From the NCBI RefSeq assembly GCF_964204645.1, contig NC_134028.1, forward strand, positions 20,124,153 through 20,188,152: a stretch of 64,000 nt of DNA. The letters are read 5' to 3'. A program made the translations under genes and the position numbers. Position 1 is the first letter of the stretch. The number at the start of each line of letters is the position of its first letter. This document shows, piece by piece, positions 1 through 64,000 of the stretch. The notes under the pieces were generated by a model. It had not been told where the DNA came from. It saw only the letters and a list, made by a program, of their open reading frames with translations, and did not search any database. This DNA is from Tubulanus polymorphus (lineage: Eukaryota; Nemertea; Palaeonemertea; Tubulaniformes; Tubulanidae).

Positions 1-1066
1 GCCGAAAGTGGTAACATTGGTTACATCAGTTATATTGAATGAAGTAGTGTCCAATGTCTGGTCTGGAGTCTTAAAAATCTTGGAATTTGGTAAAGTAGTT
101 CGGGGAGTACTACTGGAAGTTGCAGCGCTCGGAGAAGTAACGCTGGAACTCGAGGATGTAACCGTATTTGAAGTCGTGCTATTTGAAATTGAAGACAACT
201 TTGTAGTTGGGGCTTGCTGCGTGTTGTTGTTGGTAGTCGATTCTGTTGTGCCGTTGACGAGGTCCGTGGCGTTTTCACTTAATACAACTTTAATGCCGAG
301 CGTTGCGTCAAGTGGTACCGTTATAGTATGGATCAGCATTTCCTCATTAGGCTTCGTCGATTCTACAACACTTATATCTGGAATCTAAGTACATTAAAAA
401 AAAAAACATGATAAAGTGCAATATCTGATATTACTAATTAGCATTATCAACAGTTTCTTTGCTACGATATTTACGCCGTTTCGTTTCCTTTCGATAACTA
501 GTACGATCGGGTCTGGCAGACCGCCAACGATCATCGGGTCACCGGTTTCATTTCTCATATCTAACGACAGTAGTCCTGACGTCACTTCCTTGGGTTTGGT
601 TGCCGCGTTGTTACCGGTGTTGTTCGAAAACGTATAAATGTTTGAACTGATTGAAAGACACTTAAATACGAAGAACACGAAAACGTGTTAACATACATTG
701 TTGATATCCGACAAAATATAGGAGAAATTGTATACTTAGAGCTTTTGATGTTCCACTAATACGAACCTTTGACTCTACAAAGTAAGTCGTGTCATTCCCT
801 TCTCCGACTATCAACGAAGGGTTAGGCAAATCTATTTTATCCTTCGAGTTTTTCCTGCCAGGCGTGATAGGTTCTAAATTGCAAAAAGAAACTCAATTAG
901 TCGATTCAAATAGTAATAAATCGAACATTTTGATATTACGTACTTTTGGATAGCTCTCCAGAAAACCTCTTTTCCAGACTCATACTCATTGATGCCGTTG
1001 TCATAACGCTTGGCTCGTCGCCGGGAACTTTTCGTTGCATCACAATCATAACCATACAAGATTTAA
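1..1066 (-). CDS. GAIN-like region with Ser/Thr-rich insert (runs off left edge)
   Basis: Exons 1066-944, 873-767, 660-475 and 384-1. They carry repeated pre-GPS style strands: DLPNPSLIVGEG, SSNIYTFSNNTG, SLDMRNETGDPM, then GGLPDPIVLVIER. The last resembles the 'L-x-x-PI-x-x-x-I-P/R' strand of GAIN domains. The terminal exon continues with LIHTITVPLDATLGIKVVLS and then a Ser/Thr/Asn-rich, mucin-like stretch of about 60 residues (bases 60-265) rich in glycosylation sequons. For the 1066-944 exon I rejected the longer open frame, because only the other frame matches both neighbours' phases. The GPS site itself is beyond base 1. Confidence 0.78.
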
Positions 1067-4000
1067 CTAATGTGTCCAAATCCAGAATATACTGTTTAGC
1101 CTAAAACGATCATAACAACATAAACATGTCTATTGGAAAGTCGCGTCATGCAAAATATTAGTTGAACAAACGATTGATTTTTATAATGGTATCTGTTTAG
1201 TCATTTGTGTATAAACCTCATATTGTCTTCTAACCCCTAGCAAAATGTTGGCCATACGTACATGTATATCCTATTGTCTTGTAACCGAATTTGCATTATA
1301 GCCTTTTGAGGCTATATGTACTGGATAGTCAAAACGTGTGGCTTTATCTCACATTTAAACCTTCGCAGAAATTACATGCGTTTTTTTAGATGCGTTGGAC
1401 TTTCGCGCTTTACCATCATCGTAAGAAATGAATCTTTGAACGACCGCGTTGGAAGGCTTATCGACGGCGTTCAACAGTGTCAATGAATACTTTTGACTCA
1501 GCCGTTAAAACAGTTAATTACATACCGTATTTACAACATCATCCAGTTTTAGCATTTCTTTCTGTAATTCAGCCGGAGACAAAGTTCTTGTTGGAGGAGT
1601 ATTCTGTTGTTTACTATTCGGATTCAACATCGATTCATACATGGCAATTTCTTTTTGCGCATTTTTGCTGACCTCTCCAGCACCAATAGCCGCATTTCCT
1701 AAATTGAATAGACCCATTATACTAAGATAAATCTTCGAAACCTTAGATCAGAGAAAAGAAACAAAAGCCAATTAAGAACTTGAATTCGATCGCAGACCCG
1801 TGGCCCAAGAGCTGCTTCCACACTCCCAGTTCAAATTTGAATCAAGCATTAATTTTTGTCGTCGTATCAGAAATGATGATCATTTGGTTAATAGGGTCTG
1901 GTCGCTTGAAGCCAGTAGTAAACTGATATGAGTTTTACGTTTGAGTTGAATACAATCGGAAAGGAATAATGTTCAGTATAGTTTATAGTGTACAATCTTA
2001 GAAATAACCTACCGACCACTTCCAGTAAAAACCTGCTAACGCTCTCAATGTCTTCGGCGGAACTTTCAACTTGACCCGCGCGTTGAATTGACATATGACA
2101 GTAATCCGTCAGTATTGCGTAAAGCAATTCCTATTTGACATCAAAAGAAGATGGAAAACTTATAAGTAAACTGGAACTGTTTTCTGTAGACCTTATTTAG
2201 TGACGCAAGCATAATGGGTATTAAAGGGGTTCACTGAATTTCGACCCGCGAGATTCTTTTTTCGATTACTTTTACTCGCCAACCAACTTCTCTTGAAAAT
2301 AAACTATATATATATAACCAAACTTGATGAAACCTTTCAGTGCGTCTACACCGCAGTGCGGGGTATAAATCGATAATGGACTTTGTTAGTACGCCGCACT
2401 GGCTACCGCACTAGAAGGTATTGATTAGTCAGCACCGAAAGGGTTTTAATTAGATAAAATCGTTTCGTTACAACTTACAATCGTTCTAATGGATAACTCG
2501 TCATGACGCGCTGTTACTACACCTAACGCTGAAGCTAGCTGGTTCAAAACGCCGATAGTAGGAGGCGTTATTGCTGTATATTCGCCCACAACTAATTCAC
2601 GATACTGAAAAATAAATCATGCGTCATCGGAGTGAGACCGATGCCAAATTTTTGGTATTTATCAAGTTGTCAGTTGGGACAAGTCCAAGAACATTTTCAA
2701 ATCCTCGTCGGAGTTGTTAGTATCAGTCGTCCAAACCGTGCTCATTAATTGGGCTTAGATCAGCCCAGTAATGTCGGGTCAAATGTCAACCCCGAACAAA
2801 GGGTTTACTTGATTTGGTAGGACGGGATATGGTTACGGATGATACCGGTATTGAAATCCTCAATGGATTACCACTGGATTACCTTTTCTCTCACTTTTTG
2901 TCTGGCAAGAAGGGATTCGTTCCTCGGTGGTATATTCGCTGCATCAAACGTTTGGTTCAGCGAATTCAAATCTGTTTATGTAAAATAAACAAGAAACGAA
3001 TAACAGATCTCCAATCCCTTATTATCAAAATGAATTTCATAATTCCAGTCGTATAAACGATATGAATGCTGCTAAAGATTCAACAGAAGAAAAACAAATG
3101 GCTCAAAACCTCCATATCCAACCGTTTCAATGTCGTGTTAGAATTTGAGGACACCCTAAAACTAATGCGATCCGTTTAATATTTAATAGGCTTTATGTGC
3201 CATCGTGTAAAGAATGCTTACAATCGTTGAACTGTGCATCATCACTGGCCGCTTCGTTATTCAGATAGCCGCCGTATAAACCAATGAACTGAGCGAATCC
3301 TGCAAGATTAGCTGCCGCCAATTGATCCTGAATCTTCGCTTCAACCACTGACCACTTAGACAGAGTATTGGCGATAGTTTTAGGCGTAGGTGGCAGCACC
3401 TGTAAAAGTATTAGGCGGTTTATATTGCTGGACTACGAAAGCGCGGCTTTAAGATTTAGAAAACAACGTTGAAGTGGAATATATAAGAATTGCTATAATG
3501 CAGACCATGCCCGTGCAATCACATGCTGTCTTAAATTGTTACTAAGACACAAGCTATACACACGACCAAGCCACGTCGTATAGCTATTTTAACTAAATTA
3601 CTAAATAGTTTTAAAATCAATTAAATCCAAATATACATTTAAAATTGTGTTGCTTTTCCGGGATTTTCAATGGAATGAATGGCCAATCATGACGTACAAT
3701 GAACGTGTGATGACGTCATGTACAAACGATCTGTTTTCACCAACAAATCAGGTTTTTTATTTCATAAAAATCACGACGTACTTTGACTGAAAGGAACATA
3801 TCAGTAAGGGCACCCAGCCGGTCTAAACAACGCAATGTCACATTTAAGTGATAGTCATTAGACACTAAACCTGTCGGTAACATTGAGGGTTTTTCCATCG
3901 TCGCGTTGTTGCCTGAAATTGAATTGAAAACCTAAGTAAAATTACACTCCGAAATTACAATCTTAAAATCGTATGATAGATCTACAATACAATAACAGTC

Positions 4001-7000
4001 AGTATAATTGTCGGGATTGTAAATGATACTTGATTTTCAATTGTTTCTAATTCAAAAGAAAAATGTATTTTCGTGATGATTGCTACGACGCAGCCATTAT
4101 TTGACGTTTATATTGCTTGAACAATGTCGGTCATCAGCTTAAGTAACCACTGTCATTATATCAGAAGAATCTTTTTCGTGGAAAAAGTGTTTTAAATATC
4201 ATATCTCACCGTCGTAAATCCAAATGGGATCATCTGTAGGCTTTACCCTGTAAGCGATCTTGTACCGAAGTGGACCGTCCTGATCGCTACAATCCTTACT
4301 ACAGAAAACGTTAAACTCTGTACCGATTGCCGTTCCTTCAGGCGGATCCACACCGCAAATCCCTTCCTTCGGAGTATCGTTTATCTCGAACGGCAGACTG
4401 GCCTTTCCTATCGATGCAAAGAAAAACTAACAGGATCCGTTTTGAAGTTATATCTGAGGTCAACTAAGTTATCAGTTAAGATTCTCATGTTTGGAGTTGA
4501 AAATGACGTATTAAACCTCGTATAAATTTCCAATCACATGAACCAAACGTCCGCCGACTAGTTTGCTATCTCTTCCTAGGGCCTTCTAGACCGAAGATAC
4601 TAGCGGTCCAAGATTTCAATACAGACACCATTTCAAAAGGGCACAAGCAGATGCAAAAAAGGAACATTTAGGCCCTAAGAGAAAGACGTAGCTCTCTTAA
4701 ACTGATTTTGTTTTCTGATGAAGCTAGTGTGCAGTAGTGAATATCAGTATGTGGACGCTTCGGGAAATTAAATATTGACAGAGTCATTCATTTGGAAACC
4801 ATGATCATGCTGTTTTGGCGCCCTCTCATCATAGGTTATATGCCAGAAACTGACCTAAAGACAAAACCACAAATATCCATTCAGCCAAGCCGAATTAAAG
4901 TAAGATAGACACGATGATTTTATACCTTTGATTTTCGGGTTTGCTGTCCTCCACGACTGCACTAATAGCGCGTATCTCGCATCTTGATCGGTTCTCAAAT
5001 TGTTGAAATAGCCATCTACAGCTGGGTATATAGAAATGTAATCATGCGTGATACCAGTGGGCACTGATTTCGCCCAATCGTTTAGCGCAATTGTTTGGAA
5101 AAGGATTGTGTGACCTTGGATTTTCACTTTTCTCAACGTCCAGCTAAAATGCGATTTTTCATGTCAACATATATCCCACACGTATATGTACGTGAAAAAT
5201 CCCACAATAATTCAGCCAAATATCTAAAGCGATTAGCAAAACTCCTTCCGAATTGGTTCAGACGTACTGATGATTGCGAATAGTCTTTAGCCCAAACGTT
5301 GCTCAAATTGAGGGAAATTGTCCATCGAATGGTGGATAATTGTATTTACGCGACGAGAGACTGAGGACCACGCACTGGCGCCATCTATCACTAAACCTTC
5401 ACGTGCGCTCGCAGCTGTTCAATAGCCAATCGGATACCTTGCGCCTTAGTCTCTGCAGAGCTGCGTCATGATAGGTAGACGTGTTTTGAGCATTCGTTCT
5501 CGCGAAAATCCATCTTAGTCGTCGCATTTTACTTAGTTGGCGCCGACGAAGTAGGGGCCACTGTCATTTATCATGTGCGCTGTAACAACACAACTGTAAT
5601 ATACACTTCCATTCTAGAACTTATGACCTTTGGCTGAATTTATTATGGGATTTCTCCCGCATATTTATCTTATACGGATGTTGTGTATCTTCACGCCTTA
5701 TCCAGTTTGTTACCTATTACTTCGGATTATCTGGAAAACATCGAATGATTTGATTATCATTACCTATGATTGGAGAAGGGTCGTATAAACTTACTCGAAA
5801 CCGAAATCGCGAAGCCCCGGGAAATTTGTGATGGTCGTTCCTATTGAAAATCGGCTGCTGGGATTCATTTTAGTTTGACAGTTCGTAACACATCTAAAAA
5901 CAAAAACGATTACCAAAATTTACGCAAAGGTTTTGCAGAAATTACCGAAAATGTGTCTTGAAGTTTTTTTTGAGAAACGTCATCGATTCCGTATAGTTTA
6001 CATGTGTGCTATCGAGGCCGTTTTTAGTTACTCGGAGTATGGATTTTTTTTCAAAAAAGTGGGAGAACGAAGGGAAAAAATAAAAATGAGCTATTTTGGA
6101 CGTTTTAAAACGGAAGGGAACGGAAAATCGTATTTAAAACAAAATTATTGTTTGAGTATTTTCCACATAAAACCTCGGACGGACTGCATAAAATAAGCAA
6201 AAAGTTGTAATGAATTTGAATCAAATGTCGGAAGAAATAAATTTTTTCAAATCACGAGATCTAGAAATTAAGATGAATATAACTTAACGTAGATATATAA
6301 TTACAGAACAACAAATAGGATAAATTAAAGTATAATGAATTAGGAACAAAAGAAATCATGAATACGATGAATTAGTAACTTGTGAAAGTTACTAGATTTA
6401 AAATCGAGGCTGATATGATGAAGCAATTATTTTGTTATTGAAAAAAAAATTTAAAAACACCCCTTGTAATTAAAAAGGTTTAAAGCCTATAAATGTTAGA
6501 TTTAGCCGCGTACGCTTGGGGATCTACGGCGGACAAGGTAGACGTCCTACGAAGGGGACTTAACTGTATTCGTACTACAAAGATAACACTTACATCATTT
6601 TGATGTCAGGTGGGTCACCGTTAACCACTGATACTGACTGCTCAAAATACGCTGCTCTCAGGCCGCCCCAAAACGGGTCATATTTCAGTACCATGAGTTT
6701 CAACGTTAAGTTGAAAGCTTCGTTCCAGTTAGCGGTATCAACTACGAAGCTGGCCGTATCGATACGTTTGCCTTTTGCGTCATACATTAAACCTGCAGTT
6801 GTAAAAAGGGAATTCTAACTGTTCGTAGATAAGATACCAGTTCCATCGGTTTTCAAGGGTCGAAAGGACCAAACACACTAGATGTTATGGCCAGGATGGA
6901 TTTTTAGAGAGAATTCGTTTTTTGTTGTTGTTTTGGTGCGGGCGCCAAAACGGAGAACGGATTTCTTAAAAGGAAATTCGTCGTTTCTGCAGTTTTCATT

Positions 7001-10000
7001 ATGAATTACAGTACACATTCATTCATTATGTACATACATTTTATATGTTCTAGATTCAATTCCTACCTGGATATTGTATTTCATCTGCGTATTTGACACA
7101 TCCGACGGTGGTGAGTGGTCTACTGGACTGGCTGGCGCTGGCCGCATCTAATAACGGAGTCAAATCCCCTGGATTACACAACCTCCCTTCACTCATCACG
7201 TTAAAATACTGGTCATATGTGGCGAAAGTTTCGCAATATTTTTTGCAATACCAATCGAATTTCAACTTCGACATGTCTCTATCCGGATCGTCGGGATCGT
7301 AGGTAGAATCACCGACGGACACCGTCACGTTAGCGAACCATTTCATAGTTGTCTCGTAGCCGCCTTTGATGTTGACGACTAACGGCGTTCTTATTACGAA
7401 AATGTCACCAGACACAACCTTGAAAATACCCTGCTCTTCGTGCATGGATACGTTCAATTCCAGCCGATAGTTCCCGTACGAGAAAAACCGAGGCGCGAAG
7501 TAAATCATACGCAAACTAGAAGACGATAGTACAGTACCGTTCAACTCGTCTTCGGTCATCTCGACGAACTCACCGTTTTCCTGTTTGAAAATGGTCCAAG
7601 TGTAATTGGCGATTTTCGACGAAGTACAATTCAGAATCGGGACGGAATTTACGACGAGACTCTCCGATCGTAGCACGCCGAAGGCGCCTGGGTATCTTCG
7701 ATAGTCCCCACAGTCAGGATATCGCATGTTCGCGCATACATCCGGGATTTGAAGAGTGACATTCGGGGGATAACACGGCCCGCGAGTAACTACTAACGGG
7801 ATCGGTAAAGTCCGACGACTAACGACGTTTACCGCGTCCAGTATAACGGAATAAAAAGCGGCCGTCATCATTTTCATTTTCGGCAACTGTATACCGTTGC
7901 TATATTGACTACGTTCATTGGCAGTGAAGAATTTCTTGCAATCAGGCGCTATAGCGGCTATTTTTGAACCGTGTTCGCCTCTCTGACAGGATGCGGCGTC
8001 GCCGTACATGTACTCCCGACAGGGCGTAGCAATTTTGAAATCTATATAATAGCAAGCTCCTTCGGCGTTATTTCCTAGTTTCAATGTCGCTGATATACTC
8101 GTATTCCTGATAACGATTGGGTCCACGATTAGATTAATATCGCCCACGGGGTATCTCAGTTCTATGGTTTGCACCGGTGCTGTGGCAGCATTCAATACGT
8201 TTGAGGCCGAGAGCTCCACCGTGATCGTCTGCGGAGTGTTGAACACGTGTTCACTCGATGTTAGATTATTGTAGATGACGGCGTTGGTTTTTGCGCCGAA
8301 TTTCCACGTTAAATGCATGTGCGAGCCCCAGTCGCGCGTGGCAATGCCATAGACTACATAACTAGTCGGGTAGGCATTCGGTTTACCGTTTAACATCCAG
8401 CCACCGCGCAACTTGTCCGATCCAGGGATATAGGGATCGAGATACATGATCTTAAAGCCTAAGTTCACAATTTTTGCATATATGTTGGCCGTAATATTCA
8501 AAGATTTCTGCGAGACAGCGTTGGTGAGGTTTGCCCGAACTTGGAATGGATTACCGTTTTTATAAACGTGTGGAATTTCTATCAAAACGCATCCACCAGC
8601 TACTGTGCACAATGAAGGGCTTAAACTCCTTCTTTTCCTTCGACCGAGCGCGGCGTTTTGGCCGATCAATTCCGTTACATTTTCGCCGTCACCGAAATCA
8701 ATCGCGCACGTTGAATTAGTCGGGAAAGGTTTATTTTCTGCCAGTTTCACTTGGAATTTTGCGTTGTAGGTGGCGCCTTGGGGTATTTCCTGGATCGGGG
8801 CGTTAGTTGTTGTAATGAAATGCAACCCCACGTGATCGATTGGGATTTGAATAACCATCGGGATGTTGTTCGTCGTTGATAACACACTGACGCTGTTAAA
8901 GGCCGTTACGTTGACGAGAAACTGGCCATCCGTTTGAAAAGCGTGTTGCACTTGCTTGAGTTTGCCGACTTCGGCGTCGACCGTTTCGTTCAATCCGTCT
9001 TGAAATTCGAAAATCAATTTTACCCGTGATCCCCCCATAACCGTCGCTCCAAACTTGAGGTTTTCACCGATTTTGGCGATATTAACTCCAAAATAGGCGG
9101 ATTTGACGCTGTCTATCTTTATATCCGCCTCGACTCGATGGGTGTAGTTGAGGAAACTAACTAGATTGGAAATATTCACGTGCACCAGGTAAGTTCCTGG
9201 CTCGTTAATGGTGAAGTTGATTCGACGGTCGTCGAGGGTGAAATGTCCGTTGTCTGTTAGATTATAATCGTCTACCCAAATTGCGTACATAGGATCCGTT
9301 GGGAACGGGATTCCAGCAGCAGCAATGAAGTTCGTCCCTACCATTCCTAAAATGGATGGGTGCAAATGTCACCGTCAGATTCGTTAAGTTTCGTAAGATA
9401 GATACAATTGGAAAAAACGGTCAACATTCCATAGTTGGTTTGCACGAATTAGCAGTTTTGATACACTTCATTTTGATAGAAAATTTATAAAAACACAAAT
9501 CAATTCGGCTGAAACATTTACCTTTTAGCGGTATCAGCATGTCGGTTTTTTTATCACGTTGCAAAACGAGCGGCGAATTCGACGAGAAATTGATCGCTCT
9601 CACAGGATGTTGGACGAGAACCGCGAATTCCCTGAACACGCTTCCGAGCGGATTTTTCAGCGTAGCTTTGATCGTAAAGTTGCCCGGATTAGAAAATCGA
9701 TGCAACGTAGAGACGGTCGTATAATTGTCGCTAGATTGGAACCAATCGTTTGCCGAGGGCGTCCCGTCTCCGAACTCGTATTGTGCAGTTACCCGGGTGG
9801 CTGTTACCGGCGCTACGGTAATATTCACATCCTCGGCCGTCGGAGCGAACGGACGGTCCACCGAAAGGACCTCCGTGTCCGTAAACGGCACGTCGACTTC
9901 TATCACCGAAACGGCTGTTGAAACACTTATATCGTTGTAGACGGTCAAATTAAGTGTATAGTTGTGGACGTTTTTCTGGCCTGGAATAACAATTTTTCCT

Positions 10001-13000
10001 TTGATGGTCGGCGTTGTTCGCAACAACGAAACATCGGCTATTGAAACGCCGTCGATAGTGGCGTTCAATATCAATTCTGTCCCGGTCTTTGTCGTGAAAG
10101 TCAGCGTTCTCGACGTATCAACAGCCACGTTTACTGGCGATTCCATCGTCAGTTTTCCAACAGGTGCCTGTACATATGCGGTGAAGTTTGCCACTTGCCA
10201 GCTGACCATGTTAGTCGCGTTTACCACTACAGTTCTGCTGCCAGGTGTTGCGTATGTATAAACCAGTGTTCCGCCCATTCCTATGATATACATTGAGATA
10301 TTACATATCATAATCCAGGAGCCCAGATCACTTTAGGGTAGACCTTCGAATGCAACTGGTAGTGATGGGTGAAAATTTTGTTTTAATCAGTTTTTACCCC
10401 TTGTTTGGCGGGTCCCATGAGGTAAATACAGGAGTCATGAAATGCCAGACTCTGGTTTTTACCAATGGATCTTTGAAAGATTTGCCATGTATAATGGTTT
10501 CGGTCATTGGTAACCAGTTCGTCTATACGCTTAGTTTTCTGCTGGGCTCCGGGACTGTTAACGCAAAGATGATTTGCTGATTCCGAGATCCGAGATCGAA
10601 TCAAGCATTATGATTTTGTAATTAATGATATCTTCATTGTCGGAGTGCCTATTAACTAATATATTTATAATATCTACCGTTATGACTTTGTTGCGATTCT
10701 TTAGTTCCAGGTTTGATCCTAACCGTTTTATCAGCTTCCATTGTCATTACGCTTTCAACATCAGTACCTATATTTTGCCGAGCACAGATTGAGCACTCAT
10801 TCCTTGATGTAGTTAATTAAGATTTCAGGGATTTTTCACAAGAGATACATCAATAGTATATACCTTGAGAAATGTACCAGGCTACCTCAACGGAGTCGCC
10901 CAATTTGATGAATTGTTTACTTGCATTCACCGTCAACTGCAGAACCTCGTCTTGAATTATGATTTGTTTCTGAAAGGTAAAGATCACGTGACGATACTTT
11001 ATTAGAGATATCCAATAAGATATATCCCTGGGCCCGATTTTATAGACCGGTATTACCTCGAACTCGGGGGCTAATTCAATTGAAAATGAATTAAGTTAGC
11101 CCCCGGGTTAAAGGTAATACAATTCTATAAGACCGGCCCCAGTAGTTTTTTCTAAATCCCCATATTAGGTAGCATATTATAGCCGCACGTGTGACGAACC
11201 ACTGGCCAATCAAATGACTGAAAATAGACATAGTGTTTTGTCGGGATATATAAGATGATGTGAGTAACTATTATGGAAATGTATAAAAGATTGTGGGCAT
11301 ACCATAAATGGCATCAATTTATCTTTGTTTCACACTGCTTTCTGAGCGCAGGGACAAGATGGCGGGAAGTGCCGATTTTTATACTTACCGAAACTCCTTC
11401 AAAGCTGACATCATTCATGGCATTCAAAGACACGTCGTAGGTGCCTGATTTTGTGTACGAACGAGTAGTTTGATTTTCGGTAGTTTCATTCGTCGCTGAA
11501 CCGTTCGCGGAGAATTTCCAAACATATTTCACATCACTGCCATAATGAGGCGGTATTGAGAATGTCACTGTTTCGTTTGTTTTTGCTTCGATGAAAGAAA
11601 GAAATTAGGTTTTCTCAGTTCATGAACTGTTTGTAAGTAGACGAGAGAAATCCCACAATAATTCAGTCAAAGATGAAAAATTCTTGAATGGATGGGTATA
11701 TATTTTGAGCAACGTTTAGCCATCATGAGGCGTACTGAGAAACAAAATGAAATATTAACAGAATGTATAAAAATTCTCAACATATATAATCTTCTATTCA
11801 AGAATTTTTCATCTTTTGAATGAATTATTGTGGGATTTCTCCCGTCATCCATCTTACACGGATAGTGTGTATCTGTTAGTAAGTAGGCCTGGTGATGAAT
11901 GCTGTTGGACTGTTATTTAATACTTATCGTCTGCGTGTAACCTACCGGCGGCAGGTGAATCAATCTTCACATTGCTAATCGGCACAAGAACGTTGACGGC
12001 CACCGTTGAATTTTCACCGCCGAACACCGAAGCGGTCACGTTGAACGTATCCTTCGTTGATTGTGGTGTATAGGTGTGAGCGAATCGCACTTCAAGAGCG
12101 CGAAGAAAATGAGCTTGAACCATTATCCGGTAATCGCGTGTTGCGTATTTCGATGCCGCGTTATTCTGTACGGAGGTATATGCAGTGATCGGAAACTTTC
12201 TCAGCCTCACACTCGGGCTTTGAACGACGATGACATCGCCCGGCTGAACGGTAGTGTTACCAGTCACTATCTGAAACGTCTGTCTACCGGTCTTCGATAT
12301 CGCTTGCGAAATAGAAACGACCGTCCTGAAGAATCTGTGTACTTTATCGTAATTCTTGAAATAGCTTTGAATCTTCACTTTTCCGGCGCTGTCGACGCAA
12401 GCTTTCTTTTGGAAGCTGTACACCGATGGCGACTGACATTTCAAAGCCCAGACTGATTCAGTTTTCGAGCATTGCGTTAAAACAGGGTCGATGCAACGGT
12501 ACGATCGGAAACAAAACACCTTCCAAGGTTGACATTTGGGCCGCTGTATCTAAACGATAATATACACGCGGTGTGAAAATTCCTTCCAATATTCGCTTTT
12601 CAATCACTCATATTTCAGTATAATCCATCACTCATTAAAGCTGAAGTTTCTCAAGAATGGTTATTATGTATTTATGTAACATAATCTATCGTTTAAAACA
12701 AAAGCTTTGAACATTTGAAATGTCAGCGCCATCAAAATTACATCTCGTCAGGATGTGTCACTGAAGAACAGTAGTATTTTTTCAAATAAACTTAATTTTT
12801 CCTAAACCCTAAACCAAGTAGTTTCTTAATTAAGGGATATCAGCGCCCTTTTTCCCTAATCAATTTTGGGAGGAATTTTGGATAGGTTAGATAAGAAATG
12901 AAAAGTGATCATAATAACAGACAATAATTATGATATCGGGTCCTTGATTTCGGTTTTTCATCGATGATGGATTGCCGGGCATTGATAAAATATAAACCTC

Positions 13001-16000
13001 ACCTCGAATGTGAAATCCCCGATTTTTCCAACGTCTATCTCATATTGTCCTATGGTGCCGTGATATCTAATGATATCATTAAGTAGATAATGCTTTTTCT
13101 CGATGCTTGCAGTTGTGCAATTGTTTTCCGGACATTCGGTCGTTCCCACTGAGAACACGGTTGACTCTGCAATTTAGATCAGATAATGGAAAGAACATAA
13201 AACAATAGAATTAGTTTGCTCTAGACTCTATAGCATTTTTGAGGATTTGAGTGACCATGGGTTTGCTTAAGCACTAGCCGCCTCGGTACATGCTTTATTA
13301 GGCCAGGTAGTTACTTAGACCTTAACTTATGTGTCAAGTTTTTCTGAAGACGTTTTACGTAATTTAGTTGATCGTATGTTCAACGCAATTCAGTCAAATT
13401 GTCAGTTAGTGAGTTTAGTTAGTAAGTTAGTGAGTGATTTTCATATACCTAGGAACGGTTGCTCAAAGGTTGGTCAAACTTTTAACCGTCGCTTAAATTG
13501 GGTGGGTCAAGAATTAGAAAGTTAAATAAATCAATTTTCGGAAGAATGTTTATGAGAAAGGTTGCATTTTGAAAGAGAGGACCTTGGAAGAGGCACAGAT
13601 AGAAATCGCGCCACAACATTACCTTTCAAGTATTAAAAGCGTTGAATTTTTTTTTCTCTAAAATTGGTTTCCCTTTTTTTTCAATTTTCCTGTCATTATC
13701 AATCAAAACAGACTCCATTCAAAGTACGACAGGGCATATGAAAACTGAGCCAACGAGTGAATTAATGATTTAACCACTGGTTGAGGAATCTGACCCACCG
13801 ATTGGCAAACCGAGGTTTTGAGGAACTGAATTTAACCAGTGGTTAACTAACCGATGGTTAGGGACTTATCCACCGGTTATTTCAACCAACCTTTGAGCAA
13901 CCGGCCCCAGTATCGATTGAGTTGCTGAAAATTTGTCATTTTCGGATACCTTGATTGTCGAATCTCAGTACGGTGCCGTCATCTAGATCAACTTCCAGTT
14001 TTCTAGCTTTGACGCCTTGAACAAGTTGAACGGTACATTCAAATCTCTGCGACTCGTTCACCGAAGATGGGCATTGCAAATGCGGTCTAAACAATATTTC
14101 CTCAACCTGATGACGAAATAGCTTTTTTACCCAATTGACAACAATATACGTATCGAAATAGAAAAAAAAAGATCTTTTGGTTAAAAAGATGATCTTTATG
14201 ATCCCATCTCTTATAGTAAGATATAGGCTTATCGAATATCGATGCAAGGAAATATTATCTATTTTTACATTGCTTTTGAAAAAAGAGAAAAATGATAAGC
14301 CATATTCCGAATTCCAAAATTGATTAAGGCAAGCGACTATTTTTTATCTTTTAATTAGGGAAATTTAGGCGTTAACGACCATGTATCATGATGTAATGTA
14401 AAGCTGCACTTCGTTATCGAATTACTCCTTCTAAGTAACAATTGGGTAGCAACCGTGAAGCAAAAAAAGAAAAACGTGTGACCAGGTTGTTTATCGGGGT
14501 GCGTAGGGGAGAGTTTAAAAAAAGAAACGAGACCAGATTTCTCTCTGCGGGATGCGCATTTTTTTTCATTTTTATACCGACGAACTTTTTTGACGCGTGC
14601 GGAAAATGAAACTGATGAGAAACAAACAATTTTTGCATGGTTTTCTATACAATTATTATTCCGAACTTATGCTATACGCGTTTTTATATTATGGTGGCTG
14701 ATTCGGGCCATACTAAAAAATTTCACATTGGCCCGTTTTTTGGTTTTCTCGTGCGAGAATTCAAAACATTGTGGTTCTCTCGCGCGAGACCTCAAAACTT
14801 TTGGTTTTCTCGCGCGAGACTTCAAAAAGTTTTGAATTCTCGCGCGAGAAACCAAAAAATGGGCCAATGTGAACAGTTTTAAATCGTTGCTCTAGCCGTA
14901 CAGAAAATTTCTTTAGTATGGTCCGAATTAGCCACCATATTATATGGCCTAAAAAGGAATATAAACATTCAATACGCTATATCTCTAACCCATGCAGCAA
15001 AAAGTTGTACAAGTTAAAATCTATGTTGTAATACGTGTGTCGTTTTTATATTTGTATTATTTATTACATTTCATGTAGTTCTACCGTCCATGCTCAGTTC
15101 ATGGACGTATAAACTAAGAGTCTATAACTAATATATAAAGACTTATAAACTAATCTAGTTTATACGTCCATGCTCAGTCTTAGTGCGTAACTAACAACTC
15201 ATGAATGAGATCTAGTGATCTTTGTATTGAATCTCGCATTTGGTGTACTGACGCTGTGGTCATTTCATGTTCCTATTAATGATCTCAAATCTTATTTGTT
15301 CAATTTTTTTGTGAAATTCTTGACTATTTTCTCTAGTTAAAACTAAGTGGATGATATCGTATGAATACGGTTGTGTATATATTCGAATTCCTGGTTATCA
15401 TTAACTTGCGATAATGTGTAATTTTGTACATTTATTTGGTTTGTTGTTTCCTGTTTCTTTTTTGGAACGGCATTTATGACGAACGATGACTTATGTTTAG
15501 ACATTGAGCGTATATTTCAATTCGTGTTTGGTGTCTATATAACGTTGTGTTGTCGTCATTTTCCTTCAAAACGTACCTGAATCAATTTCGAAGATCGCTT
15601 GAAGTTAAGCGTGTCCTGAACAGTGACCCCTATCGCTTGTTTCCCGGCGCCAACGACTTGCGTTGTGATGTTACCTGTTGTCTGAGGTACACGTCGGGGC
15701 CGATCGGAAAATACGAACGTAAAATTTACCGTAGAATTTACCGATGTCAGTGAAGATGGGTAGGTGTGCACGTTTGCGTCACTGAATAGGTCAAATTTTC
15801 CTGATGAAAGAAAAGTTAACGAATTTTGAATTATTTAGAACAGGACTGTTACTGTTACACGTAATTCATGTTTCTCGCACATTAATATCATTGTGATTGG
15901 TTATACAGTTATTTTGAACTGCACAGGGATCCTTAAACTTTTACTTTGGGACCCGCGTTCTATTCTTTTCGTATTGATTTCGCAATAATTGAAATACGTA

Positions 16001-18201
16001 CCGTCTGGGCGACCACCTGTTACATTAAGTCCTATTGTCTTCAGGCTAACGGGCGCAGTGTAAACTGACCAAGCGTTTTTAGTTCCACCGCAATAAAAGG
16101 AGCTATTTCCCAGACACGGCATCGTGCATTGGGATGATCCATTGCCAGGTTGCGAGCGTCCGCACAGGCATACACTACCTTCTGTCACGCCCGCATATCT
16201 GTAATATTTATGATTTATTTACCCCGCTGTTTTATATGTGCATTATATCATTCTGATTCGTGGGTATGAATAAAAAAGAAACAAACAGACCCGTAGCCAA
16301 TCAAAGAACATTGCTGTTGGCAGATTGACGGCTCCATCTGAGAAAGGGAGGCTCCGATCCTCGCTACGGTAAGTGCGGTGTTTTCCGTTTCCTCAAAGCA
16401 TCCGACAAAGCCTGTGAAATAAGGAAAATAGGCCCCAGGTCAGATATACGTCAATAGCTTTTTCTATTGCATATAATATATTGTCACTATCGGACTCAAA
16501 ATGTTCCGAACCTTCAGTTGTCGATTTAGCTCGGTTCCGTCGATACAAAAAAAATTGATATATGAACAACATGTCAACAGACACTATTGCATTTTTCCGT
16601 GATGGCACTGGTTTGCCTCATGTTCGCATTCTTCCAAATCAAATCGTACGCTTGCTTCTCTAGACGATTAACGTATTCGATAAACATAACTTTTTAGCTA
16701 ACCTCGTAATCGTAAAACTCCCGGTTCTTTTCATGTTTGGTTATGATGTGCACGCTGTTTTGTATATTGAACACGGAACATTAGACCGGGACATAAGGCC
16801 TTATTGGCTTTTACTGGAAAGAAGATATCCTATCGTCAAACTATTAAGAACCGCAGTCAGTCGATAAACTTGATTTCGCCAGTAACCAGCCTTGCTCAAT
16901 TTTCACTGCCCTAAAATTTGACGAACTAATTAACTTCCGATTGATCAAAATTTTATCTATTAAATTTATTAGAATTATGAACATTCGTTGAATCTCCCAT
17001 AATCAATTTTTCGAATAAATATATAATTCTAGAACTTGACTCTAGTAAAAGACAGTTTCATTAAAACTGACCAAAATCGAGTTCATTTTGATTAATATTT
17101 TTTTGAGGCGCATAGTTCGCCTGGAGAAAAGGCTGCGCGTGTATTAACTAAATCGCTGTTACACTGAATGTTGATGTCGGATAATGTAAAATGAAAAATT
17201 ACATTATAACTTTTCTAGCGTTAGTAAAAGCTACGAGCAACTGAGCCACAGGGGACTATTTTCTGACCACCCTTAACGGATTATTCCGTCGCAAATAATA
17301 TGTTCACTTGACAATTTGCTGGTGTGGTGAGGCATCGCGCCGCTGGTGTGTAACCGTGGAGAACGTCGCCTTCAATCTAGTTTCACTTACTCATAGATGA
17401 CGAGCGCCTCAATTGTAGAATTGAATGATGCCATCGGGTTCGAATCCCGCCCAATGGAAGAAAATATTAACAAGACGTATATCTATAGTTAAATTGACAA
17501 CTTCAATTTGAGTGGCAAACAAGTAGGCACTATGCATTAGTTTTTTCCGTAGGTTTTAGCAGTATTTTGAAAACATGTCATGATCTACCAAGCTCATTGT
17601 TGATCATGCACTAATGTTTATTTGTTCAATATTAGGAAATCAGTTTTAAGCAAGAAACTGATAGAAATCAGACAATCACAAGTGATCAATTTAAGCCATT
17701 CGATCAAAATACAATGATCGATCCACAAATTGACCAATAATCACTGGTGAAAAATTTCTTGTTACATCTATTTGGTTATAAAAAAACCAACTGATAGCCC
17801 GACCTAAGCTTTCCAAATATATATATATGGTTTCTATGGGTGATTTTAAGCATTACTGAGGTGTAAATAAAATCACGAAAAAGTTTTGAAATTTGAGAAA
17901 ATTTTCCGGTGAGAGGCGTTACATAATCTGTGGTAGCGAAAAAGTAAAAACAAAAATGCTCACTTTGATGATCCGAGCCCGACAAATAATTAATGATTAT
18001 ATGCTACGAAGAAAATAATTTGAACGACGATAGACCTAAATATCAAAAAAATTAATCGTGTAGATCATCTCTGGATCGTTATATAAAAACGAACCGAATC
18101 TTACCTGGGCCGTCTGTTGGTGGAGCAGGGGTTGTCGTTAGAACTCTCGGTATATAAATAAAAACCACTAACAAAAGAAACATGATTTCTTTCTCCTTAC
18201 T
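1..18201 (-). CDS. Polycystin-1/REJ-like receptor (partial, 26 exons)
   Basis: Large membrane-receptor gene of the polycystin-1/receptor-for-egg-jelly family, cut by the left edge. Exons read from high to low coordinate: 18201-18105, 16411-16291, 16198-16002, 15800-15577, 14106-13950, 13166-13003, 12549-11946, 11585-11389, 10969-10864, 10280-9522, 9346-7067, 6792-6594, 5893-5795, 5131-4926, 4407-4210, 3912-3782, 3399-3222, 2971-2895, 2604-2479, 2130-2013, 1698-1535 (or 1526), 1489-1414, 1066-944, 873-767, 660-475, 384-1. Each has AG/GT borders, and all 25 junctions keep phase, giving about 2,420 codons. Domain order: signal peptide, WSC, PKD-type repeats, REJ, linker, GAIN-like start. This matches polycystin-1-type ectodomains, but no N-terminal LRR or C-type lectin was seen. 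The family's GPS cleavage site, PLAT domain and 11 membrane helices would lie left of base 1. In the family it acts as a large cell-surface or ciliary receptor partnered with TRPP channels; the ligand here cannot be inferred. Exon ends are my reading, not transcript-supported. Confidence 0.88.
1414..3399 (-). CDS. Post-REJ helical linker exons, including a 77-base exon
   Basis: Exons 3399-3222, 2971-2895, 2604-2479, 2130-2013, 1698-1535 (or 1526) and 1489-1414. The 77-base exon is hidden under a plus-strand shadow frame. It was found because 3222 ends in phase 1 while 2604 starts in phase 0, and only this exon bridges both phases; it reads LNSLNQTFDAANIPPRNESL. The encoded protein is amphipathic-helical (IGVLNQLASALGVV, TEDYC-like segments, AAIGAGEVSKNAQKEI), as expected for the helical subdomain before a GAIN fold. 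The intron between 1535 and 1489 would be only 36-45 bases, so this junction is the weakest of the gene. Confidence 0.7.
2330..2448. mobile_element. Small MITE, CCCTTTCAGTGC family, copy 1 (intron)
   Basis: Inverted termini AAACCTTTCAGTGCGTCTAC and GTCAGCACCGAAAGGGTTTT. It shares an ATTAGTCAGCAC end and an ACACCG-rich other end with the copy at 36598. It sits in an intron (2131-2478) of the polycystin-like gene. Confidence 0.7.
3782..6792 (-). CDS. REJ module exons (five exons)
   Basis: Exons 6792-6594, 5893-5795, 5131-4926, 4407-4210 and 3912-3782 complete the REJ module. Diagnostic pieces in order: TLKLMVLKYDP, then CVTNCQTKMNPSSRF (family pattern C-x-x-x-C-x-x-x-x-NPSSR), a segment ending WRTANPKIKG, then EGICGVDPPEGTAIGTEFNVFC with SDQDGPLRYKIAYRV, and finally FLSVKVLPPTP reaching into the next exon. 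REJ modules were named from the sea urchin receptor for egg jelly and occur in polycystin-1-family proteins. All five junctions are phase-compatible. The intron 5794-5132 contains a 0.5-kb inverted-repeat element. Confidence 0.88.
5160..5693. mobile_element. MITE, GGGAGAAATCCCA family, copy 1 (intron)
   Basis: Left arm AAAAATCCCACAATAATTCA and right arm TGAATTTATTATGGGATTTC are inverted, with ends GTATATGT/ATACGGATGTTGTGTATC. It occupies the intron between exons 5893 and 5131. The interior (5300-5620) is unique with no coding sign. Confidence 0.6.
7067..9346 (-). CDS. 2.3-kb exon: PKD repeats and start of REJ module
   Basis: This single exon encodes 760 residues and accounts for the longest open frame in the window. 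The first part has more PKD repeats (CAIDFGDGENVT, then HVYKNGNPFQVRANLTNAV; LTWKFGAKT, then HVFNTPQTITVELSAS). The last third enters the REJ module: GPCYPPNVTLQIPDVC, an internal serine-rich beta segment, and the diagnostic STYDPDDPD...LKFDWYCK. A dibasic run RRKRR at about 8625-8650 looks like a furin-type site. The exon ends in phase 1 at GTAGGA and joins to 6792-6594. An exon this long amid short ones suggests ancestral fusion or intron loss. Confidence 0.9.
9522..11585 (-). CDS. Central PKD repeat exons (three exons)
   Basis: Exons 11585-11389, 10969-10864 and 10280-9522. The first has the PKD-like core YVWKFSANGS with the closing strand SYTKSGTYDVSLNAMND. The third contains the clearest family motif, YEFGDGTPS (compare WDFGDGS), followed by HRFSNPGNFTIKATLKN, the standard 'H-Y-x-x-x-G-x-Y-x-V' strand pair. 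Several N-glycosylation sequons are present. PKD repeats are extracellular Ig-like folds that extend under force. All junction phases agree. Confidence 0.85.
11030..11140. mobile_element. Small MITE with GGGCCCG/CGGCCCC ends (intron)
   Basis: GGGCCCGATTTTATAGACCG and its near complement TATAAGACCGGCCCC bracket an inner inverted pair GGTATTACCTCGAACTCGGG / CCCGGGTTAAAGGTAATAC. The whole 111 bases can form one hairpin. In the intron 10970-11388. Confidence 0.72.
11641..11873. mobile_element. MITE, GGGAGAAATCCCA family, copy 2 (intron)
   Basis: GAGAAATCCCACAATAATTC with AAGATGAAAAATTCTTGAAT on the left is inverted on the right (ATTCAAGAATTTTTCATCTT...GGGATTTCTCCCGTC), then CTTACACGGATAGTGTGTATC. 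It lies in the intron 11586-11945. A half copy is visible at 29385-29450. Confidence 0.68.
11946..12549 (-). CDS. Cys-rich insert exon followed by a PKD repeat
   Basis: A 604-base exon that begins IQRPKCQPWKVFCFR and carries six Cys within about 65 residues, then a longer Cys-free beta-rich stretch ending in a PKD-like segment (FAHTYTPQ...NVTASVFGG). A Cys-containing region between PKD repeats also occurs in polycystin-1-family ectodomains, but I cannot align it to a named domain. It joins in phase 0 to the upstream exon and in phase 1 to 11585-11389. The longest plus-strand reading frame over this exon (12061-12456) is a shadow. Confidence 0.72.
13003..15800 (-). CDS. N-terminal PKD-type repeat exons (three exons)
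   Basis: Exons 15800-15577, 14106-13950 and 13166-13003 follow the WSC domain. They encode beta-rich segments with the PKD/Ig-like texture (for example NSTVNFTFVFSD and LEVDLDDGTVLRFDN) and many N-x-S/T glycosylation sites. The canonical WDFGDG motif is weak here (VDLDDGT), so these are diverged PKD repeats. Phases at each junction agree. The introns hold MITE-like elements (13452-13909 and 14686-14944). Repeat boundaries cannot be set by eye. Confidence 0.72.
13452..13909. mobile_element. Inverted-repeat element with GGTTGCTCAAAGGTTGG ends (intron)
   Basis: The left end GGTTGCTCAAAGGTTGGTCA is inverted at the right end (AACCAACCTTTGAGCAACC, then GGCCCC). The right half has several copies of AACCACTGGTT/AACCGGTGG words. 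It lies in the intron 13167-13949. The plus frame 13331-13525 overlapping it is not supported as a gene. Confidence 0.6.
14686..14944. mobile_element. MITE with TCTCGCGCGAGA palindromes (intron)
   Basis: Outer inverted ends ATATTATGGTGGCTGATTCG and its complement CCGAATTAGCCACCATATTA. Inside are CACATTGGCCC...GGGCCAATGTG and four TCTCGCGCGAGA palindromes. It lies in the intron between exons 15577 and 14106 of the polycystin-like gene. The end GGCCCGAATCAGCCACCATA recurs at about 50964-50984, inside the left arm of the 50.6-kb fold-back. Confidence 0.75.
16002..16411 (-). CDS. WSC domain exons of the polycystin-like gene
   Basis: Two exons (16411-16291 and 16198-16002) encode a complete WSC domain. 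It opens with FVGCFEE, continues with an alternating Cys pattern including a C-x3-C pair (CQQQC), the hallmark YAGV...CLCG, then C-x3-C (CTMPC) and CGG...YTA at the end. Eight conserved Cys are present, consistent with four disulfides. WSC domains are putative carbohydrate-binding modules found at the N terminus of polycystin-1 and yeast wall sensors. The exon junction falls in the middle of the domain (phase 2). Position directly after the signal peptide, with no LRR before it, is the main difference from vertebrate PKD1. Confidence 0.87.
17385..17458 (+). repeat. tRNA-like sequence (SINE head or tRNA pseudogene)
   Basis: The stretch ends GGGTTCGAATCCCGCC, a perfect B box with T-stem, and an anticodon-like hairpin TCAAT...ATTGA lies 20 bases upstream. 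The acceptor stem does not close and the D-arm is poor, so it is not a functional tRNA. It lies in the long intron after the signal-peptide exon of the polycystin-like gene. Confidence 0.45.
18105..18201 (-). CDS. First coding exon: signal peptide of the polycystin-like gene
   Basis: The ATG is at 18183-18181 and is followed by a strongly hydrophobic stretch (MFLLLVVFIYIPRVL), then a Thr/Pro-rich spacer (TTTPAPPTDGPG). This is a typical secretory signal leading into an ectodomain. The exon ends at GTAAGA in phase 1 and joins exactly to the WSC exon. Upstream of the ATG the sequence reads back 18 bases to a splice acceptor (AG at 18203-18202), so the 5' UTR appears to be split and the promoter lies further right, in 18.2-20 kb. 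An upstream in-frame Met exists but would sit inside the presumed intron, so I chose the internal start. Confidence 0.75.
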
Positions 18202-20627
18202 CTGGAATGAGAAATAAGAAAATACATTGTACATGAAAAAATGATTTTCATTATTGTGGAGAGCATGATAATTCAATTTCGTTCTATTTGTCATAATAAA
18301 TCCTAAGTACGTGATTGTAAATGAAAACAATGATCAACATCTCAAATCCCCTTCTCGAAACTCACTCGATCGAATGGAGTTGTAAGTTGGCCTAATTTGG
18401 TATCAGTCTCATCAGGTTGCGAGAAGTAACTCAAAGTATTTTCTATCATTCGAACTTCGCAGAACAATCTATATTACACGTAGTTACCTTTTATTTACTA
18501 CTTTTAACCACGGATGCATAAGTGATTATTTCTTTAAAACTTGCCTTATTACGAAGAATTGCTGAATCGATGTAACTGCATCCTCGATGGTGTTCGCGTT
18601 ATTCAGAACTATTTACTTCGTGGCAATAGTTTCAACAAGGCGACAACTCGCAGCGTGAACATGAATAAAACATATAATGCGTGTAAACATGAGCTTTTTC
18701 CATATATTTCATTAAATATTTTAGACCAACGCGCACTCTTCAAAATGAAATATTGGACAATTGAGATCGAACGCTATATTCAGAATTGTTGTCGTGAAAT
18801 GTTCGGGCCAACCTGTACATTGCGCCATCATAATACTTAGGCCATAATTCGAACAATAACCGTGGCTTATTGATTGTCGCAATACTTGAGAGACATTTTC
18901 CAAAGATCTTTAGAATTTGAGATAAAAATTAGGTGCATTTTAGAAGGGCCAGTGTAAAGGGTGGTGTCCGAAGAAAATATAGACCATTTAAGGAAATCGG
19001 TTTGTGAAGTTGGTAAAATCTTATTTGAACGACGTGTTCTCGGTAGATGGCTAGTAAACCCATCCACAGGCGATCGGGAGGCACTGGATTAGGTAGTAAA
19101 TGTGTGCGCATGTTAATTGAAGGACAATAAGGAACTGTATGGGTACATATGGGTATTTCTGTATTTGGCGGTATCGTCAGTTTGTCGGTCTGTCCGCCCA
19201 GAAACTTCAATGTGCGGAGCTGAATTGCATACTTCATTTATTTTTCATAATGTAACTTTGTACTGTTCCATACTTGACTTGAACTGTCGCGATGACACGA
19301 CAACGTAGCAACACACATAGCATTGAAATGGTGACAGGTGAAAACTAAATATCCGATGCTACTGAAAGCTTACAGTTAGTACACGGTTTTGCGATGTCTC
19401 GGACCTTTGTTTTCAGAATCGAACATGTCGTATTTTAGACCGAAAGGAGTTATTGTCTTCAATCTATATTGAAAAAAACTTTCATTTACGTTAGGGTTCT
19501 AAACCATAATATTGGCGATTGAAAGAGCCGCCATTTTGTGTACCGCACTGTGATAGGCTCTAGATTTTCAACAAGAGTGATATATAACACTATCAACAGT
19601 TGTCAAGTACTCTTCTGTAAGGTGCATATATTAAATACTTTGAGGCAGTTACCGTAAAAACGGTCTAAAAATGTATGCACCACAATGGTTTATGTCAAGA
19701 TACTGCTCCCTCTAGATCGATTTCTTACCGAAAGATTCAAAAACATATTTATGTTCGTCTTTCGTTTGTATTTGAAAATCCGAAAATCGAATTTAAACTG
19801 ATTATCACTACAGTCTAATGCCGTCGTTGGCCCCTTATTATGTCCTCCCCACAGGTGGAATCGACCTAGGCTTCCCCATTCGCATCGGACCTATTATTGA
19901 CTGCATCTTCACTCATTTACTAGGACTTAGTACCGTTAGAGATTTTAACTCCGCGCCGCTACGGTTTGGGTCGTGTATCAGTCGGTCAAGTTACAGTGGC
20001 CAATCAATGCGGATAGTGTTGGTTTCATCAGACATTTGCGACAAGCTTGTTTGAAGAAAATAAGTCGTACCTCATCATCAAAAGTTTTAGAAGAAAGTTT
20101 TGTTAACCTTGTAAACTTATCATGATCCAACTTATAATGACCGTGTTATAACACTATTGCGTAGTACCATGGACTCAGTTAATGGTAGTACGTAATAAAG
20201 ATAAGTCGGTGAAAGATATTCCAAGTGATGGTGTTGTTTTCTATCAATGTCTGATATTGGTGATTGGTGTATCTAACCAAAATGTCCACAAATACAGCCA
20301 ATTCATCGGCACAAACGTGGTTACATTTGGCGTATTCTAAAAAGAATTGCCTTCAATTTACATCCTTCGGTTTTGAATAGACACAATTTGCTAGCATGAG
20401 ATATTTTGCATCCAGGAGATTTGGTTTCTTTTTTAGAATTCACCTCGGACTAATTGGTAACGTAATAACTCAATACCGAGTCAACATGTGTTACGTTTCA
20501 TGAATTTAAAACCCGAAGTCTTAGATTATCGACTATACAATTTAAAAAGCTTGTGCTATCAATAGAGTATCAAATATCTCATCTAAAACCTGTAATTCAA
20601 TGAAAGAATATATAAGAGTTAAAGCTC
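18202..20627. other. Intergenic region between the divergent polycystin-like and GPCR genes
   Basis: This 2.4-kb stretch separates two head-to-head genes, so both promoters should be here. I see no CpG-rich block. A TATA-like word ATATATAAG lies 20 bases before the GPCR ATG. Apart from the doubtful frame at 18541-18840 nothing is coding. Confidence 0.5.
18541..18840 (+). CDS. Hypothetical Cys-containing reading frame
   Basis: A 99-codon frame without an early ATG reads YYEELLNRCNCILDGVR..., then YIQNCCREMFGPTC and stops at TAG. The spacing of six Cys and the codon texture look better than random AT-rich sequence, so it may be a relic of a small secreted protein. There is no clear acceptor before it: an in-frame TAA at 18535 precedes it and the first AG is at 18554. 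It lies between the head-to-head polycystin-like and GPCR genes. Confidence 0.22.
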   Translation: MPYYEELLNRCNCILDGVRVIQNYLLRGNSFNKATTRSVNMNKTYNACKHELFPYISLNILDQRALFKMKYWTIEIERYIQNCCREMFGPTCTLRHHNT

Positions 20628-21731
20628 ATGCCAATAGAATATCTCGAATTCCCTCCAGCTGATAAACCTCGGGTCCTTCACTCAGTGATGACGTCTGTTA
20701 CGAATTCATCTGACGTGTCGTGCGTAAAAAATTTACCGATACGAAAAGTTTACATCGATACGTTTTACGTCTATGCGATTGTATACGGCGCGCTGTCGCT
20801 GGTCGGAATCGCATCGAACGTACTCACTATCGTTACGATCGAACGTTTGAAACGAAAATCATACTACGTATGCAAATTCGTAGCTTGTTTTGATTTATCG
20901 TTTCTCGTTTCGTTCGCGTTTTTGTACCCGATTCGGGCGTTGTACGTTTACGCGATTATGGGTGACGTCATGTTTCGTTTTTACGCGCTCAAATTCGGGG
21001 GTTGGATTTTGTTCATATTTGCATATATGTTTCTCTGGTTACAGGCATCGAGGAATTGGTCGGTTGTTTTGCTCAGTGTTGATCGGCTAGTGGTGATTTC
21101 ATTTCCGTTGCGAGCGGTGCGATTTTGGACACGAAGAAAACTACTATCAATAATGATTTGTGTGGTTACCTTATGCGCGTTGGCAAACTGGCATTATATC
21201 ATACGAAGCTCATTCCCAGGACTTTATCGCTGGCCTTGTCTTAGATTAGATATTCGTGTTTATACCCAGTACAGCGGTTATATACTCTTCAAATATACTG
21301 ATTTTCTCACAAAACTCATCACAAATTACACCAATTATGTTTACATGTTCATAACGTCAATATTCCCTACTTGTTTTTTGATAGTTGTCAATTTTCTGTT
21401 AATGTTTGTTTTATATCGTGCGACCACAGCTCGACGGTCTCTTCGTCGAAGTGATTCCGTCGCCCGCAAGAATGTCATCGATATCCGCGCTCTCAGAAAT
21501 GTCGTTGCGCTCGTCGCTTTTTTTCTAATTTGCGAAATCCCGGCCACAATGCCGCGACTTTTTGAAATAAACGGTTTTGTAATACGCGATTATAGATTGC
21601 AAGTAATGTTTTATCAATTCGCTCTCACTACAACGGTTTTCAATTCAGTCGGTAATTTTTTCATCCTTATTTCTACCGATGATAAATTCCGTAGTTTCAC
21701 ACGATGCCAGGCGTGCCGGGTAGACCGGTAG
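20628..21731 (+). CDS. Intronless class A GPCR, peptide-receptor-like
   Basis: A 367-residue rhodopsin-like receptor in one exon. Landmarks: TM1 about 45-70 with GIASNVLTI (Asn64); TM2 about 80-100 with Asp89; TM3 ending in DRL (152-154) in place of DRY; TM4 with Trp188; TM5 about 228-255; basic third loop; TM6 about 290-312 with CEIP (Pro305); TM7 about 326-350 with NSVGN in place of NPxxY. The NS-x-x-N variant is seen in FMRFamide/orphan peptide receptors of invertebrates, so a neuropeptide ligand is likely. Odd points: no Cys where TM3 begins, although loop 2 has Cys204, so the usual TM3-loop disulfide seems missing. The tail is short (about 17 residues) with two Cys that could be palmitoylated. 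An alternative start is Met21. A TATA-like ATATATAAG lies at about 20608. Function is inferred from fold only. Confidence 0.87.
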   Translation: MPIEYLEFPPADKPRVLHSVMTSVTNSSDVSCVKNLPIRKVYIDTFYVYAIVYGALSLVGIASNVLTIVTIERLKRKSYYVCKFVACFDLSFLVSFAFLYPIRALYVYAIMGDVMFRFYALKFGGWILFIFAYMFLWLQASRNWSVVLLSVDRLVVISFPLRAVRFWTRRKLLSIMICVVTLCALANWHYIIRSSFPGLYRWPCLRLDIRVYTQYSGYILFKYTDFLTKLITNYTNYVYMFITSIFPTCFLIVVNFLLMFVLYRATTARRSLRRSDSVARKNVIDIRALRNVVALVAFFLICEIPATMPRLFEINGFVIRDYRLQVMFYQFALTTTVFNSVGNFFILISTDDKFRSFTRCQACRVDR

Positions 21732-21827
21732 TTTCGGGGCTGTAGTACGCCGACTGAGAGACGTTCTAATCGGGTAGATTATCATCTTCAACCTTTGAAA
21801 AATTTGTTCCATCATACACATTGAGAA

Positions 21828-22275
21828 AGCGTTAGATTTCCTACTTATTATGAAAAATACTGCAGTAGATAGCAGCAATACAATACTATTCACTGATGTT
21901 GTGGCTCTATACCCTAGTATACCTATCGAAGGTGGTATTAGAGCTGTTAATGAGTTTCAACACATGCATCTATGTCAGATACATGGGGCATATTATATGC
22001 GAAACTATCGATATTAGTTCTAAGTAATAATATCTGTAAATTTTTTACAACATGCATTTTGTGCAAATTTCGGGAACGGCTATTGGTAGACGTATTCATG
22101 CATATTTTAGAATCGGAAGTCTTCGACAAATCTACCCATAAACCTAAATTGTGGAAGAGATTCGTAGATGATACATAATTTTGGTCTGTTGGAACAGGGT
22201 CTTGATGAGTGTTTAACTAAATTTACTGAACGTCAGATTTACCCATGAATATGCCTTTTTAGAAGCCTAATTAGA
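21828..22275 (+). pseudogene. Decayed Penelope-type reverse transcriptase fragment
   Basis: Starting about 100 bases after the GPCR stop, one frame reads KALDFLLIMKN, then FTDVVALYPSIPIEGGI, which matches the RT motif A neighbourhood of Penelope-like elements (D-V-x-x-L-Y-x-x-I-P-x-x-x-G). After a frame break another frame (21972-22178) gives SILVLSNNICKF and further on PKLWKRFVDD, matching the catalytic [FY]VDD region. The two pieces are in the right order but out of frame, and the stretch between them, where the family's G-x-A-MG-type motif belongs, is lost. No endonuclease or terminal repeats are seen. It is a dead remnant. Confidence 0.75.
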
Positions 22276-22384
22276 GAGTGTGTTCACACGCAAATCATTC
22301 ACTCGATACTCAACAATGCTCAAACAAAGCGAAGTGGATCATTTCCGGTGCTAGTTGCAATTCAAACGTAATCATTTGTCTGGT

Positions 22385-22545
22385 GCTTAAATTAGGCTCG
22401 GGCCTGGTCCGACGTTTTTGGTCGGGCCAAATTTGGCCCGGGCCAAACAGGCTCGGGACCATTTGGCACGCGTGTGAACAGTTGTTCCGAGCCAAATTTG
22501 GCACGGGCCAAATTTGGCCCGGGTCGAATATGCACGTGTGATCGC
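22385..22545. repeat. Palindromic repeat of GGGCCAAATTTGGCCC words
   Basis: Several copies of GCCAAATTTGGC(C) and GGCTCGGGCC in both orientations form a multi-hairpin block next to TCACACG and CACGTGTGA ends. It is organised like the element at 49280 but with a different core word. Non-coding. Confidence 0.6.
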
Positions 22546-22882
22546 GGCTTTAATTTGACTCTGAGTTCCACAGCATGTAGGTTGAATTGGATTCAGTGCC
22601 ACGGGTTTTGTGTGTTTAATGTGTCATGGTTGAATACGTTCTTAAGATGACGTGATAATTTTAGTAGAATACGATGTACTTTCATAGTTTGCTAGTCACT
22701 ACTCAATTCTGAAATTTACACCCGGCTATTTGAAAAACTTGAATAGAAAACTAAATACAGTAGTAAATATCTGAAATGCAAAATTCATGGCCAATTTTCC
22801 ATATAAATTTCCCTATATTGAATGCAGCAACCGACACTTCAATACGCGAAGGTAAAACTGTAAGTAGATAACATAGGTAGTC

Positions 22883-23198
22883 AAGCCCGCTGCACATGGC
22901 ATAATATTTGTTTCGCCATGACAAAACACACGTTTTTCACAAAACGTTTTTCGTAAAACTTTTTGCCCGCAAACGATAATACGTTCAACGCTTCGGGACG
23001 AAAAACGTTTTCTACTACACAAAACGTTTTTCGCGAAACAAGCAGTGCTTGAATGGTGAAAAACGTTTTTCTGACGAAAAACTTTTTTTCTGTTCGGCGT
23101 TTTGTGTTTTGCCTCCCCCGCACACGGCATAACAAATACCATCCAGACCGTTTTTCGCGAGGAAAAACGTTGTTTTCGGTACCGTGAGCGGCGGGCTT
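22883..23198. mobile_element. MITE with repeated AAAACGTTTTTCG palindromes
   Basis: Termini AAGCCCGCTGCACATGGC and (inverted) AAGCCCGCCGCTCACGGT. The interior contains at least six copies of the self-complementary word ACGTTTTTCG/CGAAAAACG in both orientations. The terminal AAGCC(C/G)GC is shared with the elements at 24099 and 25759, suggesting one superfamily whose interior word changes. Confidence 0.65.
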
Positions 23199-24098
23199 AA
23201 ATGTCAGTGAGTATTTGAAACCATTTAGCATAGTATGATATTCTATGTATTCCTAGATCTTCATCGAGATCAGGGATTTCAATCTAAGCTGCATCATAAA
23301 ATTCACAACCTTATGTTTTTATAACTGAGGTGCGGCACTAATTTAAATGAATAATTTTCGACTAGATAATGGCGACTCTCGTGTTCTTAAGGCTAGAAAA
23401 AATTATTAATGATTATCAATATTACATTTAAAGCGCAGCAGAAGCGGGGGAAACTGGAGACACAAACTTGTTTCCACGTTCTGTGGTGACAAACACAAGC
23501 GATGTGGCAGCCCCGCGCTCAGGGCCAGAAAAACCACAGAAATGACTAAAAATTTATATCATATAATTCAGTTGATTTCGAACTAATCTAATGTCACAAA
23601 CAAATATTCACTGTATTAAATGTTATTTTCATTCTGACTGTAACGGACTGATGTGACTAGCATTGACTTAAACTCTGTACGCATCCAAACTCGAGATGCA
23701 GAAAATCCGTTATGGCTGCTTTGCACTATATCTATTATCAGTTTTATTTCTTGAGCAGCATTAATTCAAACTTGGTACATTATCTGAAATAAGGGTTATT
23801 CACCGAGAATTGTTTAAAGAATCAGATTTTTGTGATTTCTTAAACGCTTCATTGCTAATACATTTAAGTCAAATTCTAGGAGATGAAAATTATTGCTTAT
23901 CTAATTATGCGTGTATGTGCTATTGTTGCAATTGCGGTCCGTGCCGCGTCATCTGAAGAAGGGAAACTGGGAAAATGTAACAATAGTATCTAATGATCAA
24001 CATAAGTCGCAATTACCGGTGAAAATTACGTCGTTGTTATCGATTGAACGAATTAATTCGATTAATTGTATTTCAGAAATACATGTTATTACATACTA

Positions 24099-24288
24099 AA
24101 GCCGGGCGTAGGTCCGCCTTGCGACGGCTTGCGACTCACTGCGACCACCAGCGACGATCGCGTCGCAACGACCAACCGACCTACGATACCTTGCGACTGC
24201 CAGCGACGTCGCACACAGTCGCTGACAATCGCGTCGCAACCGACTTATGCCCCCAATCGACCTACGAAGGTCGACCTACGCCCGGCTT
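24099..24288. mobile_element. GC-rich MITE, AAGCCGGGCG family, copy 1
   Basis: Termini AAGCCGGGCGTAGGTC and GACCTACGCCCGGCTT are perfect inverted repeats. The interior is built of GCGACC/GGTCGC words (for example CGATCGCGTCGCAACGACC) that fold on themselves. The flanks suggest TTA or TAA duplication. Non-coding. Confidence 0.75.
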
Positions 24289-25249
24289 AACATTGTGACT
24301 AAAATTCATCTAATTTACGTACAGTGTTCTTTTACACATGGATTTATCAAAATCCTGTAAATATGTATTCATCTGAACGAGTGCCACCTATCATCCTTAT
24401 CGTCGGGATCATTATGTCGTACATCAGAAGTGGGGGTGTTACGCAGATTACTTTCGACCTGTGGTAACCGACGACCAAACAACACTTAATCGACAACCTT
24501 CATATCCACTATCATAATACGTTTTATTAATCTCGTTGAAACGATTTACAACAGTAGAAACAAACAAAAAATACAATAAATCTCAACTAGGTCGTCTAAT
24601 TTAAAAACAAGCTCGAATTGAATTTATATTTGTAACTCAGTTGTAAAATCTCGTGTTATAATTGGATTCAATAAAACTGCGAGTGAATAAATCAATGATC
24701 GGATTGTTGACGGTTGTTTATGATTTTTTCGGTGACGTTTTTTTTCAAAAATCATCAATGGGATGCACGGTTTCATCAGCTGCGAGGAAAACATCCATCG
24801 TCGCTACTCTAATGTTTTTACTCTTCACTGTGACTAATCTAAAGCAAATAGTCCAGGCTCCAAGACTCAAAAATTTTCGGAATTTCGCCTAAAAAAAAGG
24901 CCTAAACTCCAGATTTGATCATTTCATTTGCATCGTTCAATTGTCGGCCAAACCGGAATGTCTCTACGAGAACGCGTCACACATCACGTCTCACGCATCA
25001 GAACGAAGAATTCGAGTCCAGTCTCGGACCACTTCAATCAGGTCGACCACACCCGCCAACACTCTCGGGTGTACGGTCTCCAACATCTACCAGGCTCGAC
25101 GAGACCGAACAAGACTGGATACGACGACTCGACGCGAACACGCCCCGAGGCATCAACGTCCCGTAGACCGCCTCACCACAAAAATCAATTCAAACTTTTC
25201 TTTACAGGGATACCCGCTGCCCGTGCACTAGTGGGGTCTCCAAACCTTC

Positions 25250-25385
25250 GGTTTGCTCCCCTAACCTCTATCTCTAAACCTAACCCTAGGGGTAAGACGG
25301 ACCCTAACCTTAACCCTTTACCTCTGGACCCTTTTCTCACCCTTTGAAGCATTTGATCTGACCCTAACGCAGAACCCTAACCCTT
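25250..25385 (+). repeat. Degenerate CCCTAA-like tract
   Basis: Imperfect CCTAACC/CCCTAACC words occur about ten times (for example AAACCTAACCCTAGG and AGAACCCTAACCCTTAA). They resemble the animal telomere repeat CCCTAA but are not in register. Confidence 0.55.
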
Positions 25386-25758
25386 AAACTAGTACCTACA
25401 TTTTATTACATTTTATTATATAGAGAGGGTAGATGGATAGGAACTAGGCCTAGCCATCAAAAGGTGGTTGTGAGTGATACTATATAGCCAAACCCAAAAA
25501 AGCGTGACCCGGCAACGGACTACCTGGCTAGAAGTTGGTTAGTGCGGTTCGGTCCCTACTAACTTGCCAGTGCTGAACCAATGTTGGCCCGGCCGCATCA
25601 GGTCAGAGTAAAAAACTCAGATCCAAAAAAAAGTTTGGAATATACGAATGGCAAGCTAGTGCATAAGTCCAAGAAATTGATATAGCCATTGACTCCCGCA
25701 GAGTGGGTGCGAGAAAGTTCCGGCGGAGCCCGTGTCCGCATGAGGGTGACAATCTCTT

Positions 25759-26024
25759 AAGCCGGGTGCAGGTCGGCCTTGCGACGGCTTGGACTCACTG
25801 CGACGCGATTCACAGCGACCGCCAGCAACGATCGCGTCGCAACGACCAACCGACCTACGCTACCAGCTACGACCTACGAGCGACGCCAGTCGCAGTGACA
25901 CGATACGACCTGCGACTGGCAGAAACTAGTCGCACACAGTTGCCTATAATCGCATCGCAGCCGACTTACACCTCCACCGACGCAACGCAACCATCGCGTC
26001 GCAAGGCCGACCCACGCCCGGCTT
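25759..26024. mobile_element. GC-rich MITE, AAGCCGGGCG family, copy 2
   Basis: Termini AAGCCGGGTGCAGGTCGGCC and CGACCCACGCCCGGCTT match copy 1 at 24099. Internal words are also shared (CGATCGCGTCGCAACGACCA). It is longer (266 bases) through expansion of the GCGAC repeats. Non-coding. Confidence 0.72.
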
Positions 26025-26395
26025 GAGATATACGATGGGATCACTGGTCTATGATACCGCAGTTGTTTCCAAGGGCCGCCAGTGTTCAGTGCCAAGTCCC
26101 ATTCCCCGGAGGACCTCGTAGCGAAGAGCGGTTTCACCATGGTAACAGTTGTCACGTGAAAATAGGCCGAGAAATGGATGATAGATTCTGGGTTTGTAAT
26201 TTTGTGATTCAATGTTTTATTCCACATCGAGATTCATAGAAATGTATATTCATATTCTATGTGTAAATTCAGTTATAAATAAGTACATGTAACAGTATGT
26301 TTATAATTTAACAGGACGGTACTCCGCCAGGTGGCGTGCGATGTATTCTGAACGACTCGAATGTTTCGAAAAAGAATGTTTTTTCTCAATCGCGC

Positions 26396-26402
26396 ATGTG
26401 CA
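26396..26402 (+). other. Candidate start exon end for the CBM20 gene
   Basis: The sequence ATGTGCA is followed by a consensus donor GTAAGTT at 26403. It leaves one base, which is the phase required by the acceptor at 27051. That would make a short Met-Cys start spliced to VKRLLDATV. The upstream sequence would be 5' UTR. It is the only strong phase-matched donor I noticed in the preceding kilobase, but it is not proven. Confidence 0.3.
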
Positions 26403-27051
26403 GTAAGTTGTCTCGGTTCAAGTAACATTGATCTTTAGTATCAAAACCTTTGTTTATGTCAATTAACCAAATTTTGCCGAAATCTTAACACTGTAACCCA
26501 CTGTATCAAGGCGATCTTTCTCGAAACGCGCAAAAATTTTTACGCCGTAAAATCGTCAAAATTATGTTATCATACATTGATAACTTCTATGCGTTATTTG
26601 CCAGTGGTACTGCGTACTTTTGGTGTTTCAAAATAACAATAACAAATGTGAATATCGGCGTACGAATTAACGACCGCGATGAATTGATCGCAGACCGATC
26701 GCGTAAGCCAAACCGCAAGGACAGAACGAGTTCTATTTGTACGACCAGATCAAATCGTCGTAGCCAGAGACGGAGCAATACTGCGTAGTTCGACCTAAGC
26801 TTAGCCTTCCTATTAGATTATCATGTCTTATATAAATTTATGAGTCGATGTGCCCTGCGTCATTAGTACTGGGGCCTGGACTGATAGCGGTCAATTCGAT
26901 TATGTTTTCGATTACGTATTCAAATTAGAAATATCGATCAATCATTGATCAATAGCGTCGGTAATATATGTGAATTTTTTCTTCAAAGCGCGAATAAATG
27001 TTCAAGTTAGTTTTCTACGTTCAATTGCTTGTCTACGATTTATATTTTTAG

Positions 27052-30000
27052 CCGTGAAACGACTGTTAGACGCGACTGTGCCAGAAAGTCTTCTAAACGG
27101 ACTAATCGCTACTCGTTTAAACTCCGCGCGCTCGATGACTACACGGACCATCAATGATTTAATCGACTGTATTTTCATGTGCCAATATTTCCCTCGCAAA
27201 ACCGAGAAGATTTACGTGATTGGTAACTGCGCGAATCTGGGAAAATGGTTCTTAAGATCAGCACTGGAATGCGGCCATGTAGGAAACGGTTGGTGGATCG
27301 GTAAATACCCCGTTCAGTAACTCACAATAATTGTGGAACTGTGGAACTCTATAACCGCGGGCTATGACATGTGGTTCTAATCCTCGCTTGCCAGGGCTTG
27401 ATCGCCCGCAACCGAAACTCACGCCAACACACCCTGGTCTCAGGACCTGATTGGTCTATAACAACGCATCCCTATCGGCTGGGATCCGAACCTGATGGAA
27501 TAGCTAGACCTAGCGACGGCACCAAACTGCGCGCGAAGTTGCGCACAAGGGCTAGTGTGGCACATCCTCCCCGGCGGGGATTCGAACCTGATGGCATCGA
27601 GATTACCACGGCACGAAACCCTGCCACATCAGACCGAGTGCGCAGATGCATGTGCAGCTTAGACGATGTCATTATCAGCCAATCTCCGTTTTATTTTAGC
27701 CCGGGTTTTCCCATGTATAGTTCTTCCGTGAAATTTACCCCAGCGATCATACAACGCGCAATTTGATTGGTGCGGTTTTCGCACGGCAAAGCTGCGCATG
27801 TACCTGCGCACCCGGTCTACTGTGACAGGGGTTCGTGCGATGCCACCAGGTTCGAATCCCTGCCGTGGGAGGATAGTCGTGGCAGGGTTTCGTACTCGTA
27901 GCCAATCTCGATACCATCAGGTTCGAATCCTCGTTGCTAGGAGGATGATTACACCCAAGATTCCTTGGGCAGACAGGTTGCCGCTCGGCGGTCACCAGTT
28001 TATATATCTAGCCGATCGGATACGAATCTGCCGGTGAAATAACGCATCTGATTGGCTAAGATATACAGACTGGTGGCTGCTGTGCGGGGAATGGGTTCCA
28101 CGTATTTTGTAAATGAAGTTGAATCAGTTATCAATGACAGGTGCGACGCAAATTAAATCTTTCTACGGATACAAAGCGGTTCATATGATATATCAATCGA
28201 ACCCTCGGGTCAAGTTATTCATCGATTAGTTCATTATTCGAAAATGCAACGCACTTCTCATGAAAATCGAGTTCGTCTTTTGTTCTGGGTGTATTTTCGT
28301 AAATAGTTTACGGGTAGAAATTGATTATAGTAAAATGTAAATAGCACATTGATCGCGATAGAGCCAAGTTTCTGTTTGAAGTGGAGGGAGTGGGAGGGCT
28401 GGTATCCTTTATCCGGCTTGCCAAAACCCCTCTGGTTTTATAGATAACCACGGCTAAATCTGCTATATACACTTGTACACTTTGCCGCACTACCGAGGTG
28501 GATCCAAGGGGAGTCGCAGGGGCTGCGCACCCACCTAAAAAAATACCAAGTTGCCCTGAAAATTTAAAGGAACAAGGGTAAATACTGATACTTAAAATGT
28601 TCAAATTCATAAGCATGTTCTCTGTACTTCCAAAAATGTCGTAATATTTGCCGATGATCGGGGTCGATATTTTTACTTTGTTTCGATCTTAATCCAATCC
28701 AGAGATATGAACGAAATAAGAATGATATAATATATCATTCTTATCATTTATGATATGCCCTATTTCGAATCAGATCCTGGATCCGCCCCTGCATTATCAA
28801 AAAGCGGTTTATCGTAACATAGGTTGCGATTCCGTCGTTAGAGAAGGTGGATTATCAAAGGACGGTATCGTTCGAATACGTAGTCGGATAATGCGGTATC
28901 AATTTGTAGCGTAGACAGGCCTTTATTTGGACTTTCCTGTTAGACTACTGCGACAAATGCGCTAGGAACTATTGACATAAGTCCGAACCGTGTTTTAGCC
29001 TTTGCGAACCTGAACCGTTATATATTTAATAAAAATAACTCGTACGCCCTCTTGACAAGTAAAAACACCGTTAACTTTATATAAGATTGAAAGACAAATA
29101 TCGCGAACCATAAATCAACATTACAACGACTCCATATGGCTGAAGATCATACACGTGGTATTTACTGATTACTGATAGTACCCGGTCTATAACTGCTCCC
29201 TAAATTTCATCATATCGATTGCGAACTGTCACAATCAATGACATTTCAACACGTGCTTATCTGGGAACCTGACAATTGATTTATGCCGTTTTTTTCACTT
29301 CGACATTTCACGCGAGTTTATCGTCTATGCATTTGCGCAACGTTTTTTTCCAGTACCAATGATAATGGCCGAAACATTGCTCAAATACTCTTCTATTTAA
29401 GAATACTTTTTAGCTGAATTATTTTGGGATTCCTCGCGTTTATAGTCTGACGATATTTCTTGATTTTAATGTTTCCGATCTGCTTTTTTCAGTTTATGTA
29501 ACATTAACGTAACATCAATACACGTGTCAGCGCTTATGCCCTGTCAAGGTTTATGGAGCTTTGAGTTTATTCAGCACTCCACGTCATATAAGCATGCATT
29601 GATTAGTAAAAAAAAATTTTTGTTCAAATATTGGACAACATGTCAACCGTACAACCCTATAATCAATTAATATGATGTAATTTTTTCCGTTATAGGACAC
29701 ACTCGGATTAGAAACGGGCGAAATTTCACATTTAAGTTACTGATTGCTACCGAAAGGACGGAGTTCGCTGTGAAGTGGGAAGAGAGAAGGAACCGACATT
29801 GTGCAGGGGTCAATGAGCCTACAGTTTACATCTGCTGTTGGGGACAACATCAAACTAAACATCGGCCTATTCATCAGACAAGTTAGTATATCAGTATCTA
29901 TTACCGCAGTCCTTCTTCTGAACACCCAGTACGCACAGTTGTGTGGGTCTAATTTGATCCAGTTCCAGTGAGTTTAGATAGAGAATCCCACACTGATATG

Positions 30001-30582
30001 ACAAAAGATGAAGTCCGAAAAGTTTCCTCATAGCCAATGATTCATTGGTTCGACGTTTCGACTATATACTGTATTGTACTCCACTGAATACTGTTATGTT
30101 TGAAACATCGAACCAATGAATTATTACCTATAAGGACACTTTTCGGTTCTTATCTTTCGTCATATCAGTGTGGGATTCTCTATAATATCGTCATCACACG
30201 ATAGTGTAATCCACTTTGTTTTGCGTTTAATTCGGATTCAGAACTTGACAGCATTAAGCCCTCATAACCGTGAAACTGGGACCAGAGTCAAATTAAACCC
30301 ACACAACTGTGAATCGACAGTTACTATCAAGCATTAATATTATGTTCGTTAGATAAGAATACATCGGACTCGGATCCGGTGCTGACTGGGGAGACTGGTC
30401 GCAACCTGTCAGGGCGAGAGAGGGGTAACGCTGATGATGATATCGGTGATCTAACGAATGACTCAGATATACTGGATATAAACGGTCATCTTTCCCTGAA
30501 TACGGATATCAGTTCGCCGTCGCATCGTGCCGATAGAAGCACAAGATCTGATAAAGATCAGGGTAAGACAGTCACAGAGTAA
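27052..30582 (+). CDS. CBM20 (starch/glycogen-binding) domain protein, three exons
   Basis: Exons 27052-27300, 29696-29881 and 30353-30582 each have AG/GT borders and match at phase 1. Together they encode about 220 residues ending at a TAA. The CBM20 signature is clear across the first junction: KIYVIGNCANLGKW, then NGWWIG joined to FTFKLLIATE and FAVKWEERRNR. These are the family's 'V-x-G-x-x-x-x-LG-x-W' and 'W-E-x-x-x-NR' landmarks, with the two sugar-stacking Trp regions. The second exon ends in a Cys/His-containing segment. The last exon is hydrophilic and Asp/Ser/Thr-rich (DDDIGDLTNDSDILDING), probably disordered. CBM20 occurs in laforin, GPCPD1-type phosphodiesterases and amylases; no catalytic domain is visible, so the protein may be a short CBM20 adaptor or an alternative isoform. 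A possible first exon ends at 26402 (ATG at 26396, donor GTAAGT, phase 1). Exon ends are unverified. Confidence 0.72.
27560..27950. mobile_element. Second tRNA-like fold-back copy plus an extra head
   Basis: Left arm CATCCTCCCCGGCGGGGATT...CGAACCTGATGGCATCG and the right inverted arm (27839-27884) match the 54-kb element, including the same centre (GCCCGGGTTTTCCCAT and TTCTTCCGTGAAAT). A third B-box head in plus orientation follows at 27885-27950 (CATCAGGTTCGAATCC). It lies in the first intron of the CBM20 gene. The outer termini seen in the other copy are absent, so this is an incomplete copy. Confidence 0.65.
29934..30311. mobile_element. MITE interrupted by a nested MITE (CBM20 intron)
   Basis: The outer pair CACAGTTGTGTGGGTCTAAT and TTAAACCCACACAACTGTG is inverted. 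Inside it lies a second complete element (29979-30182), so the outer one is split. Both are in the last CBM20 intron. Confidence 0.7.
29979..30182. mobile_element. Nested MITE with GAGAATCCCACACTGATATG ends
   Basis: GAGAATCCCACACTGATATG and CATATCAGTGTGGGATTCTC are perfect inverted termini flanked by TA on each side, as for mariner-type insertions. The second-tier arms GTCCGAAAAGT / ACTTTTCGG and CGAACCAATGAAT are also inverted. Non-coding. Confidence 0.8.
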
Positions 30583-30832
30583 TTTCTTTGCGCCATGATC
30601 CCGCAAACGTGTGTGGTTTTAATGAAATATCACCGAAGTCGTATCAATGTCGAAAAAGTTTGTCATTTTACCAAAGGTTATAGAGGGTCAATGACCTGTA
30701 CATACATCTGCGCAGTGTCTAAGCAACCAGCGGTGGTCCAGTGTCATTATCTTTCATTCGATAACCTTGAGCGTGAATCTAGCACAATTTATTCCACCAA
30801 ATAATCACAAAAAAATCACTGTTTTCCTCTTA

Positions 30833-30925
30833 ACAGTTTCCAAACGCCATGTTTTTGGTACGCATTATTAAATTTTGTCTCCCTATTTTTCCCTATCAAT
30901 TTCCTTTCGTTCATATCTCTGGACT
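30833..30925. mobile_element. Solo terminus of the 50.6-kb fold-back family
   Basis: ACAGTTTCCAAACGCCATGT followed by a TTGTCTCCCTATTTTTCCC tract and TTCATATCTCTGGA reproduces, in order, the first ~120 bases of the 50.6-kb element. A related internal block occurs at 28635-28722 (CCAGAGATATGAACGAAAT). No second arm is present nearby. It lies just after the CBM20 stop codon, so it may be in that gene's 3' UTR. Confidence 0.55.
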
Positions 30926-31430
30926 CCGGCTTATTGTTAGAAGTGACCTGATAGAATCGCCTTGTTCATCCTAGCCTGACCGTACCGCCACAAACTATTT
31001 AGGATCGGTACCAGAATTTTTGTGCATAGGGGGAGGATTCAAGCGCTGTGTTTTTCCAGATATAAATTTTCCATATTCTCATGAAAAATGCATTCTTAAA
31101 AATGTGTGCATCACCTACAGTAATTTCGGACAGACGCCGAAACAGCAATCGGTAGAGATTTGAATTGTGGTTAATTTCATCATTGATATGATTGATAATA
31201 CTATCAGAAAATTTTCGACCATGGAGCAGGGTTGAATTTGTATGTTAGATCTGTTATCTTGTTAGATTGGTTAAGAAACCAAGGTGATAGAACCGAAACT
31301 AAAATATTAGTCAGTGCAGTCTTGATGAGGAATAAACAATATATAAATATAATGTTTCTTTTTTTTCATTTATTTCAGTATCCATTTTTCTCATGGGTGT
31401 ACATAGAGTAAAAGCTCTGTTTCCTATGTA

Positions 31431-31651
31431 AGGCTAAACAAAAATGATACCTTGTTTCTCCGCAGCGACCGGGTCATTTTTGTAAAATATGATAAAATTT
31501 ATAAACAGTTCATTTCTATAGCGGCCGGGTCTGTTATGGTAAAATTGATCACGATTTTTTAAAAAGTAATGTATAGGGTAGATAGGCGGCCGGTCGGGTC
31601 AACATTTAAGCTCAGCAGAGCGGAGAAACAAGGTATCAATTTTTTTAGCCT
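31431..31651. mobile_element. MITE with 33-base inverted termini
   Basis: AGGCTAAACAAAAATGATAC followed by CTTGTTTCTCCGC is inverted at the right end (GCGGAGAAACAAGGTATC...TTTAGCCT). The interior holds several CGGCCGG words. Non-coding; the plus frame at 31569 is within it. Confidence 0.75.
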
Positions 31652-33120
31652 AAACCCGTCTGTGATATTGCATATGATATCGTATGTAATAATCCCCCAT
31701 CGTGTATCCGATGATAGATTTTATATGTTTTGTTACAATCTTTCAGAAAAATAAAAGTTATCCATTCATCTATCTATCTAGGAGGTTTTAGCCGCGATGC
31801 TGCAAGCGAGACGGGCGATCGAGGTCAGCGATTGGTTAGTTTATTCACTAGCTGCATACCTGCTATACATCAAAATATGACCGGTAATAGAAATAAATAT
31901 GAAACTAATCATTTATATTGATTCACCTGAAAAATATAATTCTATTAGATTGATATTAAGTTCATTTTCCATTGGGGTACCGGCACCGCTGCTGTGGCAA
32001 TCAAGGATTCCGCGTATGGTAGGCGAGGATCCGCCAGGTTCGCTAGTGGTTTCTCGGTTACTGCGCTTCAATATCTTCTACATTTGAATCAAATTCGAGT
32101 CAACCTTTCTCATTAGTAAATCAATTTCTTATAAAACTATACCATACGCTTATTGGGAACTTAAATCTTATATCTATTGGATGACTTATTTGACAACATT
32201 TCCATTTGAAATCCTAAGAATCCTGTTCAAAGTTCATTGAAAATGAACTAATTTTCACTGCGAGTGTATTGTAGCGCCATCTGGTTTGTGCCGATACCCC
32301 GAGTCAGTGGCTGGTCTGAAAAAACCGTATGGACCGTTTTAGACTCGTGGAGAACCACCGGCGGTTGTGGAGTCGGTTCCAGAACTACATAGAACTGTAT
32401 CCCGAGTGGATCTGAGTTTAAAACCGTGGAACTAGGTCCAGAACTGTAGAACTAGGTCCTGGCGGAGCACATATACCGTACATCCTCTATATCCGGTCCC
32501 ATTATGCGCCTACCACTCACTCGGACTGTATATTATTGATAAGCACTCTATGTCAGCCAGAAAAAAATCTGGTCGAAGTCTGGGGTAAATATGGCGGTTT
32601 AGCCGAACGGTAACCTTGATTCGTTTGCATAAAATGATGAATACAAATTTGGCCAATTCGCGCTACACTTGGGGTGAACGTAACCCCAGGATGGGTACGC
32701 TTGCCTCCCCGACACCCGGGGGGACCCATATATACTTCAGGCGAGGATCACTCACCAGGGGCATCACTAGGATTTTTAAAGGGGTTCAGAACTCATACAA
32801 GCGCAACAATATGCCACACTTCGCACCGTATTCGCCAAGCAAACGAGCATTTCTGAATTCTTAGAATTACTTTAATGTTCTCAGTCTCTTGATTTTTGAA
32901 ATTCGAAGCTTGGGACATTTTTCTTAAGGCAAAATATTTGATATAAGATTTCCGGAATGTGAAAAAAACTAAATTCGGAGCTAAAAAGTGCGGAACTTGG
33001 ATTGAAGATTTGGGGTCTTCGGCGCCCCCGACCCCCGGTGACGCCCATGCCCGCACTCGCCGGCGGTTCTGACTCTGAATTCACGTGGTATCGCATGAAC
33101 CTATTATCAGTAACCACGCG

Positions 33121-33350
33121 TCAGTGAGACTGAGAGCGTCTGAGAGCCGTCGTGCAGTTAGTGCTTTCCATTAGTTTCTATTTTACTCGCTTCGTGCACT
33201 GAACGCTCAGTATCACTCGGCATCCTCCGCATCCCTCCTCTCCGCGGCGTGTTGGCTGACAACTTCATTGATCACACGACTCGCTACAACCTGACCGCAT
33301 CGTCTCGGGATTTAAAATATCTCCTGGAATTTCAACAGTCACAAAGTATG
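33121..33350 (+). promoter_or_regulatory. Candidate 5' UTR/start exon and core promoter
   Basis: A locally CpG-richer stretch of about 230 bases in AT-rich surroundings ends in ATG at 33348-33350, followed immediately by a perfect donor GTAAGTTC. This is the form of a first exon whose coding part is only the start codon (phase 0). No TATA box is obvious. If real, a plus-strand gene begins here with its next exon far to the right; I could not find that exon. Confidence 0.35.
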
Positions 33351-33782
33351 GTAAGTTCAGAATAGCAGATATAGATTTAAAGAAAATAAAACAAAGCCAA
33401 AACAGTTTCAACAAGTTAGACTTTGAATTCCCGTTAAAACGTTAATATAGGGTTATTTACTATAATATTATAATGTTAATGATCGTATCTAAAATCCTGA
33501 AGTTGAGGCTTCATTCCGAATTTTCGATACAAGACAAAACTTATAGTAAATATTAAGATATACGAAATTCCTGTAAAAAGTATGTTACGTTAAACTTGTA
33601 GTTTTTGTAGTTTGAGTGTGGCGCGAAGCTAGAACCCAGTTCCGCGGTGTTGGTTCACTTTATCGAGCGAGGTTAGTTCATTTCAATCGTTTTGATAACT
33701 CCGGAGTCAAATTCTGACCGAGAAATCGCGGAGCTGGGTCCTGGAATAAATATTAAAATTCATTTCAAACGAGAAAAGAATT

Positions 33783-33955
33783 ACAGTTAGACCCGCTTTA
33801 TCCGGATCGGTTCAGTCCGGATTTTCGTCTTATCCGGGCAAAATTTGCAGTTCACTAGTTCATTGATATACAGGAAAATTACTAAATGTTAATCCGGATT
33901 TGCCGTGAACCATTTTCTGTTGGTCCAAAATCATCCGGACTAAGTGCTGACTCCT
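33783..33955. mobile_element. Pogo/Tigger-like terminal fragment
   Basis: ACAGTTAGACCCGCTTTATC followed by CGGATCGGTTCAGTCCGGAT resembles the 'CAGTxxxACCCGCTTATCCGG' ends of pogo/Tigger elements. Further CCGGAT repeats occur at 33893 and 33934, but the opposite terminus is not a clean inverted repeat. No transposase frame. Confidence 0.4.
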
Positions 33956-34549
33956 AAAACATGCAGCGCGCACGTAGCTTTATAACACAAAAAATCAATC
34001 TTGAGTCAAACAATAGTTGAGTCAACTTTGCGTTAATCAATCCAATATGATATTCAATAAAACTGCGATAAGAAATTGATTGTTTTACGGCCGCCTACAC
34101 TTGATAAGTCGTAGATAAGTTTCGACGTTCATCCCGTCGTTCTCTACGTAGAATACATGAAAGCAAGAAAAACATCTAATTAATAACTTCAACGCCACAC
34201 GACGTTTCACACTTTAACAACTTACATACAAGAAAAATTATACGCCAGAAGTACAAAAGAAAGTAATTAAACGCGCATCGAAAATTCTATCAATGAAATT
34301 CGCTGGGCTGAAGAAGTTATTACGCGCATGGGTTTACACTAATCGCTTTTTTATCGTCGATTGAATCTGTTTTAATCCGCGCACGTTTACGATTTCATTT
34401 ATTCGGTAATCATTGAATTTTAATCGCAATATTAAATTTCAACTATTTGAAAAAAAAAGTTTTCTGGCTTCAAATGTCATCTCCTTATCGTCGTTCTCGC
34501 ACCGTTTACAAGTGAAAACCCGCTGTTGATATTGAAATGTTATTTCTAA

Positions 34550-34628
34550 CGGGGGTTTATCTAAATCCCATCATCATGGTCATAATCATTTCGGTGTCTC
34601 TGGTGATGGGATTAATAGATAATCCCCG
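34550..34628. repeat. 79-base hairpin repeat
   Basis: GGGGGTTTATCTAAATCCCA and TGGGATTAATAGATAATCCCC are inverted and flank a short loop. It is a single hairpin, probably a very short MITE. Confidence 0.55.
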
Positions 34629-35311
34629 AAAGTGTTGGAACATAAAATTTTCAACATCAGCCGTTCATCTGAGATAAATATCAGCCTAACAGTCAACTAC
34701 TTATCAACCTGTGTTGGAAATTAGCGATTAAGTCGTATGAATTGAAGCCGCTTGTGGTGCGTCGGTTATAACCCCCAGAGTCTGTCCTCACTTCACAGAA
34801 TCAGGAAGCCACGTGGTTTCCGGTTGATCGTAGGTTCTGGTGTATATATTGCGAACAGAATTATAGTGGGTTATAACATGTTACAGATATAACAAATCGA
34901 CTATGTCCATAGTAATTAGTATCAGGCGATTATACCATAAAATGTACCGCGGACAAATTGCTTTTATGGATTCATAACAGTTTAATGCACAGTTCTCAGT
35001 TCGAAGTGAATTTATAAGGTGCGACGGATCCAATCCTGCGCTTTCACTTAACTCCAGTCAACCGTATTTCATAACTATCCAAAACCTAGTGTAGCGCAGA
35101 TTTTAAACGTGTTGTCCTCTACAAAACACGTCGAATTTAGCCATCTATGATGAGTTGAATCTCACCAGTTATAGCCATAGATGATCGGCGCCGGTTTCAG
35201 AGGAAGGTTTTTCCATCATCAAGAAATTAAGGCTAAGTAGAAGAAAAAATTAACCCAACATCGCTTACCTTAATTCCATCGTACCTACTAGGACTGAAAC
35301 CCGGCATCTCC

Positions 35312-35660
35312 AGAGGCGGATCTAGGAAAATGGTAAGGCGAGGGTCCAAAAGAAAAGAAAATACATTTCTCGGATATAAGGCAGCCACTAGCTTGGCCCC
35401 ACCCTAGGAGTTGATATATTCTTGAAGAACCACGCCCCGATAGATTCTGAATTCCGAATGAATGAATGCAAATTTACAGGTTTTAACAATTTCTATCTTG
35501 GGAGACAAGGTCCGGATCCCCGAGACCACACCCCCTAAATCCGGCCCTGACGGCTCAGTTTCACAAAAAGGATTGAGGACTCAATCGATCTAAGATAAAC
35601 TGAATTCATGAAGAAATTAAATCGATTTAAGAGTCAAAGCTTTTCGTGAAACAGGGCCCT
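35312..35660. mobile_element. Two adjacent short inverted-repeat elements
   Basis: The first (about 35312-35551) has hAT-like ends CAGAGGCGGATCTAG and TAAATCCGGCCCTG. The second (about 35553-35655) has CTCAGTTTCACAAAAAG and CTTTTCGTGAAACAGGG. They abut directly. Non-coding. Confidence 0.5.
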
Positions 35661-36597
35661 GACCTCTTGCATGCCAGTCGAGCATGTTTAACCACTTGGC
35701 CATATTGACGAACTTTATAAATTTGTCCGCTCAATGTGGATGGCATTGTGCGTGGTGACCAGTCAGGCGAGTTGGTTCAACTCACTAACAATATTTTCAT
35801 CATGTTATTTGACAAATACTATGTCCCTGGTCCGGCCCGTTTGCCTGTCAGTCAACGAATCCGCGACTACAGCAATAGATAGGTCATTCATTCAATAAGA
35901 TATAAAGATTCAATCAGATAAACTTGTTTAAGACCCCTCCCGATCTGATCATAGGTTACCATTATAGCTCTGTAAATAATACCGTACACAATCTCATCTA
36001 GTCAATAATGCACGCAGTTTTGCTGGGAGGAAGAATATCGCAATTTTATATTTCATGAATATTTCAACGTGAAATGACCACGGCTTTAGAGCGATGATTT
36101 CCTCCGGTTTGGAATACGAACCGTCGCGACTCGGGTGTATCTCATGGCCGTAAAGAATGAAGTATTGTTTTTTTAAAATCCGCCAACCCCCGATCCGTCT
36201 CAGTCGACGGTTGTCTTTGGAAAAGCTAATGTAAGACGAAAATTCACGAATAATGAATAGGACCCGGCTGAACTTTAATAAGGGGATGGGGACGAGTTGA
36301 TTATGATATCGAAATACAGTTGTGGGTGAACCCTATTATTATCTGAACACAAACAAATTTAGAACAATTTTCTTGACTGATCTGATTGGTTCGACAATTT
36401 TTGCTATACATCAGCTGAGATTCGACACTTGACATTTCGTGAGCGATATTATATTTAGTTTTATAGTGAATGCAGTTTTCATTTTTGCCATAAGTACAAA
36501 ACCAGCTATCGAGCAACTGGTCCCTGATCTGATTTTAATCAACTATTGGCTAATTAGGTACTGAAATAATACGGGATCCAGTTCAACAGTTCTCGCT

Positions 36598-36738
36598 TAA
36601 CCCTTTCAGTGCTGACTAATCAGTACCCTTTATTTGAATTTTTCTTTTAAATTCCACCCTAGTGTGTTGTATAACGGGAATACCGCTATAGTGCGTATAC
36701 ACGGCGTATACACGGTGTAGACGCACTGAAAGGGTTAA
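36598..36738. mobile_element. Small MITE, CCCTTTCAGTGC family, copy 2
   Basis: Perfect inverted termini TTAACCCTTTCAGTGC and GCACTGAAAGGGTTAA. The flanking TTAA may include the target. The interior has GACTAATCAGTACC and CGGTGTAGACGC as in copy 1 (inverted). Only 115 bases left of the 1.76-kb fold-back. Confidence 0.75.
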
Positions 36739-36852
36739 GATTTGATTCCAGGTTTACGAACTTATTTCAACTCTTGATTCAAACTAAATAAAAAAAGAAA
36801 TGGTGAAACCGGTTTCTGAAATAAGTCTTTTGAATTGAAAAGAAAAGAAAAC

Positions 36853-38616
36853 AATAAACCATTTTACAGTTGCTAGCCGCCATTTTGTTAGGGTACTTTT
36901 GTCCCGTATTGTTGGGTCATTTTTTTCGTTTTTTTAAAAACTATCCGTGATGTGTATTGTATCATATTTCATCTGCCCATGGATGGATTTTGACAACTTC
37001 AGCAACATTCAAACCGCATAAATCTCTAGTTTTCAGTTATGTAAAAATCATTTCTCAAATTTACAACAATGCGACATGAGAGCGATATAAAAATCGGTGG
37101 TCAGTTTTTGCCGTGCGCATAGAAATCCAGGGTACTGAAATTTGAAGTTCGTTATTTTCAGAAATAATTTTCTAAAAAATCCAAACATTTCAAGCACTGT
37201 GCGCATAAACGCCCCCTTTCAGGTGAACTTTGAAATTTTAAGATATCTTGCCTAGTTTTTTTCGTATGACACTTTAACTGCAGCGCGTGTATTGTCATTC
37301 CGAGATTCGGCGCTGTTTTCTTTGCGTGTATTTCAGTATATGGGTGTTATTTCTTCATTTTCACTACACTTGTCTCTACGGAAAATGGTTTTAATTGTTG
37401 GTACGAGTATCAGGTTTAAATATTACGGCATTAATACTGTATTCCGTTCTCCGGCGCTAGTTCGTAATGGCTGTAATGGTAGCCGCTTTTACGGCAGGCA
37501 GAGGCTTACGTACATGCACCCAAGAAAACCCAAAATATCACTCTTTTGTTGTAAATGCAATCCACACACTTCTTGCGTTTTTGTGATGGTAGATGTCACT
37601 TTTTACTTTTTATCACGTGCGTCTGACATTCGAACTTGATACTTGATATTTCACCACCAAAACAAGAAAGTTTTCCTATATTTTCTTCCCAATCTAATCA
37701 ATCTTGTGTGTACTTAATACAAAGTATTCATAGAAAGTAGCTGAATATTTGCCCCACCCCATTTGTCCAGCTTTTTGACCACTTCTCCATCCATCTAATT
37801 TCAGTAGATTTTTATGTAAATTTATTGATAGACTACTGATTTAAATGGTCATCATACTCGATTTTGAGTGATATATTTCTTTTCTTCTTCCATCTCAATA
37901 TAGGCCCATATATTCTCTTCCCGCGCGCAACTTCGAATGCGTGATCAAAATGCCGCTCAGTCTCGCTGCTAAAACTGGTCAGAAAAATCCCTTAAACCCC
38001 AACATCTCTAATGTCTTCCACCTATTATATTGCATAAACGACGTGATATTTAAACCTGATACTCGTACCAACAATTAAAACCATTTTCCGTAGAGACAAA
38101 TGTAGTGAAAATGAAGAAATAACACCCATATACTGAAATACACGCAAAGAAAACAGCGCCGAATCTCGGAATGACAATACACGCGCTGCAGTTAAAGTGC
38201 CATAGGAAAAAAACTAGGCAAGATAACTTAAAATTTCAAAGTTCACCTGAAAGGGGGCGTTTATGCGCACAGTGCTTGAAATGTTTGGATTTTTTAGAAA
38301 ATTATTTCTGAAAATAACGAACTTCAAATTTCAGTACCCTGGATTTCTATGCGCACGGCAAAAACTGACCACCGATTTTTATATTGCTCTCATGTCGCAT
38401 TGTTGTAAATTTGAGAAATGATTTTTACATAACTGAAAACTAGAGATTTATGCGGTTTGAATGTTGCTGAAACTGTCAAAATCCATCCATGGGCAGATGA
38501 AATATGATACAATACACATCACGGAGGGTTTTTAAAAAAGAGAAAAAAATGACCCAACAATACGGGGCAAAAGTACCCTAACAAAATGGCGGCTAGCAAC
38601 TGTAAAATGGTTTATT
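36853..38616. mobile_element. 1.76-kb fold-back element with 571-base arms
   Basis: Left arm 36853-37423 and right arm 38046-38616 are almost perfectly inverted copies (for example GTTGCTAGCCGCCATTTTGT against ACAAAATGGCGGCTAGCAAC, and GGTACGAGTATCAGGTTTAA against its complement). The loop is about 620 bases and shows no convincing coding frame; the plus frame at 37292 is just arm sequence. The very high arm identity means recent insertion or ongoing gene conversion. The termini resemble those of the 50.6-kb element (TTTACAG...CGCCATTTT). Confidence 0.85.
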
Positions 38617-38929
38617 ATTATTCGTTTGCTAACATGACAACTTGAAAGACTCTTTGAACTTATGAATAGAACGTCGTGTGTTCGTGTAAGAGGATACCTG
38701 CTTTTAGACTCCAGAGAAGATTATTTTGTTGTTTTTCAAATACAGACAATTTCCCTAAACATTAGAATGCAATATGTCAGCAGATGGAAAAAATAGCCGA
38801 AGCATTTTGAGCAGTTGTGTCGTTTCCATCGGGTATTGTTGCATCTACTGACATGATTTGAGTCACTGTTTAACTTCGGGTTTTTCTTTGATGCCGAAAA
38901 AACCGTTACAGTAATGTTTATATACGTTG

Positions 38930-39235
38930 ATAACTACCGTGCGGATTTAAACGGTACTGCGTGAGTCGATGTGCGCACTACGTCATCAAAATGCATTTAA
39001 AATAGTAACCTCAGTTAAGAATTGATGCGTTTATTTTGTAATGAAATATATACTTCATGACTCTTAATTTCTATTCGATAAATTTGCCTGTCGTTTTAGT
39101 GATGAATTTTGAGCGGATGTGCTTAACGTCATCAATACTGGGGCTAGACCAATTCAATTCAATTGTCGAAATATTCAAATTCAAAATGAATTCATCGATC
39201 GTTGATATTGAAAAAGGCTACAATAAACCTCCAAG
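38930..39235. repeat. Dispersed repeat, GAGCGGATGTGC family
   Basis: GAGCGGATGTGC...CGTCATCAATACTGGGGCTA followed by CAATTGTCGAAA and TTCAAATTCAAAAT recurs at 44755-44855 and, more diverged, at 26845-26950. All three are followed by TCAAGTTAGT(T/-)TTCT within 150 bases. A half-unit (GAGTCGATGTGCGCACTACG) also starts at 38964 and a like one at 44601. Possibly an unclassified SINE or MITE. Confidence 0.6.
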
Positions 39236-39659
39236 TTAGTTGTCTTGTATCGTCAATGCTGAAGCGAATGGTCGATTGGGATTAAACGGCCGATCTCAAA
39301 CATATCTAGATCGTCATGCGCAACAATAGCGTTGTTTTCATCGAATTAATTGATATTTCCTGTATTCTTCATATCTGTATTTGCAGATGCCCTATGAAAA
39401 CAATACTCCTCATACACTGATGACCTCTGATTATAGATTAATGGCATGCACGCGCTAGTTTGCCGTTGGATTCAATTTGCGTGGAATAGGCCTATTGCTT
39501 TAAATTAATGTGTGAAACATCAGGGGAAATCTTTAAGGGGGTGTGGGGGTTGAAGTTAAACCGTAAATGAATTAAGTCTTTGTTTGATTTCCGAGCTTCT
39601 TATTTCATTTATATATAAGGGTCACCAGATAACACAACGATTGCGTCGAAATATACCAC

Positions 39660-39842
39660 TACACTCAAAAGGAGCGGAGAGAAAGCCAGTGAAACCAAGA
39701 GAGAGTAGAGAGAGCCAGTGAGAGGAGGTGGGGGAGAGAGAGCGAGAGAGTAGAGAGAGCCAGTGAGAGTGAGTGAGAGAGAGAGAGGTGGGGAGGGGAG
39801 AGCGAGAGAGCGAGAGAGGTTGGAGAGCATGTGAGAGTGAGT
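39660..39842. repeat. GA-rich low-complexity tract
   Basis: Repeated GAGAGAG, GCCAGTGAGAG and AGTAGAGAGAGCC words form an imperfect minisatellite of about 180 bases, purine-rich on the plus strand. The minus frame across it (39609-39848) is an artefact of this composition. Confidence 0.9.
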
Positions 39843-41620
39843 GTACATTCAGATGGTGGTGAAATTCCTACAGCCTCCAGGCAGCCACTTAAGTGTTAAT
39901 GGAAAAAAACTCTTACTCTTTCGACCGTCTTGTGTAAGGACCTGTGGTTATTTAGTATTAATTATATTTAGTAAGGGAAGAATCCGGTGTAGATATTTAA
40001 AGCTGATATTGTTTGCCCGTGGTGATTGCTGTTACCGGGGCCACATCGCATGCGCTCCGCAAAAAATAACCCATGAATAAATTTCATCGCATATATTTCC
40101 ATTTATGTTGTGTACGTATTACACATGAGTGAATAAAGAGGGCGCTGTCAGAAGAAGTGGTCACTTCAGACGTATTTGCCTCAGTAACGAGGTACGTGTG
40201 TAAAGCATACATTACTGGTGAAGCTGAACAAATTGTTTTGTCGCGTATAGCTCACCACGAGGGCGGGAAGGATTGATGAAAATTCGACAATAATTTGGGT
40301 GTCAATAAAAATGAGGAAACGAAGAACCTCTTCGATAATGGGGAATATGAAAAAACTCTTCTAGCAGTTGGTAAAAAGGGACTGTGGATTTCTTTGCCGC
40401 CTGCGACCTTTGCTGTTTTGAAACTCGCTGTTTGAAGCTGACATTCAGAATCACTTTCTTCTCCCGTGAAAACGTACGACGTAAAAATAGTACGTCGTGT
40501 ATGCGATTCTCCTGGTGAATCGGATCGGATATTAATGTTTAGTAGATTAATCAGTTTCTAAAGGTTTCACTTTCAGTCCTTCTTTCTATACAAAATTCCA
40601 TCAATAGAGAAATCTATCATTAGACACAGACGAAACGTCATTGGGGTTTGGGCAACGTCTCGTTTACGGTTCAATCTATTTCACTATAGAGGGAAACCCT
40701 AGACAGCATATCCGTGGGCGCGCTTCGGTTTTCGTGACTAGTCGAATAGCACACCAGTTCGGTCTTAACACATTTGGCAGCGTTGACTATTTCCGGACTA
40801 TAGTTCAGGCTGACTGACATTCGGTTTCACTTTCGACTATAGTCGACTAACTCCGATAACCGAAGTTCGTCCTGTGTGCGATCCATGAGTCTAAAAAATG
40901 TCTTGATTCGTAATACTGGTTGATGGTGAGTTCGGCTATCGGCCTCGAACCGAGATGAAATGACAGTAGTCTGAAGTTGTTCGATTGGCTATCGAACCGA
41001 AATTTGCCGCGACTGGATAGCTTATTTGATTGGTTTTTTAACACAAATGAACTGAGACTGGTTTTAAATTCAAGATTTGACTTAGCAGCTGATCCCTGTT
41101 CCTTATAGATTTAACTCATAACTCCCTCAAAATTGAAAGTTGATTCATTTTCATCTCTATTTCGACCCGTTCCGAGTGGGTTTTTTTGTGGAAGGCCCAA
41201 CGCAGATCTTATTTCATCACTCCCTCAAACGTCAAATAACTGTGGTTTCATAAAGTTCGGGACTTACGAAATAGCTTTGAATAAAGCGATGACAACCACC
41301 TGAACACACGTATTGTATATGATATTGTGAACCTGCTTTCCTCTGCTTCAACGCAATTAATACTCAACTACTCATGTGAAAACATCAAATTATTCCGTTT
41401 TACGTGCGCTTTATTTGATGCTTAAGTTTCATTCTCGAGCTCAATTTTTCTCTTTCGATCTATAGCACGAGTTGTCTACGTGTGATCAACTGTTTTTACA
41501 AATGTCAATATGCCTTATTGTGAATATTCAGCCCTAAGCCAGGAATTCTAAGGGGTTTCATACATACTAACCCTAAAAGGCATCAAAGTTTTAGCCCTTT
41601 ATCTATATAGCTTGACACTA

Positions 41621-41690
41621 GGACTCGAACGTGGAACCTCCAGCGTGCAATGCTAGCGTACTGACCACTATATATAGACTTACCCAGTGA
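41621..41690 (-). repeat. tRNA-like pseudogene or SINE head
   Basis: The minus strand has TGGTCAGTACG (A-box-like), a perfect 5-bp anticodon stem CTAGC/GCTGG around loop ATTGCAC (anticodon TGC), and GTTCGAGTCC (B box). The T-stem is mismatched and the acceptor stem is absent. Similar truncated heads are at 35640-35700 (GGCCAAGTGGTTAAA) and 51845-51897 (ATGGTGTAATGGCGAGCAC), both minus. Confidence 0.45.
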
Positions 41691-43721
41691 TCTGGTCCAA
41701 CGTCTTTTTGATGGAAAAGTGTGACTTCATCCATCATCGTGTTCCCGAAGTCAGTATATATAGATAATATATAGATTATATTCAAAATACGTCGGTAACA
41801 TTCATGGACTTTCGTAAATTCATTATGTAGTATTTGATGAAATATTGTATAGCAGTGGAAATCGTGTGTTATTGACAAGTCAACCTTATTGTGAACTTAC
41901 TACGAATACTAAGGGGATGGAGATGTTCTAACGATATGTTATACAGCATTTCAGGCAGAAATAAAAATATGAAACTGTCGGCTGACCGGAATTAGTGCCG
42001 AGTTGGAGGAGAATTCACGGCAAGTATCTGCAAGTAACTATGGACACTAACGTTTGCATCAACAACACCGTTATAGCATTAATAATTCTCACACGCTCGA
42101 TACGTTGTCGTTTTCGTTCCTTGAGATTTTCAGCTTTCTGAAATTTCTGATTTCTCGGTCGCCTTGTCGCAAAGATAGAGACTGCAAAAACGAACACTAC
42201 ATTAAGACTTCACAAAAGTTTCATCGCCGTGTTAAAATACTTCGAGCCAGATTTTCTTAAATATCAACGCGACGAAGAGCTTGCGTTTAGTATTAAGTTT
42301 TGTATAATGGATCGCGTTCAGCTGGAGGTGAGGTCCGTGTATACGGAGAAATCTTAGTTTTGTCGGAAGCTCAATAAATTCAACTGCCTCGTCGTCAGGT
42401 CACTGTTTGATGCTACCAAACTGCTCCATTGCGTAACAGCTAATGGTCAACCATTAATATACGGTTATCATCCCCTTTTCTCCCCGCTCCCAGATAGTTT
42501 TTTTGTGAGAGCATATTCTCAAAGGTTTGCCTTGTGTAAACACGTTCTCCCTTTCACATATACTTCTCTCTCCACCGTATCACCGTATCCAGCTTAGACT
42601 ATACCTGACTTGGGATGAGTACATACCTCATCCTGGCCCTGATGTCTCCTGTGCTTGGTTTTTATAATTTCACAGGCATGATTGATGGTGATATATTTCA
42701 CTGGGCGCTCGGCGGTCGTATTGCTCGGCAAAGACCAACCTTACCATCTTAATCATCCAAATGCAAATTAATTTTAAAAATTCTAACATCTCGCTTGCGC
42801 GCGATCGCGGAAATAAGAAAAAACTTCGACTCCCGTAATTTCCTGACAACCCGTGAACCGAATACTAATCCACAAACTGAAGAGTCGAATTTTGAATTAA
42901 TTTGAATCACAATTAAGTCGCTATTAATTTCACTAAAAGTTGCCTTTGATGTTTTCGAGAATTTTCCATACAAAACGAAGAAAATTATCGAATCGAATCA
43001 AATCCCTTGTAAAATTACGATTCCAACAAATTACGAAAATGCTCGTGAAAAACTGCGCATCGAATTAGATATTAGTCCGTTTGGTAAACTGATTAATCTT
43101 ACACGCTAATTAGTCCTAGAGTATGAATTATTTCGTGGTGTCGCTGATGACAATGCGACGGAAACGTAGATTTTATATGTTTTGACGACTGATGTGGTTT
43201 GTTGTATAAAGAGATTTGTACGGTTTCACTCCGACAGCCGCCTCGAGGTGTGACGTATAACAGCAGTACAACTCGACATCAAGTAAAATTCCTCACAAAC
43301 CAGATACTATATAGTACCGGTATCAATTACTGCAAGGACCTCCTTACTGGAGCACCCCATTGCTGGGAAACTCCGTAATGGGAAAGTAGCCTTTCTAATA
43401 AAGTGCCATTTCGAGAAGAAAAACCAATGCTAAAGTATCCATGAAAGTTTATTGAATAAAAAGACATGGCTAGTGGGACAAAAATGGCTCTGTTTCGCTA
43501 AACACAATTTATCTATAGTGTATGTATCAAGTCAACTTTTCTCAGAGAAAAAGTGGTCCTTAATCTTAAGATTGGTCTCAAGTCGTTGGATAGGTCATAG
43601 CACGAAACTGGCGGGCTGAGACTGGTCTTCTGTCGTTATAGACTGGCTTTAGAACTAAAGCTTTCATGGCTATGGTTCCCTTAGTCTAGTCTAAATCAAC
43701 TGGCAACCGGCCCCAGCATCA

Positions 43722-43864
43722 GGGGCCAGTTGCACAGTCGCAACTTAAGTCCAAAAGTGGTTTTAAATCTTAAAACTGGTCTAAAGTTGTTAGATTGGCT
43801 ATGGAACTAAGTTGGTCTAACCAGACTGGTCTAAAGTCTAAGACATGACGATGCAACCGGCCCC
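43722..43864. mobile_element. Small MITE with GGGGCC(A/G)GTTGCA ends
   Basis: GGGGCCAGTTGCAC on the left and GATGCAACCGGCCCC on the right are inverted. The interior is made of GGTCTAAAGT/AAGACC words. A second, partial copy ends 8 bases to the left (CAACCGGCCCC at 43704-43714). Similar ends occur at 13909 and 11140. Confidence 0.68.
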
Positions 43865-46107
43865 GGGGTTCTCTTTCAAAATGCATTCTTCTGTTAAGAT
43901 AGTCCAAAATTTTTGGTAAATCCTAGAAATATAGATAAGGACACCTCCTAGCGTTTGATTATAGCTCGGTGCAGATCGGCAGTGAATCTGTTTCCCTGTA
44001 ATATTTGTGTCGAACACTGAACTGTGAAATCAAACAAATTACACAATATTACGTTATTACAGGTATCCAATGATCATATAACTGTGTCATCATCGACTCG
44101 AATTGTTAAATGCTTGTAATTACTAATTCAGTCCTGTGCACCCGCGGGGTAAATACAGTATTCAAATTACTGAATCTCAGGACCCACAAACATAATAAAC
44201 ATCACTGACTAACGACGACATCAGATTAATCGTTATCATCTGTGTAATTTGACGGTATAACTCGGGAGGGATGTTATTGAGGAGAGAGGATGGAGAGTTA
44301 GAGAGATACAGGATTCACTGATATGTAAAGCAAACGATTCATACGTCGTGGAAGTTTCGTACATTATTGTTATACATCAAGGGAGGATATCTTAGTACAC
44401 GATAATGCTAACTAGTACTGTTTATACATAGGTATATATTAGTGTTCATTGTTACATCTCTTCAATTCTTGAAAGGCATAGATTGAAGCCACTGCCTTCA
44501 TCTCGAGTGTGACATTTAATTGGCGTACATGTCGAAACCGGTTTTCTGACGCCGTCAAAACCGTACAATGATGTCTTTCTATCCATATATAGGTTTTGTG
44601 TGAGTCCAAGTGCACTACGTCATCAGTATTGGCGTTTCAAAATAATAGATTTACAATTATAAATTTTGAAGTTAATTTTGAAATCAAATGTATTTCTAGA
44701 CTCTTATTTTTCTATTCAATATTAAGGTTCATCTTTTATTGATAATATATTTTGAGCGGATGTGCCCGACGTTGTCAATATTGGGGCTAGACTGGTTACC
44801 GGTCAGTACGATTCAATTGTCGGTACTTTCAAATTCAAAATAAATCTATATTGATACTAAGCATTATATACTATAATTCATTAAAATATGATAATGTAAG
44901 CAATATATCGTTTCATTTTTCTTCTAGGCGTCACTAAACTTTCAAGTTAGTTTTCTTGTTACCAGGACAGTCCGAATTTGATGTATTCGGTCAATCGATA
45001 AATGGATAGTTGTTTATTTGTTGTCTCGACGTAAACGTGATTTCGAAGACTGTGCTCGCATTAAAAAAGTGATTTTACGTATACACTATTACAGGGTGCC
45101 ACGACTACGAAATATTGTCCTGCAATATGTTGTTACAATGACTTATTGGATTCTATTTTCAATATCTAGTCAGACAAATAATGGGCTAGGCCTACTCGAC
45201 ACTAGTCTTTCATCACTTGGAAGTTAAAAATTAAATGTGTACAACACGAATTTCATTTTGTTGATGGCGTCTAAAATCATCACCGACATCCACATCTTTC
45301 CGGTAGTAACATGATTGAGTCTAAACATTTGTGTTTTCCTCAAAAGTTTATTTTCTTTTTCTGTTCGCGGTCAAATTGAATTACATCGATGTCTTTGCAA
45401 TATGTGTCCCCATTCAATAAGCTACTACTTATGCCCGTGGGTGGCTGTTGTTGGACGGGCCGGGTGTTGTGTGGGTTGCTATTACATAGAACCGTTTTCT
45501 TTTCCCCGATCGTTAAAAACGTGTCGTTATCGAAATTGAAATCTAAGAAACGTGGATTAGATGTATTTTTTTTCAGTATATAAGTAGTATGTAATTTAGT
45601 TTTCACGTTCAGATCGGACACTCGTTACTCTATAATTACACACGTGAAGCGTTGCTTCGGGACATTAACTGGACATCATCCATAATGCTCAACCATTCTA
45701 CCCTGTCCATATCGCCGTGTCAACTTGCTAAGGTCGTTTTTGAAGTGGGTTATCGCGCTCAGGTTTTGGCGGTTAAATAATTATGTACGCACGCAGCTAA
45801 CGTAATATCTATATGATATTTGTCCTGTCCACACGTTTAACGAAATTCACTCATCAACCTTTTCCACCACAACCTTTTCCTGAGGTTTATACTCTTAGGA
45901 TTCAATTCAAATGAATTTTCATATCATTTCAGTTTAGGCTACATTAAACCCAAGTCACTGTACTTGGTTTCAGGTCAACGTACAAGAAAGAATTGCAGAG
46001 TTTAAAGATCGACACTCGCGACGACTATTCGACAATTGTTTGCTTGATACACAATCTTGAGATAATCTTATATAAAAATTCATATCAATATGTTTTATTA
46101 TCAGTCA

Positions 46108-46109
<2 letters not shown>

Positions 46110-46149
<40 letters not shown>
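46110..46149. repeat. (TA)n microsatellite
   Basis: About 20 uninterrupted TA dinucleotides between CAGTCAGAA and TCTTTATC. Confidence 0.97.
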
Positions 46150-46151
<2 letters not shown>

Positions 46152-46429
46152 TTATCAGTTCGTGGCATTTGAATTAACATTCATATTGTTGTTCTAGATG
46201 CTGTCAATTGCGCCATTTTTACCAAATTTTTCAAAAAATTTCTGGCCCAAGTCAGATATAGCATAGTATAGTGCCTTGGCGTAGAGTTAATAAGTTGTGC
46301 GGTTAATGTATCAGCGCATTAATACATTGGCGCATGAATACATTGATAATTGGGTATTAATGCGCGGCAAAGGAACAGTTCATGTACAGGTTGACCGACG
46401 ACTAGTGACAGTTGACAACTGTTGGTTGT

Positions 46430-46665
46430 TTGTTGGTTGGCCCATTGGAGAGATGATAGAGTGCATATCTCACCCGCTGGTTGACGGTCGACGGATGACA
46501 CGATGCAATGTTGTCGCCAATGTACAAGGATCGTGGTGACAAAAATGAGAGACGATAGAGTGCATAGACCTATATGATCCGCTGGTTGACGGTCGACGGA
46601 CGACACGTCGCAATGTTAACGCCAATGTATGTAAGGATCGTGGGTTCACTGGTTGACGGGTGACC
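46430..46665. repeat. Minisatellite, ~100-base unit
   Basis: GATAGAGTGCAT...CCGCTGGTTGACGGTCGACG...CAATGTTGTCGCCAATGTA and AAGGATCGTGG occur twice in full and once in part, with a few substitutions. A diverged first unit begins at about 46385 (GGTTGACCGACGACTAGTGA). The open frames over this region come from the repeat. Confidence 0.8.
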
Positions 46666-46749
46666 ACAAAACACAAACAAACAAGAGAAGTAAATAAACA
46701 ACGTATTAATGTATTAGGTTTTCTTTACGAAATGATTACACAATGAAAT

Positions 46750-47244
46750 TTAGTTATCATCGTCATCGTTGTTATCAGTTTCGGCCTCAGTTTGCGCTGC
46801 CTGAGTCAGTAAGTCTCTCAGAAGCTCTATGTGAGGATGTTCAGCTATGCATAAGTCCATTAGTTGGTCAGACACCCCGGTGGTATACAGAATTTCGCGG
46901 TATAAGTGTCCTGATTTATTCCGGCACTTTTAAGCTGCGTCGCATCAGGTCCCAATGTCTCCGGTGCCGGTTCATAGAAAATGTGTCGAGTAGCGTTGCG
47001 CATTTTGCGGTTGGTATACCTACCGAATCCTGCACTCTCTCGTGCTTGCAGTTCAACTGAAATTGAAATAACGATACTGTGGTCAACATAATAATGTGGA
47101 TTGCTTAGATTAATTGCGATTGTTGTAAAATGTAAAATAACATGTAATTAATTTGAAGTGAGCATAGCGTACCTATAATTTGTTGAGCTAGAGAGCCTTT
47201 TGTATGTCGCTGTATTTGGCGGCTGTCGACTAAAGGGCCTGGTG
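46750..47244 (-). CDS. Terminal exons of an unrecognised gene, frameshifted
   Basis: Two minus-strand exons appear to end a gene. The upstream one (about 47235 or 47244 down to 47171) reads DSRQIQRHTKGSLAQQII and ends at GTACGC in phase 1. It joins to 47056-46750, which starts at a good acceptor (CAATTTCAG) and reads VELQARESAGFGRYTNRK, then FYEPAPETLGPDATQL. At a run of four A/T bases (46928-46931) the frame shifts by one, and the continuation reads SGHLYREILYTTGVSDQ, ending with an acidic DNNDDDDN tail and TAA at 46752-46750. I do not recognise the family. The shift may be a homopolymer sequencing error or real decay. Upstream exons were not found. Confidence 0.5.
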
Positions 47245-49279
47245 TTTGGTCACGTGGTGTGTTTGGTGTATGAGGTTAATAGATCGTTGATAGTTAATTT
47301 GTTGGTTGGTAGATACGTCGACACGTTGACACATGGAATGTTAATGGCTGGCGATATGAATGTGTCGACATGACAACTTTCTTTGGGATACACATAAACC
47401 GAACAACGCAGTTAGCATACGCGAAGGAACTATTCTATGCAATACCCTACTTGAGCCAAATTGCTTTAGTCGAGGGGGGACACCCCCTCGAGCTCCCGCT
47501 GCGCGGCTTGCTGTTAAAGGTAGAAGTCACTTTTTGCCCATGAATTCCTGTTCGGACCCCTGCTTTCTTTCAATTCTAGATCTGCCCCTGGGATGTTGTC
47601 ACGTGAATTTCCACGTCACATTGAACTCATCCCAGATGGTGTCACATAGTATTTCGTATCGACCCGGTTTACACCCGGCGTAAGTTTACCGCAAGAACAT
47701 GAATAATATATCTACGTAGATTAGTATTCCAGTCTTACGCGTTCAATCAGTATAAACAAATACGCACGATATTAGTACAAATAATCGTCGATTACTTCAA
47801 TCTACAAAGCGAGACAACTTTAGGCTCGGCTTATACTGTTTTTGCCTATATAAATGTACCTATTAGGATGATTAGATAGATTTACTTCAGAGAACTAACG
47901 AGTTACTCCCGAATTGATATTTACCGTATCTAAATAAATTATCCGACAACATTTCAAATAGTCGTTTTGACACAGGGGAAATCATCATTCTGTTGTTTTT
48001 AACACTACTTTCCCAAAGCACGTCGCCTTCGATCCTGACCTTCGTACTCGTCGAAGCCTTTTTATCTAATTCTCTTTAATTAATTCTAATCCGAATTAGA
48101 TTTCGCCTTTAGAAGTTAAAAGTTTATGTACACATGTTTTCGTTTTCTCTATAATTCCGTAAAAATCGAAATTCTTTCCTTTTGAACTAAACGAGATGGA
48201 TTCACTTTAAGAATGTTTTTTTTTATATGACCTTTGACGAACGTAAAAAATTTGCCATCTTCTTTCGGTAGGGATATTTTTAAATTTTCCATCGGAATTC
48301 GCAGGGGCCGCGTTTTAATGAATTCGACATAAATGATATTACGATATAACGAAATCGTGATAAAACATTGATTGAATATGAGACCAACCATATACACCCC
48401 CCCCCCCGTACCAGCGACCTCTTCGGCAAAAGAAGTGAAAAGGAGAAATTATAAGTTATTAACCATTCACGATGAGAATTGGTATTTGCACGGCTAAGCT
48501 TCTAACGCTTGCGCGGCGACGCTGGTCTCTAATCCCAATGGGTAACGATACGATATTCAATACAAAACATCTCCATAATTCAGTATTTCCAGTAACGGCG
48601 TCGTCATTTTTGACCGACGGTCCGTTACCACTGGTTATTAGCGCACTCGTGACCCCGAGAAGTAAAATAGCTCCGATATCTCAGCGATCCCTCGTGATTT
48701 TCAATCCGCTGATAGCTCATGGTATATCTTGATATATCAAACGCGTAGAACGAGAACTATTTGACATTAATTTGGAATCATTGTGACAAGAAGCGGTAGC
48801 AGCCTAAAGGTTCTCATCAGAATAAGCTGACTTAGTCCACAATTACTTCACCGTTCAAAACATATTTTGCAAAGGGTTTCTAAATGTGAGATTTTCCACG
48901 GGCCGGAGCCCTGCGAGTCTAGGGGTCAGATGAATATTATCACTTCGAAACTTTTCTGCAGTGTCCATGGGTGATATAAGAGAACCGTTTGAACCATTGT
49001 CCATCGACTGGTTCAGGGCTGATGAAGGGTCCCTAAGTCTGGGGCCCGTAAATTGATTAATGGGGCGGCGAATAAATAGTTACACGTAAATGACCTTTCA
49101 CGATAATAGCAATAATATAATGCATTATTTAAAAACGCTTCCTCAACCATATTACCAAAGGGTATTTCTGAACGTCGGCTTAGTACAATCAAAAGCTTTA
49201 TGTACCACCTACACATAAAAAGTTGTAAAACTAATAGCGAAACAACAGAATGTAAAAATAGAGAACTGCTGTTGGTTAT
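47245..49279. other. Region upstream of the unrecognised minus-strand gene
   Basis: No exon is firmly supported, although exons of the 46.75-kb gene are expected here. A minus frame at 48665-48470 reads GAILLLGVTSALITSGNGP and looks membrane-like but has no clean start. A C11 tract lies at 48397-48407, and a TE-like GAGGGGGGACACCCCCTCGA palindrome at 47474-47493. Confidence 0.35.
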
Positions 49280-49515
49280 TAGGCGCGTTCACACGACGTA
49301 ATTTAGACCGGTCTAAATTTGGTCCGGTCCAATATAGACCGGACTAAGCGTTAACACGGGCAAAAATGCCGTTCCAATTTAGACCGGTCTAGTTTAGACC
49401 GGTCTAATTTGGCACGGTCTAAAAGAGCGAACCAGGTCCGGACCAAATTTTGGACCGGTCTAAATATGCGTGTGTGGACAGAAACTGGAACCAGGTCCGG
49501 TCTAAATCGTCATTC
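49280..49515. mobile_element. MITE with TTTAGACCGGTCTAAA palindromes
   Basis: At least five copies of the palindrome TTTAGACCGGTCTAAA or half of it lie in 235 bases, flanked by GCGTTCACACGAC on the left and ATTTAGACCGG-type ends on the right. The arrangement of an inverted word repeated in both arms with a TTCACACG edge matches 22385. Non-coding. Confidence 0.65.
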
Positions 49516-50159
49516 TGAATCTCTGCGGTAGATGTCGCAACCTCTGCGGTAGAGTGTGAGTCCAGTTTATTAAGTTTTAAATGCTTTTATTACCGTTTAT
49601 GTAATTATTTTTAAGTACTGTTTTTCCTCCCCATTCAATGGAAATGTTTGGAGCGTAATTCGTATTCGTATATCGCGATCATCATCCGTTTTATTGCCGT
49701 GCTTTGAACCGTGTTTAAACGACACTTAGAGTTTCAGCATGATAGAATAACATCGAATTCGCAAAAATGTATAAACCTGACAGAGGATCGAATTGGTCAA
49801 ATGAAGAATGTCTTGCTCTACTTGGAATCTGGAAGCAAGACTTCATCCAGGCGCGATTAATTATTTAGCAGATGGCGACATCTTGTGCGCCCGGTGACAA
49901 GCGGATTTTATCACCGCGTGAGGGACAAGTCTCGTGTGTGACGTAATCTTATACAGATCACTTTCTTAATTTTACAGACAAAAGAAAGAGACAAGAAACG
50001 TGTTTTTCGGTCGGAAGTTGTTTTGTTACAGTAACTTATCTGCGGTAGAATCGGATTGCTGTATTCACTGATCGGTTTACTAAAAACAACTCGATGATAG
50101 TCTCCTGCTATCAGACAACCCAGCTCAGTTTCGAGAAGAGGGCTTTCAAATATCATTTT

Positions 50160-50421
50160 CAGGCGCGGATCCAGAGGGGGTTCAGGGGTCGTGGCCCATC
50201 TCCCCCCTGCTCGGCTACCAAATAAATTTTGGAATCATTTTATTGAAGGAGTGTACTCAAGACAAAGCGGGCGAATAGTACTACATAATCGGTACCATAT
50301 CATCTTATGTTTGGCCAAACAATACGCCGTATAGGCCCCGTATCGGAGATTTTAGTCGGGGGTTTAACATTTACATTCTTTATGAACCCCCTCCTGGAAA
50401 AAATGATGGATCCGCGCCGGC
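50160..50421. mobile_element. hAT-like MITE
   Basis: CAGGCGCGGATCCAGAGGGG on the left and CCTGGAAAAAATGATGGATCCGCGCCGG-type right end (last 14 bases TGGATCCGCGCCGG) are inverted. Such (C)AGGxGCGGATCCAG ends are common for hAT-derived MITEs. No transposase. Confidence 0.55.
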
Positions 50422-50577
50422 TTATAGGATTATCTTAATGCCACGGAATATGAATTTCGTGAGGCATACATAGAATAGGTGAGTTTTGAAGAGATTAATA
50501 TTCACCGAGAACCGTAGAACTGGGTCCTGATAGCAAATCTCTCGTTCTCTGGCCTAAGACTTTAGGAATATGGACAT

Positions 50578-52866
50578 AATAAGCCTTTTTACAGTTTCCA
50601 GGCGCCATTTTTTGGGTACCTGCCGGGTCCGCATTGTTGAATTTTTTGTCCCTATTTTTCTCCATTTTAATCTCTTTATTTCGTGCATATGTCTGGATTG
50701 GATTAAGATAGAAACAAAGTAAAAATATCGATGAACTCGGCTGATAATAAACTTTTTCATGATATCACTCATTTATAAAGTTAATGCAACAATGTGCGCT
50801 CGTGAAGTTATAAACTTTGATATCGTCTTCCCGATAATTCAACTTGAATTATTGCATCATTGCGCGTTAAAAGTTTGTTTTTGCGCGGTAATATTTGTTT
50901 TTGCGCGGTCATACTTGTTTTTTGCGCGTTTTCGTTGAGGACGAAAAAAAATTTACATGGGATGGCCCGAATCAGCCACCATACTCATCTCATTCAGAAG
51001 TTCGTAATTCTTACAAATTTTTATCTACATTTTTTGAGTTTTCAGGATCAATAGCCATCTATATGTGGTCTTATATACTTTTTACCGTTTTCAAATATCT
51101 TTATCACTTTTTAAGTAATTGCTCCAAAACACGTTTTCCTGGGTCCCCTTTGTGCATCTTTATGTCAGGAAATTTCACAATTTTACCGGTCCCTACTTTG
51201 TTGAAAATCAATTTTTTAAGTAACCATGAAAAATGGTAATTAAAGATATATATTCTCTAGGATTAGTCAAAATAAACGAAATAACCCAGGTGTTGCTTTA
51301 ACCAGCTACCTAGTTTCACAACAGAAATTATCAATTTGTCTTACGTGTTTCATTCGATTCCAAAACGGCACGTACGTAAACGATCGCAAATGTGAAAGTC
51401 AGACATTATGTGGCACATGTATGAGGACCACAGCCTCAAAGCTGTGTCGTATTGCCGTCGCAAATTTACATGGCTACTTACGTGAAATGGGCTAATAGAG
51501 ACCTTGTATGATCAAAACTGACTTAAAATTCGTGCCAAATCTCAAAACAACTATCAAAAGCACGAGATCAATTTTGACAGAAAGTAAACGAATGTTATGT
51601 TCCTCAATATATACTAATATATTCCAAAGTTCCAATCTTTCCAACACATTGACTAAGGCTAATATATTCAAATTCAATTTGAAACACCTTCCAGCACGTG
51701 TCACGATCAGTAATGAAGATCGAACATCGAACATTCTCAAAATAGCAAACCTGGTCCAACGGTTTGCGTCAAGTTTGACACAGCCATGGCTGCCTCCATT
51801 TGCGTGGAGCTGCTGCTGAAAATTCAAAAAATGTAAATCGGGTACCGGTATTTAACCGAGGACCGAGTGCTCGCCATTACACCATGGTATTTCTGATGGT
51901 TTACTTTTGAGCAACTGGCTCCAGAATCACCTGCCAACTTCCATATTTCATTGATGCAATATACCGTGAAACAATATGTAATATTGACGGGAGATCATTG
52001 AAACTTAAATGCCTGACTCCAGACGACTTATTTCTACTTTTTTGACTATCTTAGATGATTGGGATAGGGTTCCAAAAATAAGGACATTTTCCGCAGATTA
52101 AGGCTGCGAGTAAGGTGCCTCTCAGTGTTGAAACAAATACATCCAAAACGATGTAATTTGCAAGAGAATGAGTGTTAGATTTGTAGGTTTTATGCGATCA
52201 TTGTCTTGACAAAGATGGTAACCTTAATGGGAAGTGCAGGGGTCCGGACTACCCAATCCCCAAACCCGTAGTCTGCCCCTGTTTTACTAGAAATATATCT
52301 TTATTTACCATTTTTTCAAATAACTAGGTGCCCTTGTTTCCATAGTTACTGAAAATTTTGATTTGAATTAAGTAGGACCGGTTAAATTGTAAAATTTCTT
52401 TATATGTGTAAACATGATACTCTAGAAAACGTGTTTTGGAAGTTTGATTCGCAATTACTTAAAAACTAATAAAGATAATTGAAAACGGTAAAAAGTATAT
52501 AAGACCACATATAGATGTCTATTGATCCTGAAAACTCAAAAAAAAATGTAGATTAGAATTTGTAAGATTTACGAACTTTTGAATGAGATGAGCAATAATT
52601 CAAGTTGAATAATCGGGAAGATGATATCAATGTTTATAACTTCACCAACGCGCATTGTTAACTTTATGATTGAGTGATATATTAAAAAAGTTAATTATCA
52701 GCTGAGTTCGTCAATATTTTCACTTTGTTTCTATCTTTCTCGAATCCAGAGATATGAACGAAATAAAAAAAATTAAACGGGGAAAAATAGGGACGAAAAA
52801 TTCAATAATGCGGACCCGGCGGGTACCCGAAAAAAATGGCACCTGGAAACTGTAAATAGGCTTATT
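50578..52866. mobile_element. 2.29-kb fold-back element, older
   Basis: Termini AATAAGCCTTTTTACAGTTT and CTGTAAATAGGCTTATT are inverted. The left arm (50578-51262) and right arm (52287-52866) match with moderate divergence along their length, including ATCTCTGGATT-type and CCAGGTGCCATTTTT blocks. The left arm has a 110-base insertion (about 50865-50985) absent from the right arm. The central 1 kb has no supported gene. A solo end of the same family lies at 30833-30925. Confidence 0.78.
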
Positions 52867-54243
52867 CCAAGTGTTTGTAATGGGCAGGGGAGTAATCGAT
52901 TAATCACGCTATTCTGGGATCAATCAACAGATACTTACACCATCGATGTGAGGTGTGAATGTTAAAGTTAGTTATCACACTTACTGTAACACAACACACG
53001 TCATAAACTTTCTAGGACATTGACCACATGTTTATCCAGGAGTGGCTTCAGCAGAGGAGAATTTAGAGGGACGAAAGCCCTATTTCTACCAATATCACTT
53101 TTGCCAAAAGTATCTCATAGAATCACTATGGATGCTCAGAAAATTATCCTTTGAATTTCAGATTTTCATGGCCCAAATCCTTTATTTAGGCGTGTGATGT
53201 TTTGCCCCCCCCCTTCTAAATTCCTGGATCGGTAGACGCGCTCGATGCTCCGCTACGCTGTCCACCTTCTGCACTCTGTCAACCCCATTCACTCAGCAAT
53301 ATGATTATATAACACAGACCATCGATTTAGCAGAAAGGTTTTCAGCTATTGATAAACAACGATTATCGCATCGGGCGTGCACAGTTACATCCGGTCTGGA
53401 TCTAAAATCTAAAATACCATCTGAAACGACGATTCAATCGATCGGATTACAGTGGGGCTTCACTTTCCGGAGTTTCTTCTCATTCACTGCTTAAAGATAG
53501 GAGACCTGAATAGTGGTATTGTAGCTCTCACGTACTCGGTACACGGCACCACTGTCACCTCGGGTTCTCCTGGGACCGGTTTGTGGTCGCAAATAAGCCT
53601 CACGGTCCCCTGAGAGCGGAAAGTCGTATAGGCTGAACGAGAACATTCTCTGTGAGTAAAAAAAATCCCACGCGTTGAAAGTGACTTAAGTGACTGTTGT
53701 TAGTTTCTGCAAACTTATCACGAACTCGCTTCCTGAAAAGCCGACGTTCCGATCGACCCGATCTGTGAATATGATGAGTGAGAGACGGAGCTGTGAGGGG
53801 AGGGAAGCAGGGGGTATGGAGGACGGGGAAGGTTAGGGGTTAAGGAATGGGAGAGAGGATAAATACTTAATAATGAACCTCTGGCGGGGTACTTGATACA
53901 ACGTAACCCACCACACCCCATCCTAGACACTTACATAACCCTTTCTCTTGGTCAGCTAAACAAGTTTTGAACGGTAATAAACGTTTGTATCTAGAGGATT
54001 GTTAGTGAATAGAGTCACAACACCTATGTGATCACCACTGTTAAATTATCATTGTAAACTTTTATGGTTAAAACGCCCCTAGGCCCACTTTACCCCGATC
54101 TTATCCTGAAATGCCTGGGAATTTTCGGTCTCCAATTTTGAAATTGGATTAGACCTCCGATTGCAGATTAGTTATAAATAATAGATAACTTGCACCCAAC
54201 TTCTATGATCATTGTGAATTTTCTAACATTTTGGGAGCCCCTG

Positions 54244-54677
54244 GGGCTAAAAACCTGGAATGTGCAACTTTAGACTTCACTTTACACCAGTCCCATCCTC
54301 CCCGGCAGGGATTCGAACCTGATGGCATCGAGATTGCCACTTAACGAAACCCTGCCACACTCGACCGAGTGCGCAGCTACATGCGCAGCTTAGCTGATGT
54401 CATTATCAGCTAATCAGATATCCCGTTTTGTTTTAGCCCGGGTTTTCCCATTCATAGTTCTTCCGTGAAATCTACCTCAACGATTATACAACGAGCAATC
54501 TGATTGATGCCGCAAGTTTTCGTGCGACAAAGCTGCGCATGTACCTGCGCACCCGGTCTAGTGTGACAAGGTTTCGTACTGTGGCAATCTCGATGCCATC
54601 AGGTTCAAATCCCTGCCTGGGAGGATTGGACTGATGTAAAGTGAAGTCTGAAGGTGCACATTCCAGGTTTTTAGCCC
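54244..54677. mobile_element. Fold-back element carrying inverted tRNA-like heads
   Basis: A 434-base element with near-perfect termini GGGCTAAAAACCTGGAATGT and its reverse complement. The arms continue inward as inverted copies of a tRNA-like head: GGGATTCGAACC on the left and GGTTCAAATCCC on the right (B box orientation opposite). They also share the inverted segments GATGGCATCGAGATTGCCAC/GTGGCAATCTCGATGCCATC. The centre has GCCCGGGTTTTCCC. It encodes nothing. A related copy lies at 27560-27884. Confidence 0.7.
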
Positions 54678-55335
54678 ATGAAATGAACCATTCAAACATT
54701 TTGTACCTGAAAGTATGTTTAAATATGTCGCCTAGCTCCCAGATTACAAACTATGCCAAACTGCGTCAATCACTGTGCGATTAGCACGTTTAAGATTCCA
54801 TAGATAAACTCGTAGAATCTACTGATTATCTATCTGACTGGCGTCGATAACAAAACGACATTTTTGCATTACATGCAAAGAAAAATCGTTTATCTTTTTT
54901 ACCATCGACAGGAATCAAATTTCTCTTTCATTTTCTAGCGCTAAAATGGAGTGACAAAATACACCACGAATTTCTATGGTTCGTTTATTGTTATTTCATT
55001 TTCATGTGATAGAAAACTATAATTAGATCACGTGTTCTTTGCGTAGCAATCAGTGGTTCCAGTTTTCCCCAGTAGCCAGCGTGTTAGAATTGCGCGCGCT
55101 TCCTATTCGTATTCGTATTCGCTAGCAGTGGTAGCGCTATGGGATAACAGTATGTGTTCCTTTAAAATATGACATTCGACATTTGGTTCAATCGAATGCA
55201 TTACAAAGATGAATCTTCGGTTTCATCTAAATCCCTGCAATAGTAGAAAATGTTTTGCGCAAAAAAAATAACGGAGAAATGAATTTCGAAACAGATTAGA
55301 ATATTGTAATTTTGGTAGTAAGAGCTCTGTGTGCC

Positions 55336-55546
55336 CAAATAAAAACCCGCAGTAGATTTGTAGAAAAGTTTATTTTCTAACTGTTTCGAGGTTAATTCGA
55401 AACCTCATCTTCAGAGGAAGTAAAATAAGTTATTGTTTTATTCTATCATTTTAGTTCCTGAAACTGTTTTCATCATTAACTAATCATTTTAGTTTAGAAA
55501 CTGTTAGAAAATAAACTTTTCTACAAATCTGTGGGGTTTTTATTTG
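55336..55546. mobile_element. MITE with 44-base inverted termini
   Basis: CAAATAAAAACCCGCAGTAG followed by ATTTGTAGAAAAGTTTATTT is inverted at the right (AAATAAACTTTTCTACAAAT, then CTGTGGGGTTTTTATTTG). The interior contains TTTCGAGG...GAAACCTCATCTTCAG. Non-coding. Confidence 0.75.
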
Positions 55547-55904
55547 TTAACTGTACTGAGATTTATATCAGTTCGCTACAATCACTTTGTGTGCCATTTT
55601 CTCCCGTGAAAAAAGAATATCTAAAACGCTGCGCAAACTTTGAAAATCCGCTTACGTTTTCTGTCTAATTGATATTAAACCCAATGGCGAGAAGAGACAC
55701 AAACCCGGAGGATTCTATATCGAATTTTTGGTTTCCCTGTGGGTTGACGAAATTTCGCATGTACTTTTAATGAATATGTGTTTGAATTTTTAAAAATCAA
55801 AAGTTTTATAACGTTTACACTGATTTCCGCTAATAGATGACATGACATAAAGGGACTAGGTGACCAGCCTAACAGTTCGTAGTCACAGGACCTAGTTCGA
55901 CCAT

Positions 55905-56035
55905 GCTGTACCGAGTTCCACAGTTCGGGATCCAGTTCCACAGTTCTGGGCCTAATTCCACAGTTCTGGATCCAGTTCCACAGTTCTAACCCTAATTCCA
56001 CAGTGCTGGACCCAGTTCCACAGTGCTGGACCTAG
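55905..56035. repeat. Tandem repeat, 20-base unit
   Basis: Six consecutive 20-base units of the form CCAGTTCCACAGTTCTGGAT, each with one to three substitutions. Looser copies continue to about 56160, and related words are found at 32390-32465. The minus frame at 55675-56001 is repeat-derived. Confidence 0.85.
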
Positions 56036-56584
56036 TTAGACTTTGATGGATCCAACCCGTTCCGAAATCATTTCAACAGTTCAGGATCCAATTCCACTCT
56101 GAGGCTAGTTACGCAGTACTGGGTCCAGCTCAACAGTTCTGGACTCATTTCCACAAAAATGAAAATGGTGACTAATTTTCAGTCATACAGCCGAGAACTG
56201 TAGAACCTGGGACCAGTTCTATAGACTTAAGACCAGTATAATTCCTTCTCCTTTGTATAGCTAATCTAACATTTTAGAACCAGTCTTAAGATCTGAGATC
56301 GCTTTTAGACTTATGTCTCGACTATGGATTCGGACCCTAGTCTAACTAGCAATGGGTCTATAGGTCTAAATGATTTCAGTTCTGTCCAGTGTATACATTC
56401 GGGACTTGCTGTAAATTGACCAATTTTCAGTAATGGGAGTAATAATATTCGATGCCATTTCTCGCTGTTATTCGCTTGTTACGCCCACAGCTGTGAAACT
56501 AAGATGGGTTGGTCACGTGGACGATGCTGGCGGGGGTGCATGTCGTTGTCACATGGCGGTTACTTGCGGGGGTGGGGCGATCAT

Positions 56585-57505
56585 GAATGTAGGTAAAAAT
56601 CCCCCTGGTAAAAATCCCCCCGGTAAATATCCCCCAGGTAAAAATCCCACAAGGTAAAAATCCCCCCATATCCACTTTTCTATAAAACTAGAGTAGAAAA
56701 AATTAACTTTTTACAACATTATTTAGGAATACATAAGTACATTAGATATTTTATTTTTACTTTTAAACCATAGTTTTTATAGAAAATTTCAAAATTATGA
56801 TAGTGTCATTTTTGATGCATGGCGTATATGCTAAGTCACATAATAATGTCATTTTTACTGTACATAAAATCAAAGAAGTTAATAACTGTAAACTAGATGA
56901 TTCCGCGACTAGATAATTCTTAAGTAATAATTATTCATTTTCAACAGTGACCACCTAATTAGCCACTTTAGTTTAAATGACCAATTTCAATCAACTGACT
57001 CGTACCCTTAGAATAAGTATTTTGTCTCTACAGTAATTATTCTTAAATTATCTTAGGGGTAATCACTCCAGTGCCCAAAAAATTGTAAATCAAATGGGTT
57101 GGCTCTGTGACTAAATAACTCTTAAGTAATGATTATTCATTTTCAACAGTGGCCACTCTTTAATTAGCAAGTAGGCTAGTTTAAATGACCGAATTCAATC
57201 AACTGACTCGTACCCCTAGAATAAGTATTTTGTCTCTACACTTATTATTCTTTATTAAACGTTTGGTAACCGTATTTAATGGATGGAATTACTATACTAG
57301 AGTTAAATAAAGCAATAAAGTGCAATAAAATTTCGAATCTATATTTTTTAAACATAATAGCTGTTGAAAATTTTAGTGAAATCAATTATGGGGGGATTTT
57401 TACCAGGGGGGATTTTCACCTAAGGGGATTTTTACCGGGGGGATTATTACCTAGGGGGGATTTTTATCGGGGGGATATTTACCGGGGGGATTTTTACCTG
57501 TTACC
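56585..57505. mobile_element. Fold-back element with tandem-subrepeat termini
   Basis: Both ends are arrays of a ~15-base unit GGTAAAAATCCCCCC, left (56592-56665) in one orientation and right (57388-57498) inverted (GGGGGGATTTTTACC). The element is flanked by a perfect 10-base direct repeat GGGCGATCAT (56575-56584 and 57506-57515), a probable target-site duplication. The interior has two ~150-base direct repeats (56903-57050 and 57106-57255). No transposase frame is seen. The organisation recalls Drosophila FB/Galileo fold-back elements. Confidence 0.7.
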
Positions 57506-57515
57506 GGGCGATCAT

Positions 57516-60500
57516 ATGGTGGTAATCACGCGCGTTTTAGTCTTTCAAAATCGAGTCGGGATACGGTTCCACATTTCCAAAACTTTGGATAAAGTTCCAC
57601 AATCAATGGTTGCGTAAGTTTGAATCAAGTTATTCTAGTTTCATTAATTTGGTTAATGTTTTGGCCATACAGTCAAATTCTTACCTGTAACTTTGTAGTC
57701 AACCTTAGTATTTTTCCACCCACTCGGTTTTTAAACATATTTATTATCTACCCCTTCCATTACTAGTGCTTCAACTTAACCACCTATCGTGAAATCTGGA
57801 ATATCGATTGGCCATTCCTGGAATATCTTCTAAAATGTTGTTACGCTTCTTTACTTGATAATTCTTTTTTTGTTCGTTACATCATCGATAAAACGGTTTT
57901 GATCCTCCTTTCATTGTTTGCTAAATGAAGTATAGGCTATATTTAAAGTCGTTCTAGCCACCGGGGGATTCTCAACCAAGCAGCGACGACTTGTATTGTA
58001 TCGAAACTGTCGCGAAAAATTATTTATTGGAACGTTTTATTGTGCAGTAATTAACAACGGGAAGGTTCTGTAGAATAATAGAACTAAACTCCAGGGTACA
58101 CGACAGTGCCTTAAATCAACTCGCTTCTCAGTATACAAATTGAAGCTGTCGTTATTTCTGAACTTTTTGTTATAGATCTTTACCCGGGTCACTTACGTAG
58201 GCTCAGTTCTCAGTTCTTAGTTGATTTTATTTTCCATGTATGTTACCTCGAAATAGGGGTTGGTCCCTGTTTTTCATTTGATTGGTAGATTTGATTGGAT
58301 TTGTTTTGATTTATTTGCCCCCCTTAGAAATCCACAACACTTCCCAGAAGCGAAACAGGGGGTTTGATTTGTTATCATTAATAGCTTTATTCATTGCGTT
58401 TGTTTTTACGTTATATATTCATACAATAGGTTACGTAATACTCGATGTAAATATAAAATGAAAGAACAAGATAAGCTCTGTGCTTGTGTTATGTACCATC
58501 CTCATTAGTTACAAAAGACAAAAACAAAGGGAACAAGATAAAGAAAAACGAACAAAACAAAGAGAAATAATAAACTGCATTCCAGAAATCCCACGGTATT
58601 TCACACCGACTTGGGGTAGAATTTTACCAGTTTCATTCTTTATCTTAAAAGGGATTGGCCCTGTTATTTATTTGATCGGTAGATTTCGTTTGATTTTTTG
58701 TTGTTGTTTGGTGTCCCTTACAAATCCACCACACCTGCCGGGAACGAAACAGGGGTTTTGTTAGAGTTCGGATATCGAAGTATAAAGATAGTCGTGTGAT
58801 CGTCAATCGAGTTTACGTATTTTTTGTTTAGATCGAACTTGGGTCTATTTGGTCTGGGGTCGTGTGAGCTGGTCTGCTGGACAGTCCCCTCCCTGTTGTT
58901 GCGACCGAGCTGAATGAATTTGATCTATTGTGTTCGCATTTCACTTGTTTTTCGATATTCTTTAGCTCGATCAACTTTCTGGAAGAGTCCCTATTACGTA
59001 ATGAGCTCGTATTTATATGTCTGCCGCACAATTCGACTAAAACCGGGGACTCGGACTAAGATACCATTGTGCGAATTGCCTCTGCGCTCGCGGATACGTA
59101 AGCCGTTAATCTGAATGAATTTACGTCGAATACGATACGAAACCCGTATCTTAATTAAAGAAACTTTAAAACCGTTAATTTACAAGCAATAATCCATCAG
59201 TAATTACGCACGCCAAACAAGCTTTGTACACGTGTAACAGTGAACATTCATATTCATTCGATATTCGACTTGCGTAGGCCTGAGTGTGTGTATCACGTAT
59301 TTCATGCTTTAATGGCTTCGATGGACATTACTGCTGAAAAAAGCTGCAACAATGGAAATGAACGCAACACTGATGTTAACATGAACCCTTATATAGCCAA
59401 TCAGTGTCCTAATATCCCTAACACCTTCGACCGCTCGTGAATAAATTGCCGAACACAAGAAGATATTTTCGGTTCATTCAGAAGACATGTAATTTCCGCG
59501 CGTGCGCCGGTAAATGAACATTCCCCGTGTATGATAACGAGGAAACTAACTTGAATGTATATCTAGGCATTGAAATAAATTCTTAAAAGAGGTACGTATT
59601 TGCAATGGTATAGATCCAAGAAGGTTTTAGGGGACCTCGAACTGCTCCATGTCCGTAAATTTTCAGATAGCGATATCAATCATATTAATGATGTAACAAA
59701 CCGCAATTCAAATCATTATCGATTGCTGTTTAGTCGTCTGCCAGAAATTACCGTAGGTAATGCACACATTTTCAAAGTTTCGACAAATCAGGAAAATGCA
59801 TCTTTCATTGCGATCTTGATTTATTTATTTATTTATTTTAGAGATGAATTGCAACAATGTGTACAATATGAAAGATAATACGTAATGTTGTAATATGAAA
59901 CTTGGGTTTCGGAAAATGCAAGGCTTGTATAAACTGAAACCCTGAAATGGAATGCTCAATATACAAAAAGTAGTAGTTGGCCGAAAGGGAACTACTATTC
60001 TCGATCAAAACTAACTGCGATAAATACAGAGATATTTAGATACACCAGTATGTTAAATAAACATTACCGCTTAAAGTGAATGAATAAAGGAGGGTAATCA
60101 ATCAATAAGTAGATTTATAAAGGTGTTTCATTTTTGATTTGAGAATATTCAAACTTTTAACTCATGGTTTTTATTGATTGATTATCTGATTCCAAAGTTT
60201 GGGACCCTTTTAAACTCTCAATGAAAATTTTTTAACATTGTAATGACTCAAATAAAGATAATATATCTGGGAAAACACTACGCTTCATCCCCTCTGTTCC
60301 AATATCTGAATCCGCCTCTGTATTCCTCAACTTTGAAGGCAACGACGCATGAACGATGCAGTATAAAGAATCAATTAAGTGCATCTGAATTTGAATACGT
60401 CGACAATTGGATCGAATTGACTGGCGACCATTTTAACCCCAATATTGCTGACGTAGTACACATCGACTCTCACAATACCCTTTGGATAACGCAGGATGGT

Positions 60501-60978
60501 AATCAATAAAAAATTCATTTTCGTAACGGATATTACAGTGTGAAAAAAATATGCGGGCAATATACAAAATAATATATATTTCCTCATTCGCCGTAAACTA
60601 ATCATTCACTTAGTAGATTAGACGATATCATTTCTATGCGTCCTCGGATATCACATGACTTCGTGTTCATAAACCACGTCCTATTTTTGCGTGGGTCTGT
60701 TACCTACGTAGTCGACACAAGCTACACGTTGTTTTTTTTACTCAATTCATTTCCTATTTTTACAGGATTAAAGCAACTGGGTTCAAACTGCAAGAACGAC
60801 AAACGAAACGTCCGTTTTTATATTCCGAAAAAAGAAAATCTGTGAACGTTCAATTCTACATCATTTCCTATTGGTTTATTTACGGGAAGTGGACAACAAA
60901 AACCCGGTGTTCAGTAGTGTCAGACAGACGGTTGAGTGTCGGTGATACCGCAGTTGATTTCTCGAGGAAGTTAACAAC
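57516..60978. other. Gene-poor region before the secreted-protein gene
   Basis: AT-rich sequence containing the direct repeats at 58.25-58.76 kb. A short frame ending at a TGA that overlaps AATAAA (59311-59440, MASMDITAEKS...) and an acceptor-like TTTATTTTAG at 59833-59842 are the only gene-like hints. I do not call a gene. Confidence 0.35.
58250..58760. repeat. Direct repeat pair, ~110 bases each
   Basis: 58255-58370 and 58650-58760 share GGTTGGTCCCTGTT / GGATTGGCCCTGTT, TTTGATTGGTAGATTT / TTTGATCGGTAGATTT, AAATCCACAACAC / AAATCCACCACAC and GCGAAACAGGGG / ACGAAACAGGGG in the same order. Between them is an A-rich stretch (58500-58575). Confidence 0.7.
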
Positions 60979-61072
60979 ATGGGCGAAGTTATCCTAATTC
61001 TAACAGTTTTAATGTGTGTAACGTTCACTCATGGATATACAGACGATGACTCTACTCTGATCGAGCAAACAG
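60979..61072 (+). CDS. Signal-peptide first exon of a secreted protein gene
   Basis: ATG at 60979 in good context (AACAACATGG) opens a classic signal peptide: MGEVILILTVLMCVTFTHG, followed by an acidic start of the mature protein (YTDDDSTLIEQT). The exon ends at a consensus donor GTGAGA (61073) in phase 1. No in-frame continuation exists in the intron. The next phase-compatible acceptor I see is at 63690. The intron has collected a LINE fragment, a SINE and a fold-back element. The mature protein is unidentified. Confidence 0.65.
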
Positions 61073-61149
61073 GTGAGATAAAAAACCAGCATTTCAAAAT
61101 GTGATTTTCACCCCTCTTTGGTCAGATGTTTGATTTGAACACTTTAATT

Positions 61150-61970
61150 TTCAAATATAATTTGCAGCATAGTTTACAAAGCATAATACAAAATACAGTA
61201 AATTAGACCTGGAGGGGCCTGTAGAAACCAAGGAATAGTTTGTATAAAACAGGTCCCTCAAAAGAGAAAAGAAAAAAAGAGAAATGCAATAAAGAAAAAA
61301 ATATGCTCACAGTCAACCCTTAACACACAAAATGCAAACAAAGTAAACTATGGTAACAGCTTGATTCTTGATTAAGATGTAATCATTTTATAAGCCAGTT
61401 GTTTTCTGTAATATTTCAAAAACAATAATTTTAGTTCGAATAACTATATGATATAATCAAGCACAAAGTTGCTTTCTATAATTTCTTAGGAACAGTTTAG
61501 AATTTTCCAGGTTTTTTAGATTTTCACTGAAGTTATTCCATAGTAAAGGGCCGGATACTTTTACTGAAAATGTTCTTCTTTCACTATTGAAAGAAAGTGT
61601 TTGTAAATCTTGACGTCGCCGAGTATTATGACTGTGGATTTGAAAATTTTGGCTCCAATAATTTTCGAATGATTTCGGTAATTCGGAGTGGACAAATCTG
61701 TAAATAAAAGTACCTAGCTGAAGTTTATTAATATCTTTGAGCTTGAGGATATTAAACTGTTTGAATATAGGGTCAGTGTGCGCCAAATAATAGGAATTAG
61801 AAATTAGCCTAATAACTCTTTTTTGCAATACAATTAATGGTTGACTCTTTTTTGCAATACAATTAATGGTTGAAGTTTATTTTCGAAATTTCGTCCCCAA
61901 ACTAAGTTACAATACTGGAAATATAATGTTCGAAGGTAGCAGTCAAAGTTAACCAGCAAATGCATCACCG
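61150..61970 (-). mobile_element. 5'-truncated LINE: reverse transcriptase C-terminal end
   Basis: The frame 61828-61457 reads LQKRVIRLISNSYYLAHTDP, then KLQLGTFIYRF, HSHNTRRR and GPLLWNNF. This is the conserved region after the RT domain of CR1/Jockey-type LINEs. Just upstream (to about 61965) another frame reads QYCNLVWGRNF and LQPLIVLQKR, the preceding part of the same family. The two are separated by a 29-base tandem duplication (about 61818-61875) that breaks the frame. Downstream, a stem-loop (61216-61262, arms ACAGGTCCCTC/GAGGGGCCTGT) and a TATTTTGTATTATG tract look like a LINE 3' end. It is a dead copy. Confidence 0.75.
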
Positions 61971-62639
61971 GGACCCGATTTCATAGTCTTTGACTTAGTA
62001 CCACAGTTCTTGACTAGATTTACCATCAGTTTCCATTGTTTAAAATCTCAAGAATCGAATTTCTAATATAGCTGCAAAGCAGCGATAACGGGCTTTCTGC
62101 GCAGCCTTGTTCGTATTCTCGATCTTGTCTGGATATTGTTGATAATCCGTCATCAGGAATTAATAAAATACCAGTCTTGTTAATGATGAAAATGAACTCA
62201 AATGAAAACTCTGGTTTATGAATCTGCCTGCTCAGACGAAATTTTCAAAAAAAAATCTTCATTTTTGCCAATGAAATATCGTTGATAATAGTGATAGATC
62301 ATTGCAAGTCAGAACCAGTAAATTACTAGTAGATTCTAATAAAATTATGACTTTTCCGGTTTGCTCGACTTCCCGAATATCAATAGGGTTTTCAGTGAAG
62401 GTACAGAAAATCCTAAATAAGAATCGTGGAAATATTGAGCCAGAACAGTTAAAGAGGAGCCAAAATTGAGAAATGGGGCCCAGAGATGCAGAACTAGGTC
62501 AATGTCAACAATATTGTCACTGTGTCATTAGTTATTCACAGGTTAACTTACTGCAATCTCCCTGACATCAATGTCACAAAAAACTGAATCAATTAATTAA
62601 TAGTAATTTAATCCCTATACACACTGTGACGCGATGTTA

Positions 62640-62885
62640 AACGGCACTTTCCAGTAAATTGGTATTATTAGCTCGATCAGTCATCTCTCCCCGGGGAGAA
62701 GTATCCGAGCAGCTGCTAGGGGCTCAGGAAGCATCTATCACACCAGGTGCCGATTTACTCCTGGGCGAAGAGGATAAGTGTCTTGCCCGGGGACACTACG
62801 GTAATGTGCGGGATTCGACCCCACGACGACCTGGCTTCCCAGTGTCGAACGCCCAAAGTACTCGCCCACCACTCGGCCACTTAGA
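62640..62885 (-). mobile_element. tRNA-derived SINE
   Basis: On the minus strand the head starts with an A-box-like TGGCCGAGTGGTGGGCGAG (62880-62862) and has a B box GGTCGAATCCC (about 62822-62812), spaced as in a tRNA with a long variable arm (Ser/Leu-like). The body contains GGGCAAGACACTTATCC (about 62772-62788), a block found in many animal SINE families. The 3' end is not sharply defined. Confidence 0.7.
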
Positions 62886-62968
62886 GTTTGAGAGCTTGAA
62901 TAGCTATTTTTATGAATCTGGCCGCTGATCATCAAAACTGTTCAAATTAATATGAGATACGTGTTTAC

Positions 62969-63342
62969 AGGTAACAATCCCCCGGTAAAAATCCCCCTTG
63001 GAAAAAAAATCCCCCCAAATTCGATTTCGCAGCAAAATTCGTCCATAAGAAACTACATTATTCTATGTTGAAAAAACTCAAATAGTTTTCAAAAATTTTC
63101 ATATTTTCCGTGGTGTTTTTCACAATATTCACCTCGGATAATCTGTGATTTTTACCAAGCTTCGTGACAATGACATTATTCTGTGACTTTTAGCTCTTAA
63201 CGTGCATAAAAATCACATAATCGTAGTTTTGAAAATTTCTAGTTTGTGATAGTAAAATAACTACGTAGGCCTACCCTAAGTATTACTGTAAAATTTATTA
63301 TCTGTTTTAATTTAGATATTTACCGGGTGGATTTTTACGTAC
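62969..63342. mobile_element. Second copy of the subrepeat fold-back
   Basis: The left end has three subrepeats (GGTAACAATCCCCC, GGTAAAAATCCCCC and a degenerate third), and the right end has TTTACCGGGTGGATTTTTAC. The interior is AT-rich and unlike that of the 56.6-kb copy. It sits in the intron of the secreted-protein gene. Flanking duplication is not evident. Confidence 0.55.
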
Positions 63343-63690
63343 ATTCGAGATATCTATATATTATCATCATTATCGTTTGTGTTTCGAAATGATTACTCAA
63401 TAACAACGGAAAATCGGTAAAAGGCTTAATCAATCGTAAATCAATTAAATGTTGAGATGATGACTAGACATAAAATCGGGAGAACTATCCATTCGGCCTA
63501 AATGATTTTATGTTGAGATCTACGTATCTCGGCAAAAAATTGAATTCTCATTTCTTCTAAACGATGCTCCCATGACGCTTCCGCAGAAACTGGCCCTCCA
63601 GATTTACTGTAGAACCGTGTCCTGAATCTGTGATATAAATTGAGAGAAGATTCTAGTTTTGTCTTATATACGGGGTGTTTGTGTTCGCAG

Positions 63691-63989
63691 GCCGAGCCGT
63701 TTTACATAATATAGAATTACACACACGCAGAATTTCTCGCAGATATTATAACAACAACACCACAAACCGAGTTGAATTTGAAATCTACCCGAGGCCTCTC
63801 GCAAACATCTCTTTTATTTCTTATTGGATGTTATTTTTTCTACCCGTTTGTGAAGTATGGTTTATAAACCCGAGGGTCTCTCCGACGTTAGATCTATCTA
63901 TCTACTGTTTTACCGGTGCGCAGTCTCTCTGGCTATTTGAACAGATTTTCTTATTTCACAAACGTTTTTGTAGTTCGCGTTTTATCTAA
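63691..63989 (+). CDS. Possible second exon of the secreted-protein gene
   Basis: A T/G-rich tract ending TTCGCAG (63684-63690) is followed by an open frame that fits the phase-1 donor of the signal-peptide exon. The joined protein continues GRAVLHNIELHTRRISRRYY, then NRVEFEIYPR. The Arg-rich, Asn-containing first 35 residues look coding. The later hydrophobic part may be read-through past a donor, so the true exon end is uncertain and may lie near 63790-63860. I do not recognise the family. Confidence 0.4.
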
Positions 63990-64000
63990 TATCGTAACAT

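Follow-up and report, generated by a model that had tools for sequence, protein, structure and literature searches.

A 921-bp element at positions 56585–57505 of the window, by which we mean the whole 64,000-nucleotide stretch of Tubulanus polymorphus DNA that was analysed, is very probably a non-autonomous member of a Mutator-superfamily (Phantom-like) family of DNA transposons. Members of this family are bounded by one GAATGTA and one GGTAACA end and are normally flanked by 9-bp duplications; empty sites are present elsewhere, and some members carry broken pieces of a FLYWCH/MULE-like transposase gene. The family is new but of a kind already described, Tm1 having the same architecture and Muta a similar one, the literature having been compared by topic and not by sequence.

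Structure of the element and of its family

The original prediction described subrepeat arrays inverted at the two ends of the element and a ten-base sequence repeated exactly outside them, and both features are present. The arrays hold five units of GGTAAAAATCCCCC on the plus strand and seven on the minus strand, and these 12 units, in the (+) 56592–56666 and (−) 57391–57498 arrays, are all recognised at up to one mismatch. When two mismatches are allowed the window contains 16 matches against 0.45 expected, a number that was reached in 0 of 100 shuffles. The 10-mer GGGCGATCAT occurs exactly twice in the window, in both cases flanking the element, where 0.07 occurrences are expected. With the 7-bp caps outside the arrays counted as part of the element, the 10-mer abuts it exactly. 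The features are as follows.

56575–56584, + strand: left target-site duplication GGGCGATCAT, 10 bp
56585–56591, + strand: left cap GAATGTA, an A-type end
56592–56667, + strand: left array of five units GGTAAAAATCCCCC(C), pitch 15–16 bp
56668–57390, no strand: internal region of 723 bp, without detectable transposase homology
57391–57498, − strand: right array of seven inverted units, pitch 15–17 bp
57499–57505, − strand: right cap TGTTACC, which is GGTAACA read inward, a B-type end
57506–57515, + strand: right target-site duplication GGGCGATCAT
58643–58778, − strand: dispersed repeat matching the empty site of member L066, outside the 56585–57505 element
62963–63346, no strand: second, older member, caps GTTTACA (left, worn) and TACATTC

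A direct duplication of 144 bp at 87% identity lies within the internal region (56907–57044 and 57109–57252). The second copy that had been proposed at 62969 is real, and its flanks GAGATACGT (62954–62962) and GAGATATCT (63347–63355) are identical at 7/9 positions. Two other features of the window were recorded: a tandem array of the 20-mer GGACCCAGTTCCACAGTTCT (7.5 copies, 55888–56037) just upstream of the element, and an open frame at 7056–9368 (−) with REJ and PKD domains, which we take to be polycystin-1-like.

Searching the 268-Mb genome for the arrays, as had been suggested, returned relatives with shared termini. The exact 15-mer GGTAAAAATCCCCC is present 180 times, 72 times in forward and 108 times in reverse orientation, compared with a single occurrence of the reversed control, and the window element as a DNA query gave at least 131 matching pieces, including near full-length copies at 86–88% identity and long pieces at 92–94%. 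We examined 40 stretches around matches or arrays and a further 16, mostly around paired ends. It can be seen from these that the outermost 7 bp are unlike at the two ends, being GAATGTA (A-type) or GGTAACA (B-type). Among the 29 loci with listed flanks, several of which have one end worn or missing, copies with both ends readable have a GAATGTA end opposite a GGTAACA end.

A genome-wide search at up to one mismatch identified 96 GAATGTA-type ends (32 exact) and 99 GGTAACA-type ends (47 exact), whereas the reversed controls gave 0 and 1. Of these 195 ends, 44 make up 22 convergent pairs of neighbouring ends no more than 15 kb apart, whereas for the other 151 such a partner is lacking at this stringency; 14 further pairs of neighbouring ends within 15 kb face in other directions. 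All 22 convergent pairs combine one A-type with one B-type end, 13 in one orientation and nine in the other, and the simple inverted-repeat ends of the original prediction must therefore be replaced by two unlike caps outside the arrays. L060 (on C17, a small contig) and L069 (on C9, a chromosome) represent one insertion in opposite orientation, with reverse-complement duplications and flanks that are 98–100% identical; the small contig is probably a haplotype that was left unmerged, or else the region was duplicated. The number of distinct insertions is therefore 21 for the 22 pairs and 26 for the 27 copies analysed below. Mixed ends are likewise expected from simple descent through internal deletion, so the pairing alone proves no mechanism.

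Target-site duplications and empty sites

Calling end pairs at up to three mismatches gave 32, of which 27 are mixed-cap copies and five are A/A pairs that were set aside. Four of the latter (L043 8173, L072, L073 and L074) are inner units of a sister family whose ends are two to three mismatches off, and in the remaining one (L007) the right cap is worn, reading AAATACA, and fits either type poorly. L017 and L026 have 9-bp duplications but fall beyond the cap threshold and were left out of the 27. At a 9-bp offset, 24 of the 27 mixed-cap copies match at six or more of nine positions, compared with 22 of 702 mismatched flank pairs used as a control; at seven or more the figures are 23/27 and 2/702, and at eight or more 16/27 and 0/702. 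The window copy matches at 10/10 positions at 10 bp and at 2/9 at 9 bp, and it is the only one among the 27 to reach at least 9/10 at 10 bp. The target duplication of the family is 9 bp and the window copy, at 10 bp, is an exception. The predicted ten-base duplication accordingly holds for this copy but does not extend to the family as a rule. Two of the 27 mixed-cap calls show no duplication (L006, 1/9; L043, 4/9), which counts against the Mutator reading.

Empty sites were found for L066, L018 and L010, in each case as uninterrupted relatives of the joined flanks with a single copy of the duplication; that for L068 is weaker, at 73% identity. Two sites matching L066 fall inside the window itself (about 58643–58778 and 58251–58370), and L018 is a member inserted within another member. 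Recombination can generate short repeats and inversions, and on that basis the inverted arrays might be a local tandem-repeat or inversion artefact, with the 10-mer arising by chance. The 195 ends found genome-wide against controls of 0 and 1, together with the 9-bp duplications and the empty sites, refute that explanation, to which we assign a negligible probability.

Transposase fragments and superfamily assignment

The original prediction proposed looking for an autonomous copy with a transposase. Pieces of such a gene were recovered, in L019, L017 and L015, but no intact copy with these end caps. These three are the only members in a set of 30 elements with transposase homology below 1e-3, a level reached by none of 30 shuffled proteins; neither the window copy nor the older member at 62963 shows such homology, and this counts against the Mutator reading. 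L019, which has both caps and an 8/9 duplication, encodes a FLYWCH zinc finger (PF04500, E 2.9e-15); the frame scanned extends past the element's end, but the matching part is internal to the element. The genome contains 56 matches to PF10551 (MULE) and 90 to the C-half of the MULE transposase of L045, two of the latter being inside family sequence. One of these (C1:13143765–13144151) is in L017, which has both caps and a 9/9 duplication, CCAGAAGAA; the other (C5:17725829–17726272) is in L015, where one end is recognised (an A-type cap with one mismatch) and homology to the window element is present on both sides. L017 and L015 match the L045 C-half at 41–45%, with E values of 1e-30 and 8e-40 in the set of 30 elements. 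Taken alone the two fragments have no Pfam match, which again counts against the Mutator reading, and the catalytic part was therefore assigned from its homology to L045. The gene fragments of L017 and L019 are read in the direction from GGTAACA to GAATGTA, and that in L015 likewise runs towards the A-type end. The N part is kept in L019 and the C part in L017 and L015, a pattern that separate deletions within a single gene would produce.

These fragments bear directly on whether the element could be Galileo-like, a P-superfamily transposon whose long inverted ends are internally repetitive. Galileo shares with the window family such long repetitive inverted termini built of tandem repeats, and its repeats contain THAP binding sites (PMC3688188, in part). 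It differs in belonging to another transposase superfamily and in its duplication length: the transposase pieces recovered here are FLYWCH/MULE-like, duplications in the family measure 9 bp, and searching the genome for P-element transposase gave only two marginal matches (E 4e-4 and 6e-4), both more than 500 kb from any listed end. The target duplication of Galileo is 7 bp. Since members hold FLYWCH/MULE-like pieces and the P-element matches are weak and distant, we favour a Mutator deletion derivative and consider a Galileo-like origin highly improbable. The label 'FB/Galileo-like' given by the original prediction is thus apt in its first half, as a structural description, and should be dropped in its second.

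No intact transposase was found between GAATGTA and GGTAACA caps, a further point against the Mutator reading. When one mismatch is allowed, paired ends span 1.4 kb (L019) and 1.7 kb (L061) at most, the first holding the N part of the transposase only and the second no transposase match. Several other candidates for an autonomous copy were rejected. In L009 the arrays are about 3.8 kb apart, but the three plus-strand frames have no Pfam match and both main arrays have the same orientation. The MULE loci L046–L055 have no GGTAAAAATCCCCC array, just isolated units with three mismatches, and in L072–L074 the transposase adjoins sister-family arrays (caps GGTTGTA and GGTTAGC), with nested insertions blurring the ends. 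L075 combines an A-type cap (one mismatch) and a single unit with matches to each half of the transposase, yet a B-type end was absent from the 6 kb examined. The MULEs of L041 and L044, less than 2 kb from listed ends, are no more than candidates for a place inside a member. A B-type end, TGTTACC, is present at L044:5935–5947, about 1.5 kb from the MULE gene and with no partner end found, and it could belong to a worn long member.

Known relatives, a possible mechanism and other MULE families of the genome

MULE duplications of 8–11 bp are reported, and Phantom is listed in several invertebrate groups (PMC6446971, in part). Three features of a Phantom-like element were found here: a duplication within this range, for which 9 bp is typical, the FLYWCH domain of L019, and subterminal inverted or FB-like termini. 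A MULE (DDE) domain is putative in the members L017 and L015, by their homology to L045. The closest description is that of Tm1 from root-knot nematodes, which is placed in Mutator/Foldback, Phantom subclass, and has a FLYWCH+MULE transposase. In the part of the Tm1 account considered (PMC3169594), the likeness extends to the duplications (9 bp in Tm1, with a range of 8–10 bp, and 9 bp here), to asymmetric 7-bp end motifs outside the inverted part, as in the mixed pairs of the window family, to arrays of 13–15-bp units in variable number, and to non-autonomous and MITE-like forms. The sequences differ, Tm1 having CGGTTAA and CCTACCC with the unit CGATTCAGTATCCGC where the window family has GAATGTA and GGTAACA with GGTAAAAATCCCCC; by inspection, the Tm1 motifs A1, A2 and C given there are not matched by these caps or unit, and by eye neither the 3-bp motif B nor the purine-rich motif D was recognised in the window family. 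One Tm1 copy in the same account has like end motifs, compared with 0 of the 22 pairs here.

Muta of Aedes aegypti likewise has long termini with subterminal tandem repeats of 9–15 bp behind a terminal motif of 8–10 bp, duplications of 8–9 bp and many non-autonomous derivatives, and Muta1 transposes in yeast (PMC5225508, in part). Muta1, Muta5 and related MULEs are assigned to the Phantom group in the relevant section of PMC6446971. As far as it is described there, the terminal motif of Muta1 lies within the inverted repeat, an imperfect palindrome, whereas the two end motifs of the window family are unlike.

Inverted termini of tandem subrepeats are also present in Drosophila FB and Tetris, the latter with duplications of 8–10 bp, and the majority of fold-back elements appear to be Mutator elements (PMC4079207, in part). 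The FB-style termini of the window family would therefore suit membership of the Drosophila FB family in the strict sense, but unit length and sequence differ from those of FB and Tetris, and the asymmetric 7-bp caps and the unit length fit the layout of Tm1, FB having been compared by description only. We regard strict FB membership as improbable, though somewhat less so than a Galileo-like origin. In the TU elements of sea urchins the outer inverted domain consists of tandem repeats of 15 bp, and the duplications are 8 bp; compared by description only, they resemble the window family in the first respect and differ in the second.

A Phantom-like Mutator derivative would be mobilised as follows. 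A FLYWCH-MULE transposase with an RNase-H-like DDE core, made elsewhere, would dock on the arrays of 15-bp units, with several molecules at each end, pair the two ends, cut at the caps and insert the element with a 9-base stagger. Short copies, including that of the window, would have arisen by internal deletion and been mobilised in trans. The 10-bp duplication of the window copy may mean that the stagger can vary by one base, or that a run of G changed by a single base afterwards. The array units are putative transposase binding sites by analogy with Galileo, for which THAP binding to the repeats was shown, the same being untested for Foldback and Phantom according to part of PMC3688188. Identification of this family adds an exactly delimited example, with defined caps, units, duplication and empty sites, to the Phantom/Tm1-type fold-back Mutator elements, and its strict pairing of A- and B-type ends offers a handle on whether such transposases tell the two ends apart. 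The caps might be true polarity marks, such that a productive complex forms only when an A-type end is joined by a B-type end and the interchangeable arrays serve only to recruit transposase; we put this forward tentatively, as a possibility that is more doubtful than likely.

Related MULE families of the same genome share parts of this layout, and those that code for a transposase and have inverted subrepeat arrays of their own (L042/L043/L045 and L048/L049) speak for the Mutator reading. The copies L042:388–3884, L043:4502–7920 and L045:3772–7247 are 98.7–99.7% identical over about 3.4–3.5 kb, in one or two pieces, and have inverted ends of approximately 95–105 bp with degenerate units around AAAATCCCA that resemble the unit of the window family. 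Their transposase scores above cut-off for FLYWCH (39.7 bits), and its MULE half, at 26.1 bits, is just below the threshold of 27.6. L042 shares 8 flanking bases and L045 shares 10; none were found when the L043 MULE copy was inspected for them. L048:1783–4447 and L049:2417–5033 are 99.7% identical over 2.6 kb, with inverted CCACTAGTCCGGGGGTT arrays, caps GGGGTCATC and GGGAGCGTA and a 444-aa frame, which in L048 matches MULE (PF10551, E 3.2e-15) and FLYWCH. L048 has the duplication TTCTGATAC and L049 has 8 shared bases, and the pair looks recently mobile. A sister non-autonomous family, represented by L043:8117–8628, has caps GGTTAGC and GGTTTTA and a 9-bp duplication, GATTTTATC; this element lies near a MULE copy of another family. 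The layouts of these three groups indicate that a plan of cap, array and duplication of approximately 9 bp recurs with differing units. If the caps do act as polarity marks, the AAAATCCC-, CCACTAGTCCGGGGGTT- and CATTTAGTCTTCC-type MULE families would be cases in which the docking array was exchanged again and again while the arrangement of cap and array stayed constant.

L046 and L047, which are near-identical, have a 471-aa MULE frame and no inverted arrays of the GGTAAAAATCCCCC unit. At about 5400–6000 they contain a one-sided tandem block with a period of approximately 54–57 bp, the copy number of which differs between the two.
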